Source of the DNA: Geobacteraceae bacterium
GTDB taxonomy: Bacteria; Desulfobacterota; Desulfuromonadia; Geobacterales; Pseudopelobacteraceae
Length of the DNA: 52,263 nucleotides
Assembly (NCBI GenBank): GCA_025355965.1
Contig: JANXYR010000018.1
Span: forward strand, 1 to 52,263
Reading direction: 5' to 3'
This document shows positions 1-52,263 of the stretch, one piece after another. Made by a program: the position numbers and the translations under genes. Under the pieces are notes generated by a model. The model saw only the letters and a list, made by a program, of their open reading frames with translations. It searched no databases and was not told the DNA's origin. Positions within the stretch are counted from its first letter, which is position 1, and each line of letters begins with the position of its first letter.

Positions 1-354
1 ACCTCGGCGGCTCAAACATAATGATAAATATTCAACACTTTACAAGATAAAAGCAACTTTTTAGAATACAATCGTAACAAGCCTCATTCCTTTTCTCGGA
101 ATGGGGTTTGTCAAAATAGTAACCGCGCAGAAACAATCCGGTACTGCTGGCAGACAATCCACAACCATTCCAAAAGATATGCAGCCTATTGTGGAAGCTA
201 TCCGGGTTTCTCAAGTAAACACCATACGGATTCAATGGCATTGGCCGGTATAGGTTAGAAAGTCTGATAGCTGCGTATTCCGGTGAAAGCGACCAAGTTT
301 ATTTGAAGTCGCAAGGTATGGATTAATCTGTCCTATGCAGCAATCGCTGCTTTT
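1..354. other. gene-free left edge
   Basis: No convincing gene is visible in this AT-rich stretch. An imperfect hairpin (about 83-116, CATTCC and GGAATG arms, tips extended by G-T pairs) lies near the left edge but has no run of T after it, so I do not call it a terminator. The first copy of a direct repeat (273-318) lies here and is listed separately. Confidence 0.4.
273..318 (+). repeat. direct repeat copy 1, contains TTCCGGTGAAAGCGACC
   Basis: This 46-base element starts GCG, contains TTCCGGTGAAAGCGACC, and ends in AGTCGCAAGGTA. It closely matches 894-935 in the same orientation. Each copy also holds an internal GCGAC...GTCGC inverted repeat. The two copies flank the small exported-protein gene. 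The phrase resembles end repeats I associate with IS21-like elements in Geobacter, but no transposase lies between the copies, so their origin is uncertain. Confidence 0.5.
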
Positions 355-813
355 TTATCTCCGTTTCCATCCGCTCCAAATCGGAAAACCATCTGCGTTA
401 CGAAGTGTCAACACATCATCACATTTCTTTACTTCTGCGGCAATTAGAGCAGGTTTGCCATTAAATGTTATAAGTGAACCTTTTACTTCTATATTATCTT
501 CCGGTGCAATTTTCACATCTTGATTTTCGATATACCATCCGGGTCCAAGATGCACAGAAATTGTTTCTTTATCAGTCTTCAGCAGGAGATGTACACCGTA
601 AGACATACCCTTGGTAGGCGTAATCTTATTAACCGAAACGACTTCTCCAGTGATAGTTTGAACTGTCTGAGGATTGTACCTCCCGGCATAAGATTCCCCT
701 GGTCCCCAGCCACCTCCACCTTTCCACCTCATTCCTCCTTGAGCCAACGCAACGGAGGCGAAAGCGAAACTGAACATTGCTACCGCCGCAACTAACGTCA
801 TGTACTTTTTCAT
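355..813 (-). CDS. small exported OB-fold-like protein of unknown function
   Basis: The encoded protein is about 152 aa. The start at 813 was chosen over the upstream in-frame ATG at 846 because AAAGGGG sits just before it and the protein then begins with a typical signal peptide: MKK, a hydrophobic core of about 15 residues, and an Ala-x-Ala site near residue 25. The mature part opens with a Gly/Trp-rich segment, then a beta-rich domain (TITGEVVSVNKI, later SVHLGPGWYI) and ends GWKRR. I recognise it as a type common in Geobacter and often labelled 'DNA-binding protein', but a signal peptide argues for a periplasmic role. It has no operon partner and is flanked by direct repeats at 273-318 and 894-935. 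Confidence 0.75.
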   Translation of the reverse strand: MKKYMTLVAAVAMFSFAFASVALAQGGMRWKGGGGWGPGESYAGRYNPQTVQTITGEVVSVNKITPTKGMSYGVHLLLKTDKETISVHLGPGWYIENQDVKIAPEDNIEVKGSLITFNGKPALIAAEVKKCDDVLTLRNADGFPIWSGWKRR

Positions 814-893
814 GGTTAAACCCCTTTCTTTTGAAATTAACGGCAATACTCAAAGAAAGTGTACATCTCTTACTATATTTTGCAACCCGACCA

Positions 894-935
894 GCGTTCC
901 GGCGAAAGCGACCGAGGTATTGTAGTCGCAAGGTA
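894..935 (+). repeat. direct repeat copy 2, contains TTCCGGCGAAAGCGACC
   Basis: This is the second copy of the element at 273-318. It contains TTCCGGCGAAAGCGACC and ends in TAGTCGCAAGGTA, with the same GCGAC...GTCGC internal inverted repeat. The spacing between the copies is about 620 bases. It is the only other copy I noticed in the window. Confidence 0.5.
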
Positions 936-1271
936 AGTTTTTAAGGTTAATGACAACTGAAGTAACCTGAAGACAACGGACTCTCTCGATTGGTATACTG
1001 CCAAAAGGGAGGAAACATGAAAAAGCTGCACCGTTACGCTTGAGATCGAATCTTTCAGGTCAAAGCATCCTTGTATGCTTGGTTGAGCCTTTCCTTCTTG
1101 ACAAAGAGGCCCAAGTTGTAATGAAAGACTCTGAAATTCGTGATACAACAAAGCAACTGGTTAATTGTCCTGATGAGGGCTTTGACGTGGTTCATGTTGA
1201 TGGTAATGTGTAAACTGCAAGAATGGATTTATTGGCAAATTTTCATGATGGCATCTCATTTAACAAGTAAA
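936..1271. other. decayed DNA without an intact gene
   Basis: Several short open stretches appear in different frames, interrupted by stops. One in-frame run (about 1068-1210) reads VEPFLLDKEAQ and ends HVDGNV before a stop, but it has no start codon and I cannot assign it to a family. I read this as gene debris next to the EEP pseudogene. Confidence 0.35.
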
Positions 1272-1628
1272 GAATAATAAAACATGAAAATCGTATCGAG
1301 GAATTCAGCGGCTACAATTCTGATTGGTGACTTCAATAGCAACCAGATTTGGGACAAGATGCGATACATCGAAACCATTCTGACGTTGTGAACTGCTTGA
1401 AAGATATGGGCATAGTCAGCTAGTATCATGAACTCAAAAACGAGAAGCATGGCTCAGAAACGCAAGCAACTTTTTACATGTACCGTAAGAATGAAAAGCC
1501 ATTCCATATAGATTACTGCTTTGCACCTGAATCTTGGGTGAACAGAGTTGAAAAATGAAATTGGTGAATACTGCAACTGGAGCCATATGAGTGACCATTC
1601 GCCAATGTTTGTTGAATTCGGCATGTAG
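1272..1628 (+). pseudogene. remnant of endonuclease/exonuclease/phosphatase (EEP) family protein, C-terminal part
   Basis: Reading across frames gives the C-terminal half of an EEP-fold nuclease. ILIGDFNSNQIWDK appears near 1317-1360, then, after a frame change near 1375, DVVNCLKDMGIVS, an in-frame TAG near 1420 and YHELKN. FHIDYCFAPESW follows near 1503-1540. After a second frame change near 1556 comes WSHMSDHSPMFVEF, ending at a TAG at 1626-1628. GDFNS and SDHSP are the signature metal and catalytic motifs of the family. The N-terminal half is missing. At least two frameshifts and a nonsense codon make it non-functional. Confidence 0.7.
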
Positions 1629-1666
1629 TGGAGCTAACGCATTACCAATTATAGGAGATATACATC

Positions 1667-1849
1667 ATGGCAATGACCGTAGAAAAACGAGGGAACAAAC
1701 TTTATATCGAAATTGATCTAGAAAAACCCACTCCATCTTCATCTGGAAAAACTTTAGTAGTAGCTAGTTCTAGGGGCAATGCCGTTACTACTGCTGAAGT
1801 TGATGGCAAACCGATAACCATCGGACTGAACGCGTATATATCGAAGTGA
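1667..1849 (+). CDS. small conserved hypothetical protein (60 aa)
   Basis: The encoded protein is 60 aa. A GGAG ribosome site about 10 bases upstream supports the ATG. The sequence is basic at the start, has a proline/serine linker (PTPSSSGK) and then a beta-rich stretch ending GLNAYISK. I recall a widespread family of about 60 aa with the same ending and no known function. It lies directly before a membrane-protein gene (12 bases) and is probably co-transcribed with it. There is no signal peptide and no membrane segment, so it is likely cytosolic. Confidence 0.65.
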   Translation: MAMTVEKRGNKLYIEIDLEKPTPSSSGKTLVVASSRGNAVTTAEVDGKPITIGLNAYISK

Positions 1850-1861
1850 TCTGGAGTAATT

Positions 1862-2437
1862 TTGACATATAAATCACTTATCACAGCAGGATGGATTGCA
1901 ATGTTCTCAGCGTTTATTGCCATCCCTTTTTCATACCTCACATTTAAACTGGAAGGCAGTACTGACGTTACCACCGTGTCACTACAGGCATCCATGCAAC
2001 TGTTCGGAACTGTACTGTTTATTCTTGTAACCAAATTGATGAAGAAGCTTCTGAACCAACATTACTCATTTCATAACACAGATAGAGAGATTGACCTCAT
2101 GATAATGGCGAATGTGGGAGCAGGTATCCTTGTATATTTAGGAGTATTTTTCCCGCCATTGAAAGAAATTCTTGGAATTGCCGCAATGGTTGTCATGGTT
2201 TTTCTAGGCATAGTTCAGGTTCAATTCGGCTACAGACTTTTGAAATTACAGAATGATCTGGGCGGTATATTAAAACCATTTTGTTATTCAAATATGATAA
2301 CAGGCATCTGCATCGCTTCTGTCGTTTTAATACTCGTTGGGGTAGTAATAAGTGCGATTTCTGATCTGATGCTTGGAACAATTTTCTTCAGCGTAGCCAA
2401 GCTCACAAGAGAACCAAAATCGGACAAAGCTGACTGA
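1862..2437 (+). CDS. six-helix membrane protein of unknown function
   Basis: The encoded protein is 191 aa, starting at a TTG 5 bases after GGAG. Hydrophobic segments lie at about residues 6-30, 42-62, 78-98, 100-125, 140-165 and 166-182, so it is an integral inner-membrane protein with short loops and a charged C-terminal tail. I do not recognise a family, and no catalytic or metal-binding motif is visible. It sits between two tiny genes (60 aa and 48 aa), suggesting a compact three-gene unit in which the small proteins may be partners, but that is inference only. Confidence 0.6.
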   Translation: MTYKSLITAGWIAMFSAFIAIPFSYLTFKLEGSTDVTTVSLQASMQLFGTVLFILVTKLMKKLLNQHYSFHNTDREIDLMIMANVGAGILVYLGVFFPPLKEILGIAAMVVMVFLGIVQVQFGYRLLKLQNDLGGILKPFCYSNMITGICIASVVLILVGVVISAISDLMLGTIFFSVAKLTREPKSDKAD

Positions 2438-2452
2438 TCGCAGGAGATATAA

Positions 2453-2599
2453 ATGCCATCAAAATCAAAAGAAAACTTACTGCCGTTGCCACTTGACATC
2501 AAGAAACCGACTACCACATTATGGGTACAAAACAATCCACAACCACTTCGGGAATTTAGGAAAAGTTTGAAGAAGAGTAAGCGTAGTAAATCATATTAG
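2453..2599 (+). CDS. very small basic hypothetical protein (48 aa)
   Basis: An ATG preceded by GGAG (about 8 bases) opens a 48-codon frame that ends in TAG at 2597. The product is strongly basic at its C-terminus (KSLKKSKRSKSY) and proline-rich in the middle (PLPLDIKKPTTT), with no membrane segment. It follows the membrane-protein gene by 15 bases with a well-placed ribosome site, which is the main reason to believe it. The function is unknown. The basic tail could bind nucleic acid or acidic lipids, but nothing shows this. Confidence 0.45.
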   Translation: MPSKSKENLLPLPLDIKKPTTTLWVQNNPQPLREFRKSLKKSKRSKSY

Positions 2600-2626
2600 T
2601 TGAAACTGTATCAGGGGAAATAATTA

Positions 2627-3130
2627 ATGAAACTGGTATGTTCTAAATGTAATAAAAATTATAGAGATGATTATTCAGAATCAAGTTCAGAGCGTGTAAT
2701 AACGAGTGGGATTTGTGATGATTGTGCAAATTTTTTCCTATGGCCCAATAGACCCACTTTGACTGATTTTCTTGATCGTTTTGATGCACCCATAGTAGCT
2801 ATCGACTCATTAGGAAACGTAATCACAGCCAGCCAAAGAGCGAGAGAACTGCTTCAAAAAGAGCTGTCTGACATAGAAAGATTGCAAGGCGGTAATGTGT
2901 TTGAGTGTGCTTTTGCCAAATTACCTGAAGGATGCGGCAAGACTATTCACTGTGACGGTTGCACAATAAGAAACACCGTGATGGATACATTGAATACTGG
3001 CAAGAGTCATTCAAAGATACCTGCAGGTCTATCACATGGTACTTCTGACGATTGTGTCGAAATTCAACTTCTAATATCTACGGAAAAAATCAACGATGTT
3101 GTTATGCTTCGGATAGATAGTATTTCATAA
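2627..3130 (+). CDS. PAS-like sensory protein with N-terminal zinc-ribbon-like cysteines
   Basis: The encoded protein is 167 aa. An N-terminal CxxC (CSKCNKNY) pairs with a second CxxC (CDDCANFF) about 25 residues later, a zinc-ribbon pattern. A PAS-like domain follows from about residue 45 (DRFDAPIVAIDSLGNVITAS). It contains a conserved cysteine cluster near residues 95-120 (CAFAKLPEGC, then HCDGC) seen in a family of Geobacter PAS proteins and suited to binding a metal or redox cofactor. There is no output domain, so it would signal through a partner or act as a small redox sensor. It is the last gene of the small-gene cluster. Confidence 0.6.
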   Translation: MKLVCSKCNKNYRDDYSESSSERVITSGICDDCANFFLWPNRPTLTDFLDRFDAPIVAIDSLGNVITASQRARELLQKELSDIERLQGGNVFECAFAKLPEGCGKTIHCDGCTIRNTVMDTLNTGKSHSKIPAGLSHGTSDDCVEIQLLISTEKINDVVMLRIDSIS

Positions 3131-3342
3131 ATGTGTCAAGGCAATCAACTTCAGTCTGGAGTGGTTTAATGATCAACTTGTGCCAGTTAGAGCCAGGCAT
3201 CGACAAGTTGAACCCGTCTTTGGAGGCAATTTCTCCTGTCCTGTGCATGGTGCGTGAAAGAGGAAATATCAGGAAAAAGGGGCAACTACAGCCGTACAAA
3301 GAACCATGTCCTTAGTCAGCAATACTGAAACCTCCTAAAGAG

Positions 3343-4509
3343 CTACCTGCTGTTGAGAATGTCAATTGCTTCATGGACAACAAAAATACGGTTACGCTGT
3401 TGCTCATACGGAATGGTGAGGATGGCTATTTCTGCCAGTTTGACCAGAGCATTATTAGCTGCGGGGAACGAGATGCCAAGCTCCGATTCAACTTGGCGAG
3501 CAGTAACAACGGGTCTGCCGATCAGAAGTTTCGGCAATCTCTTTACAGCCGAGTCTGACCGGATCTTTAGTGTTTCTATCCGCTCTTCCCATTGTTGTAG
3601 CAGGTTATCCAATGCCGTCGCTGTCTGAATAGATTCCTTGACAGACTCTTCCACCGCTGTGGCAAAAAACTGAATCCACGGCTGCCACTCTTCTCGCAAC
3701 TGTACGCCTGCCAGTCGGTCGTAATACTCCTGCTGATAGTTTTTCAGATACCCGGCAATATACACAGGCAGATATCCTTCCGCAGCCAGCATGATCGGCA
3801 ACAGCAGACGACCGACCCGGCCATTGCCATCAATGAATGGATGGATAGTCTCAAATTGCGCATGGGCGATTGCCAGACGGATGACAAGCGGTACTTCGTA
3901 CATATCCTCTTCCGCAGGTACGTTATGGAGAAAGTCGATCAATTCTTTCATACAGTTCGGGACTTGCTCGGCAGTGGGCGGGACAAAACGAGCCTGGTAG
4001 ATTTTACTGCCGCCGATCCAGTTCTGTCTATCCCGATACTCGCCTATTTCCCCGCGATAGTCGGTGCCATTCATCAAGTTACGATGCAGCTCTTTAATCA
4101 ATGTTTCATCAACCGCAAGCGGGCCGCGATCTCTGACCACGTTCAGGCCGATTTCAAGAGCCTTGACGTAGTTCAGGGTGACAAGCACATCAGCCGGTAA
4201 GCCTTCGTCACTACCGGTGGCTTCATAGGTGAAGAGTTGATTCATGTCCGAACTGGTGCCTTCGATCTGACTACTCCGAACTGCCTCGCGTCGGTCGAAG
4301 GTTCTGGTTACGAGATTGGGGTTGGGCAGTCGTGCCGTGGAGACTCGGAGTTCACTCAATGCCTCATGGGCATGGATGACTTCCTTTATGATGCCTTTTG
4401 AGGGTATGAACCGTGGGGGAGCTGGTGGGACAACAGCAAACGCTCCAGAATGAGTTGTTACCGGAACAAGTTGCTTTTGTCGAGCTGGACTGAGATCGTT
4501 CTTCTTCAT
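3343..4509 (-). CDS. Fic family protein (class II, N-terminal inhibitory helix)
   Basis: The encoded protein is 388 aa. The Fic active-site motif is complete at residues 223-234 (HPFIDGNGRVGR), with the catalytic His and the ATP-binding Gly/Asn/Arg. An upstream SxxxEG motif at residues 79-84 is the inhibitory helix whose Glu blocks ATP in class II Fic enzymes. The C-terminal third carries a winged-helix region that probably binds DNA. The expected activity is AMPylation of a protein target, controlled by release of the inhibitory helix. It is read opposite to the rest of the island. AAAGGA lies before the ATG, and two direct repeats upstream suggest autoregulation. Confidence 0.9.
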   Translation of the reverse strand: MKKNDLSPARQKQLVPVTTHSGAFAVVPPAPPRFIPSKGIIKEVIHAHEALSELRVSTARLPNPNLVTRTFDRREAVRSSQIEGTSSDMNQLFTYEATGSDEGLPADVLVTLNYVKALEIGLNVVRDRGPLAVDETLIKELHRNLMNGTDYRGEIGEYRDRQNWIGGSKIYQARFVPPTAEQVPNCMKELIDFLHNVPAEEDMYEVPLVIRLAIAHAQFETIHPFIDGNGRVGRLLLPIMLAAEGYLPVYIAGYLKNYQQEYYDRLAGVQLREEWQPWIQFFATAVEESVKESIQTATALDNLLQQWEERIETLKIRSDSAVKRLPKLLIGRPVVTARQVESELGISFPAANNALVKLAEIAILTIPYEQQRNRIFVVHEAIDILNSR

Positions 4510-4526
4510 GGGGATATCCTTTAATT

Positions 4527-4590
4527 ATCAAACAAGTTATTAAAGGCTATCACTTTAATCATTAACAATCAAGCACGTTGTTAAAGGATA
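4527..4590 (-). promoter_or_regulatory. pair of direct repeats in the fic promoter (candidate operator)
   Basis: Two 23-base near-identical repeats, 4527-4549 (ATCAAACAAGTTATTAAAGG...) and 4568-4590 (ATCAAGCACGTTGTTAAAGG...), lie just upstream of the Fic start. They begin 41 bases apart, about four helical turns, so a dimer could bind both on one DNA face. The Fic protein has its own C-terminal winged helix, so autoregulation is plausible. No strong -10 or -35 stands out. Confidence 0.5.
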
Positions 4591-5007
4591 ATGTTGAGCC
4601 AAAAACTGTTTGCCAGCTGAGCAGTTTGAAACCTGCACATTCCTGATATGTGGAACTCTCCGAGAATCAGTCCACTATACTTAGACCCCTCAAATGGCTT
4701 CTTTTTTCAACGGGTAGCATGCAACACGATTTTTCATGTCACGACACAAAATGGTGGTTCCCCATAGCCAGTACCCCGTTTTTTCGCGTCAAACATGCCA
4801 TTATCTGCAAATACGTAGTTAACAAAACGAAGCTGAACGTGCGAGGGTGCTTGAGGGTGCTTTGTTGCGTTGACAGGTTGAGGCTGTCGGAGTAATGTGA
4901 AGCACTTTTAGTAAGTTAGAAATCATTTTTGTCATGATTTCGTGAACGCACTATCCTGTTTTTCAGGGCTATGTTATGAGGATAACGGATGGTAGAATTA
5001 GAATTAT
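4591..5007. other. gene-free stretch between fic and abiE
   Basis: Short open frames exist on the plus strand (for example 4650-4895), but their composition is unlike protein, they have no ribosome site, and they match no family I recognise. I see nothing else supportable in this stretch. Confidence 0.4.
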
Positions 5008-5049
5008 AAAGGCCGCTGAACCGGAAAAAATACCGGTTGAACGGCCTTT
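5008..5049 (+). terminator. strong hairpin, probable bidirectional terminator
   Basis: Arms AAAGGCCG and CGGCCTTT plus an inner AACCGG/CCGGTT pair form a long stem with a small internal loop and an A-rich apex. The 3' side runs into TTTCTTGTTT. It lies upstream of abiE and would insulate it from leftward transcription. Confidence 0.65.
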
Positions 5050-5168
5050 CTTGTTTATGGGGGCTATACGAAATTTCAAATTAGTAAGTGTCTTGATCTT
5101 TGTTCACAAAAATGGTGTGTTCACAGAAAATGAACAGAAACGTTGCGAGAGCTATCTACTCCAAAAAA

Positions 5169-5203
5169 TATAATAAGCTAAAATAGCAACACTAAACGTT
5201 GCT
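5169..5203 (+). promoter_or_regulatory. abiE promoter -10 with overlapping inverted repeat
   Basis: A perfect TATAAT (5169-5174) is followed at once by AGCAAC-N7-GTTGCT (5185-5203). The placement straddles the expected transcription start, a typical operator position. AbiEi antitoxins are known to repress their own promoter by binding inverted repeats, so this is a candidate AbiEi site. A good -35 at 17 bases was not found. Confidence 0.45.
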
Positions 5204-5234
5204 TTATGCGCTTGTTTGGTGTATTTAAAAGCTC

Positions 5235-6017
5235 ATGGTAATTTCTCACTACATCAACGACCTGCTGACTCAGGGAAAGTACTGTTTCAGCGGTGTGGAT
5301 GCAGTTCAGGCGCTTGGTTCAGGCGTTATTGCCACCCGTGCGGCACTGCGCCGCTTACGGCATAAAGGCGAGATCGCCATGCCGTTTCGGGGCTTCTATG
5401 TAATTGTGCCACCAGAGCTGAGAAACCTGGGATGTTTGCCTGCCAACCAGTTCATACCTTCGCTGATGGCTCATCTGGAAGAGCCATACTACGCGGGACT
5501 GCTTACCGCAGCTGAACACCATGGTGCAGCTCACCATCGCCCTCAAGCTTTTCAGGTTGTGGTAAAGCGATCCCGTCCAGGCATTACGTGTGGTGGGGTT
5601 CGGGTTGATTTTATCTCCCGAAAAAATGTTGCTGCAATTCCCACTCAGGACTTCAAGACTCCACGCGGTTATCTAAAGGTTTCTACTCCTGAAGTTACTG
5701 CTTTTGATTTAGCCGGATACCCGCACCATGCCGGAGGACTGGACAATGCCGCAACCGTATTAAGCGAGTTGGCTGAGTTTATTGATGCCGCGAAGCTGGC
5801 GAGTATTGCGGAATTATCCCCCATGGCGTGGTCACAGCGACTTGGGTATCTGTTGGAGTTAATAGGCGAAGCCGAGTTGGCGGAAGGATTAGCCGAATAT
5901 GTGAGCAGCAAGGATGCGGTGCCTATTCCGCTTTCCCCGAACCAACCTCACAAAGGGGTGCGTCAGGATATGCGCTGGCGACTGTTTCCAAATGAAAAGG
6001 TAGAACCGGAATTATGA
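5235..6017 (+). CDS. abiEi: type IV toxin-antitoxin system antitoxin, AbiEi family
   Basis: The encoded protein is 260 aa. The N-terminal part (about residues 1-95) is the winged-helix DNA-binding domain of AbiEi antitoxins (ATRAALRRLRHKGEI, then the wing FRGFYVIVPPE). The remainder is the antitoxin domain that counteracts the toxin without direct contact (type IV). The gene overlaps the toxin gene by four bases (ATGA), the usual AbiE arrangement. Expected roles are neutralisation of AbiEii and repression of the shared promoter through sites near 5185-5203. The length is normal and I see no damage. Confidence 0.88.
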   Translation: MVISHYINDLLTQGKYCFSGVDAVQALGSGVIATRAALRRLRHKGEIAMPFRGFYVIVPPELRNLGCLPANQFIPSLMAHLEEPYYAGLLTAAEHHGAAHHRPQAFQVVVKRSRPGITCGGVRVDFISRKNVAAIPTQDFKTPRGYLKVSTPEVTAFDLAGYPHHAGGLDNAATVLSELAEFIDAAKLASIAELSPMAWSQRLGYLLELIGEAELAEGLAEYVSSKDAVPIPLSPNQPHKGVRQDMRWRLFPNEKVEPEL

Positions 6018-6838
6018 TCCCACTCGACTACATCACCGCCTGGCGAACCCATGCACCTTGGCCGCAATTGTCACAGGTCGAACAGGACCTGATTATCTGC
6101 CGGGCTTTAGTGGATATGTATAGCCACCCAATTCTGGCGGAAAGTCTTGCTTTTCGCGGTGGGACGGCCCTGTTCAAGCTGCATCTCTCGCCAGCGCGTT
6201 ATTCAGAAGACATTGACCTGGTGCAGATGAAACCGGGGCCTATCGGTCCGGTCATGGACGCGGTACAGGAAATGCTGAACCCTTGGCTGGGTGTTCCCAA
6301 GCGGAAGCAGTCTGAGGGACGAGTAACGCTAATGTGGCGGGTGGAATCGGAAGAAGGGTTGCCGCTGCGTCTGAAAGTGGAGATCAACTCACGCGAGCAC
6401 TTTGCTGTACTGGGGTATCGGCCGTTCAAATTCGAGATGGTTTCCCGCTGGCACACAGGAACTGCGACCATCTCAACGTATGGCATTAACGAATTACTCG
6501 GCACCAAATTGCGTGCCCTCTATCAACGAAAAAAAGGTCGAGATTTATTCGATCTGTGGTATGCCGCACAATCACTTGAGGTCAGCCCAGAGGCTATTGT
6601 GTCCTGCTTCTTGCGCTATCTGGAACACGAAGAGCATCAGGTATCACGAGCTGAGTTTGAGCTGAACTTGTTTGGGAAACTGAATGACAAACGGTTTCTT
6701 GATGATATTGGCCCACTGCTTACGACCGGGTCGGCGTGGGATTACAGGGCGGCGGCACGCTATGTATTGCAGACACTGGCTCCATTGATGCCGGGGGATG
6801 CTTGGGTGAAGACGGAAGAACAGATGCAATCCTTATAG
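6014..6838 (+). CDS. abiEii: AbiEii toxin, nucleotidyltransferase family
   Basis: The encoded protein is 274 aa. The nucleotidyltransferase signature is clear near residues 41-66: FRGGTALFKLH followed by RYSEDIDLV, supplying the GGT and DxD-type metal-binding residues. A later Lys/Arg-rich segment (LRALYQRKKGRDLFDLWY) matches AbiEii motifs. AbiEii-type toxins transfer nucleotides, in studied cases onto tRNA acceptor ends, and cause abortive infection. It is translationally coupled to abiEi by a four-base overlap and looks intact. Confidence 0.88.
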   Translation: MIPLDYITAWRTHAPWPQLSQVEQDLIICRALVDMYSHPILAESLAFRGGTALFKLHLSPARYSEDIDLVQMKPGPIGPVMDAVQEMLNPWLGVPKRKQSEGRVTLMWRVESEEGLPLRLKVEINSREHFAVLGYRPFKFEMVSRWHTGTATISTYGINELLGTKLRALYQRKKGRDLFDLWYAAQSLEVSPEAIVSCFLRYLEHEEHQVSRAEFELNLFGKLNDKRFLDDIGPLLTTGSAWDYRAAARYVLQTLAPLMPGDAWVKTEEQMQSL

Positions 6839-6941
6839 GTAGCAAGAGATATGTACTCTGGAGCTGGAGTCCTGCGTCGGAAGAATATGTATTATGTCCC
6901 CCAATTTCCGGAACGACTGGAGATGACCATAGGAGCACGAA

Positions 6942-8078
6942 ATGATTCTAAAACTTCCAGAAAATCGCAAGAAAATAATCGATTATCTTAACAGTGTTGA
7001 CGAGGACACCTTTATCGAAGAATTTGTCATTCCTTTCTTTTGCTCACAAGGGTATCAGGTCTATCGTCTAAATTCGCATGGCCCAGGTGAACATGGTAAA
7101 GACATTATTTTCGTAAGATATATCCCTATCTTCTGTGAGAACGAGTTTGTTTCAGTGCAGGCAAAGGCCGAACCTGTAACCACCTTGAATGTTGAAAAGT
7201 TTGGTAGCCAGTTAAAGCGTGCACTGCAAACGAAATTTGCCCCTCGCTCCGGAAGTGGTGATCTGAGTTCGCATTATGCAGTATTTATAAATGCTAGAAA
7301 ACACACTAACGATGCATATACGGAGTTCCCGCAGCTTGTTAATAGCCCTCACGTTAAAATATTAAGTCAAGAAAATGTGTGTGAATTGATTATGCAATTC
7401 GATATAGCGCCCAAAAGCCTCCTTGACCAACTCAGCATGGCTACTCAAGAAATACAATCAAAAGAGGATAGATTAGTAGTTGAAACAATTTTAGAAAACA
7501 ATCCAGCTGAAGTAGACAGCTTGTTAAATCACAAGCTAAAACTCTTAAAGGATAAAATTGATTTCACAACTAAGGAACTTGTTATCGATTATATTTATGA
7601 AAGATGGGAATCTGATCGGTCATGGGTTGGGACGGTTAAGCCCATGAAATGGTTTGACACCTATTTTGGTTTCTTTTCTGGAAAAAGCAGTAAATATTTA
7701 TTGACGATATTTGATGAATTGCTGTCATCAACACCATCTTTTGATGCCTTTCCATATACTGAATCTGTCGTTAAAAAAATAACTCCAGAGTTATTGGCTC
7801 CAATTGAAAATGATTTTATCAACTTATGTGCCCATAGGGCAGTATCGTACCCAAGAGAAAAAATCGATATTTTGTGTAAAAAACTTAAAGAATTTGTTGA
7901 TTCAGATCTCATAAAGTCTACTCCCAACAGATCCATTGCTGAAAAAGTTCTGCTAATAGAAAGAAATCGTAAAGAAGGAAAGCGTGAAGAACGGAAAAAA
8001 CTAGAAGAAGACATTTGTTGTTTTCTATACCCAGATGAAAAGTATCGAACAAAGATGATTTCTTTATTAGATGAGTAA
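6942..8078 (+). CDS. PD-(D/E)xK restriction-endonuclease-like protein
   Basis: The encoded protein is 378 aa, preceded by TAGGAG. Residues 20-80 carry an Mrr-like nuclease core: a helix with Glu (FIEEFVIPFF), then GEHGKDIIF (residues 49-57) and SVQAKAE (71-77), which gives E/D...QxK. The rest is helical and Lys-rich with no domain I can name. It lies between abiE and the type III-like modification gene, about 100 bases from each, so it belongs to the defence island but need not be part of either system. It could be a stand-alone nuclease with the C-terminal region as sensor; that part is inference. Confidence 0.65.
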   Translation: MILKLPENRKKIIDYLNSVDEDTFIEEFVIPFFCSQGYQVYRLNSHGPGEHGKDIIFVRYIPIFCENEFVSVQAKAEPVTTLNVEKFGSQLKRALQTKFAPRSGSGDLSSHYAVFINARKHTNDAYTEFPQLVNSPHVKILSQENVCELIMQFDIAPKSLLDQLSMATQEIQSKEDRLVVETILENNPAEVDSLLNHKLKLLKDKIDFTTKELVIDYIYERWESDRSWVGTVKPMKWFDTYFGFFSGKSSKYLLTIFDELLSSTPSFDAFPYTESVVKKITPELLAPIENDFINLCAHRAVSYPREKIDILCKKLKEFVDSDLIKSTPNRSIAEKVLLIERNRKEGKREERKKLEEDICCFLYPDEKYRTKMISLLDE

Positions 8079-8177
8079 CCGTGGTATTTGTTGGGTATTT
8101 GGTGAAGTTGTATGGAAGAAAGAAATAGTTAAGGGCAAGATTAACCCTGCCATCTTTAGCCACTAAAGGAGATTTAC

Positions 8178-10616
8178 TTGGCTGCTATCCATGATTTAAT
8201 CGCTCAGATTGAGGACCAGACTCTACGTCTGCGTCTTCTGGATGAGTTGTCTCGAATTACAAAAGAGAAGAAATTTGGTTTGGTGTTCGAGGATCATCTT
8301 CCAGAGTTGACGCCGCTTTATTCGGCCAAGGTGGTCAGAGGTTCTCATGTGGCCAGAAAGGACAGTCCGTTAGCCGACCTCTGGCGGGTCATTTCGGTGA
8401 ACAAGACTGAAGCTCAGTGCATGCAGCGGGCGACAGGTGTTAAGAAAAAGATGGCTTTGACTGATCTTGTTGTAGTTCGCCAATTCGGTGAGCCGATATT
8501 CCCTTCACTTGTTCCAGTGGACCGAGTTGTTAATGGTCCCGATAACGCTCCATGGCATATGTTAATTGAAGCAGATAACTACCACGGCCTACAACTACTG
8601 GAATATTGCTATTCCGGCAAAGTTGACTGCATCTACATTGACCCCCCGTACAATACTGGTGCCAAAGATTGGAAGTACAACAACGATTATGTAGACGGCA
8701 ACGATACTTGGCGACATAGCAAGTGGCTATCGATGATGAAGAAACGCTTGGAATTAGCAAGGCGACTGCTTAATCCGGACAGTTCTGTATTGATTGTCAC
8801 AATAGACGAGAAGGAATACTTGCGGCTTGGACTGCTGCTAAAGCAGGTATTTCCGGAGTGCAAAATACAAATGACGTCTATTGTGATCAATCCAAAGGGA
8901 ACTGCTAGATACAACGAGTTTTCCCGAGTTGAGGAATATGCTTTCTTCGTATTCATTGGAGGCATTCGCATTCAATCGTTTGGAAGCGACATGTTAACCG
9001 AGCGAGACTATTCATCGGAAACACATGTGCGATGGCGGGGTCTTGCACGAACGGGTCGTAAAGGGCTCAGATCAAATAACCCTGGTTCTTGGTACCCAAT
9101 ATTCCTCAATAAGTCTGACTTCAGTATACACTCAATAGGGGATTCAATTGGTAAGGATGTTGAAGAATCTTGCGTTGCAGTTCCAAAAGGGACCATTGCT
9201 GTTTGGCCTCCCAGTAAGAATGGTCAACAATATAGCTGGTCAGCGGTTCCTGAAACACTTCGCTCAATTCAAGCAAAAGGCGGTTTTAAGATGGGCCGCA
9301 TAAATCACGAGAAGCGGTCGTATCCATTTTATTACTTATCGTCAGGATCATTTGAAAAAATTGCTAAAGGAGAAATTGTCATAACCGGTCGAGGCCCTTC
9401 AAACGAATTGGTCGTCGAATTTGCTGAGGGATTAAAGTCGGCAGCACCTAGAACAGTTTGGAACAAAGTGGTTTACGATGCAGGCAGTCATGGCACGGGT
9501 CTGTTGCAGCAAATTATTCCTGGTGGAAAGTTTCCATTTCCTAAGAGCATTTATGCAGTGAGGGATTCAATCCGATTCTTTGTTTCCAATAAACCCAATG
9601 CCATTGTGGTTGACTTCTTTGCAGGTAGTGGCACAACTTTGAACGCTGTTAACCTGCTGAACTCAACAGATGGCGGCAATCGTCAGTGTATCCTTATTAC
9701 CAATAATGAAGTTTCAGAGAACGAGGCAAAGACGCTTATCGAACAAGGTCACATGCCTGGCGACGACGAGTGGAACAAACATGGCATCTGCCAATCCATA
9801 ACTTTCCCACGTAGCAAGTTCACCATGATTGGTTGCCGGGATGACGGCAGTGAGCTTGAAGGGGAATATCTGACTGGGAAGAAGGTTACAATAGAAAAGG
9901 CCCGCAGCTTCAAACAACTTGGTTTCACGGAAGGCCGCTTGTTATCCCTGGCACAAAGGAAACAGCTTGTGGCGCTGATTGACAATGTGCCGCAATCGAA
10001 GATTACTGCGGTTATGCCATTTTTAATTGATGATGAGATTTCTGTATCCATCCTGTTCGACATTGAGCAATCGGAGGCTTGGCTTGAGACTCTGGAGGGT
10101 CATGAGCATATCACTGACTTTTATATTGCAACACAGGATACAAAAAAATTCACCAGCATCAAAAAGCAGGTTCTGGAATTGCTTGGACCTATGCTACTGG
10201 AAGAAGAAGAAAAACGCCCACTAAAGGACGGTTTTCCTGCCAACTTAGAGTATTTTAGGATGGACTTTCTTGATAGGGATCAGGTCGCCTTGAAACGTCG
10301 CTTTCGGGAAGTTTTGCCGATTCTTTGGCTACGGGCAGGGGCCATTGGCCCGAGGCCGGAATTGTCAAGTAATGTCCCTGAACCTGAATGGCTTCTACCT
10401 GACCGGAACCCATTTGCGGTTCTTGTCGATGAACGCCGCTTTGGTCTCTTCCTTGAAGCGATCTCTAACCGGAACGATCTCACCCATGTTTTCCTCGTGA
10501 CGGATTCTGAAGATGCCTTCCAGGAAATGGCGGCACAGATTAAAGCACCGAACGTGTTCCAGCTTTATCGTGATTATCTTGAAAACTTTATGATCAATAA
10601 GGGGGACGAAGCATGA
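8178..10616 (+). CDS. adenine-specific DNA methyltransferase, type III-like Mod subunit
   Basis: The encoded protein is 812 aa, starting at a TTG 7 bases after AAAGGAG. Motif IV DPPYNTG is at residues 155-161 and motif I FFAGSGTTLN near 479-488. DPPY before FxGxG is the beta-class order seen in type III Mod enzymes. The stretch between them holds the target-recognition region. It is longer than classical Mod (about 600-650 aa), with an extra C-terminal region of about 300 residues. The stop overlaps the Res start (ATGA), so the two are translationally coupled. No simple-sequence repeat typical of phase-variable mod genes is visible. Confidence 0.85.
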   Translation: MAAIHDLIAQIEDQTLRLRLLDELSRITKEKKFGLVFEDHLPELTPLYSAKVVRGSHVARKDSPLADLWRVISVNKTEAQCMQRATGVKKKMALTDLVVVRQFGEPIFPSLVPVDRVVNGPDNAPWHMLIEADNYHGLQLLEYCYSGKVDCIYIDPPYNTGAKDWKYNNDYVDGNDTWRHSKWLSMMKKRLELARRLLNPDSSVLIVTIDEKEYLRLGLLLKQVFPECKIQMTSIVINPKGTARYNEFSRVEEYAFFVFIGGIRIQSFGSDMLTERDYSSETHVRWRGLARTGRKGLRSNNPGSWYPIFLNKSDFSIHSIGDSIGKDVEESCVAVPKGTIAVWPPSKNGQQYSWSAVPETLRSIQAKGGFKMGRINHEKRSYPFYYLSSGSFEKIAKGEIVITGRGPSNELVVEFAEGLKSAAPRTVWNKVVYDAGSHGTGLLQQIIPGGKFPFPKSIYAVRDSIRFFVSNKPNAIVVDFFAGSGTTLNAVNLLNSTDGGNRQCILITNNEVSENEAKTLIEQGHMPGDDEWNKHGICQSITFPRSKFTMIGCRDDGSELEGEYLTGKKVTIEKARSFKQLGFTEGRLLSLAQRKQLVALIDNVPQSKITAVMPFLIDDEISVSILFDIEQSEAWLETLEGHEHITDFYIATQDTKKFTSIKKQVLELLGPMLLEEEEKRPLKDGFPANLEYFRMDFLDRDQVALKRRFREVLPILWLRAGAIGPRPELSSNVPEPEWLLPDRNPFAVLVDERRFGLFLEAISNRNDLTHVFLVTDSEDAFQEMAAQIKAPNVFQLYRDYLENFMINKGDEA

Positions 10617-13111
10617 AAGTGGGGCTCTTCGATTTTCAGGAAGACGCATTGGCAGATTTGCGCGTCAAGGTCTCTGCTGCCCGGTTGCTGGCTTCTGATG
10701 ACAGCCCACAGGCAATTTCTTTCTCCGCACCCACCGGCAGCGGCAAGACTATAATGATGACGGCACTGTTCGAAAATATCCTATTTGGTGCGGCAGGCTT
10801 TCCATCTCAGCCGAATGCTGTATTCCTATGGGTTTCAGATATGCCCGAACTGAATGAGCAGACCCGTCTCAAGATTGAAGGGAAATCCGACCGGATTCGG
10901 ACACGGCAACTAGTTAACATCGATTCGACCTTTGACAAAGAGCGGCTTGAAGGTGGGCAGATTTACTTCATCAACACACAGAAGCTCGGGGAAGACAAGC
11001 TGTTGACCAAGCAAGGTGACGGGCGCAATTCGTCAATATGGGAAACCCTTACCAATACAGCAAGAGCTGCCAAAGACAGATTTTATGTCATTATTGATGA
11101 AGCCCACAGGGGTATGCGCGAAGGACGAGGCGAGGAGAAGGCCAAAACCATCATGCAGCGTTTCATCAAGGGGAGCGAGGAACATGGCTTAGTGCGCATG
11201 CCTTTGGTTATCGGCATGTCAGCGACCCCTCGGCGCTTTGAAGAGCTTCTAGCAGGCACTACACATACCGTTCACAAAGTTTATGTACCGACGGAAAAGG
11301 TCCAGAAGTCCGGGTTATTGAAAGATCGTATTCTGATTCATTTCCCTGAAGAGACAGCAGGGACTGAGATGTCGCTGGTTGCGGAGGCTGCGAAACGATG
11401 GAAGAAGCTGCAATCTGGCTGGAAAGAATACTGCAGGCTGGAAGGTGAACTGAGAGTCAGGCCAATTCTGGTTATTCAAGTGGAAGATGGCACAGAAGGA
11501 AAGCTGACTAAAACCGCTCTTGGAACAACACTGGCAACGATAGAAAGTACCATAGGCGGGCGGCTTAAAGAAGGTGAAGTAGCGCATACGTTTAACGACA
11601 GCGGTGATCTTGACATAGACGGGCGTCGAGTGCGAAAGATCGAAGCGTCGCGTATTGAGGAAGACGGGAAAGTCGGAGTTGTGCTCTTCAAGATGAGTCT
11701 CTCAACGGGGTGGGACTGTCCACGGGCAGAAGTGATGATGTCATTTCGGCGGGCGCAGGATCACACCTACATTGCGCAACTCCTTGGCCGTATGGTGAGA
11801 ACGCCACTGGCGCGGCGAGTGGAGCGTGATGCTGCTCTCAATGATGTACACTTGCTGTTACCTCATTTTGACCAGGCTGCTGTTGAAGCGGTTATAGAAG
11901 ACTTAAAAAATGTCGAGGATGTTCCTCCGGTTGAAAAGGGGACAACTCGGGAGCTCGTGACTTTGATTCGCCGTGAAGGGGTTGAAGATCTTTTTGCCGC
12001 GATGGATAAGTTAATTACCTACCGTGTCGATGCCTTCAGAAAGCAGAGTGCCTTGAGAAGGGTAATCGGCTTGGCGCGGGCACTGACGCACGATAGTATT
12101 GATGAAAGTGCTCTTGACAGTGTCAAAGGAACCTTGATCGGTCAGATGGCCTCCGAAATTGGCCGGTTACGGACAGCTGGCTGTTATGACGAGGAAGCGA
12201 ACAAAATCATCGGCATTGCCTTGAAGACCACTACTCTGCAAAAAGCCACAGGTATTGCCGAGACAAGTGACCCCTACCTTGTAGATACTGCCATAATTGA
12301 CATTGACCGTCAATTCGACCAGGCCGGACGGCTCTTCGGGAACGGCTTACAGATGGATTACTGGCGAGCTAACGCAGACCGAGATTCAGTTGATGTCAAG
12401 GTTGAGACAATCGTTCTTTCGCAAGATCAGAGTTGTATGCGAAATCTGGAGAACTTGACTGAGTGTGAGTTTGATCGACTTTTCGAGATGCACCGGCGGG
12501 ACATTTCGACCCGCAAGGAGGCAAGGCGCAATCACTATGAGAAGCTGCGCCTCGCCACAGCAACGCCTAAAGATATTCAATGGCATATGCAGGAAACCAT
12601 CGACTTCCGACGAACCCCTAAAGCGATGGTCTTTGACAGACATATTTACGTTGAGGACGATGGCCGTTTCCGTGCAGACCTCGGAACCTGGGAACGTGAG
12701 GTGATTGCTGAAGAACTGAAAGATGAGAAGGTCGTCGGATGGTTGCGTAACGTTGATCGGAAACAGTGGTCATTAGAAATCCCATACCGTGAGGGAGGCA
12801 TCATAAAGCCGATGTTTCCAGACTTGGTAGTAATCCGTAAGGATAAAAAAGGCTTCGTTTTCGATATTCTAGAACCTCATGATCCAAGCTTAAAGGATAA
12901 CTGTGTCAAGGCCGTCGGATTGGCTGAATTTGCCGAAAAACACGGGCATCTTTTTTCAAGAATCCAAATGATAAGAAAGCAACGTGGAGCGACGGGAGGT
13001 GAGAAGTTCTTCCGCCTTGATCTCAATACAAATGCTGTGCGAAGGCAAGTTCTGCCAATTGGGAGCGACAATAGCCGCCTTGACGAGATTTTTAAGAACG
13101 AGGCAGTATGA
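10613..13111 (+). CDS. DEAD/DEAH helicase-nuclease, type III-like Res subunit
   Basis: The encoded protein is 832 aa. Superfamily 2 motifs are complete: Walker A APTGSGKT (residues 39-46), DEAH in VIIDEAHRG near 165, SAT in GMSATPRR, STGWDCPRAE (motif V) and QLLGRMVRT (motif VI). The C-terminus has a PD-(D/E)xK-like strand pair: FPDLVVIRK, then VFDILEPHD, where the usual ExK reads E-P-H. With Mod it should form an ATP-driven restriction enzyme that cuts unmethylated DNA. It is shorter than classical Res (about 970 aa). Coupling to Mod is by a four-base overlap. Confidence 0.85.
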   Translation: MKVGLFDFQEDALADLRVKVSAARLLASDDSPQAISFSAPTGSGKTIMMTALFENILFGAAGFPSQPNAVFLWVSDMPELNEQTRLKIEGKSDRIRTRQLVNIDSTFDKERLEGGQIYFINTQKLGEDKLLTKQGDGRNSSIWETLTNTARAAKDRFYVIIDEAHRGMREGRGEEKAKTIMQRFIKGSEEHGLVRMPLVIGMSATPRRFEELLAGTTHTVHKVYVPTEKVQKSGLLKDRILIHFPEETAGTEMSLVAEAAKRWKKLQSGWKEYCRLEGELRVRPILVIQVEDGTEGKLTKTALGTTLATIESTIGGRLKEGEVAHTFNDSGDLDIDGRRVRKIEASRIEEDGKVGVVLFKMSLSTGWDCPRAEVMMSFRRAQDHTYIAQLLGRMVRTPLARRVERDAALNDVHLLLPHFDQAAVEAVIEDLKNVEDVPPVEKGTTRELVTLIRREGVEDLFAAMDKLITYRVDAFRKQSALRRVIGLARALTHDSIDESALDSVKGTLIGQMASEIGRLRTAGCYDEEANKIIGIALKTTTLQKATGIAETSDPYLVDTAIIDIDRQFDQAGRLFGNGLQMDYWRANADRDSVDVKVETIVLSQDQSCMRNLENLTECEFDRLFEMHRRDISTRKEARRNHYEKLRLATATPKDIQWHMQETIDFRRTPKAMVFDRHIYVEDDGRFRADLGTWEREVIAEELKDEKVVGWLRNVDRKQWSLEIPYREGGIIKPMFPDLVVIRKDKKGFVFDILEPHDPSLKDNCVKAVGLAEFAEKHGHLFSRIQMIRKQRGATGGEKFFRLDLNTNAVRRQVLPIGSDNSRLDEIFKNEAV

Positions 13112-13153
13112 TTGATATGCAAATATAATGCTTATTATAGTGAGGAAATTATC

Positions 13154-15082
13154 TTGAAAATCAAATCTGTTCGTCTCGAAAACTTTCGTAGTTTCATTGG
13201 TGAGACTATTTTTATTAACCGATATTCATGCTTTGTCGGAGCAAATGGAGCGGGTAAATCTACGGTTCTATCAGCTCTAAATGTATTCTTCCGTGAGCAG
13301 AGTTCCTCTACCGATACAAGTAAGCTTACTGACGAAGATTTTTATTGCAAAAACACTGAAAACCCAATTCGTATCACTGTCACTTTTGATGATCTTAACG
13401 CGGTTGCTCAAGAAGAGTTATCTGCTTATGTGCGACAAAATGAGCTAACTGTCACAGCTGAGATCATTTTCGACCAAGGAACCGGATATGGTGTAGTCAA
13501 GCATTTTGGACAGCGATTGGTCATGGAAGAATTTCGACATTACTTTGAATCAGAGAAAGCTAAGGCTTCTGCAGCTGATCTCACTGCCATTTATGATGCA
13601 CTGAAACTTCAGTTTCCCGATCTCCCAAATGCAAGATCCAAAGATGACAAAAGGGATGCACTTAACGCATATGAGGAGGTTCATCCTGAACGATGCGTTA
13701 TGACTCCAAGCGAAGATAATTTTTATGGCGTTAATAGCTCTGGGAAGTTGGCTAATTTTGTTCAATGGGTTTATGTCCCTGCCGTCAAAGACGCTGGAGA
13801 AGAGGGGCAAGAATCAAAGAACACAGCACTTGGGAAATTGATAGCTCGTGCCGTTCGCACTCGTACTAATTTTGAGGCAGAGCTTGATGCATTAAAAACA
13901 GAAACTCTCACAAAATACCATGAACTGTTGGAAAGAAATCAAGCAAGTCTTACTGAGATTTCTCAGTCTTTGCAACGTAGATTGGAAGCATGGGCACATC
14001 CAAATGTGCAGCTTGGTGTGGAGTGGCTCTCAGATCCTAATAAGTCAGTATCACTTCAACAACCAGTTGCAGGGATAAAAACCGGAGATGGCGAATTTTT
14101 TGGAAATTTGGCTAGAATGGGGCATGGACTGCAGCGTTCTTACCTGCTCGCACTTTTACAAGAACTTGCTGGTTCAGAAGCTGAAGATGCACCAACCTTG
14201 ATCTTGGGTTGTGAAGAGCCAGAGCTTTATCAGCATCCCCCACAAGCTAGGCACCTTGCAGAAGTTTTCTGTGAATTGGCGACAAGGAATAATCAAATCT
14301 TAGTAACAACGCACTCACCTCTATTTGTAAGTGGTGACGGTTTCGAGAACGTAAAGCTCGTTAGGCGAGGTGCGATTCGAAACGGAACTAATGTTCGTTC
14401 ACTTACATTTCAGAATTTGTGCAATAGAATTAGAGTTGCTAAGGGAGATGATCAAGTTCGCCGTATTGATGGGCTAATTGCTAAAATTCACCAGGCCCTT
14501 CAGCCTGGTATTGCAGAAATGTTTTTTGCGCACACTCCAATTCTTGTCGAAGGCTTGGAAGACGTTGCGTATATTACTACCGAATTGCATCTATCCGGAC
14601 TATGGACTGATTTTAGACGTCTCGGTTGCCATATTATTCCAGTTAATGGGAAAGATAAACTTATACAGCCTCTTGCAATGGCAGTTGAGTTAGGCTTACC
14701 AGTTTTTGTTATATTTGACGCAGATGGCGATACAATGAGAGATGATCATAGAGTCAAGCAAGAGAAAGATAATCGTGCATTGATGCATTTACTTGGGATA
14801 GAAGGCGATTCTTTCCCCAACCGAAATATTTTGGGAATAAACCACTCAATTTGGCAGACTAATCTTACTGAAACGGTGAAAGCGGATTTTCCAGCTGCTG
14901 ATTACACGCGAATAATCGAAGCAGCTCGCATAAATTACTCACATGAAAGTGACTTGGGGAAAAATCACTTATTCATATCTGAATGGGTTTCAGCTGCGTA
15001 TAATGAAGGGTTGAGGTCAACAAATTTAAGTAGTCTATGTAGAGCAATTCTAGATTTTGCTGGTCAAGCCACAGTTGCATGA
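13154..15082 (+). CDS. OLD-family ATPase with C-terminal TOPRIM nuclease domain
   Basis: The encoded protein is 642 aa from a TTG at 13154, which has GAGGA 7 bases upstream and gives the canonical MKIKSVRLENFRSF start; an earlier in-frame TTG at 13112 lacks this. Walker A GANGAGKST is at residues 29-37, and the ABC-type C-loop/Walker B region (LILGCEEPELYQHP) is near 350. From about residue 460 a TOPRIM domain shows VEGLEDVAYI and FDADGD, the acidic metal ligands. OLD proteins are ATP-regulated nucleases used in phage defence. It follows Res by 42 bases in the same orientation, so probably one operon with Mod-Res. Confidence 0.85.
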   Translation: MKIKSVRLENFRSFIGETIFINRYSCFVGANGAGKSTVLSALNVFFREQSSSTDTSKLTDEDFYCKNTENPIRITVTFDDLNAVAQEELSAYVRQNELTVTAEIIFDQGTGYGVVKHFGQRLVMEEFRHYFESEKAKASAADLTAIYDALKLQFPDLPNARSKDDKRDALNAYEEVHPERCVMTPSEDNFYGVNSSGKLANFVQWVYVPAVKDAGEEGQESKNTALGKLIARAVRTRTNFEAELDALKTETLTKYHELLERNQASLTEISQSLQRRLEAWAHPNVQLGVEWLSDPNKSVSLQQPVAGIKTGDGEFFGNLARMGHGLQRSYLLALLQELAGSEAEDAPTLILGCEEPELYQHPPQARHLAEVFCELATRNNQILVTTHSPLFVSGDGFENVKLVRRGAIRNGTNVRSLTFQNLCNRIRVAKGDDQVRRIDGLIAKIHQALQPGIAEMFFAHTPILVEGLEDVAYITTELHLSGLWTDFRRLGCHIIPVNGKDKLIQPLAMAVELGLPVFVIFDADGDTMRDDHRVKQEKDNRALMHLLGIEGDSFPNRNILGINHSIWQTNLTETVKADFPAADYTRIIEAARINYSHESDLGKNHLFISEWVSAAYNEGLRSTNLSSLCRAILDFAGQATVA

Positions 15083-15219
15083 CTATTACTCGCTTCCTTC
15101 AAACCGCCGACATCCACCTCGGCAAAACTTACCGTACCTCAGCCAATGAAATCGAGCGCTACGAGGACTTCTTTCGTATGCTCGGCGGCATCGTTTCCGA
15201 CGCAATACTGGAACAGTAA
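15079..15219 (+). pseudogene. truncated SbcD/Mre11-like metallophosphoesterase (first 46 aa only)
   Basis: An ATG overlapping the OLD stop (ATGA) opens 46 codons that read as the start of a DNA repair exonuclease: RFLQTADIHLGKTYR supplies the first metal ligands (DxH), then FFRMLGGIVSDAILEQ. The frame then hits TAA at 15217, and the expected GDLFD and GNHD motifs are absent downstream. Translational coupling indicates it was a fourth operon member before a deletion or rearrangement removed most of it. The junction is near 15216. Confidence 0.7.
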
Positions 15220-15949
15220 CTGAAGGCTTTGAAGAAGTAGCACCGAATTACGCTCAAATAGCCTTCAAAACTGCTTATTTTCCTCCAAAATGAGGTTTCT
15301 TCGCCCCTTCCTGCCATTTCTTGCTTATTTTATCAATAAAATGTGTAAAAAACGCAACAAAAACAACGTAACTAATTGATATCAGGCTATTTTTGTGCTA
15401 CATTGAGCACAATAAAGCGTATGCTGTGAACTTCATCATGAGTCACTGACGCATACCGATAATTGACGAAGCAACAAGCCCCCAGAGAAAATCACACCGC
15501 AGTTCCGACCTGTCAAATTCACCGTTCCACAGGAAGTTACGTTCCGCTCAAGAAGCTCTCCGCAACTGGATAACTACTGGTGTCGGAGTTTGTCCATATT
15601 TCGTCGAACTAAATACGTGAAAGTTATTCATAAAAGGAGGTGATGTGCATCATGACATGATGATCGTACTGTTTATCAAGTGACTCAACAAAACACGAAA
15701 GGCATTGATCTAAAATGTGCTTTCGAGAAATGGAGATGCAATGAAAGTACCATTTACCGATTGCGAATTTTATCCTAATTACCGCTCCAACGCCACACCC
15801 CTCCGTCAACACTCCAATAATCCATAACACCAAAACCAATGAATCAGGGTTTCTCAATATTTACAGCGTCATAAACTTTTTGGGCGTCGGGCTTTGAGAG
15901 TCATTTTACAAACGTGCATTCGTTACCGGCTTACGTGGTGCAGTTCAAC
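15220..15949. other. 730-base gene-free segment with palindromes
   Basis: No real gene is visible. Notable elements are TGAAGGC/GCCTTCA arms (15221-15267), TTGTGCT-N6-AGCACAA (15393-15412), an unusually strong ribosome-site-like AAAAGGAGGTGAT (about 15632-15644) and CATCATG-A-CATGATG (15648-15662). A 28-codon frame with GGAG sits at 15741-15827 (MKVPFTDCEFYPNYRS...) but has no recognisable relatives. This looks like the scar where the 3' part of the defence operon was lost. Confidence 0.4.
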
Positions 15950-16444
15950 TCACAAAAGCCCTCTTTCAACAAATGACAGATATTCACTGTCACCGATAAT
16001 GATATGATCCAGAATCTTGATGCCCATAATTTCACCGGCCTCTTTTAGGCGACGAGTGATCGCTATGTCTTCAGAAGACGCCGATGGATCGCCAGTTGGA
16101 TGCTGGTGTACCAATATGATTGCCGCCGCCGAACTCAACAGTGCCGTTTTAAATACTTCCCTTGGATGTACGATTGACTGGTTAACCTCATCAAATACAA
16201 CAGCGTCGTCAAGGTCAACGTATCCTAGGCCCTTGTCCTTGTCTTTGTCATTGGCTTTAAACGCATCTTGTAAGACCTTGCTAGCCAACTTCAGTTCTTT
16301 TCCTAACATTATTTTGTATTCGTCGGGGTCGGTGATGTTTTTATCTCGTAATTCAAAGTCGGCGAGAAGCCGCTTTGCCTTATCAGCTAATATAGTTTCA
16401 ACCCGTGAATAGTGAGTATATTTAGGAGTTTGTAATTCACTCAT
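15950..16444 (-). CDS. RadC-like JAB-domain protein
   Basis: The encoded protein is 164 aa, with GGAGG 6 bases before the ATG. The metalloprotease-type JAMM motif is intact: H113-x-H115-x7-S123-x2-D126 ([14 protein letters not shown]). The C-terminus ([11 protein letters not shown]...SFVERGLL) is typical of RadC family members. The usual N-terminal helix-hairpin-helix region is missing and is replaced by about 75 Lys/Asp-rich residues with a DKDKDKG run. Short RadC-like genes are common on integrative islands. The biochemical role is unknown; the name 'DNA repair protein' is historical. Confidence 0.8.
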
Positions 16445-16533
16445 AACGCCTCCTCAAGTTCAGTTCAGGATAATAACAACAGTCAGTAAAAACAAGATTT
16501 CAAAAAAAATGACACGATTGTTCAGAGTGGGTA

Positions 16534-17763
16534 TCACTTTTGGCCTGCTTTCAGTTCGTCCAGGTAATCAGCCCAGATCTGCATCATTTTCTTCCGTTCG
16601 GCTAGATGGGCCGTCCGGTTATATGCCCTGCCGTTAGCATCTCTGACGGCATGTGCGAGTTGATGCTCAATCAGGTCGACCCGTTGCTGTAAAACTTCAT
16701 CGAGAATTGTCCGAGCCATTGCCCGGAATCCATGAGATGTCATTTCACCTTTGTATCCCATGCGTGCAAGACCGGCGTTAGTAGCCATGTTACTCATCGG
16801 TCTGGCATTTGAGCGAGCACAGGGAAAAACATATTTACTTGTTCCTGTCAGCTCTCGTATTCCTGTGAGGATTTTCACGGCTTGGTGCGATAAGGGTACA
16901 AGATGCCTTTCCCCTTTGCGATCTTCTTTGATCCTCTTTTTGAGTTTTAGCCGTTCAATGGGAAAGTTCCATTCTGCTGCATCCAGGTCAAACTCCGACC
17001 ACTCTGCATTACGAAGTTCTCCCGGTCTTAAAAAAACCAGCGGCGCAAGCTGCAATGCGCACTTTACCGTGTAGGTGCCTATAAAGTTATCTATCGCTCT
17101 TAGTAACCCTGCAACCTCTTTCGGGTCTGTAATTGCGGCATGATGTTTTTGGCTTCGTGGCGGTAATAATCCCTTTAAATCCGCTGTCCAGTCACGTTCT
17201 GCTCTTCCAGAACCGACGGCATACCTGAATATCTGGCCTATTACAAACTTGACTCTATGGGCTGTTTCCAGAGCAACGGCTTCAATTATCTGCAACACTT
17301 TCAGAACATCAGCGCCCTTAAGATCCGCAATTGGCTTGGCACCTATGACAGGGAACACATATTGTTCAAGGCGTCGCAGCACCCAGTATGCGTGAGAGTC
17401 TGACCATGTAGGTGAAAACTTCTTGTGCCATTCACGGGCAACAACTTCAAAGCTGTTTGCATCTCCGTCAGTTAACGCCGCCTTCTGAGCCTTTTTGACG
17501 TCGTTCGGATCAATCCCGTTGGCAAGCAGCTTTTTTGCCTCATCGCGTCGGCCTCTCGCATCGGCAAGGGATAGGGCAGGATATGCCCCAAAAGATACGG
17601 TCTTGCGCTTGTCAACGAAACGGTAATCAAAGCGCCAGAGCTTTCCATTTGTAGGTGTAACCAGCAGGAAGAGACCATACCCATCCATAAGCTTGTATTC
17701 TTTTTCTTTTGGTTTTGCGTTTTTGATTTGAATGTCTGTAAGCGGCGCAATCCGTTTAGGCAT
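16534..17763 (-). CDS. int: tyrosine site-specific integrase (P4/DUF4102 type)
   Basis: The encoded protein is 409 aa, with AGGAGG before the ATG. The N-terminal DUF4102 arm-binding domain (LTDIQIKNAKPKEKEYKLMD) is followed by the core-binding and catalytic domains. Catalytic residues visible are R246 (FLRPGELR), H344/R347 (SHGFR), H371 and Y381 (AYNRT). It is complete. It starts 180 bases from the 3' end of tRNA-Ser and reads away from it, the standard arrangement for an element integrated at a tRNA gene, so the island lies on the low-coordinate side. Confidence 0.93.
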   Translation of the reverse strand: MPKRIAPLTDIQIKNAKPKEKEYKLMDGYGLFLLVTPTNGKLWRFDYRFVDKRKTVSFGAYPALSLADARGRRDEAKKLLANGIDPNDVKKAQKAALTDGDANSFEVVAREWHKKFSPTWSDSHAYWVLRRLEQYVFPVIGAKPIADLKGADVLKVLQIIEAVALETAHRVKFVIGQIFRYAVGSGRAERDWTADLKGLLPPRSQKHHAAITDPKEVAGLLRAIDNFIGTYTVKCALQLAPLVFLRPGELRNAEWSEFDLDAAEWNFPIERLKLKKRIKEDRKGERHLVPLSHQAVKILTGIRELTGTSKYVFPCARSNARPMSNMATNAGLARMGYKGEMTSHGFRAMARTILDEVLQQRVDLIEHQLAHAVRDANGRAYNRTAHLAERKKMMQIWADYLDELKAGQK

Positions 17764-17777
17764 GGCGTTTCCTCCTG

Positions 17778-17830
17778 TTTGGAGTCATTTTGATTTGGTA
17801 TTTGGAGGTATATCTCCAAACATGACTCCA
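17778..17830 (-). promoter_or_regulatory. nested inverted repeats in the integrase promoter
   Basis: TTTGGAG occurs at 17778-17784 and 17801-17807 and inverted (CTCCAAA) at 17814-17820. The last two form a 7+6+7 palindrome. TGGAGTCAT (17780-17788) is also mirrored by ATGACTCCA (17822-17830). The cluster lies within 70 bases of the integrase start, in a good position for an operator or for integrase arm sites. Confidence 0.45.
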
Positions 17831-17883
17831 TAACCACCGGATTTCAATATACCAAGCTGGACAATACAGGACAAGACAAAAGA

Positions 17884-17913
17884 AAAAGCCCTTAATTTCT
17901 CAAGGACTTTTAT
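17884..17913 (-). terminator. terminator downstream of tRNA-Ser
   Basis: On the minus strand, AAAAGTCCTT and AAGGGCTTTT arms enclose a short loop, followed by TTTTTCTTTT. It lies just past the tRNA 3' end and would end the tRNA transcript before the integrase promoter. Confidence 0.6.
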
Positions 17914-17942
17914 CTTTAACCGGACATTGCCGGACTATTTAG

Positions 17943-18030
17943 TGGCGGAGAGGTAGGGATTCGAACCCTAGGTACGTTTCCGTACACCTGATTTCGAGTC
18001 AGGCACCATCGACCACTCGGACACCTCTCC
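17943..18030 (-). tRNA. tRNA-Ser (anticodon CGA)
   Basis: The minus-strand sequence folds as a class II tRNA. The acceptor stem is GGAGAGG/CCTCTCC, the anticodon arm CCTGA-CTCGAAA-TCAGG (anticodon CGA), a long variable arm contains GTACG-GAAA-CGTAC, and the T-arm has GGTTCGAATCC. Discriminator G and CCA are encoded. The element-side attachment site most likely lies in the T-arm/acceptor part (17943-17990). The gene is intact, so integration restored it. Confidence 0.95.
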
Positions 18031-18042
18031 GTGAGGTCAAGG

Positions 18043-18071
18043 TGTATAACCTATTTTGTTTATTATTTCAA
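18043..18071 (-). promoter_or_regulatory. sigma-70-type promoter of tRNA-Ser
   Basis: On the minus strand TTGAAA (18066-18071) and TATACA (18043-18048) are separated by exactly 17 bases. The -10 ends 13 bases before the tRNA 5' end, consistent with a short leader. Confidence 0.7.
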
Positions 18072-18111
18072 GGTCGGTTTTTATATCGGCTTTATCACTA
18101 AGTGATGTGAG

Positions 18112-18168
18112 AGCAAAAAACTGCCACCATCGTTCAGAAATTGATCAACTTTCTGAACGATGGTGGCA
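18112..18168 (-). terminator. 19-bp perfect hairpin terminator
   Basis: Arms 18122-18140 (TGCCACCATCGTTCAGAAA) and 18150-18168 are perfectly complementary around a 9-base loop. On the minus strand the stem is followed by GTTTTTTGC, so it should end leftward transcription from the 19727/18483 operon just before the tRNA-Ser promoter. It lies about 315 bases past the end of that operon. Confidence 0.7.
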
Positions 18169-18482
18169 TGTGAAAAGCGATAGTGATAGTAAAACTAAAC
18201 TGGTAAAAAGTGCTCTCCACAAAGGCTGTGGAAAACCTGTTGATAGAGATAATATGCTTCAAAGAATGTCGCGGATTATGGAGGTTTTTATCGGTTTGCA
18301 TAACGAATAAGCACTTGTAGTAACTAGCTGATATAACGTGTCAATAGTTGTTTTTGCATGTATACAATGCACAGTATAATTGTAGAGTATTGCTGTTGCT
18401 AATGAAGGCGTAACAGTGTGGATAACTTAGGGAAAAACAGGACTAAAAAATACTCGCCAATGGCTGATTTTTATGGTCTGCC
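18169..18482. other. gene-free spacer with two DnaA-box-like 9-mers
   Basis: No supportable gene is present. A plus-strand frame at 18056-18310 crosses the tRNA promoter and the terminator hairpin and has no family likeness. TGTGGAAAA (18227-18235) and TGTGGATAA (18417-18425, an exact DnaA-box complement) occur in the same orientation. Confidence 0.35.
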
Positions 18483-19727
18483 TTACTGTAATCGGTCTAT
18501 GCCAGCAATTTTGATCTTCTTCCAGAAATCGATGCTGACTCTTTCCCGCTCTTCCTGTAGCTTGAATCCCTTTTTCAGAACCTCCGCTTCTATCTCCTTC
18601 ATGTGCAACGCTCCCCAGGGGATGACGACGGTGTCATAGCGGTCAATGGCTTTTTCTAGATGGCGGATCACTTCCATATTTCTTCGATGCAAGATGTCAT
18701 CCATGATGATGTCAGACATTTCCGGGGTTATGTTCTTTTCCCCCCATGAGTTAAGCGCCATAACACTCTTCACGAAGGAATGGCTTTCTTGCATGCTTTT
18801 CCCGAGGGCGTTAAGAAGGAGAATTGTCGGCGGACGAAAGTCGCTGACATCAACATCGGCCCTGAGAATATCGGCCGCCTCCGCCTTCTTTTCATCTCTG
18901 ACGCTACGGGAACCAGGTTGGGGCGATTCAAGGTCTTCCGGCTCGATAATCCTGCCCCGGAAGCGCATCTCTTTCTGGGATGTCAGCCCCAAAAAACCGG
19001 CCATTTTCCCGTAATCTATGCTGTTGCGCAGCAGGTTCCGAGAGTCGCTGACCCCCTCAGCCAATACAATGGTCCGCCCATGCGCAATTGAGCCGGTCAG
19101 GTCATCATAATATTCCCTGTTGCCCAAGTGAATCATCGCTGCCAGCCGGATCGTCCGGTTGCCCTGCTTGTAGACCCTTTCGGTCATCTGGAGACCGCCA
19201 GGGGTAAGGTGCATAAATCCGGAAGTGTAATTGGCAATAGATGCGTCTGCCACAGAGAGAACGAACATAGTCAGGGCTAATGGGACAACAAACAGGTTCA
19301 CTGCGCTGAAGATCAGGCTGTTCCTGATGCTGAAAAAAGGGGCAGAGAACATCTCAGACGGCATCTTAAGGGAGCGTTCATCCCCCTTGTGGAAATAATA
19401 GAGCGGGAGCATGCCGAGCACTACCTGTACGGTCGCCATAAGGAGGCCGTAGATCCGGATTCCGGCTAGTGCCGGAAAAAGCCAGGTAGACAAGGGGCAG
19501 AAGAAGACGAAGAAGATCAGCGGGAGAAAGACCCGTTTTGGCAGCCGTCTGTCAATGCCTAGGCAGATGTAGAGCGGAATTGCCATGACGATAACGGTGC
19601 CGGCCATAAGAATTCTGAGCTCAGTAAAAGGTGCCAGCGGTGTAAGCAGTGGCACAAGCTCGTCAACAAGCGAAAAACCGCCATCGGCAAGGAACAACAT
19701 CAGAAACAGGTTGGCAAAGACTCTCAT
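18483..19727 (-). CDS. membrane protein with C-terminal TraB/TIKI-like domain
   Basis: The encoded protein is 414 aa. The N-terminal part (to about residue 170) has four to five hydrophobic helices. The C-terminal soluble domain resembles the TraB/TIKI/ChaN superfamily: AAMIHLGNREYYDDL and IVLAEGVSD give the GxxH-like and EG motifs, and VIPWGALHMKEIEAEVLKKGF gives the second GxxH. Those conserved Glu/His residues act as metal-dependent hydrolase centres in studied members. It starts 2 bases after the DUF4149 gene stop, so both belong to one minus-strand operon. The exact substrate is unknown. Confidence 0.65.
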   Translation of the reverse strand: MRVFANLFLMLFLADGGFSLVDELVPLLTPLAPFTELRILMAGTVIVMAIPLYICLGIDRRLPKRVFLPLIFFVFFCPLSTWLFPALAGIRIYGLLMATVQVVLGMLPLYYFHKGDERSLKMPSEMFSAPFFSIRNSLIFSAVNLFVVPLALTMFVLSVADASIANYTSGFMHLTPGGLQMTERVYKQGNRTIRLAAMIHLGNREYYDDLTGSIAHGRTIVLAEGVSDSRNLLRNSIDYGKMAGFLGLTSQKEMRFRGRIIEPEDLESPQPGSRSVRDEKKAEAADILRADVDVSDFRPPTILLLNALGKSMQESHSFVKSVMALNSWGEKNITPEMSDIIMDDILHRRNMEVIRHLEKAIDRYDTVVIPWGALHMKEIEAEVLKKGFKLQEERERVSIDFWKKIKIAGIDRLQ

Positions 19728-19729
19728 TT

Positions 19730-20170
19730 CTAAAGTAGAATTATGAGGGCAATCCCGCCGCCGATAACGCCCAGGTTGCTGACTGCCGAGATGCCGTGCA
19801 GCTTTCTGAATTGTTTGCGCATCGGATGGTCCGCCGGAGTTGTCACAAAAGAAGGGATTTCTTTCTTGATGGCCGCCGCCTTGGGCTCAATGACAAAGGT
19901 TTGTAGTGATGTCACTGCAATCATGGCGATGATCACAACTGTCGATGCTGTTGTATGTCGTCCCCTTGCCAGCATCAGACAGATCAAGGCGATGGCACCA
20001 CAGGCCAACCCCCAGCGAAAGTAGCCGGGGAATAAAATCCCCACGATCTCTCCTGCGTGCTCTCTATCGAAGTTTTTGAACAGAGTCGGGGTTAAAATAA
20101 AAGTGAACAGAGCTGCACCTCCGACCCAGAAGGCGATTACCAGTCGGTAGACGATTGAAAAGTACTGCAT
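19730..20170 (-). CDS. DUF4149 membrane protein
   Basis: The encoded protein is 146 aa, with GGAGG shortly before the ATG. There are four hydrophobic helices (about residues 5-28, 45-68, 76-96 and 125-146). The first helix carries the VGGAALFTFILTPTLF-type motif of the DUF4149 (TMEM205-like) family, and a conserved FRKLHGIS precedes the last helix. The function is unknown in bacteria. It is the first gene of a two-gene operon with the TraB-like protein. Confidence 0.8.
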   Translation of the reverse strand: MQYFSIVYRLVIAFWVGGAALFTFILTPTLFKNFDREHAGEIVGILFPGYFRWGLACGAIALICLMLARGRHTTASTVVIIAMIAVTSLQTFVIEPKAAAIKKEIPSFVTTPADHPMRKQFRKLHGISAVSNLGVIGGGIALIILL

Positions 20171-20248
20171 TAGCTTCCTCCGCTGGGATGAATTATATCG
20201 TGATTACTTAATGCCATCATTCTGACATGTTGATTTTTTTTGTATCAT

Positions 20249-20950
20249 TCAGAAGCTGTCCAAAGCCGCCTGCCGGGACGATGTGGCGGTGATCCCGTGG
20301 TTTATCCCTACCTGTCCTCCGTCCGTTTGCCCCCTGTTGTAGGCATCACTGTTGATGTAACTCCTCCGGCTATGCATAGTCCTCACCTTTCCGATTTCGT
20401 TCATCGCCTGTCTGATCAGCCCCTCTTTGACCAAAACCAGTGCGCCGGTGGTGACTGGTGTCTGTAGTTTCTGCTCTTTCAAACGAGTAGTAATAGTGGA
20501 TACTGCTCCAAGATAGTAGGAGTGGCGCATCAGCTCACGGTGGCGGTTGGCAACTGTGCTGCTGACATGACCCTTCATATATGTGCCGCAGAGCTTCCTG
20601 ACGGTTCGATCCAGATAGGTGAACGTATAGGCGGCGATCTGGACATCCGCCCCCACGCCGATAAAAGTCATTTTACCGGTGGCGGGATGGTGTATCGCTT
20701 GACAGTCGAACGCACTGCTGACGCCGGCGCTCAGGTGACGCATCCATTTCGGCAGCGTTTTAGATACGGCGGTTTCGACCTTGTCGGCCTTATCCGGTTT
20801 GTGGGTCGCCTCGATGTCAGCCATGGCAAGGTTATGCTCCGACAGCAGGCGCTGGGCATGGCCGGCGGCCAGAGCCGCTTCATGTTCATTACTGGAATTG
20901 GCCAGGGCCAGCAGCTTCTTGATCTTTTCGATTATTGGTGAATTTTCCAC
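20249..20950 (-). CDS. DUF2786 domain protein
   Basis: The encoded protein is 233 aa. The N-terminal 40 residues (IEKIKKLLALANSSNEHEAA...AQRLLSEHNL) are the DUF2786 signature, a small helical domain found in many bacterial and phage proteins. The rest has a TFIGVGADVQIAAYTFTYLDR segment usual for this family. No catalytic residues are known. It lies alone between two minus-strand genes with gaps of about 40-80 bases. Confidence 0.8.
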   Translation of the reverse strand: MENSPIIEKIKKLLALANSSNEHEAALAAGHAQRLLSEHNLAMADIEATHKPDKADKVETAVSKTLPKWMRHLSAGVSSAFDCQAIHHPATGKMTFIGVGADVQIAAYTFTYLDRTVRKLCGTYMKGHVSSTVANRHRELMRHSYYLGAVSTITTRLKEQKLQTPVTTGALVLVKEGLIRQAMNEIGKVRTMHSRRSYINSDAYNRGQTDGGQVGINHGITATSSRQAALDSF

Positions 20951-20986
20951 GTATCCTCATGATCGTAACGCAAGTGAGAAAATAGC

Positions 20987-21958
20987 TCACAGTAAAAATT
21001 GCTGTACATCCTCTGTGCAGACAAGTTTTTCAAGCGTATCCAGCAGAATCGGGGAGAATAAATCCTTCATCTGATTGCGCATTAACTGGACAGCAATGTG
21101 GGGAGGCATGGTCCTGTTACCGCGACAGTCAGTAGTAAGTGTACAATAGATATCTGCAACCCCGCTTATCTGGGCACTTCTCGGAATTTTTTTGTTCTCT
21201 AGTCCGAGGGGATAACCACTTCCATTGCAGCGTTCATGGTGCAACCTTACTATCGTCAATGCCACCGGGGAAAGTACCCCTTTCTCCTTCAGGTAGACAT
21301 ATCCTTCTTCAGGGTGTCTTCTCAGAATTTCAACCTCTGCTTCACTCAGTTTGCCACTCTTGTTCAGTATCTCCTGCGGAACAAAGATCTTGCCAAAATC
21401 GTGGAGAATGGCGCCGGTGCCGACATCCAGCATCTCATCTGGTGACAGTGTATATCCCGCTGAGTGCATCATAAGTGTCAGTGATGCGACCTGCAATGAA
21501 TGCACAAAGGTGTAATAGTTGTGCGTCATAACGGTTTCCAGAGAGTTAATAGCGTCCGGATAGTTTGAAAGATACAACATCAGGTTTTCTATGAGCCGCT
21601 TGGTACGGACAAGATCAGTAGACTTTTCCGGGTTGTTGAAAATATCATTCACGAAGTTTATGGATGTCTGGTAGATCATTTTCCCTTTTGCCCTAGAGCT
21701 GAGGACATTGCTATTTAGCAGCCGCTCGGCGCTTATTTCCATGTGGTTGGTGATGACATCCATGTCAATCTTGGAAACAAAAACAAACTCCACACCGTTT
21801 TTTGAGAGCCGCTCATGGTCATAAACGGTGAAATCACGCCCGTTGCTCTTGTATAGGACGTAGTTGCCGCCTGTTTTTATGTACAGTGCTACATCAGGGA
21901 AAAATATCGGTTCGATACTCTCAAGACTGATAGGAACAAAAAATTCTTTAGATTCCAT
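20987..21958 (-). CDS. HD-GYP domain protein, probable c-di-GMP phosphodiesterase
   Basis: The encoded protein is 323 aa. The HD-GYP domain occupies about residues 145-300: HSLQVASL, LHDFGKIFVPQEILNKSGKL, and HHERCNGSGYPLGL, where the GYP signature is intact. The N-terminal 120 residues form a separate region without membrane segments. Expected activity is hydrolysis of c-di-GMP. It is transcribed alone with GGAG before the ATG. The diguanylate cyclase at 37704 and the MshEN protein at 28361 are other c-di-GMP genes in the window. Confidence 0.88.
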   Translation of the reverse strand: MESKEFFVPISLESIEPIFFPDVALYIKTGGNYVLYKSNGRDFTVYDHERLSKNGVEFVFVSKIDMDVITNHMEISAERLLNSNVLSSRAKGKMIYQTSINFVNDIFNNPEKSTDLVRTKRLIENLMLYLSNYPDAINSLETVMTHNYYTFVHSLQVASLTLMMHSAGYTLSPDEMLDVGTGAILHDFGKIFVPQEILNKSGKLSEAEVEILRRHPEEGYVYLKEKGVLSPVALTIVRLHHERCNGSGYPLGLENKKIPRSAQISGVADIYCTLTTDCRGNRTMPPHIAVQLMRNQMKDLFSPILLDTLEKLVCTEDVQQFLL

Positions 21959-22105
21959 AAAGATGAACTCCAGATATGGTTGTTGATTTCTTATTATTTA
22001 TGCTTTCCATATTAATCTACCACCGGCGAATGAGGAAGTCACGTTTGAGAATCGTTTTTCATGACTGACAGTTCAGGCGGTGTTTTTTTGTATTCAACTC
22101 CCAGC

Positions 22106-23017
22106 TCAATTGTTCTGCTTGATATACGAGGTGATCAACCTGCTCTCAACACTCAAGCGGAACAGCAGCGGCAGGAGGGCGGCCAGGAAGATGATGCCGC
22201 AGCCGATCCATTCAATGCTGTTTAGGCGCTCTCCCAACACGAAAAAACCTGCTATCAGGCTCCAGACCGGATCCAGGGTGTATACCAGGCCGGCACGGGT
22301 GGGGGTGACGTAGCGTTGATATATGTTCTGCAGGGTGAAACAGAATACGGTCGGGAATACTGCACAGTAGATTATCGACAGTATGGCGGGTCGGGTAAAG
22401 GTAAAAGCGGGGAGGGGGAGAAGCAGCGTGGCGGCTCCGGCGATCAGTGTAACGGTGGCGAACTGAACGAGTGTGATCAGAAATACGTCATCGTTCTTCA
22501 GTACCTTGGAAACTGAGATGATATGGCAGGCGATCAGAAAAGCACAGAATGTCGAGAAGAAATCGCCACGGTTGAACCCTGTTCCACCACCCGTTGCCAG
22601 TAGGACGATCCCGGCCACAGCCAGGGCGATGCCGGCCATGTTGACCCGTCCGATCCGGTCACGCCAGACGACCTTGGTGATCACCGGAATGAAAAGTACA
22701 AAGAGGTTGTTGAGGATGCCGGCCCGCGAGATGCTGGTTCCCTGAATGCCATAGACAAAGCTCAAGTTGGTCAATCCGAGAGCGCCGCCAACGGCCATGC
22801 CGCGCATGAGTGTGCCAAGATCTAGCTTATTCAAACGACCGGAGCAGATCAGCAGCATGATTAGAGTTGCCAGAATAAACCTGGTCAGCACAAAAATCTG
22901 CGGCGGGATCGCGGCGACACCGATTTTAGTGAAAAGAAAACTTCCTCCCCAGAAAAAGGTGGTCAGTACCAGGAAAAAATACACCCGGTTCATTGCAGGC
23001 GCTGTCGGGGTTGTCAT
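22106..23017 (-). CDS. EamA-family (DMT superfamily) transporter
   Basis: The encoded protein is 303 aa with about ten transmembrane helices arranged as two repeated EamA units. The first opens VLTTFFWGGSFLFTKIG and the second contains the SIIYCAVFPTVFCFTLQN and LDPVWSLIAGFFVLGERL segments. It probably exports a small metabolite or amino acid; the substrate cannot be told from sequence. The start ATG overlaps the stop of the Nudix gene (ATGA), making a three-gene operon with the DUF815 ATPase. Confidence 0.88.
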   Translation of the reverse strand: MTTPTAPAMNRVYFFLVLTTFFWGGSFLFTKIGVAAIPPQIFVLTRFILATLIMLLICSGRLNKLDLGTLMRGMAVGGALGLTNLSFVYGIQGTSISRAGILNNLFVLFIPVITKVVWRDRIGRVNMAGIALAVAGIVLLATGGGTGFNRGDFFSTFCAFLIACHIISVSKVLKNDDVFLITLVQFATVTLIAGAATLLLPLPAFTFTRPAILSIIYCAVFPTVFCFTLQNIYQRYVTPTRAGLVYTLDPVWSLIAGFFVLGERLNSIEWIGCGIIFLAALLPLLFRLSVESRLITSYIKQNN

Positions 23018-23421
23018 AGAGAACTGCTCTTTGCGGCCATGGCCATATATTCACGGATAACCGGCAGGTCGGCAGCGGCCCAATCAAGCTCCGGCATTCG
23101 CTCCGGCTCGATCCATTTCAGAGCGTGATGCTCATGCGGGGTGATGATGCCGCCTGTCAATTGGCAGGTGAAAGGGTGCAAGGTGACAGTGAAGTCAGGG
23201 TAGCAATACGTTGTTGGCCTAAGAGCGCTGTCTACCAGTACGCTGACACCAAGTTCTTCCTCCAGCTCTCGGATAAGACACTCCTCGGGTGACTCGCCTG
23301 CCTCGATCTTGCCCCCAGGGAACTCCCATTTGAGCGGCAGGGTCATAGTTGCGCTGCGCTGGGCTGCCAGCACTTTCCCACTGTTTTCTATAATTGCGCA
23401 GGCCACATGTAGATGGCGCAT
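23014..23421 (-). CDS. mutT: Nudix hydrolase, MutT-like (deoxy)nucleoside triphosphate pyrophosphohydrolase
   Basis: The encoded protein is 135 aa from the ATG at 23421, which overlaps the TGA of the upstream gene; a GTG one codon earlier is possible. The Nudix box is complete (GGKIEAGESPEECLIRELEE followed by ELGV), with the preceding LKWEFPGGK typical of MutT. Expected role is removal of oxidised nucleotides such as 8-oxo-dGTP or related NTP clean-up. It is translationally coupled to genes on both sides. Confidence 0.85.
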   Translation of the reverse strand: MRHLHVACAIIENSGKVLAAQRSATMTLPLKWEFPGGKIEAGESPEECLIRELEEELGVSVLVDSALRPTTYCYPDFTVTLHPFTCQLTGGIITPHEHHALKWIEPERMPELDWAAADLPVIREYMAMAAKSSSL

Positions 23422-24314
23422 CACGGAGTCTCAGTAAGCTGATTTTTCAGCATCTGTATTCCGACCCAGTGGCAGGCGAACTGGTAGGCAATACGGCCGC
23501 TGTTGTCACCTTTGTCGTACCCCCACTGAATCGCAGCTTCCTGTGATTCATCACTCCAAGAGAGCGGTGACCCCTGTTTGGCAAAGAGTTTCTCGACCCA
23601 CTGCCGGGTGACGCTAACATATTGATCCTGACTGAAGGGGTGGAAGCCGACCCAAAGCCCGAAGCGGCCGGAGAGTGAAATTTTTTCCTCAATCGCCTCT
23701 CCGTGGTGCATCTCGTTGTTGATCAGCATGGCACCGCGGTTGTCGGTTTCAAATTCGGGCAGCAGGTGGCGGCGGTTTGATGTGACGTAGATCAGCATGT
23801 TTTCGGGGGGGGCATATACAGCGCCGTCGAGAGCGCTCTTGAGCATTTTGTAGCTTGACTCCCCTACTTCGAACGATACATCGTCGGAGAAGATGATGAA
23901 GCGGTACGGAAGACGCTTGATGCTGTCGACGATGTCAGGCAGATGGATCATGTCGTTTTTGTCAACTTGGACAATTCGCAATCCCTGTTCGGCGTAGTTG
24001 TTGAGCATCGCTCGGATCAGCGAGGACTTGCCGGTACCGCGTGTGCCCCATAGCAGAGTGTTGTTGGCGGGGTAGCCGGCCAGAAATTGACGGGTATTTT
24101 CCTCAACTATCCGTTTCTGTTCTTCGATGCCGAGCAGATCGTCAAGTACAATCTGTTCGATACTTTCTACCGGTTCCAGGTATCCGGCGAAGGAGTGCCG
24201 CCGCCAGTTGGCGGCGTGGCAGACTGTCCAGTCGATCCCGCTAACCGGTTTCGGCAGCAGCAATTGTAGCGATGTGAGTACTTCTTTAAGTTGTGATGCA
24301 AGTTCGTTGTCCAT
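23421..24314 (-). CDS. DUF815 AAA+ ATPase
   Basis: The encoded protein is 297 aa from the ATG at 24314, which has AAGGCGG just upstream. Two earlier in-frame starts (to 24413) lack a ribosome site and would overlap the divergent promoter at 24365-24393. The Walker A is WGTRGTGKSS near residue 90, with a Walker B-like FIIFSDDVSFE about 50 residues later and a sensor region VTSNRRHLLPE. DUF815 proteins are AAA+ ATPases of unknown client. It is the first gene of a DUF815-Nudix-EamA operon. Confidence 0.85.
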   Translation of the reverse strand: MDNELASQLKEVLTSLQLLLPKPVSGIDWTVCHAANWRRHSFAGYLEPVESIEQIVLDDLLGIEEQKRIVEENTRQFLAGYPANNTLLWGTRGTGKSSLIRAMLNNYAEQGLRIVQVDKNDMIHLPDIVDSIKRLPYRFIIFSDDVSFEVGESSYKMLKSALDGAVYAPPENMLIYVTSNRRHLLPEFETDNRGAMLINNEMHHGEAIEEKISLSGRFGLWVGFHPFSQDQYVSVTRQWVEKLFAKQGSPLSWSDESQEAAIQWGYDKGDNSGRIAYQFACHWVGIQMLKNQLTETP

Positions 24315-24364
24315 GGTGCCGCCTTGTGAGCTCATATTAGCGTTGGTTTCGGCAAGAAATGCGA

Positions 24365-24393
24365 TTGACGTTTTATTGGTAATAACATATTGT
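24365..24393 (+). promoter_or_regulatory. sigma-70-type promoter of the Ehr-type operon
   Basis: TTGACG (24365-24370) and TATTGT (24388-24393) are separated by 17 bases. They point toward the HTH-PTS IIA gene about 70 bases downstream. Confidence 0.6.
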
Positions 24394-24461
24394 TTTATGC
24401 GCGTCAGCCACAATCAGCGGTTGTTTGCCTGGAAAAATGATGCTTCCCGGAGAGTCTTGAA

Positions 24462-25139
24462 ATGTTTTTGAAAGTGGTAGAGCTTGCCGATGCTGCCGGC
24501 GTTAGTGAAAAAACGGTATTATCCTGGATCAAGGATATGGGGCTTCCTGCACACAAACAGGATGACCGCTATCGTATCAACCGGGTTGACCTGCTGGAAT
24601 GGGCCACCAACCACGGCATAACTATTCCGCCGGAAATTTTTGTTGTCAATAATGAGACGAACCGTCTGGCAACTGTTTCTGAGGCGCTACAGCATGGGGG
24701 CATATTTTATGAGTTGCCTGGTGAGACTCCGGAGTCAGCGCTACGAGAAGTTGTTTCCAGACTTCATTTACCCCCCAGTCTGGACCCGGAATTCCTGTTA
24801 CAAACCCTCCTGGCGCGTGAGGCACTCGGTTCTACCGCCTTCGGAAAGGGTATTGCGATTCCGCATGTTCGCAACCCGATTGTTGGCCAGACTGGCGAAT
24901 CCGCCATCAGCCTATGCTTTTTGAAAAACCCGATCGATTTTGATGCCGTTGATGGCCAGCCGGTCACGATTCTCTTTACTCTGGTTACCCCCAACGTCAA
25001 GGAACACCTGCACCTGTTGGCAAAACTCGCTTTTCTGCTACGTGATCAACCCTTTCAGGAACTGCTTCATCGTCCCGCTGATGAAGGTGAAATCATGACC
25101 GCAATTCGCGCGCTGGAGGAAACTATTCCAAGGAGGTAG
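24462..25139 (+). CDS. HTH-domain PTS IIA (EIIA-Ntr/Fru type) protein
   Basis: The encoded protein is 225 aa. Residues 1-50 form an excisionase/MerR-like helix-turn-helix (AGVSEKTVLSWIKDMGLPAH). Residues 75-225 are a PTS EIIA type-2 domain with the phosphorylatable His at 135 in FGKGIAIPHVRNP. No sugar PTS genes are nearby. The combination suggests a regulator that senses phosphoryl flux through EI-Ntr/NPr and controls the downstream Ehr-type genes, which begin 7 bases after its stop. A ribosome site for the next gene overlaps its end. The regulatory role is inferred from domains and position. Confidence 0.8.
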   Translation: MFLKVVELADAAGVSEKTVLSWIKDMGLPAHKQDDRYRINRVDLLEWATNHGITIPPEIFVVNNETNRLATVSEALQHGGIFYELPGETPESALREVVSRLHLPPSLDPEFLLQTLLAREALGSTAFGKGIAIPHVRNPIVGQTGESAISLCFLKNPIDFDAVDGQPVTILFTLVTPNVKEHLHLLAKLAFLLRDQPFQELLHRPADEGEIMTAIRALEETIPRR

Positions 25140-25146
25140 CAGCATC

Positions 25147-27156
25147 ATGGCGCAGGAGTTGTTCGCCCCGAGTTCCCTGATTTTCAGTGCCACGCTTCTG
25201 GCCGCACTTTCCGGTGCCCCGTTATTATTTCCTTGGTTACTGAACGTTTCACGGGCTCAGCTGTTGTCGATTGTTTTGATGCTTGCTGCTTCATGTATCG
25301 GCCTGACTGGCGCAATTATGTCTCTCTTCTCTGGGGGGGCTGTACTGTTCGAGTTGGCCTGGACGCTCCCCTTTGGTCCGGCCAGATTTGGTGCCGACCC
25401 CCTGTCGGCCTGGTTTCTGCTTCCCATTTTTCTCATTCCCGGCTGTACCGCACTATATGCCCGTTCCTACTGGCACGCAGATAATCACCATTCAAATGTT
25501 CGCAAGATGACCTTCTTTTGTGGCCTGATGACCGCAGGCATGAGCGGTGTTGTGCTGGCCCGTGACGGTATCAGCTTTCTGTTCGCCTGGGAAATCATGG
25601 CACTGTCCGCCTACTTTCTGGTGTCAACGGAAGATGAAAAACCGGAGGTTAAAGAAGCCGGCACACTGTATATGATTACCACCCATACTGGAACTCTCGC
25701 CCTGTTCGCACTCTTTCCACTTTTGAACCTGCTGTCCGGTTCATGGCTTTTTCCGGCAACCGGTTCACTGACGGCTTCCTCGCCCCTGACGTTAGCGATC
25801 TTCTTGACCGCTCTGTTTGCCTTCGGCTTAAAAGCCGGCATCATGCCGCTTCATATATGGCTACCTTCGGCCCATGCCAACGCTCCAAGTCATGTGTCTG
25901 CCGCTATGTCGGGTGTTATCCTCAAGGTCGGGGTGTACGGGCTGATACGAACGCTCTCATTCTTTCATGGTATCCCACTTTGGTGGGGTTGCTGCGTACT
26001 GGTTCTGGGGGTTGTTTCAGGGGTAGTCGGAGTAGCCTTTGCGATTGGGCAGCACGATTTAAAACGGCTGCTGGCATATCATAGTATAGAAAATATCGGC
26101 ATTATCTTCATGGGCCTTGGTGTGGCACTGATCGGGCAAACTGTCGGTTCCCCGGCCATGATGCTGCTCGGAATGAGTGGGGCGCTGCTTCATGTTATTA
26201 ATCATGCGGTATTCAAATCGCTGCTCTTTCTGGGAGCCGGTTCGGTCATCCACTCGACCGGCACTCGTGAAATAGATTTGATGGGGGGTGTTGCCAGGCG
26301 CCTTCCTTATACGGCTCTGCTGTTCGGAGTCGGTTCGGTAGCAATCTGTGGTCTGCCGCCGCTAAATGGCTTTGTCAGTGAATTACTGATATACCTCGGT
26401 TTTTTTCAGGGAATTCAGAGTGAGGGGGGTGCGGTTGCTGCGGCGGCCTTGGCTGCTCCGGCGTTGGCTCTGGTCGGCGGGCTGGCGGTGGCCTGCTTTG
26501 TCAAGGTTTACGGCATCGTGTTTCTGGGAGTGCCACGTACGGAGAAACATGAGGCACAGCATGAAGCCGGTTGGCAGATGCTGATGCCGATGCTTTTGCT
26601 TGCGACGCTTTGCATTGCCATCGGTCTGGCTCCAAGTCTGGTTGCCGAACATCTGCAGCGCACCAGCCTGACAGTACTTCCTTTGCTTGCAAACACGGCA
26701 GGGCTTCCGTTACATGAGCTCGTTCCTATGAAAATGATAACGCTTTCGGGAGTAGCGTTGCTTGCCCTGATTGCCGTTTTTGCATTCTGGTATAGGCGTG
26801 AATTGAAGTTGGCTCCCTGTAGTAAAGCCGTTACCTGGGGATGCGGTTATCAACGGCCTGCACCCCGGATGCAGTACAGTGCTTCATCATTCGCTGAAAT
26901 GCTGACATCTCTTTTTGCGTTTGTGCTTAGGCCGCAGAATCACCGACCGGACAAAATTGCGGGCATTTTCCCCGGTCACTCATGTTTTTACAGTCATGTT
27001 CCGGAAGCGGTACTGGAGTTGCTATACATTCCTCTACTGAAGCATATGTATCAGCGTTTTTCCGGCATACGCAGGTTGCAGGGAGGTATTTTACAGCAAT
27101 ATGTCCTGTATTCTCTGGTCACCTTAATTGTATTGCTGTTAGCCAGCTACCTTTAG
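25147..27156 (+). CDS. proton-conducting antiporter-like subunit, HyfB/NuoL type (copy 1)
   Basis: The encoded protein is 669 aa with AAGGAGG before the ATG. It has about 16 hydrophobic helices with the Proton_antipo_M core. FGLKAGIMPLHIWLPSAHAN (near residue 235) carries the conserved Lys; HDLKRLLAYHSIENIG and HVINHAVFKSLLFLGAGS follow. The hydrophilic C-terminus (TWGCGYQRPAPRMQYSASSF) is the HyfB-type ending. It should translocate H+ or Na+. It resembles the second copy at 30179 throughout. Its immediate downstream partner is the carbonic-anhydrase-like gene (19 bases), not a hydrogenase subunit. Confidence 0.9.
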   Translation: MAQELFAPSSLIFSATLLAALSGAPLLFPWLLNVSRAQLLSIVLMLAASCIGLTGAIMSLFSGGAVLFELAWTLPFGPARFGADPLSAWFLLPIFLIPGCTALYARSYWHADNHHSNVRKMTFFCGLMTAGMSGVVLARDGISFLFAWEIMALSAYFLVSTEDEKPEVKEAGTLYMITTHTGTLALFALFPLLNLLSGSWLFPATGSLTASSPLTLAIFLTALFAFGLKAGIMPLHIWLPSAHANAPSHVSAAMSGVILKVGVYGLIRTLSFFHGIPLWWGCCVLVLGVVSGVVGVAFAIGQHDLKRLLAYHSIENIGIIFMGLGVALIGQTVGSPAMMLLGMSGALLHVINHAVFKSLLFLGAGSVIHSTGTREIDLMGGVARRLPYTALLFGVGSVAICGLPPLNGFVSELLIYLGFFQGIQSEGGAVAAAALAAPALALVGGLAVACFVKVYGIVFLGVPRTEKHEAQHEAGWQMLMPMLLLATLCIAIGLAPSLVAEHLQRTSLTVLPLLANTAGLPLHELVPMKMITLSGVALLALIAVFAFWYRRELKLAPCSKAVTWGCGYQRPAPRMQYSASSFAEMLTSLFAFVLRPQNHRPDKIAGIFPGHSCFYSHVPEAVLELLYIPLLKHMYQRFSGIRRLQGGILQQYVLYSLVTLIVLLLASYL

Positions 27157-27175
27157 CTTTTTGAGGAGGCAGGAC

Positions 27176-28249
27176 ATGAGCCAAACTATTAATATTAATG
27201 AGCGGCCAATAGCAAACCGCATAAGTTGGGTTTTTGATCTTGCTCAAAGATACTCGACCGAGTTCTGTTCCCCGGAGGCATTCCTTGCCAGGGAAAGGTA
27301 TCTTGCGCTGCATCCGACTGCCATTGCCGTTTTAAAATGCATGGATGGTCGAATAAATATTCCTGTTGCCACAAAAACCCCCGCCGGTATCATTCAGCCT
27401 TTTCGTAACCTGGGAGGGATATTTGATATGGGGTGGCCCCATCTTGGTGAAGTTCTTGCCCAGTATGTCCAACGCATGGTGAGAAGTGGTCGACGGGTCC
27501 TGATTTTGATTACCTACCATTTTTCGCGCGGTGATGTCCAGCGAGGCTGCTCCGGCTTCGGCTGTAATACTGAGGCGGCAATAGCCCACACACGACAGAT
27601 CCAGCATCAGCTTGAAGCGATATTTGGTGTAGCCCATGGCAGTGTCTATCCCCTTATCTGCGGCTTTGAAACTGATGAAGATGCCCTGTTGCTGCACAGC
27701 TCTGATGGTAGAATTCTTGATTTGGCCGGTGGCATTTCGGTCGACGAGTTAGTCGCAGAGTTGGCGATCAGTTTTCATGACATGCCACTTGAAATGAGGA
27801 ACGATCTTCTACCGCTACTGGTTGGCAATCTTTCCCACATAGAAGGGTTGCGACTGGAGCAGCGTGCGCTTACGGTCGAACATCGTGAATGGATGATCTG
27901 TTTGGGGCGCGGTTTTGACTTTCTACATACCCCCAATCTGGCTTTGATCATTGGGCCATATAGTCCCGATTTGGCCGATCCAATCCGGAAGGCAGCGGCA
28001 ATTATCGAAAGCAACATGGCGACAGGGAGAATTCCCGATGACGGTTTTCTGCTCCTCGCTTCGGTGCCTTATGACGAGATTGGTGTAGATCGGGCCCGCG
28101 CAGTTATGAAGTCTCATTTCCTGTCCAAGTTTGCTGCCGAAGTGATAGAACGCGAGTTTCCAGATCTGGCTGGGAAAATGATTCGTCATAATGCGGTGCT
28201 TGATTGGAATTCGCGCAGGATAGAGGCTCTGTCTGGGCCAAACAGCTGA
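27176..28249 (+). CDS. CsoSCA-like beta-type carbonic anhydrase family protein
   Basis: The encoded protein is 357 aa. The ATG at 27176 is chosen because AGGAGG precedes it; a TTG at 27161 would lie inside that site. Residues CMDGR (C55, D57, R59) and YHFSRGDVQRGC (H115, C125) reproduce the zinc ligands and Asp-Arg dyad of carboxysomal CsoSCA, with His-Cys spacing of 10 against 11 in CsoSCA. The following GFETDEDALLLH also resembles that family. No carboxysome genes are near, there is no signal peptide, and it sits between two HyfB-like genes. I infer CO2/bicarbonate interconversion coupled to the membrane complex. The assignment is from remembered motifs, without alignment. Confidence 0.7.
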   Translation: MSQTININERPIANRISWVFDLAQRYSTEFCSPEAFLARERYLALHPTAIAVLKCMDGRINIPVATKTPAGIIQPFRNLGGIFDMGWPHLGEVLAQYVQRMVRSGRRVLILITYHFSRGDVQRGCSGFGCNTEAAIAHTRQIQHQLEAIFGVAHGSVYPLICGFETDEDALLLHSSDGRILDLAGGISVDELVAELAISFHDMPLEMRNDLLPLLVGNLSHIEGLRLEQRALTVEHREWMICLGRGFDFLHTPNLALIIGPYSPDLADPIRKAAAIIESNMATGRIPDDGFLLLASVPYDEIGVDRARAVMKSHFLSKFAAEVIEREFPDLAGKMIRHNAVLDWNSRRIEALSGPNS

Positions 28250-28360
28250 AGTTAAAAGAAGGTCAGTCGATGTAAAAGTATTGTTTGAAGAGGAAAATAT
28301 TCTTGTTCAGGGATACCCGTGGAGTAGCTTTATTAGATTGAAGTCAGCATTTTTTGTTTT

Positions 28361-29968
28361 TCAGCTTTTTGCCGATTGCCCGCTTGGACGTGCACCTACT
28401 TGTGTCATCGAATTGAAGTTTGCAACATTGTCGCAGAACTTCAATCCATCATCAGCAGTTATCTTGCCGTTTTTTACCAGATTGGCTAGGGAGAAATCTA
28501 TGCTTGAATACTCCTCTGCAGATTGCTGGAAGAGTGTCCTGATCTGGTGACATTTGTTCTCACGTATCAAGTTCTTTACTCGGTGGGATGATGCAAGCTT
28601 CTCATAGGCAAGCGCTCGGCCTTTACCATTAATATGGGGAACAAGGCGTTGACCTACACAGACAAGCAGAGATTCCGCAAGCTGGCTTCTGATCTGATCC
28701 TGTTTGTCCTGCGGGAACATGTTAATAATACGTTCCATAGCGACTGTAGTATTAGTGGCATGTAGTGTGCTTATTACAAGATGCCCGGCTCCGGCAGCCT
28801 GAACAGCAATCTCGAAGCTCTCCTGATCCCTCATCTCACCAATAACGATAATATCTGGTGCCTGGCGGAAAATATGGCGCAGCCCATCTTTGAATGAAGG
28901 AGTATCTCTCCCTACTTCACGCTGATTTATGTTGCACATCTTGTGCTTGTGAAAGAATTCTATGGGGTCTTCAATGGTGACTATATTGCATTTTCTCTTT
29001 GAGTTTATCGCATCAATGATCGCAGCAACAGTGGTGCTTTTTCCATGTCCGGTGGGGCCGGTAATAAGAATTAGTCCCTGGGAGTGATAAATGTAGTTGT
29101 CAAAAAAGTTTGAGAACCCCAGAGTTTTCAGTGAAGGGATTTTTTCAGCGATGCCCAGTATTGAAATTGAAATTGATGAACGCTGCCTGTAAATATTCAC
29201 ACGGAAGCGACCGATGTCATGCTTAAGCAGGCCGAAATCCAGCACGCCCTTTTCATTAAATATATCCCACTGCTCTTTTGTCATCATCTCTTTTGCAATT
29301 TCTTCAAGATCTGCCGGCAACATCGTTGGAAGCGGAAGCCTGATAAGTTCATTATTAACCTTCAGGCATGGAGGAATACCGGCTGAAATGAGAAGATCGG
29401 AAGCATTGTATTTTTCTAGTTGAACAAGTAGCTGATCTATCTTAGAAATAATAACAGAGCCTGCAGCAGCCATCTCAAGCTCAATGTTTTCGCCTGAAAT
29501 GTTTTCGCTGACTTGTCCACCCCTTCTTCTCAGATATTCCAGAGCAAAGTTCATCTGCGAATGTGGGACAGCTACAGGCTGCAACTTTTTGCCGATGATA
29601 AATTCCAAACCATTTATGCTGTCAATATCGTTGGGGTCGACCATCGCAATATGAAGGTACCTTTGCGAATGACGTATGGGAATCGCTTGAAAATGGCACA
29701 TCTGTTCATGGGAAATGGAATTCAGAGCGGATGTTTCAATGGTTGTTCTGAAAAGATTAATTGAGGGTGTGTTGTAAAATTTATTCAAAAACTCCAAAAG
29801 TTTTGCGATTGTAATATAGCCGAGCTGAAGAAGTACTGATCCTGTCCTTTCACCCGTTTGCCCTTGCAGTTTAAGTGCTTCAGCTAACTGTTCCGGGGTC
29901 ACAAGTTTTGATTTTACAAAATGCTGACCTATCAGCTTTTCGTCAAGGTCAATGTCTTTGGATCTCAC
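28361..29968 (-). CDS. MshEN-domain PilT/GspE-like secretion ATPase
   Basis: The encoded protein is 535 aa from a GTG preceded by AAGGA. Residues 10-85 show two repeats of the MshEN pattern (IGQHFVKSKLVTPEQLAEAL, then GSVLLQLGYITIAKLLEFL), a known c-di-GMP-binding module. The rest is PilT-like: Walker A GPTGHGKST near residue 316, Asp box, Walker B IIVIGEMRD, His box HLVISTLHATN. PilT is usually about 350 aa without such an N-terminus. It probably powers pilus retraction or a related machine under c-di-GMP control. It lies on the opposite strand, splitting the Ehr-type cluster. Confidence 0.85.
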   Translation of the reverse strand: MRSKDIDLDEKLIGQHFVKSKLVTPEQLAEALKLQGQTGERTGSVLLQLGYITIAKLLEFLNKFYNTPSINLFRTTIETSALNSISHEQMCHFQAIPIRHSQRYLHIAMVDPNDIDSINGLEFIIGKKLQPVAVPHSQMNFALEYLRRRGGQVSENISGENIELEMAAAGSVIISKIDQLLVQLEKYNASDLLISAGIPPCLKVNNELIRLPLPTMLPADLEEIAKEMMTKEQWDIFNEKGVLDFGLLKHDIGRFRVNIYRQRSSISISILGIAEKIPSLKTLGFSNFFDNYIYHSQGLILITGPTGHGKSTTVAAIIDAINSKRKCNIVTIEDPIEFFHKHKMCNINQREVGRDTPSFKDGLRHIFRQAPDIIVIGEMRDQESFEIAVQAAGAGHLVISTLHATNTTVAMERIINMFPQDKQDQIRSQLAESLLVCVGQRLVPHINGKGRALAYEKLASSHRVKNLIRENKCHQIRTLFQQSAEEYSSIDFSLANLVKNGKITADDGLKFCDNVANFNSMTQVGARPSGQSAKS

Positions 29969-30087
29969 GGAATATCCTTGCTGGATGGTTTAAGTTTAGA
30001 AACATTAAATTAGCCTATATGTTGGCGGCGATAATACCACCCAGTATAGTGGAACGTCAATGGATTTTGATCTGAAACACTTTAAAG

Positions 30088-30116
30088 TTGACACATATAC
30101 GTCTCCGGGTTAACAA
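30088..30116 (+). promoter_or_regulatory. candidate promoter of the second Ehr half-operon
   Basis: A perfect TTGACA (30088-30093) is followed 17 bases later by TAACAA (30111-30116), a weak -10. It lies about 60 bases before the second HyfB-like start, implying the second half of the cluster can be transcribed on its own. Confidence 0.4.
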
Positions 30117-30178
30117 TTCTCAATTGCTGCAAATATTGGAGCTGGCCTTTTTTAGAACAGCTTCAAGGAGTCATTTTT

Positions 30179-32176
30179 ATGTTTTTCGCGCTTCAAGGCA
30201 TTTTAGATCCTGGACTTATGGTACTGGTAGCCGCAATTGTTGTCGGTTGTGCCGGCGTTCCTGGACTATTCCTGAAAAAACCAGGTACCGGCCAGGCTTT
30301 TGCTGCAGTTGCTACCATTTTGGCCACCTTGGCAGGTGTGGCGGCCTCCATGCAGCTCTTATTCAGCTATACAACTATCACCTATGTTCTTGAATGGAAC
30401 TTGCCGTTTGGCCCATGTGAGCTTGTCATTGACCCCCTTTCCGCTTTTTTTATGCTCCCGGTTTTTCTGGTCTCTGCTGCCGGTTCTCTCTTTGCTCTAG
30501 GGTACTGGCCTTCTGCCGAACACCGCACCACCGAACGCGGTTTAACCTTTTTCTATGGTCTGCTGGCGTCATCGATGGCGATTCTGCTTATGGCCAGGAA
30601 TGGAGTTTTTTTTATCATGTTGTGGGAGGTTATGGCGCTTTCGGCCTACTTCCTGTTGGTGACGGAGCATGAAAGCAATGATGTCCGGCGCGCCGGAATA
30701 GTATATCTGATTGCAACTCACACCGGCACAGCTGCTCTGTTTGTTTATTTTTCTCTGTTGGCGGCTCAAACCGGATCGTTCCTGCTACCTGCCGCCGGTT
30801 CGCTTTCGGCGCTTTCTCCATTCGCCACGATTATTGCGCTTTCGGCCTTTATCGGTTTTGGTGCAAAAGCCGGCATCATGCCTCTGCACATCTGGCTCCC
30901 CTCGGCCCACGCCAACGCACCAAGCCACGTTTCGGCGCTTATGTCGGGCGTCATGCTGAAGATGGGGCTGTATGGCATCTTTCGCACACTGACATATTTT
31001 TACGATCCACCTCTGCTGTGGGGTGCGGTGCTAACGGTGACCGGAATCACTTCAGCGCTGTTTGGGATCGCCTTCGCGGTTGCTCAGCGTGATATGAAGC
31101 GATTGCTCGCCTGCAGCAGCATTGAAAACATTGGCATAATAACCACTGGCATTGGAGTCGCTCTGCTTGGGGTGTCGAGCCATAATACTACGTTGGTTTA
31201 TCTAGGCATGGCGGGCGCTCTTCTCCATATTCTTAATCATAGTTTTTTCAAACCATTGTTGTTCCTCGGCGCCGGGGCAATAATTCATGCCACCGGAACG
31301 CGTGAGATGAACCTGATGGGCGGGCTTGGAAAAGGTATGCCACGTGTCGCGCTGCTTTTCATGATCGGGTCGGTTGCCATCTGCGGTATCCCGCCTCTCA
31401 ATGGTTTTGTCAGCGAATTTCTGCTGTATCTCGGTTTTTTCAAGCAACTCAAGGCGGATAGCCTGGTCTATCTGGTGCTTCTGGCACCTTTACTTGCGCT
31501 GGTTGGCGGTCTAGCCGTGATCGCTTTTTCCAAGCTATTTAGCTCGGTGTTCCTTGGTACTCCTCGCAGTCCCGCTGCGGCTCATTCACACGAAGCAGGG
31601 TTGACGATACTGGTGCCGATGGCATTTTTTGCGCTGATCTGTCTGCTGATAGGGATTGCTCCACAGCTTGGGCTGCATCTGGTTTCTCCGGCAATCACAT
31701 CGTTCTATCCAAAGCTTGCGTCTACGGAGCTTTCAGTAGAGTATGGAGCCATTTTGGGTAGACTCTCACTTTCCGGAGCTTTGCTGCTGGCGGTGGCTGT
31801 TGTCGCGATGTTTCTCTGGAGGTGGCGTCTGGGAAAATCACCGGTAACTTCCGCTCCAACATGGGGATGCGGTTATAAACGCGGGACTGCGCGTATGCAG
31901 TACGGTGCGTCGTCATTTTCCGAGCTTGCTGTTTCGGTATTCAATGGTATTATACGCCAGCGGATCGGCCGCCCAAAGTTGACTGGTCTTTTCCCAGGTG
32001 CAGCGCACTGTAGCGAAGTCCCGACGGAGACAATTTTGGAGCGGATCATTGTGCCGCTGTTTACTATTGCCGGTGTGTCGTTTGCCTTTTTGAGGCGTCT
32101 GCAGCATGGCCAGATGCATTTATACATGTTGTATGTCTTTGTCACCCTGTTTATTCTTATGCTTTGGGCGCACTGA
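30179..32176 (+). CDS. proton-conducting antiporter-like subunit, HyfB/NuoL type (copy 2)
   Basis: The encoded protein is 665 aa with GGAG before the ATG. It has the same architecture as copy 1: FGAKAGIMPLHIWLPSAHAN with the key Lys, RDMKRLLACSSIENIG, HILNHSFFKPLLFLGAGA and the C-terminal TWGCGYKRGTARMQYGASSF. Both copies belong to the HyfB branch. This copy is followed directly by HyfC-, HyfE-, HyfF-, HyfG- and HyfI-like genes and is therefore the likely core ion-translocating subunit of the complex. Duplication of this gene inside one locus is unusual. Confidence 0.9.
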   Translation: MFFALQGILDPGLMVLVAAIVVGCAGVPGLFLKKPGTGQAFAAVATILATLAGVAASMQLLFSYTTITYVLEWNLPFGPCELVIDPLSAFFMLPVFLVSAAGSLFALGYWPSAEHRTTERGLTFFYGLLASSMAILLMARNGVFFIMLWEVMALSAYFLLVTEHESNDVRRAGIVYLIATHTGTAALFVYFSLLAAQTGSFLLPAAGSLSALSPFATIIALSAFIGFGAKAGIMPLHIWLPSAHANAPSHVSALMSGVMLKMGLYGIFRTLTYFYDPPLLWGAVLTVTGITSALFGIAFAVAQRDMKRLLACSSIENIGIITTGIGVALLGVSSHNTTLVYLGMAGALLHILNHSFFKPLLFLGAGAIIHATGTREMNLMGGLGKGMPRVALLFMIGSVAICGIPPLNGFVSEFLLYLGFFKQLKADSLVYLVLLAPLLALVGGLAVIAFSKLFSSVFLGTPRSPAAAHSHEAGLTILVPMAFFALICLLIGIAPQLGLHLVSPAITSFYPKLASTELSVEYGAILGRLSLSGALLLAVAVVAMFLWRWRLGKSPVTSAPTWGCGYKRGTARMQYGASSFSELAVSVFNGIIRQRIGRPKLTGLFPGAAHCSEVPTETILERIIVPLFTIAGVSFAFLRRLQHGQMHLYMLYVFVTLFILMLWAH

Positions 32177-32197
32177 GTTGGCCTGGGGAGAGTTGTC

Positions 32198-33121
32198 ATG
32201 ATGAACAGTACCATTGCCAATTGTACTATCCATATTTTTCTGGCTCTCGTTATGCCGCCTCTGCTCTTGGGAGTGATCGGCAAAACGAAAGCGGCGTTTG
32301 CCGGGAGAGTTGGAGCGCCGTTTTTGCAGCCCTATCACGATATCCTGCGTTTGCTGCGGAAGGGGACTGTCTTTAGTACGACAACCAGCTGGGTTTTTCG
32401 TGCCGGCCCTATTGTCGCACTTGCAACGACAGCTGTCGCCTCACTGCTTATTCCGTTTGGTGCGCACTCCTCGCCGATCTCTTTTACTGGCGACATGATC
32501 CTGTATGCCTATCTGTTTGCCCTGGGACGTTTTTTTACGATGCTGGCCGCGCTGGATACCGGATCAAGTTTTGAAGGGATGGGGTCAGCCAGAGAGGCGA
32601 CCTATTCTTGTCTGGCTGAACCGACTCTCTTTTTTGCCCTGATTACCCTTTCTCGATTATCCGGCTCATATTCCCTCTCAAATATGCTCGTTAATATCAG
32701 CTTTGGTGTCTGGCTGAACAACGGTGCAGCTCTGCTCCTTCTGGTCGGCGGGATGTTCGTCGTGCTGCTGGCTGAAAACTGTCGTATCCCGTTCGATGAC
32801 CCCAATACACACCTGGAATTGACCATGATCCATGAGGTAATGGTGCTTGACCATAGCGGCCCGGCTTTTGCGATAATCCAGTATGCCGCAGCACTCAAAC
32901 TGTTTGTGCTGGGGGCCTTTTTTGTCCATCTGGCACTGCCGTATGCGACCGGCAATCCATATCTTGATTGGGGGCTTTTTATCATCTCCATGCTGGAGCT
33001 GGCAGTCGTTATTGGCATAGTTGAGTCGGTTATGGCGCGTCTACGCCTGATTCGAGTCCCGCAACTACTTGTTGCTGCCACAATATTGGCAGCGTTTTCT
33101 ACTCTGCTTGTCATTAGGTGA
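32198..33121 (+). CDS. HyfC/HycD/NuoH-like membrane subunit
   Basis: The encoded protein is 307 aa with about eight hydrophobic helices. The N-terminal GKTKAAFAGRVGAPFLQPYHDILRLLRKG and the later AENCRIPFDDPNTHLELTMIHE are the conserved quinone-site/interface loops of the NuoH/HyfC family. It anchors the soluble arm (HyfG- and HyfI-like) to the antiporter-like subunits. GGGGAG precedes the ATG; a second ATG follows immediately and is equally possible. The next gene begins within 6 bases of the stop. Confidence 0.9.
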   Translation: MMNSTIANCTIHIFLALVMPPLLLGVIGKTKAAFAGRVGAPFLQPYHDILRLLRKGTVFSTTTSWVFRAGPIVALATTAVASLLIPFGAHSSPISFTGDMILYAYLFALGRFFTMLAALDTGSSFEGMGSAREATYSCLAEPTLFFALITLSRLSGSYSLSNMLVNISFGVWLNNGAALLLLVGGMFVVLLAENCRIPFDDPNTHLELTMIHEVMVLDHSGPAFAIIQYAAALKLFVLGAFFVHLALPYATGNPYLDWGLFIISMLELAVVIGIVESVMARLRLIRVPQLLVAATILAAFSTLLVIR

Positions 33122-33126
33122 TTAGA

Positions 33127-33768
33127 ATGATTTCTTTGGCCGATCAACTTCTTGTTCTGGTGCTGCTGATTAACTTTATCTCGCTTGGTACCAGCCGTCT
33201 GATCTTCTCTATTCGTGCGGTGGCGGCTCAGGGTGTCATTCTTGGAATTCTACCCGGTCTGATTCATCCGTTTTCCTGGCATCTTGTCGGGATTACGGTT
33301 GTTATTATTGGGGTGAAGGGTTTTGTTATACCACAGATGTTGGGGCGGGCAGTCCGTTCTGCAGAGATCAAGCGCGAAGTGGAACCCTTTCTGGGGTATG
33401 TCCCCACATTGCTGCTAGGAGCAGTTTTTACCGCTCTTTCATTTGGATTTGCCGGCAGGTTGCCGATGCTCCCGGAACACCATAATTACATGTTTGTCCC
33501 GGCATCGATCGCAACTCTGATGACCGGTTTTCTGATCCTGACGACCCGCCGTAAGGCGATTTCGCAAGTTATCGGCTATCTTATCCTTGATAACGGCATA
33601 TTCATCTTTGGTCTCCTGCTGGCTGGTGCGATGCCGGTTATGGTTGAAGCTGGAGCGCTGCTTGATCTGCTGGTCGGCACCTTCGTAATGGGGATAGTCA
33701 TCAACCAGATCAGCCGTGAGTTTTCGTCGCTCGACACCTCACTTTTGACTTCCCTGAAAGAGGAGTAG
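33127..33768 (+). CDS. HyfE-like (NuoK-related) membrane subunit
   Basis: The encoded protein is 213 aa from the ATG at 33127. AGGTG, which overlaps the previous gene's stop, is well placed for it; a GTG at 33118 lies inside that site. There are six to seven hydrophobic helices. The arrangement HyfC-HyfE-HyfF and the conserved VEAGALLDLLVGTFVMGIV segment match HyfE of group 4 complexes. It links the antiporter-like subunits to the HyfC subunit. The next gene starts 3 bases after its stop. Confidence 0.85.
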   Translation: MISLADQLLVLVLLINFISLGTSRLIFSIRAVAAQGVILGILPGLIHPFSWHLVGITVVIIGVKGFVIPQMLGRAVRSAEIKREVEPFLGYVPTLLLGAVFTALSFGFAGRLPMLPEHHNYMFVPASIATLMTGFLILTTRRKAISQVIGYLILDNGIFIFGLLLAGAMPVMVEAGALLDLLVGTFVMGIVINQISREFSSLDTSLLTSLKEE

Positions 33769-33771
33769 TTC

Positions 33772-35205
33772 ATGTTTGCCGCCCTGATCATACTTCCACT
33801 TATCGGAGCCGCCGTAACCTGGCTGATCCCGTTTGACCGGCTGCGCCCCAAGATTCTGTCGCTCTTTGCATTTGCGCATCTTGGCTTGACGATCCAGATG
33901 CTTTCTTTCACTCCTCCGGAATCTCCGGGCGGCTGGTTTCACCTCGATGCGCTAGGTAAAATTGTATTATTAAGCACCAGCGTTCTCTTTTTGACCTGTG
34001 CCATCTACTCAATTGGTTACCTTTTTTATCGCCGCGAACGTTCCAACCGGGTCCTCTGCGTCGGCCTGCTGGTCTGTCTGTCGGCAGCCTCGCTTGTTAC
34101 CATTACTCACCATCTGGGGCTGATGTGGGTGGCGCTTGAAACAACGACAATATCCATGGCCCCGCTGATTTATTTCAATCGCAATGCCCGTTCGATCGAG
34201 GCGACATGGAAATACCTGCTAATCTGCTCGGTCGGGGTCGCTCTTGCTTTGATCGGTCTTTACTTTCTGGCATACGCCACGATTGTTGCCAGAGTTGAAC
34301 CATCGCTGCTGCTGGATGATCTCATCCGTGATGCCGGTAAACTTTCTTCCGGCTGGGTTCATGCGGCATTTGTTTTCCTGTTGGTCGGTTTTGGTACAAA
34401 GATGGGGCTGGCTCCGCTACATACCTGGAAGCCGGATGCGTATGGCGAGGCTCCCGGTTTGGTTGGCGCCCTGTTGTCAGGTGGATTGGTTAATTTGGCT
34501 TTTTTGGCTCTCTTACGCATTTACCAACTTTGCCTGGCTACCAAAGAGATACTGTTTTTTCAAAATGCCCTGATTGTTATGGGGCTCTTTTCGATGGTTA
34601 TGGCGGCGATCTTCATGGCGCGTCAGGCCGATTTTAAGCGAATGCTGGCGTATTCCAGCGTTGAGCATGTCGGCATAATGGCGGTGGCTCTTGGTCTGGG
34701 AGGCAAGGCAATATTCGGCGCGTTGTTCCATATTCTCGCTAATGGCCTGACCAAAGGGGTACTATTCCTGTCATCAGGCAACATTCATCGTTCATACAAT
34801 AGTAAAAGCACCGATCATGTGCGTGGCGCATTGCGCCGTCTCCCCTGGTCTGGAGGGCTCTTTCTGGCTGGCTTCATAGCCATCACCGGATCACCCCCCT
34901 TTGCCCCCTTTATCAGCGAATTTACCATTGTCAGCAGCGCCTTCATTCAGGGGCGCATGCTGATAGGTGCGATCTTTCTGACTTCGCTGGCGATCATTTT
35001 TATTGGTATGGCTATGACTGTCCTACCGATGGTAATGGGTGAAGCTCCTGCTGACAGCGAGACAACTTCTTATCGCGACACGATTGGTACGGTCGGGCCG
35101 CCGTTTTTCCTTCTGCTGCTGGTGTTTGTTCTGGGAATATGGATACCGGATCCTCTGATGACCTTGCTGCGCGACGCATCAGCGCTTCTGGAGGTACATA
35201 AATGA
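33772..35205 (+). CDS. HyfF/NuoN-like proton-conducting subunit
   Basis: The encoded protein is 477 aa with GAGGAG before the ATG. There are about 14 hydrophobic helices. The Proton_antipo_M signature GFGTKMGLAPLHTWKPDAYG (near residue 207) carries the conserved Lys and the HTWKPDA motif typical of the HyfF branch; RMLAYSSVEHVG and FHILANGLTKGVLFLSSGN follow. It is the third antiporter-like subunit in the locus. Its stop overlaps the next start by four bases (ATGA). Confidence 0.9.
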   Translation: MFAALIILPLIGAAVTWLIPFDRLRPKILSLFAFAHLGLTIQMLSFTPPESPGGWFHLDALGKIVLLSTSVLFLTCAIYSIGYLFYRRERSNRVLCVGLLVCLSAASLVTITHHLGLMWVALETTTISMAPLIYFNRNARSIEATWKYLLICSVGVALALIGLYFLAYATIVARVEPSLLLDDLIRDAGKLSSGWVHAAFVFLLVGFGTKMGLAPLHTWKPDAYGEAPGLVGALLSGGLVNLAFLALLRIYQLCLATKEILFFQNALIVMGLFSMVMAAIFMARQADFKRMLAYSSVEHVGIMAVALGLGGKAIFGALFHILANGLTKGVLFLSSGNIHRSYNSKSTDHVRGALRRLPWSGGLFLAGFIAITGSPPFAPFISEFTIVSSAFIQGRMLIGAIFLTSLAIIFIGMAMTVLPMVMGEAPADSETTSYRDTIGTVGPPFFLLLLVFVLGIWIPDPLMTLLRDASALLEVHK

Positions 35206-36725
35206 GCTACGGTATGAAAACTTTTTATAACGGTACCTCGTTCGCACGGAATGAAATACCAACGACGGATAACGACACCTTTTTTCAGGGACTCCTTGAT
35301 TCGATTACTGCAGGTTGGCGGGTTTGTTCATATTTCGGCGTTCCGAATGCCGCCGGGGCAACACTCTACTGCATTATGTCTGCCAGGGCAGGAAGCAGCA
35401 CACTCGGAATTGTCTCTACATCGGTAGGTCGTTCCTTTCCTTCGCTGGCGGTTGTTTGTCCTCAACTGCACCTGTTTGAACGCGAAATTGCCGAACAGTG
35501 TCTGACCCGTCCGGAAGGGCATCCCTGGTTTAAGCCGGTTCGTTTTCAAAAACCGCTCTGCGAAGGAGAGGGGTTCTGGAGCGGAAGCGATGGCGGCGGT
35601 CTGCTTCCAGGGGTGATGGATTTCTATCGCGTTGAGGGAGATGAAGTTCATGAAGTTGCGGTCGGTCCGGTGCATGCCGGGATCATAGAGCCGGGGCACT
35701 TCCGCTTTCAGTGCCACGGCGAAGAGGTCTATCACTTGGAAATAGCGCTAGGGTTCCAGCATCGCGGTATCGAAAGAGTGCTGATCGGAGGCCCGGTTCC
35801 ACGCACCATCCACCAGATGGAAACAATAGCCGGTGATACGACGGTTGGACATGGCCAGGCCTATTGCATGAATATGGAATCACTGGCCGGCGTTTTTGCG
35901 TCGCCACGGGCTGAAACGGTGCGCGGAATAGCACTTGAACTGGAACGATTGGCCAATCATACCGGGGATCTTGGCGCGATAGCCGGGGATGTCGGATATC
36001 TGCCGACCGCCTCGTTTTGTGGCCGGATCCGTGGCGATTTCCTCAATATGAGTGCCCTGTTGTGCGGCAGTCGTTTCGGTCGCGGTCTCCTAAGGCCGGG
36101 AGGGATTGGCTATGATTGTGACGCTGCGATTGCGGAGGAGCTGTACAATCGTCTTCAATCTGCGCGGGTTGATCTTGCCGGAGCTGTTCAGCTGCTCTGG
36201 GATACCCCTTCGGTTATGGCGCGGTTGGAGGATACCGGCACAGTAACAAAAGCTGATGCCCGCGATATTGGCCTCGTCGGACCTGCCGCCAGGGCGTGCG
36301 GACTGAACCGCGATGTCCGGCGCGATCATCCATTCGGAATATTCCGCATGAGCCAGATACCGGTGGTCACTGCCACTACATGCGATGTTGCCGCCCGCAC
36401 GCTGCTCCGCTGGCTGGAGGCCGAGCGCTCTCTGGATTTCATTGATGAACAGGTACGTCATCTGCCGCGCGGCGGCGGATATCGTAACCAGATGAAAGAG
36501 ATTGCGCCTGATCGCTGTGCCGTTGCACTGACCGAGGGGTGGCGCGGCGAAATCTGCCATGTTGCCCTTACTGATGATATGGGGCGATTTGAACGCTACA
36601 AGATTGTAGATCCGTCGTTTCATAACTGGAACGGACTGGGCCTTGCCCTGCGCAATCAGCAAATATCTGATTTTCCACTCTGTAACAAGAGTTTCAACCT
36701 GTCGTATTGTGGATTTGATTTGTAA
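35202..36725 (+). CDS. HyfG/HycE-like large subunit (NuoC-NuoD fusion) lacking Ni ligands
   Basis: The encoded protein is 507 aa. Residues 25-120 are NuoC-like (FPSLAVVCPQLHLFEREIAE). Residues 155-507 are the NiFe-hydrogenase large subunit/NuoD fold (EPGHFRFQCHGEEVYHLEIA). At the N-terminal nickel site, where hydrogenases have CGxC, the sequence is METIAGDTTVGH (A210, T213). At the C-terminal DPCxxC site it reads NLSYCGFDL. All four metal-binding Cys are replaced, so no NiFe centre can form. This is the hallmark of Ehr-type complexes. The reaction partner is unknown. Confidence 0.88.
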   Translation: MSYGMKTFYNGTSFARNEIPTTDNDTFFQGLLDSITAGWRVCSYFGVPNAAGATLYCIMSARAGSSTLGIVSTSVGRSFPSLAVVCPQLHLFEREIAEQCLTRPEGHPWFKPVRFQKPLCEGEGFWSGSDGGGLLPGVMDFYRVEGDEVHEVAVGPVHAGIIEPGHFRFQCHGEEVYHLEIALGFQHRGIERVLIGGPVPRTIHQMETIAGDTTVGHGQAYCMNMESLAGVFASPRAETVRGIALELERLANHTGDLGAIAGDVGYLPTASFCGRIRGDFLNMSALLCGSRFGRGLLRPGGIGYDCDAAIAEELYNRLQSARVDLAGAVQLLWDTPSVMARLEDTGTVTKADARDIGLVGPAARACGLNRDVRRDHPFGIFRMSQIPVVTATTCDVAARTLLRWLEAERSLDFIDEQVRHLPRGGGYRNQMKEIAPDRCAVALTEGWRGEICHVALTDDMGRFERYKIVDPSFHNWNGLGLALRNQQISDFPLCNKSFNLSYCGFDL

Positions 36726-36737
36726 ATTGGAGCCTGT

Positions 36738-37499
36738 ATGCTAAAAGCCATTCTTACACGCTTCCGTCAGGGGCATCGCACTTTTGCATATCCCGACGCG
36801 CCACTGCCGCTGCCACCACGCTTTCGTGGCCTGCCGCTGCTGGATGCTTCCCGCTGTGGTGAAAATTGCCGCGCCTGCGCCGCTGCCTGCCCATATGGTG
36901 CTATTTCCGCTTCCGGGCCTCTGAAACTGGATATGGGTAAATGTCTTTTTTGCGGTGACTGCACTGCTGCATGCCCTCATGATGTAATCTCGTTTTCATC
37001 AGATGCCCGTCTTTCAAGCCGCAGTCGCAACGCCTTGACGGTGACAGCTGGCGAGCAATACCAACCGGGAGGGGCTTTGGAAGGTGAACTGCTGCGTCTG
37101 TTCGGACGTTCGCTCAAATTGCGCGAGGTGAGTGCCGGTGGTTGTAATGCATGTGAGGCAGACACTAATGTGCTCTCTACTATCGGCTGGGATTTGGGAC
37201 GCTTTGGTATCCAGTTTGTAGCCAGTCCGCGCCACGCAGACGGAATGTTTGTGACCGGGCCGGTGTCTGAAAACATGAGGCTGGCTCTGCTGGATACATA
37301 TGCTGCGATTCCGGAACCAAAGCTGGTAATCGTTGCCGGTGCCTGTGCTATCAATGGTGGTCCATTCAAGGATCACGCTGAAGTACATAACGGCGCTGAT
37401 GGTCTCGTGCCGGTAGATCTTTACATTCCTGGTTGTCCTCCCAGTCCCCTGACAATTCTGGACGGGCTACTGCGATTGGTGGGACGTGTAAAAAAATGA
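36738..37499 (+). CDS. HyfI/NuoB-like small subunit fused to a 2[4Fe-4S] ferredoxin domain
   Basis: The encoded protein is 253 aa. Residues 35-80 hold eight-Cys ferredoxin motifs (CGENCRACAAACP and CLFCGDCTAACP). Residues 125-250 are NuoB-like, with the proximal [4Fe-4S] ligands in GGCNACEAD, AGACAINGGPF and PGCPPSP. Electron transfer from a soluble donor to the membrane arm is therefore still possible, although the large subunit has no NiFe site. It is the last gene of the cluster, 12 bases after the large subunit. Confidence 0.88.
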   Translation: MLKAILTRFRQGHRTFAYPDAPLPLPPRFRGLPLLDASRCGENCRACAAACPYGAISASGPLKLDMGKCLFCGDCTAACPHDVISFSSDARLSSRSRNALTVTAGEQYQPGGALEGELLRLFGRSLKLREVSAGGCNACEADTNVLSTIGWDLGRFGIQFVASPRHADGMFVTGPVSENMRLALLDTYAAIPEPKLVIVAGACAINGGPFKDHAEVHNGADGLVPVDLYIPGCPPSPLTILDGLLRLVGRVKK

Positions 37500-37559
37500 C
37501 GATTTTTTGGATATATCAATGCAACAATTAGTTACTTGATTCTCCGCTGCAGAACCAGA

Positions 37560-37589
37560 TTGACTTTACCAATTCACCCGAAGTAGTAT
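37560..37589 (+). promoter_or_regulatory. candidate promoter of the diguanylate cyclase gene
   Basis: TTGACT (37560-37565) and TAGTAT (37584-37589) are 18 bases apart. The roughly 110-base leader that follows holds small hairpins (GGCGA-CAA-TCGCC and CGCCG...CGGCG near 37640-37665). I could not match these to a known riboswitch. Confidence 0.4.
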
Positions 37590-37703
37590 CAGGCAATTTT
37601 ATCGGTTCACGTCATGCCGGTGTCGTAGATTAGCTGGCGACAATCGCCGATGGGAACCGGCGTGTCACTGAAATTGATATCATCTTGTTAAGGAGTATCC
37701 AAT

Positions 37704-38426
37704 ATGACACAGCACAGTAGAGCCAGCAGACCCACCCGTTCTGCAGTGAATGATCACAACGCCCATTTTGAACATCTGGTTTCAGACAGCAGTAACGACA
37801 GTAATCCGCTGATGATTGAATATCGGCTGCTCTATGATGAATATTGTTCCCTGAAGCATAGAGTCGATCTGCTTGACAGGGAGAAAAACAGCCTAAAAAC
37901 CAAGTTGAGTGAGAAGGACCGCTCTCTTGAGCTGTCAACCCGGATCGACCCGATGACCGGGTTGGCAAACCGTCGTGATATTATGGAGAAGATTGAACGG
38001 GAGTTGAGCCGTTCAGAGCGTCATGGCAGAACGTTTTCTGTAATGCTTGTTGATCTGGATAATTTCAAACTGGTTAACGATATCCACGGGTATAATGACG
38101 GTGATGATGTTCTGGTAGAGGTGGCACGTGTGCTGAGAGGGTGTGCAAGGAACGAGGATGTTTGTGCTCGTTGGGGTGGGGATGAGTTTCTCTTTCTGCT
38201 GACTGAAACTAATTTTGATGGTGCTTTGATACTTGCCAACAAGGTGCTTGAGTCAATATCTATGACAGAATTCAAGGCCAATCGTCCCATTATTCGCATC
38301 ACTGCGAGTATTGGTTTGTGCGAATATCGGGTGGGACAGACGATCCACGACTGTCTTGCTCGTACGGATCAGGCGCTTCGACAGGCCAAGCAGGAGGGGA
38401 AAAACCGCTTCGTGGTTGCCCCCTGA
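37704..38426 (+). CDS. GGDEF diguanylate cyclase
   Basis: The encoded protein is 240 aa with AAGGAG before the ATG. An N-terminal soluble region of about 80 residues includes a predicted coiled coil (residues 45-78). It is followed by a full GGDEF domain: RIDPMTGLANRRDI, LVDLDNFKLVND, and the active site RWGGDEFLFLL. No RxxD inhibitory site is evident before the GGDEF motif, so product feedback may be absent. It should make c-di-GMP in the cytosol, with dimerisation through the coiled coil. It is convergent with the cupin gene. Confidence 0.88.
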   Translation: MTQHSRASRPTRSAVNDHNAHFEHLVSDSSNDSNPLMIEYRLLYDEYCSLKHRVDLLDREKNSLKTKLSEKDRSLELSTRIDPMTGLANRRDIMEKIERELSRSERHGRTFSVMLVDLDNFKLVNDIHGYNDGDDVLVEVARVLRGCARNEDVCARWGGDEFLFLLTETNFDGALILANKVLESISMTEFKANRPIIRITASIGLCEYRVGQTIHDCLARTDQALRQAKQEGKNRFVVAP

Positions 38427-38427
38427 A

Positions 38428-38772
38428 TTACTCCCCAGTGTCCCCACCGAAATGAACCGCAAGCCAGATCGTTTTCTGTAGTGGATCTGTCTGCTCCACC
38501 CGATGGCGACAGCTGGCTGGAATCATGACATGGTCGCCAGGTTTCAAAATCAGGGGGGCGCTACTGTCACCAAACAGCAGCGTCGCACCCCCTGAAACCA
38601 GAAGTACCCATTCATCCCACCCCTGATCATACCATTCACCTAGTGGAGTTACATGCCCACCAGATACAATTCGTTCAATCCGGACGCCTTTTTTTTCTGC
38701 CAGGGTCTGAAATAATTCTTTTGGAATATCTGTGGGGATATGTTCATACAGATTTTCTACAGGTAGTGGCAT
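38428..38772 (-). CDS. cupin domain protein
   Basis: The encoded protein is 114 aa from the ATG at 38772; an upstream in-frame ATG (38844) lies inside recN and lacks family likeness. The cupin fold shows GEWYDQGWDEWVLLVSGGA, then LKPGDHVMIPASCRHRVEQT, a pattern that could bind one metal. Substrate and function are unknown. It begins 28 bases after recN and is probably co-transcribed. The ribosome site is weak. Confidence 0.75.
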   Translation of the reverse strand: MPLPVENLYEHIPTDIPKELFQTLAEKKGVRIERIVSGGHVTPLGEWYDQGWDEWVLLVSGGATLLFGDSSAPLILKPGDHVMIPASCRHRVEQTDPLQKTIWLAVHFGGDTGE

Positions 38773-38800
38773 GGCTATTAATTGATCCGTGATTATTTTT

Positions 38801-40471
38801 TTAAGCAGATGATTTAGCTGTAGCCGCCAGCATCTCGGTAGCATGCTTCATAGCTGAATCTGTGACGGTTGATCCGGCCAGCATTCGGGCTATTTCGCGG
38901 GTGCGCTCATTCTGGTCGAGTTCAAGGATGCGAGTGGAAGTTCGTCCCCCTTCAACAAGTTTCTCCACCCGTAGCTGCTGGTCGGCAAAGACCGCAACTT
39001 GCGGCAGATGAGTGATGCAAAGCACCTGCTGGCGTGCCGCAACATTTTTCAGTTTTTTCCCGACAAGTTCGGATGTGGCCCCGCCGATGCCGGTATCAAC
39101 CTCGTCAAAAACCAGGGTCGGCACGTCGCCCTCCGGCAACACCTGTTTGATCGCTAGCATCAGCCGCGACAGTTCGCCGCCGGAAGCTATTTTAGCCATT
39201 GGGCGCGGTATTTCTCCCGGATTGGGAGAAAAGAGAAACTCAACCTTTTCAAAACCGTTTGAACGAGGTTCAGCCAGCGCTTCCAGCGTCGGTTCTATTA
39301 TCGCACCCTTCATGGCCAACTGGTGTGCTTCACCCTCCAGTGCATGTTTAAGCTTAGTAGCGGCTTGAATCCTGGCAGCGGTAAGTTCGCCTCCAACCAG
39401 TTTCAGCTCCACTTTCAAGTTGTCGAGTTCGGCTGCCAAAGTATGTTTACTCTGCTCTCTGCTCTGTAATTTATCCAGCTCAGCATCGATTTCTACTTTG
39501 TAAGCCAGTATATCTTCCACAGTCGGAGCATATTTCTTTTTCATTCTGCCGATCTGGTCGAGTCGGTCGTCAACTAGCTGCAGCGCACCAGGGTCTGACT
39601 CTATGCGAGAAGTGTAATCCCGCAGGGTTATAGCGGCATCCTCCAACTGCAGATAAGCGCTGTCAAGCGAAGCGGCCAAATCCTGCAGTGAATGGTCGAT
39701 GGTTGATAATTCAGCTATTGAGGCGGAAATTCGCTTAAGCTGTCCGAGCAGAGTCCCGTCACCTCCGTAAAGACGATCAAATGCCTCTCCACTGCCACTC
39801 CCCAGTTTCTCAGCGTTTGCCAGAAGCTTGCGCTGTTCATCAAGTCGCCCGTCTTCTCCCGGCATAAGTTCTGCTTTAGCGATCTCATCCGATTGGTATG
39901 ACAGGAGATCGAGACGTCGTTCTGCCTCTCGTTCGGCATTTTCGAGCCCGGCAAGGGTCTCGCGTACGGACGCCAGTCGGCTGAACAGACCCGAGAACTT
40001 CTGACGCAGATCACCGAGCCCGGCATATGCGTCCAGAAGACGCAGGTGATTTTCAGGTTTCAGCAGAGTTTGAGAGTCATGCTGGCCATAGATGTTGATC
40101 AGTCGTGGAGAGATGTCAACCAGGAGGGCCTGAGTGGCCATGCTGCCGTTGATGAAAATCCTGTTTTTACCTCCGCGTGATAGCGAGCGTTTAACCAATA
40201 GTTCATCGGCAGCATTGAAGCCGGCTTCTGACAGCTGCTGCTTTATTTCCGGTAGTGCAGAAATATCGAAAAGTGCTTCAACGACCGCCTCTTCTTCGCC
40301 GGAGCGGATCAGGTCACTGGATGCACGACTCCCCATAATCAGTCCAACCGCATCAATAATGATCGACTTTCCGGCTCCGGTCTCGCCGGTCAGTACAGTC
40401 ATTCCCGGCTTGAATGTGATGTGCAGGGTATCGATTATGGCAACATTTTTAATAGTAAGGTCGGTTAACAT
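38801..40471 (-). CDS. recN: DNA repair protein RecN
   Basis: The encoded protein is 556 aa, the usual RecN length. The N-terminal Walker A GETGAGKSII (near residue 30), long central coiled coils (about residues 150-370) and the C-terminal LVFDEVDTGIGGATS Walker B/D-loop with KIASGGELSRLMLAIK signature are all present. RecN is an SMC-like ATPase that holds DNA ends during double-strand break repair. It follows nadK by 7 bases, a conserved pairing in many bacteria. Confidence 0.95.
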   Translation of the reverse strand: MLTDLTIKNVAIIDTLHITFKPGMTVLTGETGAGKSIIIDAVGLIMGSRASSDLIRSGEEEAVVEALFDISALPEIKQQLSEAGFNAADELLVKRSLSRGGKNRIFINGSMATQALLVDISPRLINIYGQHDSQTLLKPENHLRLLDAYAGLGDLRQKFSGLFSRLASVRETLAGLENAEREAERRLDLLSYQSDEIAKAELMPGEDGRLDEQRKLLANAEKLGSGSGEAFDRLYGGDGTLLGQLKRISASIAELSTIDHSLQDLAASLDSAYLQLEDAAITLRDYTSRIESDPGALQLVDDRLDQIGRMKKKYAPTVEDILAYKVEIDAELDKLQSREQSKHTLAAELDNLKVELKLVGGELTAARIQAATKLKHALEGEAHQLAMKGAIIEPTLEALAEPRSNGFEKVEFLFSPNPGEIPRPMAKIASGGELSRLMLAIKQVLPEGDVPTLVFDEVDTGIGGATSELVGKKLKNVAARQQVLCITHLPQVAVFADQQLRVEKLVEGGRTSTRILELDQNERTREIARMLAGSTVTDSAMKHATEMLAATAKSSA

Positions 40472-40478
40472 ATGTTTG

Positions 40479-41345
40479 TTAGCGTTCTCCCCACTTTAGT
40501 TTGGTTCTCAGAATTTCAAAATAATCCCGGCTGCGTGACATGACCAGAGAGGTTGTTTTTAGAGCCTTGCGTACCTCGACCGAGTCACCTTCGCGCAGCT
40601 CAAAGCCAACCTGACCGTCCAGCGTCAGGTATACTTTTTCATCAAATGATGAGGTGACTGTAATTGAGATTATTGATTCATCGGTGACTACAATCGGGCG
40701 GTTAGTCAGTGTATGCGGGCAGATCGGGGTGATTACAATGCAGCTCATCAGTGGGTGGATAATCGGGCCACCGGCGGAGAGTGAATAGCCGGTGGAGCCG
40801 GTCGGGGTTGATACGATCAATCCGTCAGCCTTGTAAGTAGTCAGAAAATGGCGGTTGACCTTGGTTTCCAGGTCTACGATTCGCGCCAGCGCTCCCTTGT
40901 TGATAACCATATCATTCAGGACGTAGCATTTCTCAATTTCCTGACCTTCCCGGTGGAGAGTTACTTCCAGCATCATTCGTTCCGATACGCGCGGGTTTCC
41001 CTCCAGGCATTTTTCGAGGCGTGTGTACAGTTCTTCAACAGTGATCTCAGTCAAAAAGCCAAGGCTACCCAGGTTAACCCCCAGGATCGGCACATCCTTG
41101 CCGCTGAAAAGCCGTGCCACCGAGATCAGCGTTCCATCCCCACCAAGGACTACCACCAGCTCGGCCTGATCCCGGATCTCGTCTTCCGTCAGCGCTTTCG
41201 GATTGCCGAGTTCGCGAGCTAGTTGCTCCTCAGGCATCGGAGTACAACCTCGCTCCTTCAGCCATTTGATAAGGTCACTGGCTATGCCAAGGCAGCGTGG
41301 ATCGTGAATCTTGGCGAATATGGCGACGTTCTGGAATTCTTGCAT
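40479..41345 (-). CDS. nadK: NAD kinase
   Basis: The encoded protein is 288 aa. Family motifs are GGDGTLISVARLF (near residue 70), NLGSLGFLTE (near 95), the metal/ATP loop VINKGALARIVDLE, and the catalytic/NAD-binding TPTGSTGYSLSAGGPI (near 180). It converts NAD+ to NADP+ with ATP or polyphosphate. AGGTGAG precedes the ATG. It lies between valS and recN in a minus-strand operon. Confidence 0.95.
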   Translation of the reverse strand: MQEFQNVAIFAKIHDPRCLGIASDLIKWLKERGCTPMPEEQLARELGNPKALTEDEIRDQAELVVVLGGDGTLISVARLFSGKDVPILGVNLGSLGFLTEITVEELYTRLEKCLEGNPRVSERMMLEVTLHREGQEIEKCYVLNDMVINKGALARIVDLETKVNRHFLTTYKADGLIVSTPTGSTGYSLSAGGPIIHPLMSCIVITPICPHTLTNRPIVVTDESIISITVTSSFDEKVYLTLDGQVGFELREGDSVEVRKALKTTSLVMSRSRDYFEILRTKLKWGER

Positions 41346-41356
41346 GGCTAACTCAC

Positions 41357-44017
41357 CTACTTCAGTTTTCTTATCTTACCAAGACTCTCTTCCAGCACCA
41401 GTTTCTTTCCGTTTACATCAGCCAGTTTTTGGCGCTCCTTGGCGACAATATCGGCCGGAGCTCGGTCCACGAAGGCGGGGCTTTCGAGCTTTTTAGAGAA
41501 CATTTCGATCTCTTTTTCCATCTTGCCGATCTCCTTCAACAGGCGCTCCTCCTCTGCGGCAACGTCTACCATTCCCTTGAGCGGCACAAATATCTGCACA
41601 TCACCGGCTACCTGTATTGAGGCGTCTTCCGGTTTTTCAATTCTGCAGCCGATGGCAAGGTCGGATACTCTGGCCAGGCTGATAATGGCGCTTTCGTTGT
41701 GCTTTATCAGGCGCTGAGTGTCTTCGCTGTCACAGGAGAGGATGACGGCGATCTGCTTTGACGGTGGTACCTCCATCTCGCCACGGATGTTACGGATGCC
41801 GCCGATGACCGCCATGATCCGCTCCATATCTGCAGCGTCCTCCGGGAAAGAAAGGGTGCCACAAACGGTAGGGTAGGGAGCCTGCATGATGGTCGGGGTC
41901 GTTTTTGTCCCCGGCAGCGCCTGCCAGATCTCTTCGGTAATAAACGGCATGAATGGGTGCAGCAGGCGTAGCAGGTTCTCCAGTGTGTACCAGAGAACAT
42001 ATTGCGTGGCCTGTTTACGTTCCGGCGTACCGTTGTAGATGTCCTGTTTGGACAACTCCAGATACCAGTCGCAGAATTCGCTCCAGGTGAACTGGTACAG
42101 TGCCATGGCGCTTTCATTGTAGCGGTAGCCGCTCAGCGTTTCATCAACAGTCCGGGCCGTTTCATTCAGGCGGTGCAGGATCCACTTGTCCCCCTGTGAA
42201 AACTCCAGCGAGTCATAGCTGACAGAGTCCGGATCGAATCCTTCAAGGTTCATGAGTGTGAAGCGGGCGGCATTCCAAACCTTGTTGCAGAAATTGCGGT
42301 AACCGGCAATGCGCTCTTCGGCCAGTTTGATGTCGCGCCCCTGGGCGGCAAAAGCGGCTAGCGTGAAACGGAAGGCGTCGGTGCCATACTGGTCAATAAC
42401 CGTCAGCGGATCGATTACGTTCCCTTTCGATTTTGACATCTTGTGTCCCTGGGCATCGCGCACCAGAGCGTGGATATATACGTCGGTGAAGGGAACTTCA
42501 TCCATGAAGTGCAGCCCCATCATCATCATGCGGGCCACCCAGAAAAATAGGATGTCAAAGCCGGTGACCAGGCAGGCGGTTGGATAGAAGGTCTTCAATT
42601 CGGAGGTTTGATCCGGCCACCCCATGGTAGAGAAGGGCCAGAGGGCCGACGAGAACCAGGTGTCCAGCACATCGGTTTCCTGGCGGAGTTCGTCGCTGCC
42701 GCATTTTGAACATTTGGTCGGCGCATCCATCGCTACGGTGATCTCGCCGCAATGGTCGCAGAACCAAGCCGGAATGCGGTGTCCCCACCAGATCTGGCGC
42801 GAGATGCACCAGTCGCGGATATTTTCCATCCAGTCGTAGTAGGTATTTTCCCACTGTTTCGGGAGGATGCGGGTCTTGCCGCTCTTTACGGCATCCAAAG
42901 CCCGTTCAGCCAACGGTGCAACTTTCACATACCACTGTAGGGAAAGGTACGGCTCGACTACAGTCTTGCAGCGGTAGCAGCCACCAACCGACATGGCGTG
43001 ATCATCAATCTTGTCCAGATAACCGGTTTCTTCCAGATCGGCCACAACCCGTTTTCTGGCTTCGAAGCGATCAAGTCCTTCGTATTGGTGGCCGGCGGCA
43101 TTGATTATGCCGGACTCGTCGAGGACGTTTATCTTGTCCAGACCATGTCGCAGGCCTACTTCGAAATCGTTAAAATCATGAGCCGGGGTGATCTTGACCA
43201 CGCCGGTACCGAATTCGCGATCAACATAGTCATCGGCTACAACCGGGATTTCGCGGTTCAATAGCGGCAATAGAACCTTTTGTCCAACCAGGTCAGCGTA
43301 GCGTTCGTCTTCAGGATGTACCGCCACGGCGGTATCTCCCAGCATGGTTTCCGGGCGGGTAGTTGCCACTGTCACAAAACGTCCCGGTTGCCCTACTACC
43401 GGGTAACGGATATGCCAGAGGTGTCCCTTGTGATCTTCATGCTCGACCTCGATATCGGAAAGGGCGGTGTGGCAGCGGGGGCACCAGTTGATCAGGCGGT
43501 TGTCGCGGTAGATCAGGCCATCCTCGTACAATTTCACAAAAACGGTACGTACCGCTTTCGAAAGCCCTTCATCCATTGTGAAACGTTCGCGCTCCCAGTC
43601 GCACGATGCGCCGAGGCGTTTCAGCTGCCCGATGATCTGGCCGCCTGACTCTGCCTTCCACTTCCAGACCCGCTCAATAAAAGCTTCACGCCCCAGATCA
43701 TGGCGATCCTTCCCTTCGGCGCTCAGCTGCCGTTCGACGACATTTTGGGTAGCGATTCCGGCATGGTCGGTCCCCGGCATCCAGAGGACATTGTATCCCT
43801 GCATCCGTTTCCAACGGCAGAGGATGTCCTGTAGAGTGTTGTTGAGAGCGTGCCCCATATGCAAGGCGCCGGTTACGTTAGGAGGAGGGATTACTATCGA
43901 GTACGGTTTTTTATCCGAAATAGCTGCAGCGCGGAAATACCCCTTTGTTTCCCACTCGGAGTACCATCTTTTTTCAACATCATGGGGTTCGTACCCCTTG
44001 GCAAGCTCTTTGGTCAT
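41357..44017 (-). CDS. valS: valyl-tRNA synthetase
   Basis: The encoded protein is 886 aa, typical for bacterial ValRS. The HIGH motif reads PPPNVTGALHMGHALN near residue 53 and KMSKSKGNVIDP near 525. The editing (CP1) domain lies between, and a C-terminal coiled-coil tRNA-binding arm is at about residues 815-886. It charges tRNA-Val. A well-formed divergent promoter lies at 44052-44081. nadK starts 11 bases after its stop. Confidence 0.97.
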   Translation of the reverse strand: MTKELAKGYEPHDVEKRWYSEWETKGYFRAAAISDKKPYSIVIPPPNVTGALHMGHALNNTLQDILCRWKRMQGYNVLWMPGTDHAGIATQNVVERQLSAEGKDRHDLGREAFIERVWKWKAESGGQIIGQLKRLGASCDWERERFTMDEGLSKAVRTVFVKLYEDGLIYRDNRLINWCPRCHTALSDIEVEHEDHKGHLWHIRYPVVGQPGRFVTVATTRPETMLGDTAVAVHPEDERYADLVGQKVLLPLLNREIPVVADDYVDREFGTGVVKITPAHDFNDFEVGLRHGLDKINVLDESGIINAAGHQYEGLDRFEARKRVVADLEETGYLDKIDDHAMSVGGCYRCKTVVEPYLSLQWYVKVAPLAERALDAVKSGKTRILPKQWENTYYDWMENIRDWCISRQIWWGHRIPAWFCDHCGEITVAMDAPTKCSKCGSDELRQETDVLDTWFSSALWPFSTMGWPDQTSELKTFYPTACLVTGFDILFFWVARMMMMGLHFMDEVPFTDVYIHALVRDAQGHKMSKSKGNVIDPLTVIDQYGTDAFRFTLAAFAAQGRDIKLAEERIAGYRNFCNKVWNAARFTLMNLEGFDPDSVSYDSLEFSQGDKWILHRLNETARTVDETLSGYRYNESAMALYQFTWSEFCDWYLELSKQDIYNGTPERKQATQYVLWYTLENLLRLLHPFMPFITEEIWQALPGTKTTPTIMQAPYPTVCGTLSFPEDAADMERIMAVIGGIRNIRGEMEVPPSKQIAVILSCDSEDTQRLIKHNESAIISLARVSDLAIGCRIEKPEDASIQVAGDVQIFVPLKGMVDVAAEEERLLKEIGKMEKEIEMFSKKLESPAFVDRAPADIVAKERQKLADVNGKKLVLEESLGKIRKLK

Positions 44018-44051
44018 TTAAATAGTCCTTTTTACGTATTCTGAACGTAAC

Positions 44052-44081
44052 CATATACTACTGTTGGCTGATTCAGGTCAA
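44052..44081 (-). promoter_or_regulatory. valS promoter
   Basis: On the minus strand TTGACC (44076-44081) and TATATG (44052-44057) are 18 bases apart, about 35 bases before the valS start. No T-box-like leader fits in this short space. Confidence 0.6.
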
Positions 44082-44132
44082 GTGCGCTCTTGGAAGATAT
44101 TGAAAAACTGAAACAGCGCTGTTTCGTTTCGC

Positions 44133-44161
44133 TTGACGGGCGGCCTCATGTGTATTATTCT
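44133..44161 (+). promoter_or_regulatory. phosphohexomutase gene promoter
   Basis: TTGACG (44133-44138) and TATTCT (44156-44161) are separated by 17 bases, about 40 bases before the chosen ATG at 44202. Its position also argues against the upstream in-frame start at 44133. Confidence 0.65.
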
Positions 44162-44201
44162 AACACGACAAAAGATGTCCTATTGCTATTTGGGGGGTAA
44201 A

Positions 44202-45620
44202 ATGACGCAAATCACCTTTGGAACGTCCGGTTGGCGTGGAATACTTTGTGAGGATTTCACTTTTGATAACGTTAAAGTAGTTGTTCAGGCCATAGCTGAT
44301 ACAATTAAGGCATCTGGAGAGCAGGAGAAAGGTGTCGTAATCGGCTGTGATACCCGTTTCATGGGGCAGCGTTTTGTAGAGGCTTCCGCCCGCGTCCTGG
44401 CTGGGGCAGGAATCAAGGCATATATTTGCGAGCGGGATACCCCCACACCGGTTATATCGTATGAGATCTTGCGTCGCGGTGCTGCCGGCGGCATCAACTT
44501 TACCGCCAGCCATAACCCACCTGAATACAATGGCGTCAAGTTTTCACCCTCTTCGGGTGGGCCGGCGTTGCCTGAAACCACTAACGAGATCGAGCGTAGA
44601 GCTAATGCGACGGTCGGAACGAAATGTTATAAAGAACTATCCCTTGAAGAAGCCGGTAAGCTGGGGCTAATGGAGGTCATAAACCCTCACGACAGTTATC
44701 TGAAGGCCTTGGAACAGAAGGTGGACTTTGATGCAATAGGCACGCTGGGCAAGGTTGCGCTTAATCCTATGTACGGCACCGGACGCGGTTATCTGGATGA
44801 CCCCCTCCGTACACGAAAAATACCGTACACAATCATCAATGACCGTCCCGATCCTTACTTTGGCGGACACCCGCCAGAGCCATCTGAGGCTCACATCCCT
44901 GATTTTATTTCCCTGGTCAAGAACGATCCCGATATCAAACTTGGCCTTTCAACTGATGGCGATGCCGACCGTTTTGGCATCCTTGATGCTGATGGCAGTT
45001 ACATCGAACCAAATTATATAATCGCTCTGCTGCTGGATTATCTGATTCGGGTGCGCAAGATTGAAGGGGGTGTGGCACGCTCTGTCGCGACCTCGCACCT
45101 GATCGATGCAGTTGCGAAGAAGCATGGTGTTCCGGTGTATGAAACGCCGGTCGGTTTCAAATATATCGGTGAATTGATAAGTCAGGACAAGCTGGTCATC
45201 GGCGGGGAAGAGAGCGCCGGCCTGACAATAAAGGGGCACGTCCCGGAAAAGGACGGCATTCTGGCCTGTTTTCTTGTGGCCGAAATGGTGGCGCGTGAAG
45301 GGAAGAGTATCCGCCAGCTTCTTGACCGTTTGTACGGCGAGGTGGGGCGTTTCGTCACCCGTCGCGATAACCTCAAGCTGTCGCCGGAGCTTGAAATCGC
45401 TTACAAGAACAAGATCAACGCGATACCCGCCGAAATTGCCGGAACGAAGGTCAAGGATATCGTTAGAGTTGATGGTACCAAATTATTGCTCGATGATGGC
45501 AGCTGGATGTTGTTCCGTAAATCGGGCACAGAGCCGGTAGTGCGGCTGTATGGCGAGGCGTGCAACGATGCTCGCCTTGCAGAAGTGATGGCCGCTGGCC
45601 GGAAATTTATACTGAACTAA
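44202..45620 (+). CDS. phosphoglucomutase/phosphomannomutase family protein
   Basis: The encoded protein is 472 aa from the ATG with GGGGGG 4 bases upstream. Alpha-D-phosphohexomutase motifs are intact: the phosphoserine loop TASHNPPEYNG (near residue 105), metal loop STDGDADRFG, sugar-binding GGEESAG, and phosphate-binding RKSGTEPVVR. It interconverts hexose 1- and 6-phosphates for polysaccharide precursor supply. The exact sugar cannot be told from sequence. The nifU gene follows 23 bases later. Confidence 0.9.
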   Translation: MTQITFGTSGWRGILCEDFTFDNVKVVVQAIADTIKASGEQEKGVVIGCDTRFMGQRFVEASARVLAGAGIKAYICERDTPTPVISYEILRRGAAGGINFTASHNPPEYNGVKFSPSSGGPALPETTNEIERRANATVGTKCYKELSLEEAGKLGLMEVINPHDSYLKALEQKVDFDAIGTLGKVALNPMYGTGRGYLDDPLRTRKIPYTIINDRPDPYFGGHPPEPSEAHIPDFISLVKNDPDIKLGLSTDGDADRFGILDADGSYIEPNYIIALLLDYLIRVRKIEGGVARSVATSHLIDAVAKKHGVPVYETPVGFKYIGELISQDKLVIGGEESAGLTIKGHVPEKDGILACFLVAEMVAREGKSIRQLLDRLYGEVGRFVTRRDNLKLSPELEIAYKNKINAIPAEIAGTKVKDIVRVDGTKLLLDDGSWMLFRKSGTEPVVRLYGEACNDARLAEVMAAGRKFILN

Positions 45621-45643
45621 ACATATTCTGAGGGAGATTTGTC

Positions 45644-46516
45644 ATGTGGGATTATACACCAACAGTTAAGGACCATTTTTTGAACCCCCGCAATGTTGGG
45701 GATATACCTGATGCCGACGCGGTTGGAGAAGTAGGCAGTCTGGCCTGTGGCGACGCGCTTAAACTCTATCTCAAACTGGATGGGAATAAGGATAAGATTA
45801 TAGACGCCAAGTTTCAAACATTTGGTTGCGCCAGCGCAATTGCTTCTTCATCAGCGTTGACCGAGATGGTTAAAGGGAAAACCCTTGACGAAGCTTTGGC
45901 TGTCAGCAATCAGGATATTGCCGATTTTCTGGGCGGTCTGCCAGAAGAGAAGATGCACTGTTCCGTCATGGGACAGGAAGCGCTGGAAGTGGCAATATTC
46001 AAATATCGTGGCATGGAGATCCCTCAACATGATAGTGAGCATGATCATGGTTATGCCTACCCTGACTATGAGGGTGAGATTGTTTGCAAATGTTTCGGTA
46101 TCACTGATGCATTTCTCAAAAAAGTAATTGAGACCAACGGTCTGACAACCGTCGAGCAGGTGACAAATTTTACCAAAGCGGGCGGTGCTTGCGGAGGTTG
46201 CATTCCCAAAATCAAGGAATTGATCTCTCAGGTGCTCGGAGAGACGGCAGCCCAGGCGCGTGTGCGCCCTGAAAAATTATCTAATATGAAGAAGATGCAG
46301 CTGATTCAGGAAGTTCTGGAACGCGACATCAGGCCATTGCTTTGGGCTGACGGTGGCGATTTGGAGTTGATCGATATCGACGGTTCAAAAGTCAAGATAG
46401 CGTTCCGTAAAGCCTGTGCCGGTTGTGCTTCGTCGGGCAACACCGCTCGTATGGTTGAAGCCAAGCTGCGCGATCTGGTAGCTGAGGATATCGTAGTAGA
46501 GGAGGTTTCTCAATGA
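45644..46516 (+). CDS. nifU: Fe-S cluster assembly scaffold NifU (three-domain)
   Basis: The encoded protein is 290 aa. The IscU-like domain has C35, C62 and C106. The central BFD-like [2Fe-2S] domain has C148/C150 and C183/C186 (CKCFGI and GGACGGC). The C-terminal NifU domain has CAGC at residues 258-261 (ACAGCASSGNT). Together these form a full-length NifU scaffold. No nitrogenase genes are nearby, so it probably serves as general Fe-S machinery. It overlaps nifS by four bases. Confidence 0.95.
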   Translation: MWDYTPTVKDHFLNPRNVGDIPDADAVGEVGSLACGDALKLYLKLDGNKDKIIDAKFQTFGCASAIASSSALTEMVKGKTLDEALAVSNQDIADFLGGLPEEKMHCSVMGQEALEVAIFKYRGMEIPQHDSEHDHGYAYPDYEGEIVCKCFGITDAFLKKVIETNGLTTVEQVTNFTKAGGACGGCIPKIKELISQVLGETAAQARVRPEKLSNMKKMQLIQEVLERDIRPLLWADGGDLELIDIDGSKVKIAFRKACAGCASSGNTARMVEAKLRDLVAEDIVVEEVSQ

Positions 46517-47688
46517 AAGAGATCTATCTCGACAACAATGCAACGACAAAGGTTGATGAAGCGGTTTTTGAGGAGATGCGCCCCTATTTTTGTGAACTGT
46601 ATGGCAACCCAAGCTCGATGCATTTTTTCGGTGGCCAGGTGCAGGCTAAAGTAACCGAAGCCAGAGTTAAAGTTTCTGATCTATTGGGTGCATCGCCGGA
46701 CGAAATCATTTTTACCGCTTGTGGCACCGAGAGTGACAACGCTGCTATTCGTTCGGCGCTGGAGGTGTTTCCCGATAGGAAACATATAATCACCAGTCGC
46801 GTTGAACACCCTGCCGTCCTGACTCAGTGCCGTAATCTCCGCCAGAAAGGGTACCGGGTTACAGAGATCGGCGTGGATGGCGCCGGGCGTCTGGATCTTG
46901 AAGAGTTGAGAACCGCCGTGGATAATGATACGGCAATTGTATCACTGATGTGGGCCAACAACGAGACCGGTGTTATCTTTCCGGTAGAAGAAACAGCCGC
47001 TATTGCAAAGTCAAAGGGCGCTCTTTTTCATAGTGATGCCGTCCAGGCCATCGGTAAAGTTCCTATCAATATGGCCGCTTCGAATATTGATATGCTCTCG
47101 CTTTCCGGTCACAAATTGCACGCTCCCAAGGGGATTGGCGTACTTTATCTGAAACGCGGCACTCCGTTCAGACCTTTTATGGTGGGTGGTCACCAGGAAA
47201 AAAGTCGGCGGGCCGGCACCGAAAATGCTGCAGCCATAATTGCGCTGGGGAAAGCTTGCCAGCTGGCCGGACAGCATATGGATGCAGAAAACACGACCGT
47301 AAAAGCGATGCGCGACCGTCTGCAGGACGCTTTGATGGCAGCTATTCCTCATGCCCGTATCAATGGTGGCGGTGCAGAAAGACTGCCTAATACTACTTCA
47401 ATCGCGTTTGAATTTGTAGAGGGGGAAGCTATACTGCTGCTGTTGTCGGAGTTCGGTATTTGCGCTTCGTCAGGAAGTGCCTGTACCTCAGGTTCGCTGG
47501 AGCCTTCTCACGTTCTGCGGGCAATGGGTGTTCCCTTCACCTGTGCCCATGGGTCGATCCGTTTTTCACTTTCGCGTTATACTACGGATACTGAAATCGA
47601 TACCGTTATTCGCGAAATGCCGCCAATCATTGCACGTCTGCGGGAGATGTCGCCATTTGGCAGAGAACATCTGAAAGGTCGGGCGTAG
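46513..47688 (+). CDS. nifS: cysteine desulfurase NifS
   Basis: The encoded protein is 391 aa. The PLP-binding Lys is in SLSGHKLHAPKG (near residue 200) and the catalytic Cys is in CASSGSACTSGS (near 325). It removes sulfur from cysteine and passes it to NifU, with which it is translationally coupled (ATGA). A strong terminator follows the stop. Length and motifs match the NifS branch. Confidence 0.95.
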   Translation: MKEIYLDNNATTKVDEAVFEEMRPYFCELYGNPSSMHFFGGQVQAKVTEARVKVSDLLGASPDEIIFTACGTESDNAAIRSALEVFPDRKHIITSRVEHPAVLTQCRNLRQKGYRVTEIGVDGAGRLDLEELRTAVDNDTAIVSLMWANNETGVIFPVEETAAIAKSKGALFHSDAVQAIGKVPINMAASNIDMLSLSGHKLHAPKGIGVLYLKRGTPFRPFMVGGHQEKSRRAGTENAAAIIALGKACQLAGQHMDAENTTVKAMRDRLQDALMAAIPHARINGGGAERLPNTTSIAFEFVEGEAILLLLSEFGICASSGSACTSGSLEPSHVLRAMGVPFTCAHGSIRFSLSRYTTDTEIDTVIREMPPIIARLREMSPFGREHLKGRA

Positions 47689-47712
47689 TAAATTATTTGT
47701 TTTGGATTTTGT

Positions 47713-47745
47713 AAGGGCGACCCATTTTGGTCGCCCTTTGTTTTT
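47713..47745 (+). terminator. intrinsic terminator of the nifUS operon
   Basis: Arms AAGGGCGACC and GGTCGCCCTT form a 10-bp stem around a short CATTTT-type loop, followed by TGTTTTT. It lies 25 bases after the nifS stop. Confidence 0.85.
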
Positions 47746-47833
47746 ACTGGAGAATTGGTGGAAATGAGGTAGAATACATCGGTTGATTCAGAGCAATTGA
47801 GTGAGATTTAAACTGTTTTGGTGGAGTTATTTT

Positions 47834-49123
47834 ATGGAAATAAAAATACCTGAAGTCGGAGAATCGGTGCGCGAAGCGCTGCTGGCGAAGTGGTTTAAAA
47901 AAAACGGCGATATTGTAAAGCGGGATGAACCGCTGTGCGAAATTGAAACCGACAAGATTACGCTTGATCTTAATGCCGATGCGGCTGGACTTCTTACTAT
48001 TACTGTGCCCGAAGCTGCAACAGTGGCCGTCGGGGCAATAATTGGCAGCATTGAAGAATCAGCCGTTATTCTGGAGTCGTCAGTTGCCGCCTTTGCCACA
48101 GAAATGGTGGAAAAGCCAGTTGCAGCTCCGTCATCACCGTCGCTACGAAGTGAGATGCGTGAACACAATATTTCTCCTTATAAAGTGAAGGGGAGTGGTA
48201 AGGGGGGGCGCATTACTCAGGAGGATCTATCTCTTCATATCGAGCGGAAATCTAATATGCCGCCAGCCTCGCGGCCTGCAGCTATTGTCGAGCCGTCTGT
48301 AGCCACGCTTGAGCGCCAAAAAGTAATTACGCCGAGCGGTGTGCCAACACATGCTCTACCTGATATTACGGAGCCGACAGAACAATTTTCTGTGCGGACG
48401 GAAGAAGCGCCGCTCTATACAACTGGTCGTGAAGAGCGCCTCCCGATGTCACCGCTTCGTAAACGGGTTGCTGAACGTCTGTTGGCAGCTCGTCAGCAGA
48501 CCGCCATGTTGACTACCTTCAACGAGGCCGATTTGTCCCACGTCAAGGAACTGCGCAACACCTATCGCGAGCATTTTCTGCAGCGTCACGGAATCGCCCT
48601 TGGCTTTATGCCTTTTTTTATCAAGGCGTGTATAGAGGCTCTTAAAGAGTTTCCGCTGGTAAATGCCAGTATAGATGGTGATGATATCGTACATCACCAT
48701 TATTATGATATCGGTGTTGCTATTGGCGGCGACAAGGGGTTGGTTGTGCCGGTTCTGAGGGCCGCAGACCAGCTTAAAATGTACGAGATTGATCAGGCAA
48801 TTGCTGCCTTCGCAGATAAAATAAAAAACAATCATTTGTCTATTTCGGATCTGGAGGGTGGTACATTCACAATCAGTAATGGTGGAGTGTACGGATCTAT
48901 GCTTTCCACTCCGATTCTTAATCCTCCCCAGAGCGCTGTGTTAGGGATGCATGCTATTCAGGATCGTCCTGTAGTACGCGACGGGCAAGTTGTCATAAGG
49001 CCGATGATGTATCTAGCGCTCTCCTATGATCACAGAATTATAGATGGTCGGGAGGCGGTTGGCTTTTTGAAAAGAGTTAAGGAATGTATCGAGGATCCGG
49101 AAGAAATGTTGCTTGAAGGGTAA
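47834..49123 (+). CDS. odhB: dihydrolipoamide acyltransferase (E2), 2-oxoglutarate dehydrogenase type
   Basis: The encoded protein is 429 aa from the ATG with GGAG upstream (an earlier in-frame ATG at 47801 lacks one). The lipoyl domain occupies residues 1-80 with the lipoyl-Lys in ETDKITLD. The E3/E1-binding domain is near 110-145 ([20 protein letters not shown]). The catalytic domain from about 205 ends with the active-site [13 protein letters not shown]. It transfers the succinyl group to CoA in the TCA cycle. The single lipoyl domain and ending favour SucB over AceF. The E1 gene (sucA) is not adjacent. Confidence 0.88.
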
Positions 49124-49144
49124 ATTTACTGGAGGATTTTGCGA

Positions 49145-50611
49145 ATGCCTGAACAGTTATTTGATCTGATTGTTATCGGTGCCGGCCCCGGCGGTTATGT
49201 GGCGGCAATCCGTGCTGCCAAGCTCGGGATGAAGGTTGCCGTTGTTGAAAAACGCGTAACACCTGGTGGCGTCTGTCTGAATGAAGGGTGCATTCCCAGT
49301 AAGGCACTGCTTGACTCCAGTGAGCTTTTTGCCGTGGCACGCGATAAATTTGCACTGCATGGTATTAACATAGATCCGCCGCGTCTTGATCTGGATGCCA
49401 TGATGTCACGCAAGAAAGAAGTGGTTAAAAAACTTACTGACGGCATTACTTATCTGTTTAATAAAAATGAAGTCGAGATATTTCAAGGTGTTGCGCTTCT
49501 CAAGGGCGTCAACTCTGCAGGCCAACACCAGGTGGAAGTGGCGCTTGCAGCGTCAATTCAAGTGGCAAACGGCCAGCAAAGTCTTCCGGAATCTACTCCT
49601 TCAACAACGGTTGTGCTTGCCGCGCCAAAAGTTATCCTGGCAACCGGCAGCGAGGCGGCTGGACTGCCCGGCATTCTGTTTGATGGCCAGGTTGTTGTCT
49701 CTGCACGTGAAGCGCTCTCTTTTGACCATGTACCTGAACATCTGATTGTTGCTGGTGGCGGTTTTATCGGACTTGAGCTCGGCTCTGTCTGGCGACGGCT
49801 TGGTGCACAGGTAACGGTTATGGAAATGCTGCCGCAGATACTGCCGAATATGGATCGTCAGGTAGCAGATACTCTCTATCGCAGTCTGCGTAAACAGGGG
49901 ATTCAGTTCAAGCTTGGTACACGCATTACTGGAGTACGCAGGATCGGTTCCAAAGCGATAGTCCAGTTTAACTCCGGTACAGGCAGCGAAGAGGTAGATT
50001 GTGACAAAGTGCTGGTGGCGGTTGGACGGCGACCGTTGACTACCGGACTTGGCCTTGAGGAGGTAGGGGTTGTACTTGATGAATCTGGTCGTGTGGTAGT
50101 AGATGATTCGTTTCAATCGTCGCTGCCGGGAGTTTATGCTATTGGCGACTTGGTGGTTGGTCCCATGCTGGCTCACAAAGCATCAGAAGAAGGTGTCGCC
50201 TGTGTAGAGCGGATGGCTGGTATGGCAACTACTGTAGAATACGAACTTATTCCTGGGGTGGTCTATACCTGGCCGGAAGCTTCTGGCGTAGGGATGACTG
50301 AGGAAAAACTTAAAGCTGCCGGTGTTCCGTATCGTAGCGGCCGTTTCAATTTTTCTGCTCTTGGTCGGGCTAGATGCATGGATGAAACAGAAGGTTTTGT
50401 TAAGATTCTCGCTCATTTGGAAAATGACAGGATACTTGGTGTTCACATTGTTGGTCCACGCGCATCGGACCTGATTTCCGAGGCGGCTACAGTTATGAGT
50501 TTTGCTGGAACGGCGCGGGATATCGCCCTGATCTGCCATGCCCATCCAACCCTGCCGGAGGCAATCCGTGAGGCGGCGCTGGATGTTCATAAAGAAGCGA
50601 TACATGCCTGA
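49145..50611 (+). CDS. lpdA: dihydrolipoamide dehydrogenase (E3)
   Basis: The encoded protein is 488 aa. The ATG at 49145 has GGAGG 9 bases upstream; a TTG at 49139 is too close to that site. The FAD site is VIGAGPGG, the redox disulfide is in GGVCLNEGCIPSKALL (residues 39-54), the NAD site is VAGGGFIGLELG, and the C-terminal HAHPTLPEAIRE carries the catalytic His-Glu. It reoxidises lipoyl groups on OdhB and passes electrons to NAD+. It is 21 bases after odhB and co-transcribed with it. Confidence 0.95.
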   Translation: MPEQLFDLIVIGAGPGGYVAAIRAAKLGMKVAVVEKRVTPGGVCLNEGCIPSKALLDSSELFAVARDKFALHGINIDPPRLDLDAMMSRKKEVVKKLTDGITYLFNKNEVEIFQGVALLKGVNSAGQHQVEVALAASIQVANGQQSLPESTPSTTVVLAAPKVILATGSEAAGLPGILFDGQVVVSAREALSFDHVPEHLIVAGGGFIGLELGSVWRRLGAQVTVMEMLPQILPNMDRQVADTLYRSLRKQGIQFKLGTRITGVRRIGSKAIVQFNSGTGSEEVDCDKVLVAVGRRPLTTGLGLEEVGVVLDESGRVVVDDSFQSSLPGVYAIGDLVVGPMLAHKASEEGVACVERMAGMATTVEYELIPGVVYTWPEASGVGMTEEKLKAAGVPYRSGRFNFSALGRARCMDETEGFVKILAHLENDRILGVHIVGPRASDLISEAATVMSFAGTARDIALICHAHPTLPEAIREAALDVHKEAIHA

Positions 50612-50661
50612 TACCTCTGTACGTAACACTTGTAAAACAACATGATTTAATAGGAGCAGTC

Positions 50662-52107
50662 ATGCCAAAACAAACCCGCAAAACAAAAATAGTAGCTACC
50701 GTTGGGCCTGTAAGCTCATCACCGGTAATGATACAGAAATTAATGCAGGCCGGTGTCGATATATTTAGATTAAACTTTTCCCACGGCGAAAATTCACAAA
50801 AACTGGAACTAATCAGAATTATAAGGAATATTTCTGAAAAACTTGGCCATCAGGTCGGCATTCTAGGCGATCTTCAGGGGCCAAAAATCAGGACAGGAAA
50901 AATGGCAGGCGATAGTATGGTTCTCTCCAAAGGACAGGAAGTCGTTATCACAACAGATGACGTGCTTGGTAGTGATGGTCTTATTTCAACTATATATAAG
51001 TCTTTACCGAATGACGTGCGTCCCGGTTCTCGTATATTGCTGGATGACGGACTACTAGAATTGAAGGTTGTTGCGATTGACGGTGAACGGGTTCGTTGTC
51101 TCGTAATAGCTGGAGGAATTTTAAAAAATAACAAAGGGATTAATCTGCCTGGAGTAAATGTTTCAGCCCCATGCCTTACTGAGAAGGACCTGATAGATCT
51201 AGATTTTGCTCTGGAGGCGGGAGTTGATTTTATAGCTCTGTCTTTTGTACGCACTGCTGAGGATATCAGAGAAATAAAGAGGATAATTGCTGCTAAGGGT
51301 AAGGACACTCCGGTCGTTGCCAAAATTGAAAAGCCGGAGGCGCTGCGCAATTTTGAAAAAATACTTGAAGCAACCGATGCCGTCATGGTGGCGCGTGGCG
51401 ATTTAGGCGTTGAAATTGAACCAGAAAAGGTTCCAATTCATCAGAAAAAAATAATCCAGGCATGCAATAAGGCCGGTAAGCCGGTCATAACTGCTACCCA
51501 GATGCTGGACTCCATGATCCGTAATCCACGCCCAACAAGAGCAGAGACGTCAGACGTAGCCAACGCAATCATAGATGGTACGGATGCTATTATGCTTTCG
51601 GCAGAAACCGCTTCAGGAGATTTTCCGATAGAATCAGTAGAAACGATGGTTCGCATTGCCAAGGACGTAGAACGTACCGATTTTTTAGTTAGAGGAAATA
51701 TATCTATATGTCCGGGGTCTACTGTTGCGCAAGCAGTTGCAGAATCGTCCTGCCGAACGGCATCTACACTCAAAGCCAAAGCAATTGTCGTGTTTACTCG
51801 CTCAGGCAGTACAGCAGCACTTATGGCCGCTTTTCGGCCAATAACTCCAATTATTGCATTTACAGCATCACCGGAGATCCGCCGTCGTCTTACAATTTTC
51901 TGGGGTGTACACTGCGCTGAGGTTGGTATTATGGAACACACCGACCAGCAGATTTACGAAGTAGAAAAAAAACTATTAGCCACAGGTTTTTGTAAAGATG
52001 ATCTGATTGTGATTACAATGGGGATTCTTGAAACACGTGGTTCAACAAATCTTATGAAAGTTCACAAGCTTGGAACTCATGGATTCTATGAGGTTTATGT
52101 AGAATAG
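50662..52107 (+). CDS. pyk: pyruvate kinase
   Basis: The encoded protein is 481 aa with GGAG before the ATG. Substrate motifs include KIVATVGPVSSS at the start, FRLNFSHGE, the catalytic MVARGDLGVEI (near residue 245) and the K+/metal region TATQMLDSM. The C-terminal regulatory domain is complete. It catalyses PEP + ADP to pyruvate + ATP. It lies 50 bases after lpdA, so an operon with odhB-lpdA is possible. No clear terminator follows. Confidence 0.95.
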   Translation: MPKQTRKTKIVATVGPVSSSPVMIQKLMQAGVDIFRLNFSHGENSQKLELIRIIRNISEKLGHQVGILGDLQGPKIRTGKMAGDSMVLSKGQEVVITTDDVLGSDGLISTIYKSLPNDVRPGSRILLDDGLLELKVVAIDGERVRCLVIAGGILKNNKGINLPGVNVSAPCLTEKDLIDLDFALEAGVDFIALSFVRTAEDIREIKRIIAAKGKDTPVVAKIEKPEALRNFEKILEATDAVMVARGDLGVEIEPEKVPIHQKKIIQACNKAGKPVITATQMLDSMIRNPRPTRAETSDVANAIIDGTDAIMLSAETASGDFPIESVETMVRIAKDVERTDFLVRGNISICPGSTVAQAVAESSCRTASTLKAKAIVVFTRSGSTAALMAAFRPITPIIAFTASPEIRRRLTIFWGVHCAEVGIMEHTDQQIYEVEKKLLATGFCKDDLIVITMGILETRGSTNLMKVHKLGTHGFYEVYVE

Positions 52108-52151
52108 TAATTGTGGGCCTGCATTTATTTTCAATTACCATCATTTTTATT

Positions 52152-52179
52152 TTGACAGAGTTAAATTGTTTATGATAGA
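52152..52179 (+). promoter_or_regulatory. candidate rRNA operon promoter
   Basis: A perfect TTGACA (52152-52157) is followed by GATAGA at 16 bases (52174-52179). The -10 is weak, but the element lies about 40 bases before a boxA-like sequence, which supports an rrn leader. Confidence 0.4.
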
Positions 52180-52219
52180 AAGCGAGTCCCTTTTGAGGCA
52201 GCAGATTTGTTTCTGGGGG

Positions 52220-52232
52220 TGCTCTTTAAAAA
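52220..52232 (+). promoter_or_regulatory. boxA-like antitermination element of a probable rrn leader
   Basis: TGCTCTTTAAAAA closely matches the boxA consensus TGCTCTTTAACAA bound by NusB/NusE to stop early termination in ribosomal RNA operons. With the promoter-like element just upstream and no open frame, I infer that a 16S rRNA gene begins just beyond the window. The RNA gene itself is not in view. Confidence 0.55.
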
Positions 52233-52263
52233 CTTGGTCGGTTCGAAAAAAGATTGTCACTTC

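Follow-up and report, generated by a model that had tools for sequence, protein, structure and literature searches.

A CsoSCA2-type carbonic anhydrase gene between two hyfB genes of a nickel-free Ehr-type cluster in a Geobacteraceae bacterium

The stretch of DNA analyzed here as a whole, referred to as the window, comprises 52,263 nucleotides of a Geobacteraceae bacterium (GCA_025355965.1, contig JANXYR010000018.1) and carries, between two proton-pump-like (hyfB) genes, a carbonic anhydrase (CA) gene that a preliminary description had noticed and that we confirmed (Table 1). According to Pfam and NCBIfam profiles, the set of HyfB/C/E/F/G/I-like genes is present at this locus, and the large subunit, when aligned to E. 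coli HyfG, lacks the NiFe CxxC motifs, in agreement with the nickel-free Ehr-type cluster recognized beforehand. An active NiFe hydrogenase was rejected because these ligand cysteines are absent. The top NCBIfam model for HyfB1 is hydrogenase 4 subunit B, under its cut-off, and residues E149, K229, K260 and K357 are common to HyfB1 and E. coli HyfB. The HTH_17/EIIA_2 regulator gene is located directly 5' of HyfB1 in the same-genus loci that extend that far, and several other genera also have it 5' of their hyfB genes; its product contains an IPH motif, which we take to be the phospho-His site. Promoter-like sites (16, shuffled mean 13.8, sd 4.4) were near the mean and terminator-like sites (26, shuffled mean 18.8, sd 4.2) slightly higher, and a plasmid comparison of the locus gave no match.

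Table 1. Genes of the locus, with coordinates in the window.
Product	Coordinates	Strand	Evidence
Regulator-like, HTH_17 + PTS EIIA_2 (PtsN-like) fusion	24462..25139	+	PF00359 E 4.9e-26, PF12728 E 1.1e-9
HyfB1, NuoL/HyfB-like antiporter-type membrane subunit, 669 aa	25147..27156	+	PF00361 E 7.8e-52
CsoSCA2-type carbonic anhydrase, 357 aa; C55, D57, R59, H115, C125	27176..28249	+	
HyfB2, second HyfB-like subunit	30179..32176	+	47% identity to HyfB1
HyfC/NuoH-like membrane subunit	32198..33121	+	PF00146 E 2.7e-33
HyfE-like membrane subunit	33118..33768	+	NF008556 E 2.2e-17, under cut-off
HyfF-like antiporter-type subunit	33772..35205	+	NF005044 E 9.4e-95, under cut-off
HyfG/NuoD-like large subunit without NiFe CxxC motifs	35202..36725	+	PF00346 E 1.8e-35; E. 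coli HyfG alignment
HyfI/NuoB-like small subunit, N-terminal 4Fe-4S ferredoxin-type domain	36738..37499	+	PF01058 E 2.6e-24, Fer4 families

The 357-aa protein matches the CsoSCA catalytic-domain profile PF20686 (28.7 bits, cut-off 21.5), and the CsoSCA fold was computed across both of its halves, which together bear out its earlier identification as a CA. All five key residues that had been pointed out (Table 1), i.e., the Cys-Asp-Arg, His and Cys of the active site, are kept in 49/49 homologues, and the CsoSCA2 protein is a putatively active CA. A profile search against PDB sequences found CsoSCA entries, with H115 and C125 aligning to the HFS..GCA stretch of 2fgy and the Cys-Asp-Arg part lying outside the aligned stretch; the sole PDB match of the single sequence, a weak one to nitric oxide synthase, was taken as chance. 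Identity amounts to 61-70% with homologues outside the genus and to 63-71% with CsoSCA2 loci of organisms such as Candidatus Accumulibacter (among the best 80 of 330 relatives), and the layout is the same as that of homologues elsewhere. Neither a predicted TM segment nor a membrane-insertion feature was seen in the protein, and a search for a docking feature yielded no more than two substitutions specific to the clade in columns that are conserved otherwise (L to M85 and A to S126). A carboxysomal CsoSCA was rejected, considering that TIGR02701 scored 32.1 bits against a cut-off of 241 and that RuBisCO PF00016 was found in 0/7 tested genomes of the 13 CsoSCA2 carriers, the window's own included. 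The locus is most likely part of neither a carboxysome nor a hydrogenase.

That other genomes, too, place the gene beside HyfB-like genes, a point on which the preliminary description had let its proposal depend, was borne out: the CsoSCA2 gene lies directly 3' of hyfB1 in 13/13 same-genus genomes found to have it, and also in L050 and in L294, a member of another family of the order, which makes all 15 genomes where the pair was observed. In the MAGs G025 and G037, hyfB1 and the CA gene reside on another contig than HyfB2 and HyfG, with unrelated genes 3' of the CA, and the pair therefore stays together where the cluster is split; in two further MAGs, G017 and G023, no HyfG lies close to HyfB1. 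Of the 244 genomes of the class, 147 have the Ehr-type small subunit; within the genus, HyfI is present in 35/39 genomes but CsoSCA2 in only 13. Seven of the 22 same-genus loci with a visible hyfB1 have no CA after it, the slot being empty in four, filled by an opposite-strand toxin-antitoxin-like pair in two and by an aminotransferase-like gene in one (named by eye), and the other genera have a CA in 3/37 visible slots. For HyfG, 20 neighbourhoods were read out of 81 genomes with a homologue, and 80 neighbourhoods were read around HyfI matches in the class outside the genus, several of the latter ending early at contig ends. The hyfB1-hyfB2 interval is a hot spot for insertions, which lie on either strand; it is occupied by an NrfD/Fe-S/cytochrome-like set (named by eye) in many genomes of one genus, and five loci (L014, L016, L018, L020 and L022) carry further same-strand genes between the CA and HyfB2. 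With many Ehr clusters devoid of a CA and unrelated inserts in the same slot, the CA module is accessory.

Among the new observations, the most telling is the replacement of CsoSCA2 by other CA types. In two genomes of the same genus (G038 and G039), a classical, can-type beta-CA gene stands directly 3' of hyfB1, between the hyfB genes, and its homologues, with 81-85% identity, are found elsewhere in five same-genus genomes. A second beta-CA type follows HyfB1 by about 0.4 kb and precedes HyfB2 by 85 nt in another genus (G866, locus L239), and a third sits just before HyfB2, several kb from a HyfB1 fragment, in yet another (G890, locus L262); both genomes fall in a different clade of the HyfC tree than the window's genus. 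All four CA types of the interval, CsoSCA2 and the three beta-CAs, are encoded on the operon strand, and 4/4 tested beta-CA sequences are Pro_CA by Pfam. The beta-CA types were told apart by pairwise identity (34% between two, the third having no blast hit or a weak Pfam score), and those of L179 and L239 are presumably Rv1284-like. The search near Ehr clusters covered CsoSCA2 and four beta-CA queries.

Outside the group, 68 CsoSCA2 loci from the best 80 of 330 relatives were inspected by targeted tblastn. CsoSCA2 adjoins DabA/DabB (DAC)-type, SulP-Ehr or SulP genes in ten of them: in eight, the end of the gene is no more than about 1 kb from a DAC-type or SulP-Ehr operon, and in two a SulP gene follows at 15 and 91 nt. 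Chance would place about 1/68 within 3 kb of a PF00361 gene. The tblastn queries detected no Ehr, DAC or SulP gene in 57/68 loci, some of them short, nor was a Hyf gene seen within the 6.7-20 kb read around eight phylum-level homologues; three of these eight genomes recur among the 68 loci (contigs of L071, L076 and L117) and the two sets are not summed. Likewise, the loci L044-L055, 12 in number, share 11 contigs of agreeing length with the 13-genome set, L050 being new and G011 present only in that set. As to further CAs, the window's own genome encodes another beta-CA with the ligand pattern, and another Pro_CA above 80 bits exists elsewhere in 9/13 CsoSCA2 genomes; the remaining four (G000, G021, G042 and G046) have none above 80 bits, and CsoSCA2 could therefore be the main CA there.

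In our opinion, the locus is best explained as a CA/antiporter module on a nickel-free Ehr membrane complex, devoted to bicarbonate and proton handling (probability roughly 0.63). The cytoplasmic CsoSCA2, as a functional partner of HyfB1, would interconvert CO2 and HCO3-/H+, and the formation of HCO3- (or the reverse) may accompany proton or sodium movement by the Ehr complex. An anaerobe that lacks RuBisCO would in this way be supplied with bicarbonate and control its cytoplasmic pH. The simplest form would be a transport metabolon, in which the CA gives or takes protons close to where HyfB1 opens to the cytoplasm, and HCO3- is meanwhile consumed or kept. Co-transcription of the CA gene with hyfB1 is probable, and we infer a physiological CA-pump partnership; furthermore, the different CA enzymes at the same place in some relatives suggest that CA and pump work together. 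The same swap supports the inorganic-carbon or pH-homeostasis role put forward earlier, although the accompanying idea of a third, independently assembled machine was too strong, and it seems rather that ordinary CAs were recruited repeatedly to a complex already in place.

Alternatively, an ordinary cytoplasmic CA, supplying HCO3- for biosynthetic carboxylations, might just have landed in an insertion-prone, expressed spot, its pump partnership being incidental. This is somewhat unlikely, and it draws on the other inserts accepted by the hyfB interval on both strands, on the lack of a pump or transporter neighbour at most of the outside CsoSCA2 loci read and on the 4/13 genomes where CsoSCA2 may act as the principal CA, the extra same-strand genes before HyfB2 in several genomes making it a little likelier. 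It accounts less well for four CA types that all follow the operon strand, for a CsoSCA2 position directly 3' of hyfB1 (15/15) and a pairing that survives the splitting of the cluster, for the fact that other proteobacteria independently associate CsoSCA2 with SulP, SulP-Ehr and DAC-type genes and for the additional strong Pro_CA in 9/13 genomes.

A true vectorial enzyme like DabA/DabB or the cyanobacterial CO2-hydrating NDH-1, docked on HyfB1 and with hydration driven by a proton/sodium gradient or by ferredoxin-linked electron flow, is decidedly improbable. HyfB1 and the CA do look like a separable two-gene unit, HyfB1 retains the charged residues in common with E. coli HyfB, CsoSCA2 homologues occur beside DAC-type operons and DabA is absent from 7/7 tested genomes; yet no DabA-like membrane element is seen in the CA, its layout does not differ from that of homologues elsewhere, and the differing CA types at the hyfB interval argue against a specific coupling interface. 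The vectorial coupling and ferredoxin-driven flow through the CA envisaged at first find no support, given a CA without predicted TM segment, outside homologues that mostly stand apart from any Hyf/NuoL-like gene and many similar Ehr clusters that miss the CA. A broader proposal, that HyfB1 with a docked, swappable soluble CA makes up one more type of inorganic-carbon system coupled to an ion pump, which anaerobes without RuBisCO would use and which would have arisen several times as CsoSCA2 or one of three beta-CA types joined the same Ehr antiporter subunit, is unlikely as well.

Returning to the CA/antiporter module, its significance lies in the fact that Ehr clusters are common, and a CA recruited more than once offers a lead to the function of some of them, namely bicarbonate and proton handling; additionally, the CsoSCA2 family would gain its first genomic role, beside DAC-type, SulP and Ehr genes. 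Non-carboxysomal CsoSCA homologues are already known, including those of heterotrophs such as Candidatus Accumulibacter, and PMC9164163 calls the family unstudied; like the window protein, they are compact, with a short N-terminus, retained catalytic residues and the CsoSCA fold, outside carboxysomes. No link to NuoL/HyfB, DAC or SulP genes is described in the CsoSCA2 section of that paper, whereas the window gene adjoins hyfB1. The Ehr complexes of PMC6349859 and PMC12542776 likewise have a group-4-hydrogenase-like cluster whose large subunit lacks NiFe ligands, but the portions of these papers considered here do not mention a CA gene beside it, which in the window stands between two hyfB genes. 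Our literature searches found no published report of hyfB-CA recurrence or CA class-swapping.

The DAC (DAB2) system, as presented in portions of PMC13144422, also joins a beta-CA-type zinc enzyme to a NuoL-family subunit, the partner here being the PF00361 protein HyfB1. DabA is, however, large and showed in that work no spontaneous CO2 hydration, with a finger-like element in its membrane part (the finger-like motif of DabA2), in contrast to the separate 357-aa CA of the window with no predicted TM segment. Membership in DAC was rejected, since DabA PF10070 occurs in 0/7 same-genus genomes tested and the window CA matches PF20686, not PF10070. A related arrangement, compared from its published description, is GIAcaTY.4 of Acidithiobacillus caldus (PMC3826726, 2013), where hyf-like hyfBCEFG lies directly beside a CA gene, as at the window locus, and a role in pH and CO2 homeostasis was proposed; the cluster was regarded there as a hydrogenase evolving H2, the CA is a classical beta-CA, and the relevant passages describe no recurrence or class-swapping. 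Measured against these parts of the literature, CsoSCA2 and one A. caldus hyf/beta-CA pair were already known, and what appears to be new here is the recurrence of a CA at the hyfB interval together with the swapping of CA classes.

The gene for the CsoSCA2-type carbonic anhydrase (CA; CsoSCA2 denotes the non-carboxysomal homologues of CsoSCA) lies in the window between the genes for two NuoL/HyfB-like, antiporter-type subunits, HyfB1 and HyfB2, in a cluster encoding an energy-converting-hydrogenase-related (Ehr) membrane complex. Its ATG, preceded by GAGGAGG, stands 19 nt past the hyfB1 stop, confirming the spacing in the preliminary description. The claim made there that the large subunit cannot bind NiFe was borne out by alignment with E. 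coli HyfG: both CxxC motifs are absent (ETIAGDTTVGHG versus DRVCGICGFAHS, and at the second site NLSYCGFD versus DPCYSCTD), so that the cysteine ligands of the NiFe site are missing. HyfB1 retains Glu and Lys residues that E. coli HyfB also has. The PilT-type ATPase gene is an insertion in the window's genome; in the other CA loci examined it is absent from the CA-HyfB2 gap, which is short or holds other genes. Additionally, several families of the class have the HTH_17 + PTS EIIA fusion ahead of their hyfB genes, a position pointing to phosphotransfer-controlled Ehr expression.

Genes of the CA-Ehr cluster, in window coordinates
Feature	Position	Strand	Remark
HTH+PTS-EIIA protein	24462-25139		HTH_17 + PTS EIIA fusion
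HyfB1	25147-27156		
CA	27176-28249	plus	
PilT-type ATPase	28361-29968	minus	with MshEN domain; between CA and HyfB2
HyfB2	30179-32176		
HyfC, HyfE, HyfF, HyfG, HyfI	end at 37499		in that order after HyfB2

Among 76 genomes of the family, CA was found in 13, all of them in the window's genus (39 genomes), and the other 12 copies share 82-89% identity with the window's protein. The linkage to HyfB-like genes in other genomes proposed earlier was recovered, HyfB1 lying directly upstream of CA in 13/13. The pair also occurs at two loci outside this set, L050 and L294; in the latter, from another family of the same order, CA (88% identity) is closer than HyfB1 (71%) or HyfI (63%), suggesting that the CA gene reached this slot by lateral transfer. 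Since HyfI is present in 35 of the 39 genus genomes and CA in 13, CA is accessory. HyfB1 was visible in 22 of 33 same-genus loci, followed by CsoSCA2 (13), a beta-CA (2), an empty slot with 151-194 nt to HyfB2 (4), an opposite-strand toxin-antitoxin-like pair (2) or an aminotransferase-like gene (L172); the remaining 11 showed no HyfB1 above 60% identity, some of these stretches ending early. In five such loci without HyfB1 (L154, L156, L159, L162, L163) the Ehr core is preceded by another Hyf-like cluster of greater divergence. Additional same-strand genes separate CA from HyfB2 in L014, L016, L018, L020 and L022, and in the metagenome-assembled genomes (MAGs) G025 and G037 the regulator-hyfB1-CA set, its hyfB1-CA pair intact, has unrelated genes after it and sits on a contig other than that of HyfB2 and HyfG. 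Two further MAGs hold HyfB1 homologues (G017:C21, 85%; G023:C5, 69%) and no close HyfG was found in them; either the Ehr core is lacking or the assemblies are incomplete.

The slot has also received other CA types. HyfB1 of G038 and of G039 is followed by a classical beta-CA of 202-204 aa (Pro_CA, 174.5 bits in G038), which begins 26-32 nt past the last aligned HyfB1 codon, and homologues with 81-85% identity lie elsewhere in G023, G035, G018, G036 and G012. The Ehr small subunit was matched in 147 of 244 class genomes (E 1e-60); of 80 neighbourhoods examined outside the genus, 37 showed two HyfB genes (36, plus L262, in which HyfB1 is a fragment at the stretch edge). In three of these there is a CA, always in the orientation of the operon: CsoSCA2 in L294, a second beta-CA type in L239 (60.5 bits; ~0.4 kb after HyfB1, 85 nt before HyfB2) and a third in L262 (177 bits; immediately ahead of HyfB2, with several kb between it and the fragmentary HyfB1). 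A can-type beta-CA follows HyfI by ~0.5-0.6 kb in 2/80 (L236, L279), and L244 and L245 have one in the opposite orientation, ~7 kb ahead of HyfB. In the HyfC tree, L239 and L262 fall in a clade other than that of the window's genus, within which clusters with CsoSCA2, with a beta-CA or with no CA are intermixed, many forks being weak.

The interval accepts other inserts too, which marks it as a hot spot. An opposite-strand NrfD-like/4Fe-4S/cytochrome-like set of ~3 kb (named by eye) occupies it in one genus (L240, L254, L256, L264, L269, L270), and gaps of similar size occur in L257, L259, L260, L271, L272, L276, L277 and L281. A similar set follows the beta-CA of L236, and opposite-strand toxin-antitoxin-like genes (PemK-like, by eye) lie between the hyfB genes of L165, L166 and L258. 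On the operon strand, the gene directly after HyfB1 is a CA in 17/19 countable cases (same-genus loci, L050, L239, L274, L294): 15 in the genus, CsoSCA2 or beta-CA, plus CsoSCA2 in L050 and L294, against the aminotransferase-like gene and a regulator copy (L274). Counting the L239 beta-CA beyond its gap gives 18/20. The cases lack independence from one another; grouped by type, the tally is CsoSCA2 plus two kinds of beta-CA against two other genes.

Outside the group, 8 of 68 CsoSCA2 loci (L056-L123, some short) are convergent with a NuoL-family operon within ~1 kb. Six adjoin genes of the DabA/DabB (DAC) type (L069, L070, L097, L107, L114, L123), with DabA visible in five and only partly in L097; two (L099, L108) adjoin a SulP-HyfB-C-E-F-G-I cluster, SulP being the PF00916 transporter family, and L099 has a beta-CA on its other side. 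Nineteen of these genomes (65.2 Mb), hand-chosen and including linked ones, gave 154 PF00361 matches; on that basis ~0.96 of 68 loci would be expected within 3 kb of one by chance, against the eight observed (Poisson P ~8e-6), only a guide because the loci are phylogenetically non-independent. In L059, NuoL-like genes lie 6 kb from CsoSCA2, and in L063 (9938-12835) and L095 (2481-5367) a same-strand SulP follows after 15 and 91 nt, likely as an operon. The reverse view is weaker: among 20 HyfG neighbourhoods (L213-L232, of 81 HyfG-bearing genomes in L108's order), two hold CsoSCA2 and nine SulP (one a fragment), upstream of HyfB-C-E-F-G-I, hinting that other Ehr complexes also handle bicarbonate or another anion. 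Eight phylum-level CsoSCA2 homologues outside the genus showed no Hyf gene in the stretches examined, and two adjoin a beta-CA gene. In L040 and L041 (G250, G451) CsoSCA2 lies directly beside a classical beta-CA, with an Ehr cluster elsewhere in both genomes.

Selection favouring CA activity close to an antiporter-type pump best accounts for the several CA types between the same hyfB pair and for the separate association of CsoSCA2 with genes of the DAC type, SulP and Ehr; we judge a CA-pump partnership to have a probability slightly below two in three. True vectorial coupling of CA to the pump, the stronger proposal, appears unlikely: the exchange of one CA class for another is hard to reconcile with a closely fitted coupling interface, no membrane segment is predicted in the CA sequence, and only two clade-specific substitutions fall at conserved columns. 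Neither RuBisCO nor DabA was found in seven CA-bearing genomes tested, the window's own included, which rules out a carboxysome role and makes it conceivable that the CA-pump module substitutes for DAC. Acetate-oxidising, electron-exporting cells release CO2 and keep protons, and on such general grounds the module could plausibly serve bicarbonate and pH control in them.

Neither a linkage of CsoSCA2 to HyfB/Ehr or DAC genes nor the exchange of one CA for another between hyfB genes turned up in literature searches whose scope excluded bioRxiv preprints and most subscription papers. The words hydrogenase, Hyf and NuoL are absent from the passages of a review of the DIC toolkit (PMC10880623), and PMC13109103 and PMC2700814 (the latter without the sought terms) add nothing further. 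The components themselves are known: the CsoSCA2 family has been described (PMC9164163) and serves as an outgroup in PMC12646314, as have the DAB2 system (PMC13144422) and Ehr complexes (PMC6349859, PMC12542776). In Acidithiobacillus caldus a hyf cluster adjoins a beta-CA, an arrangement with a suggested pH/CO2 role (PMC3826726).
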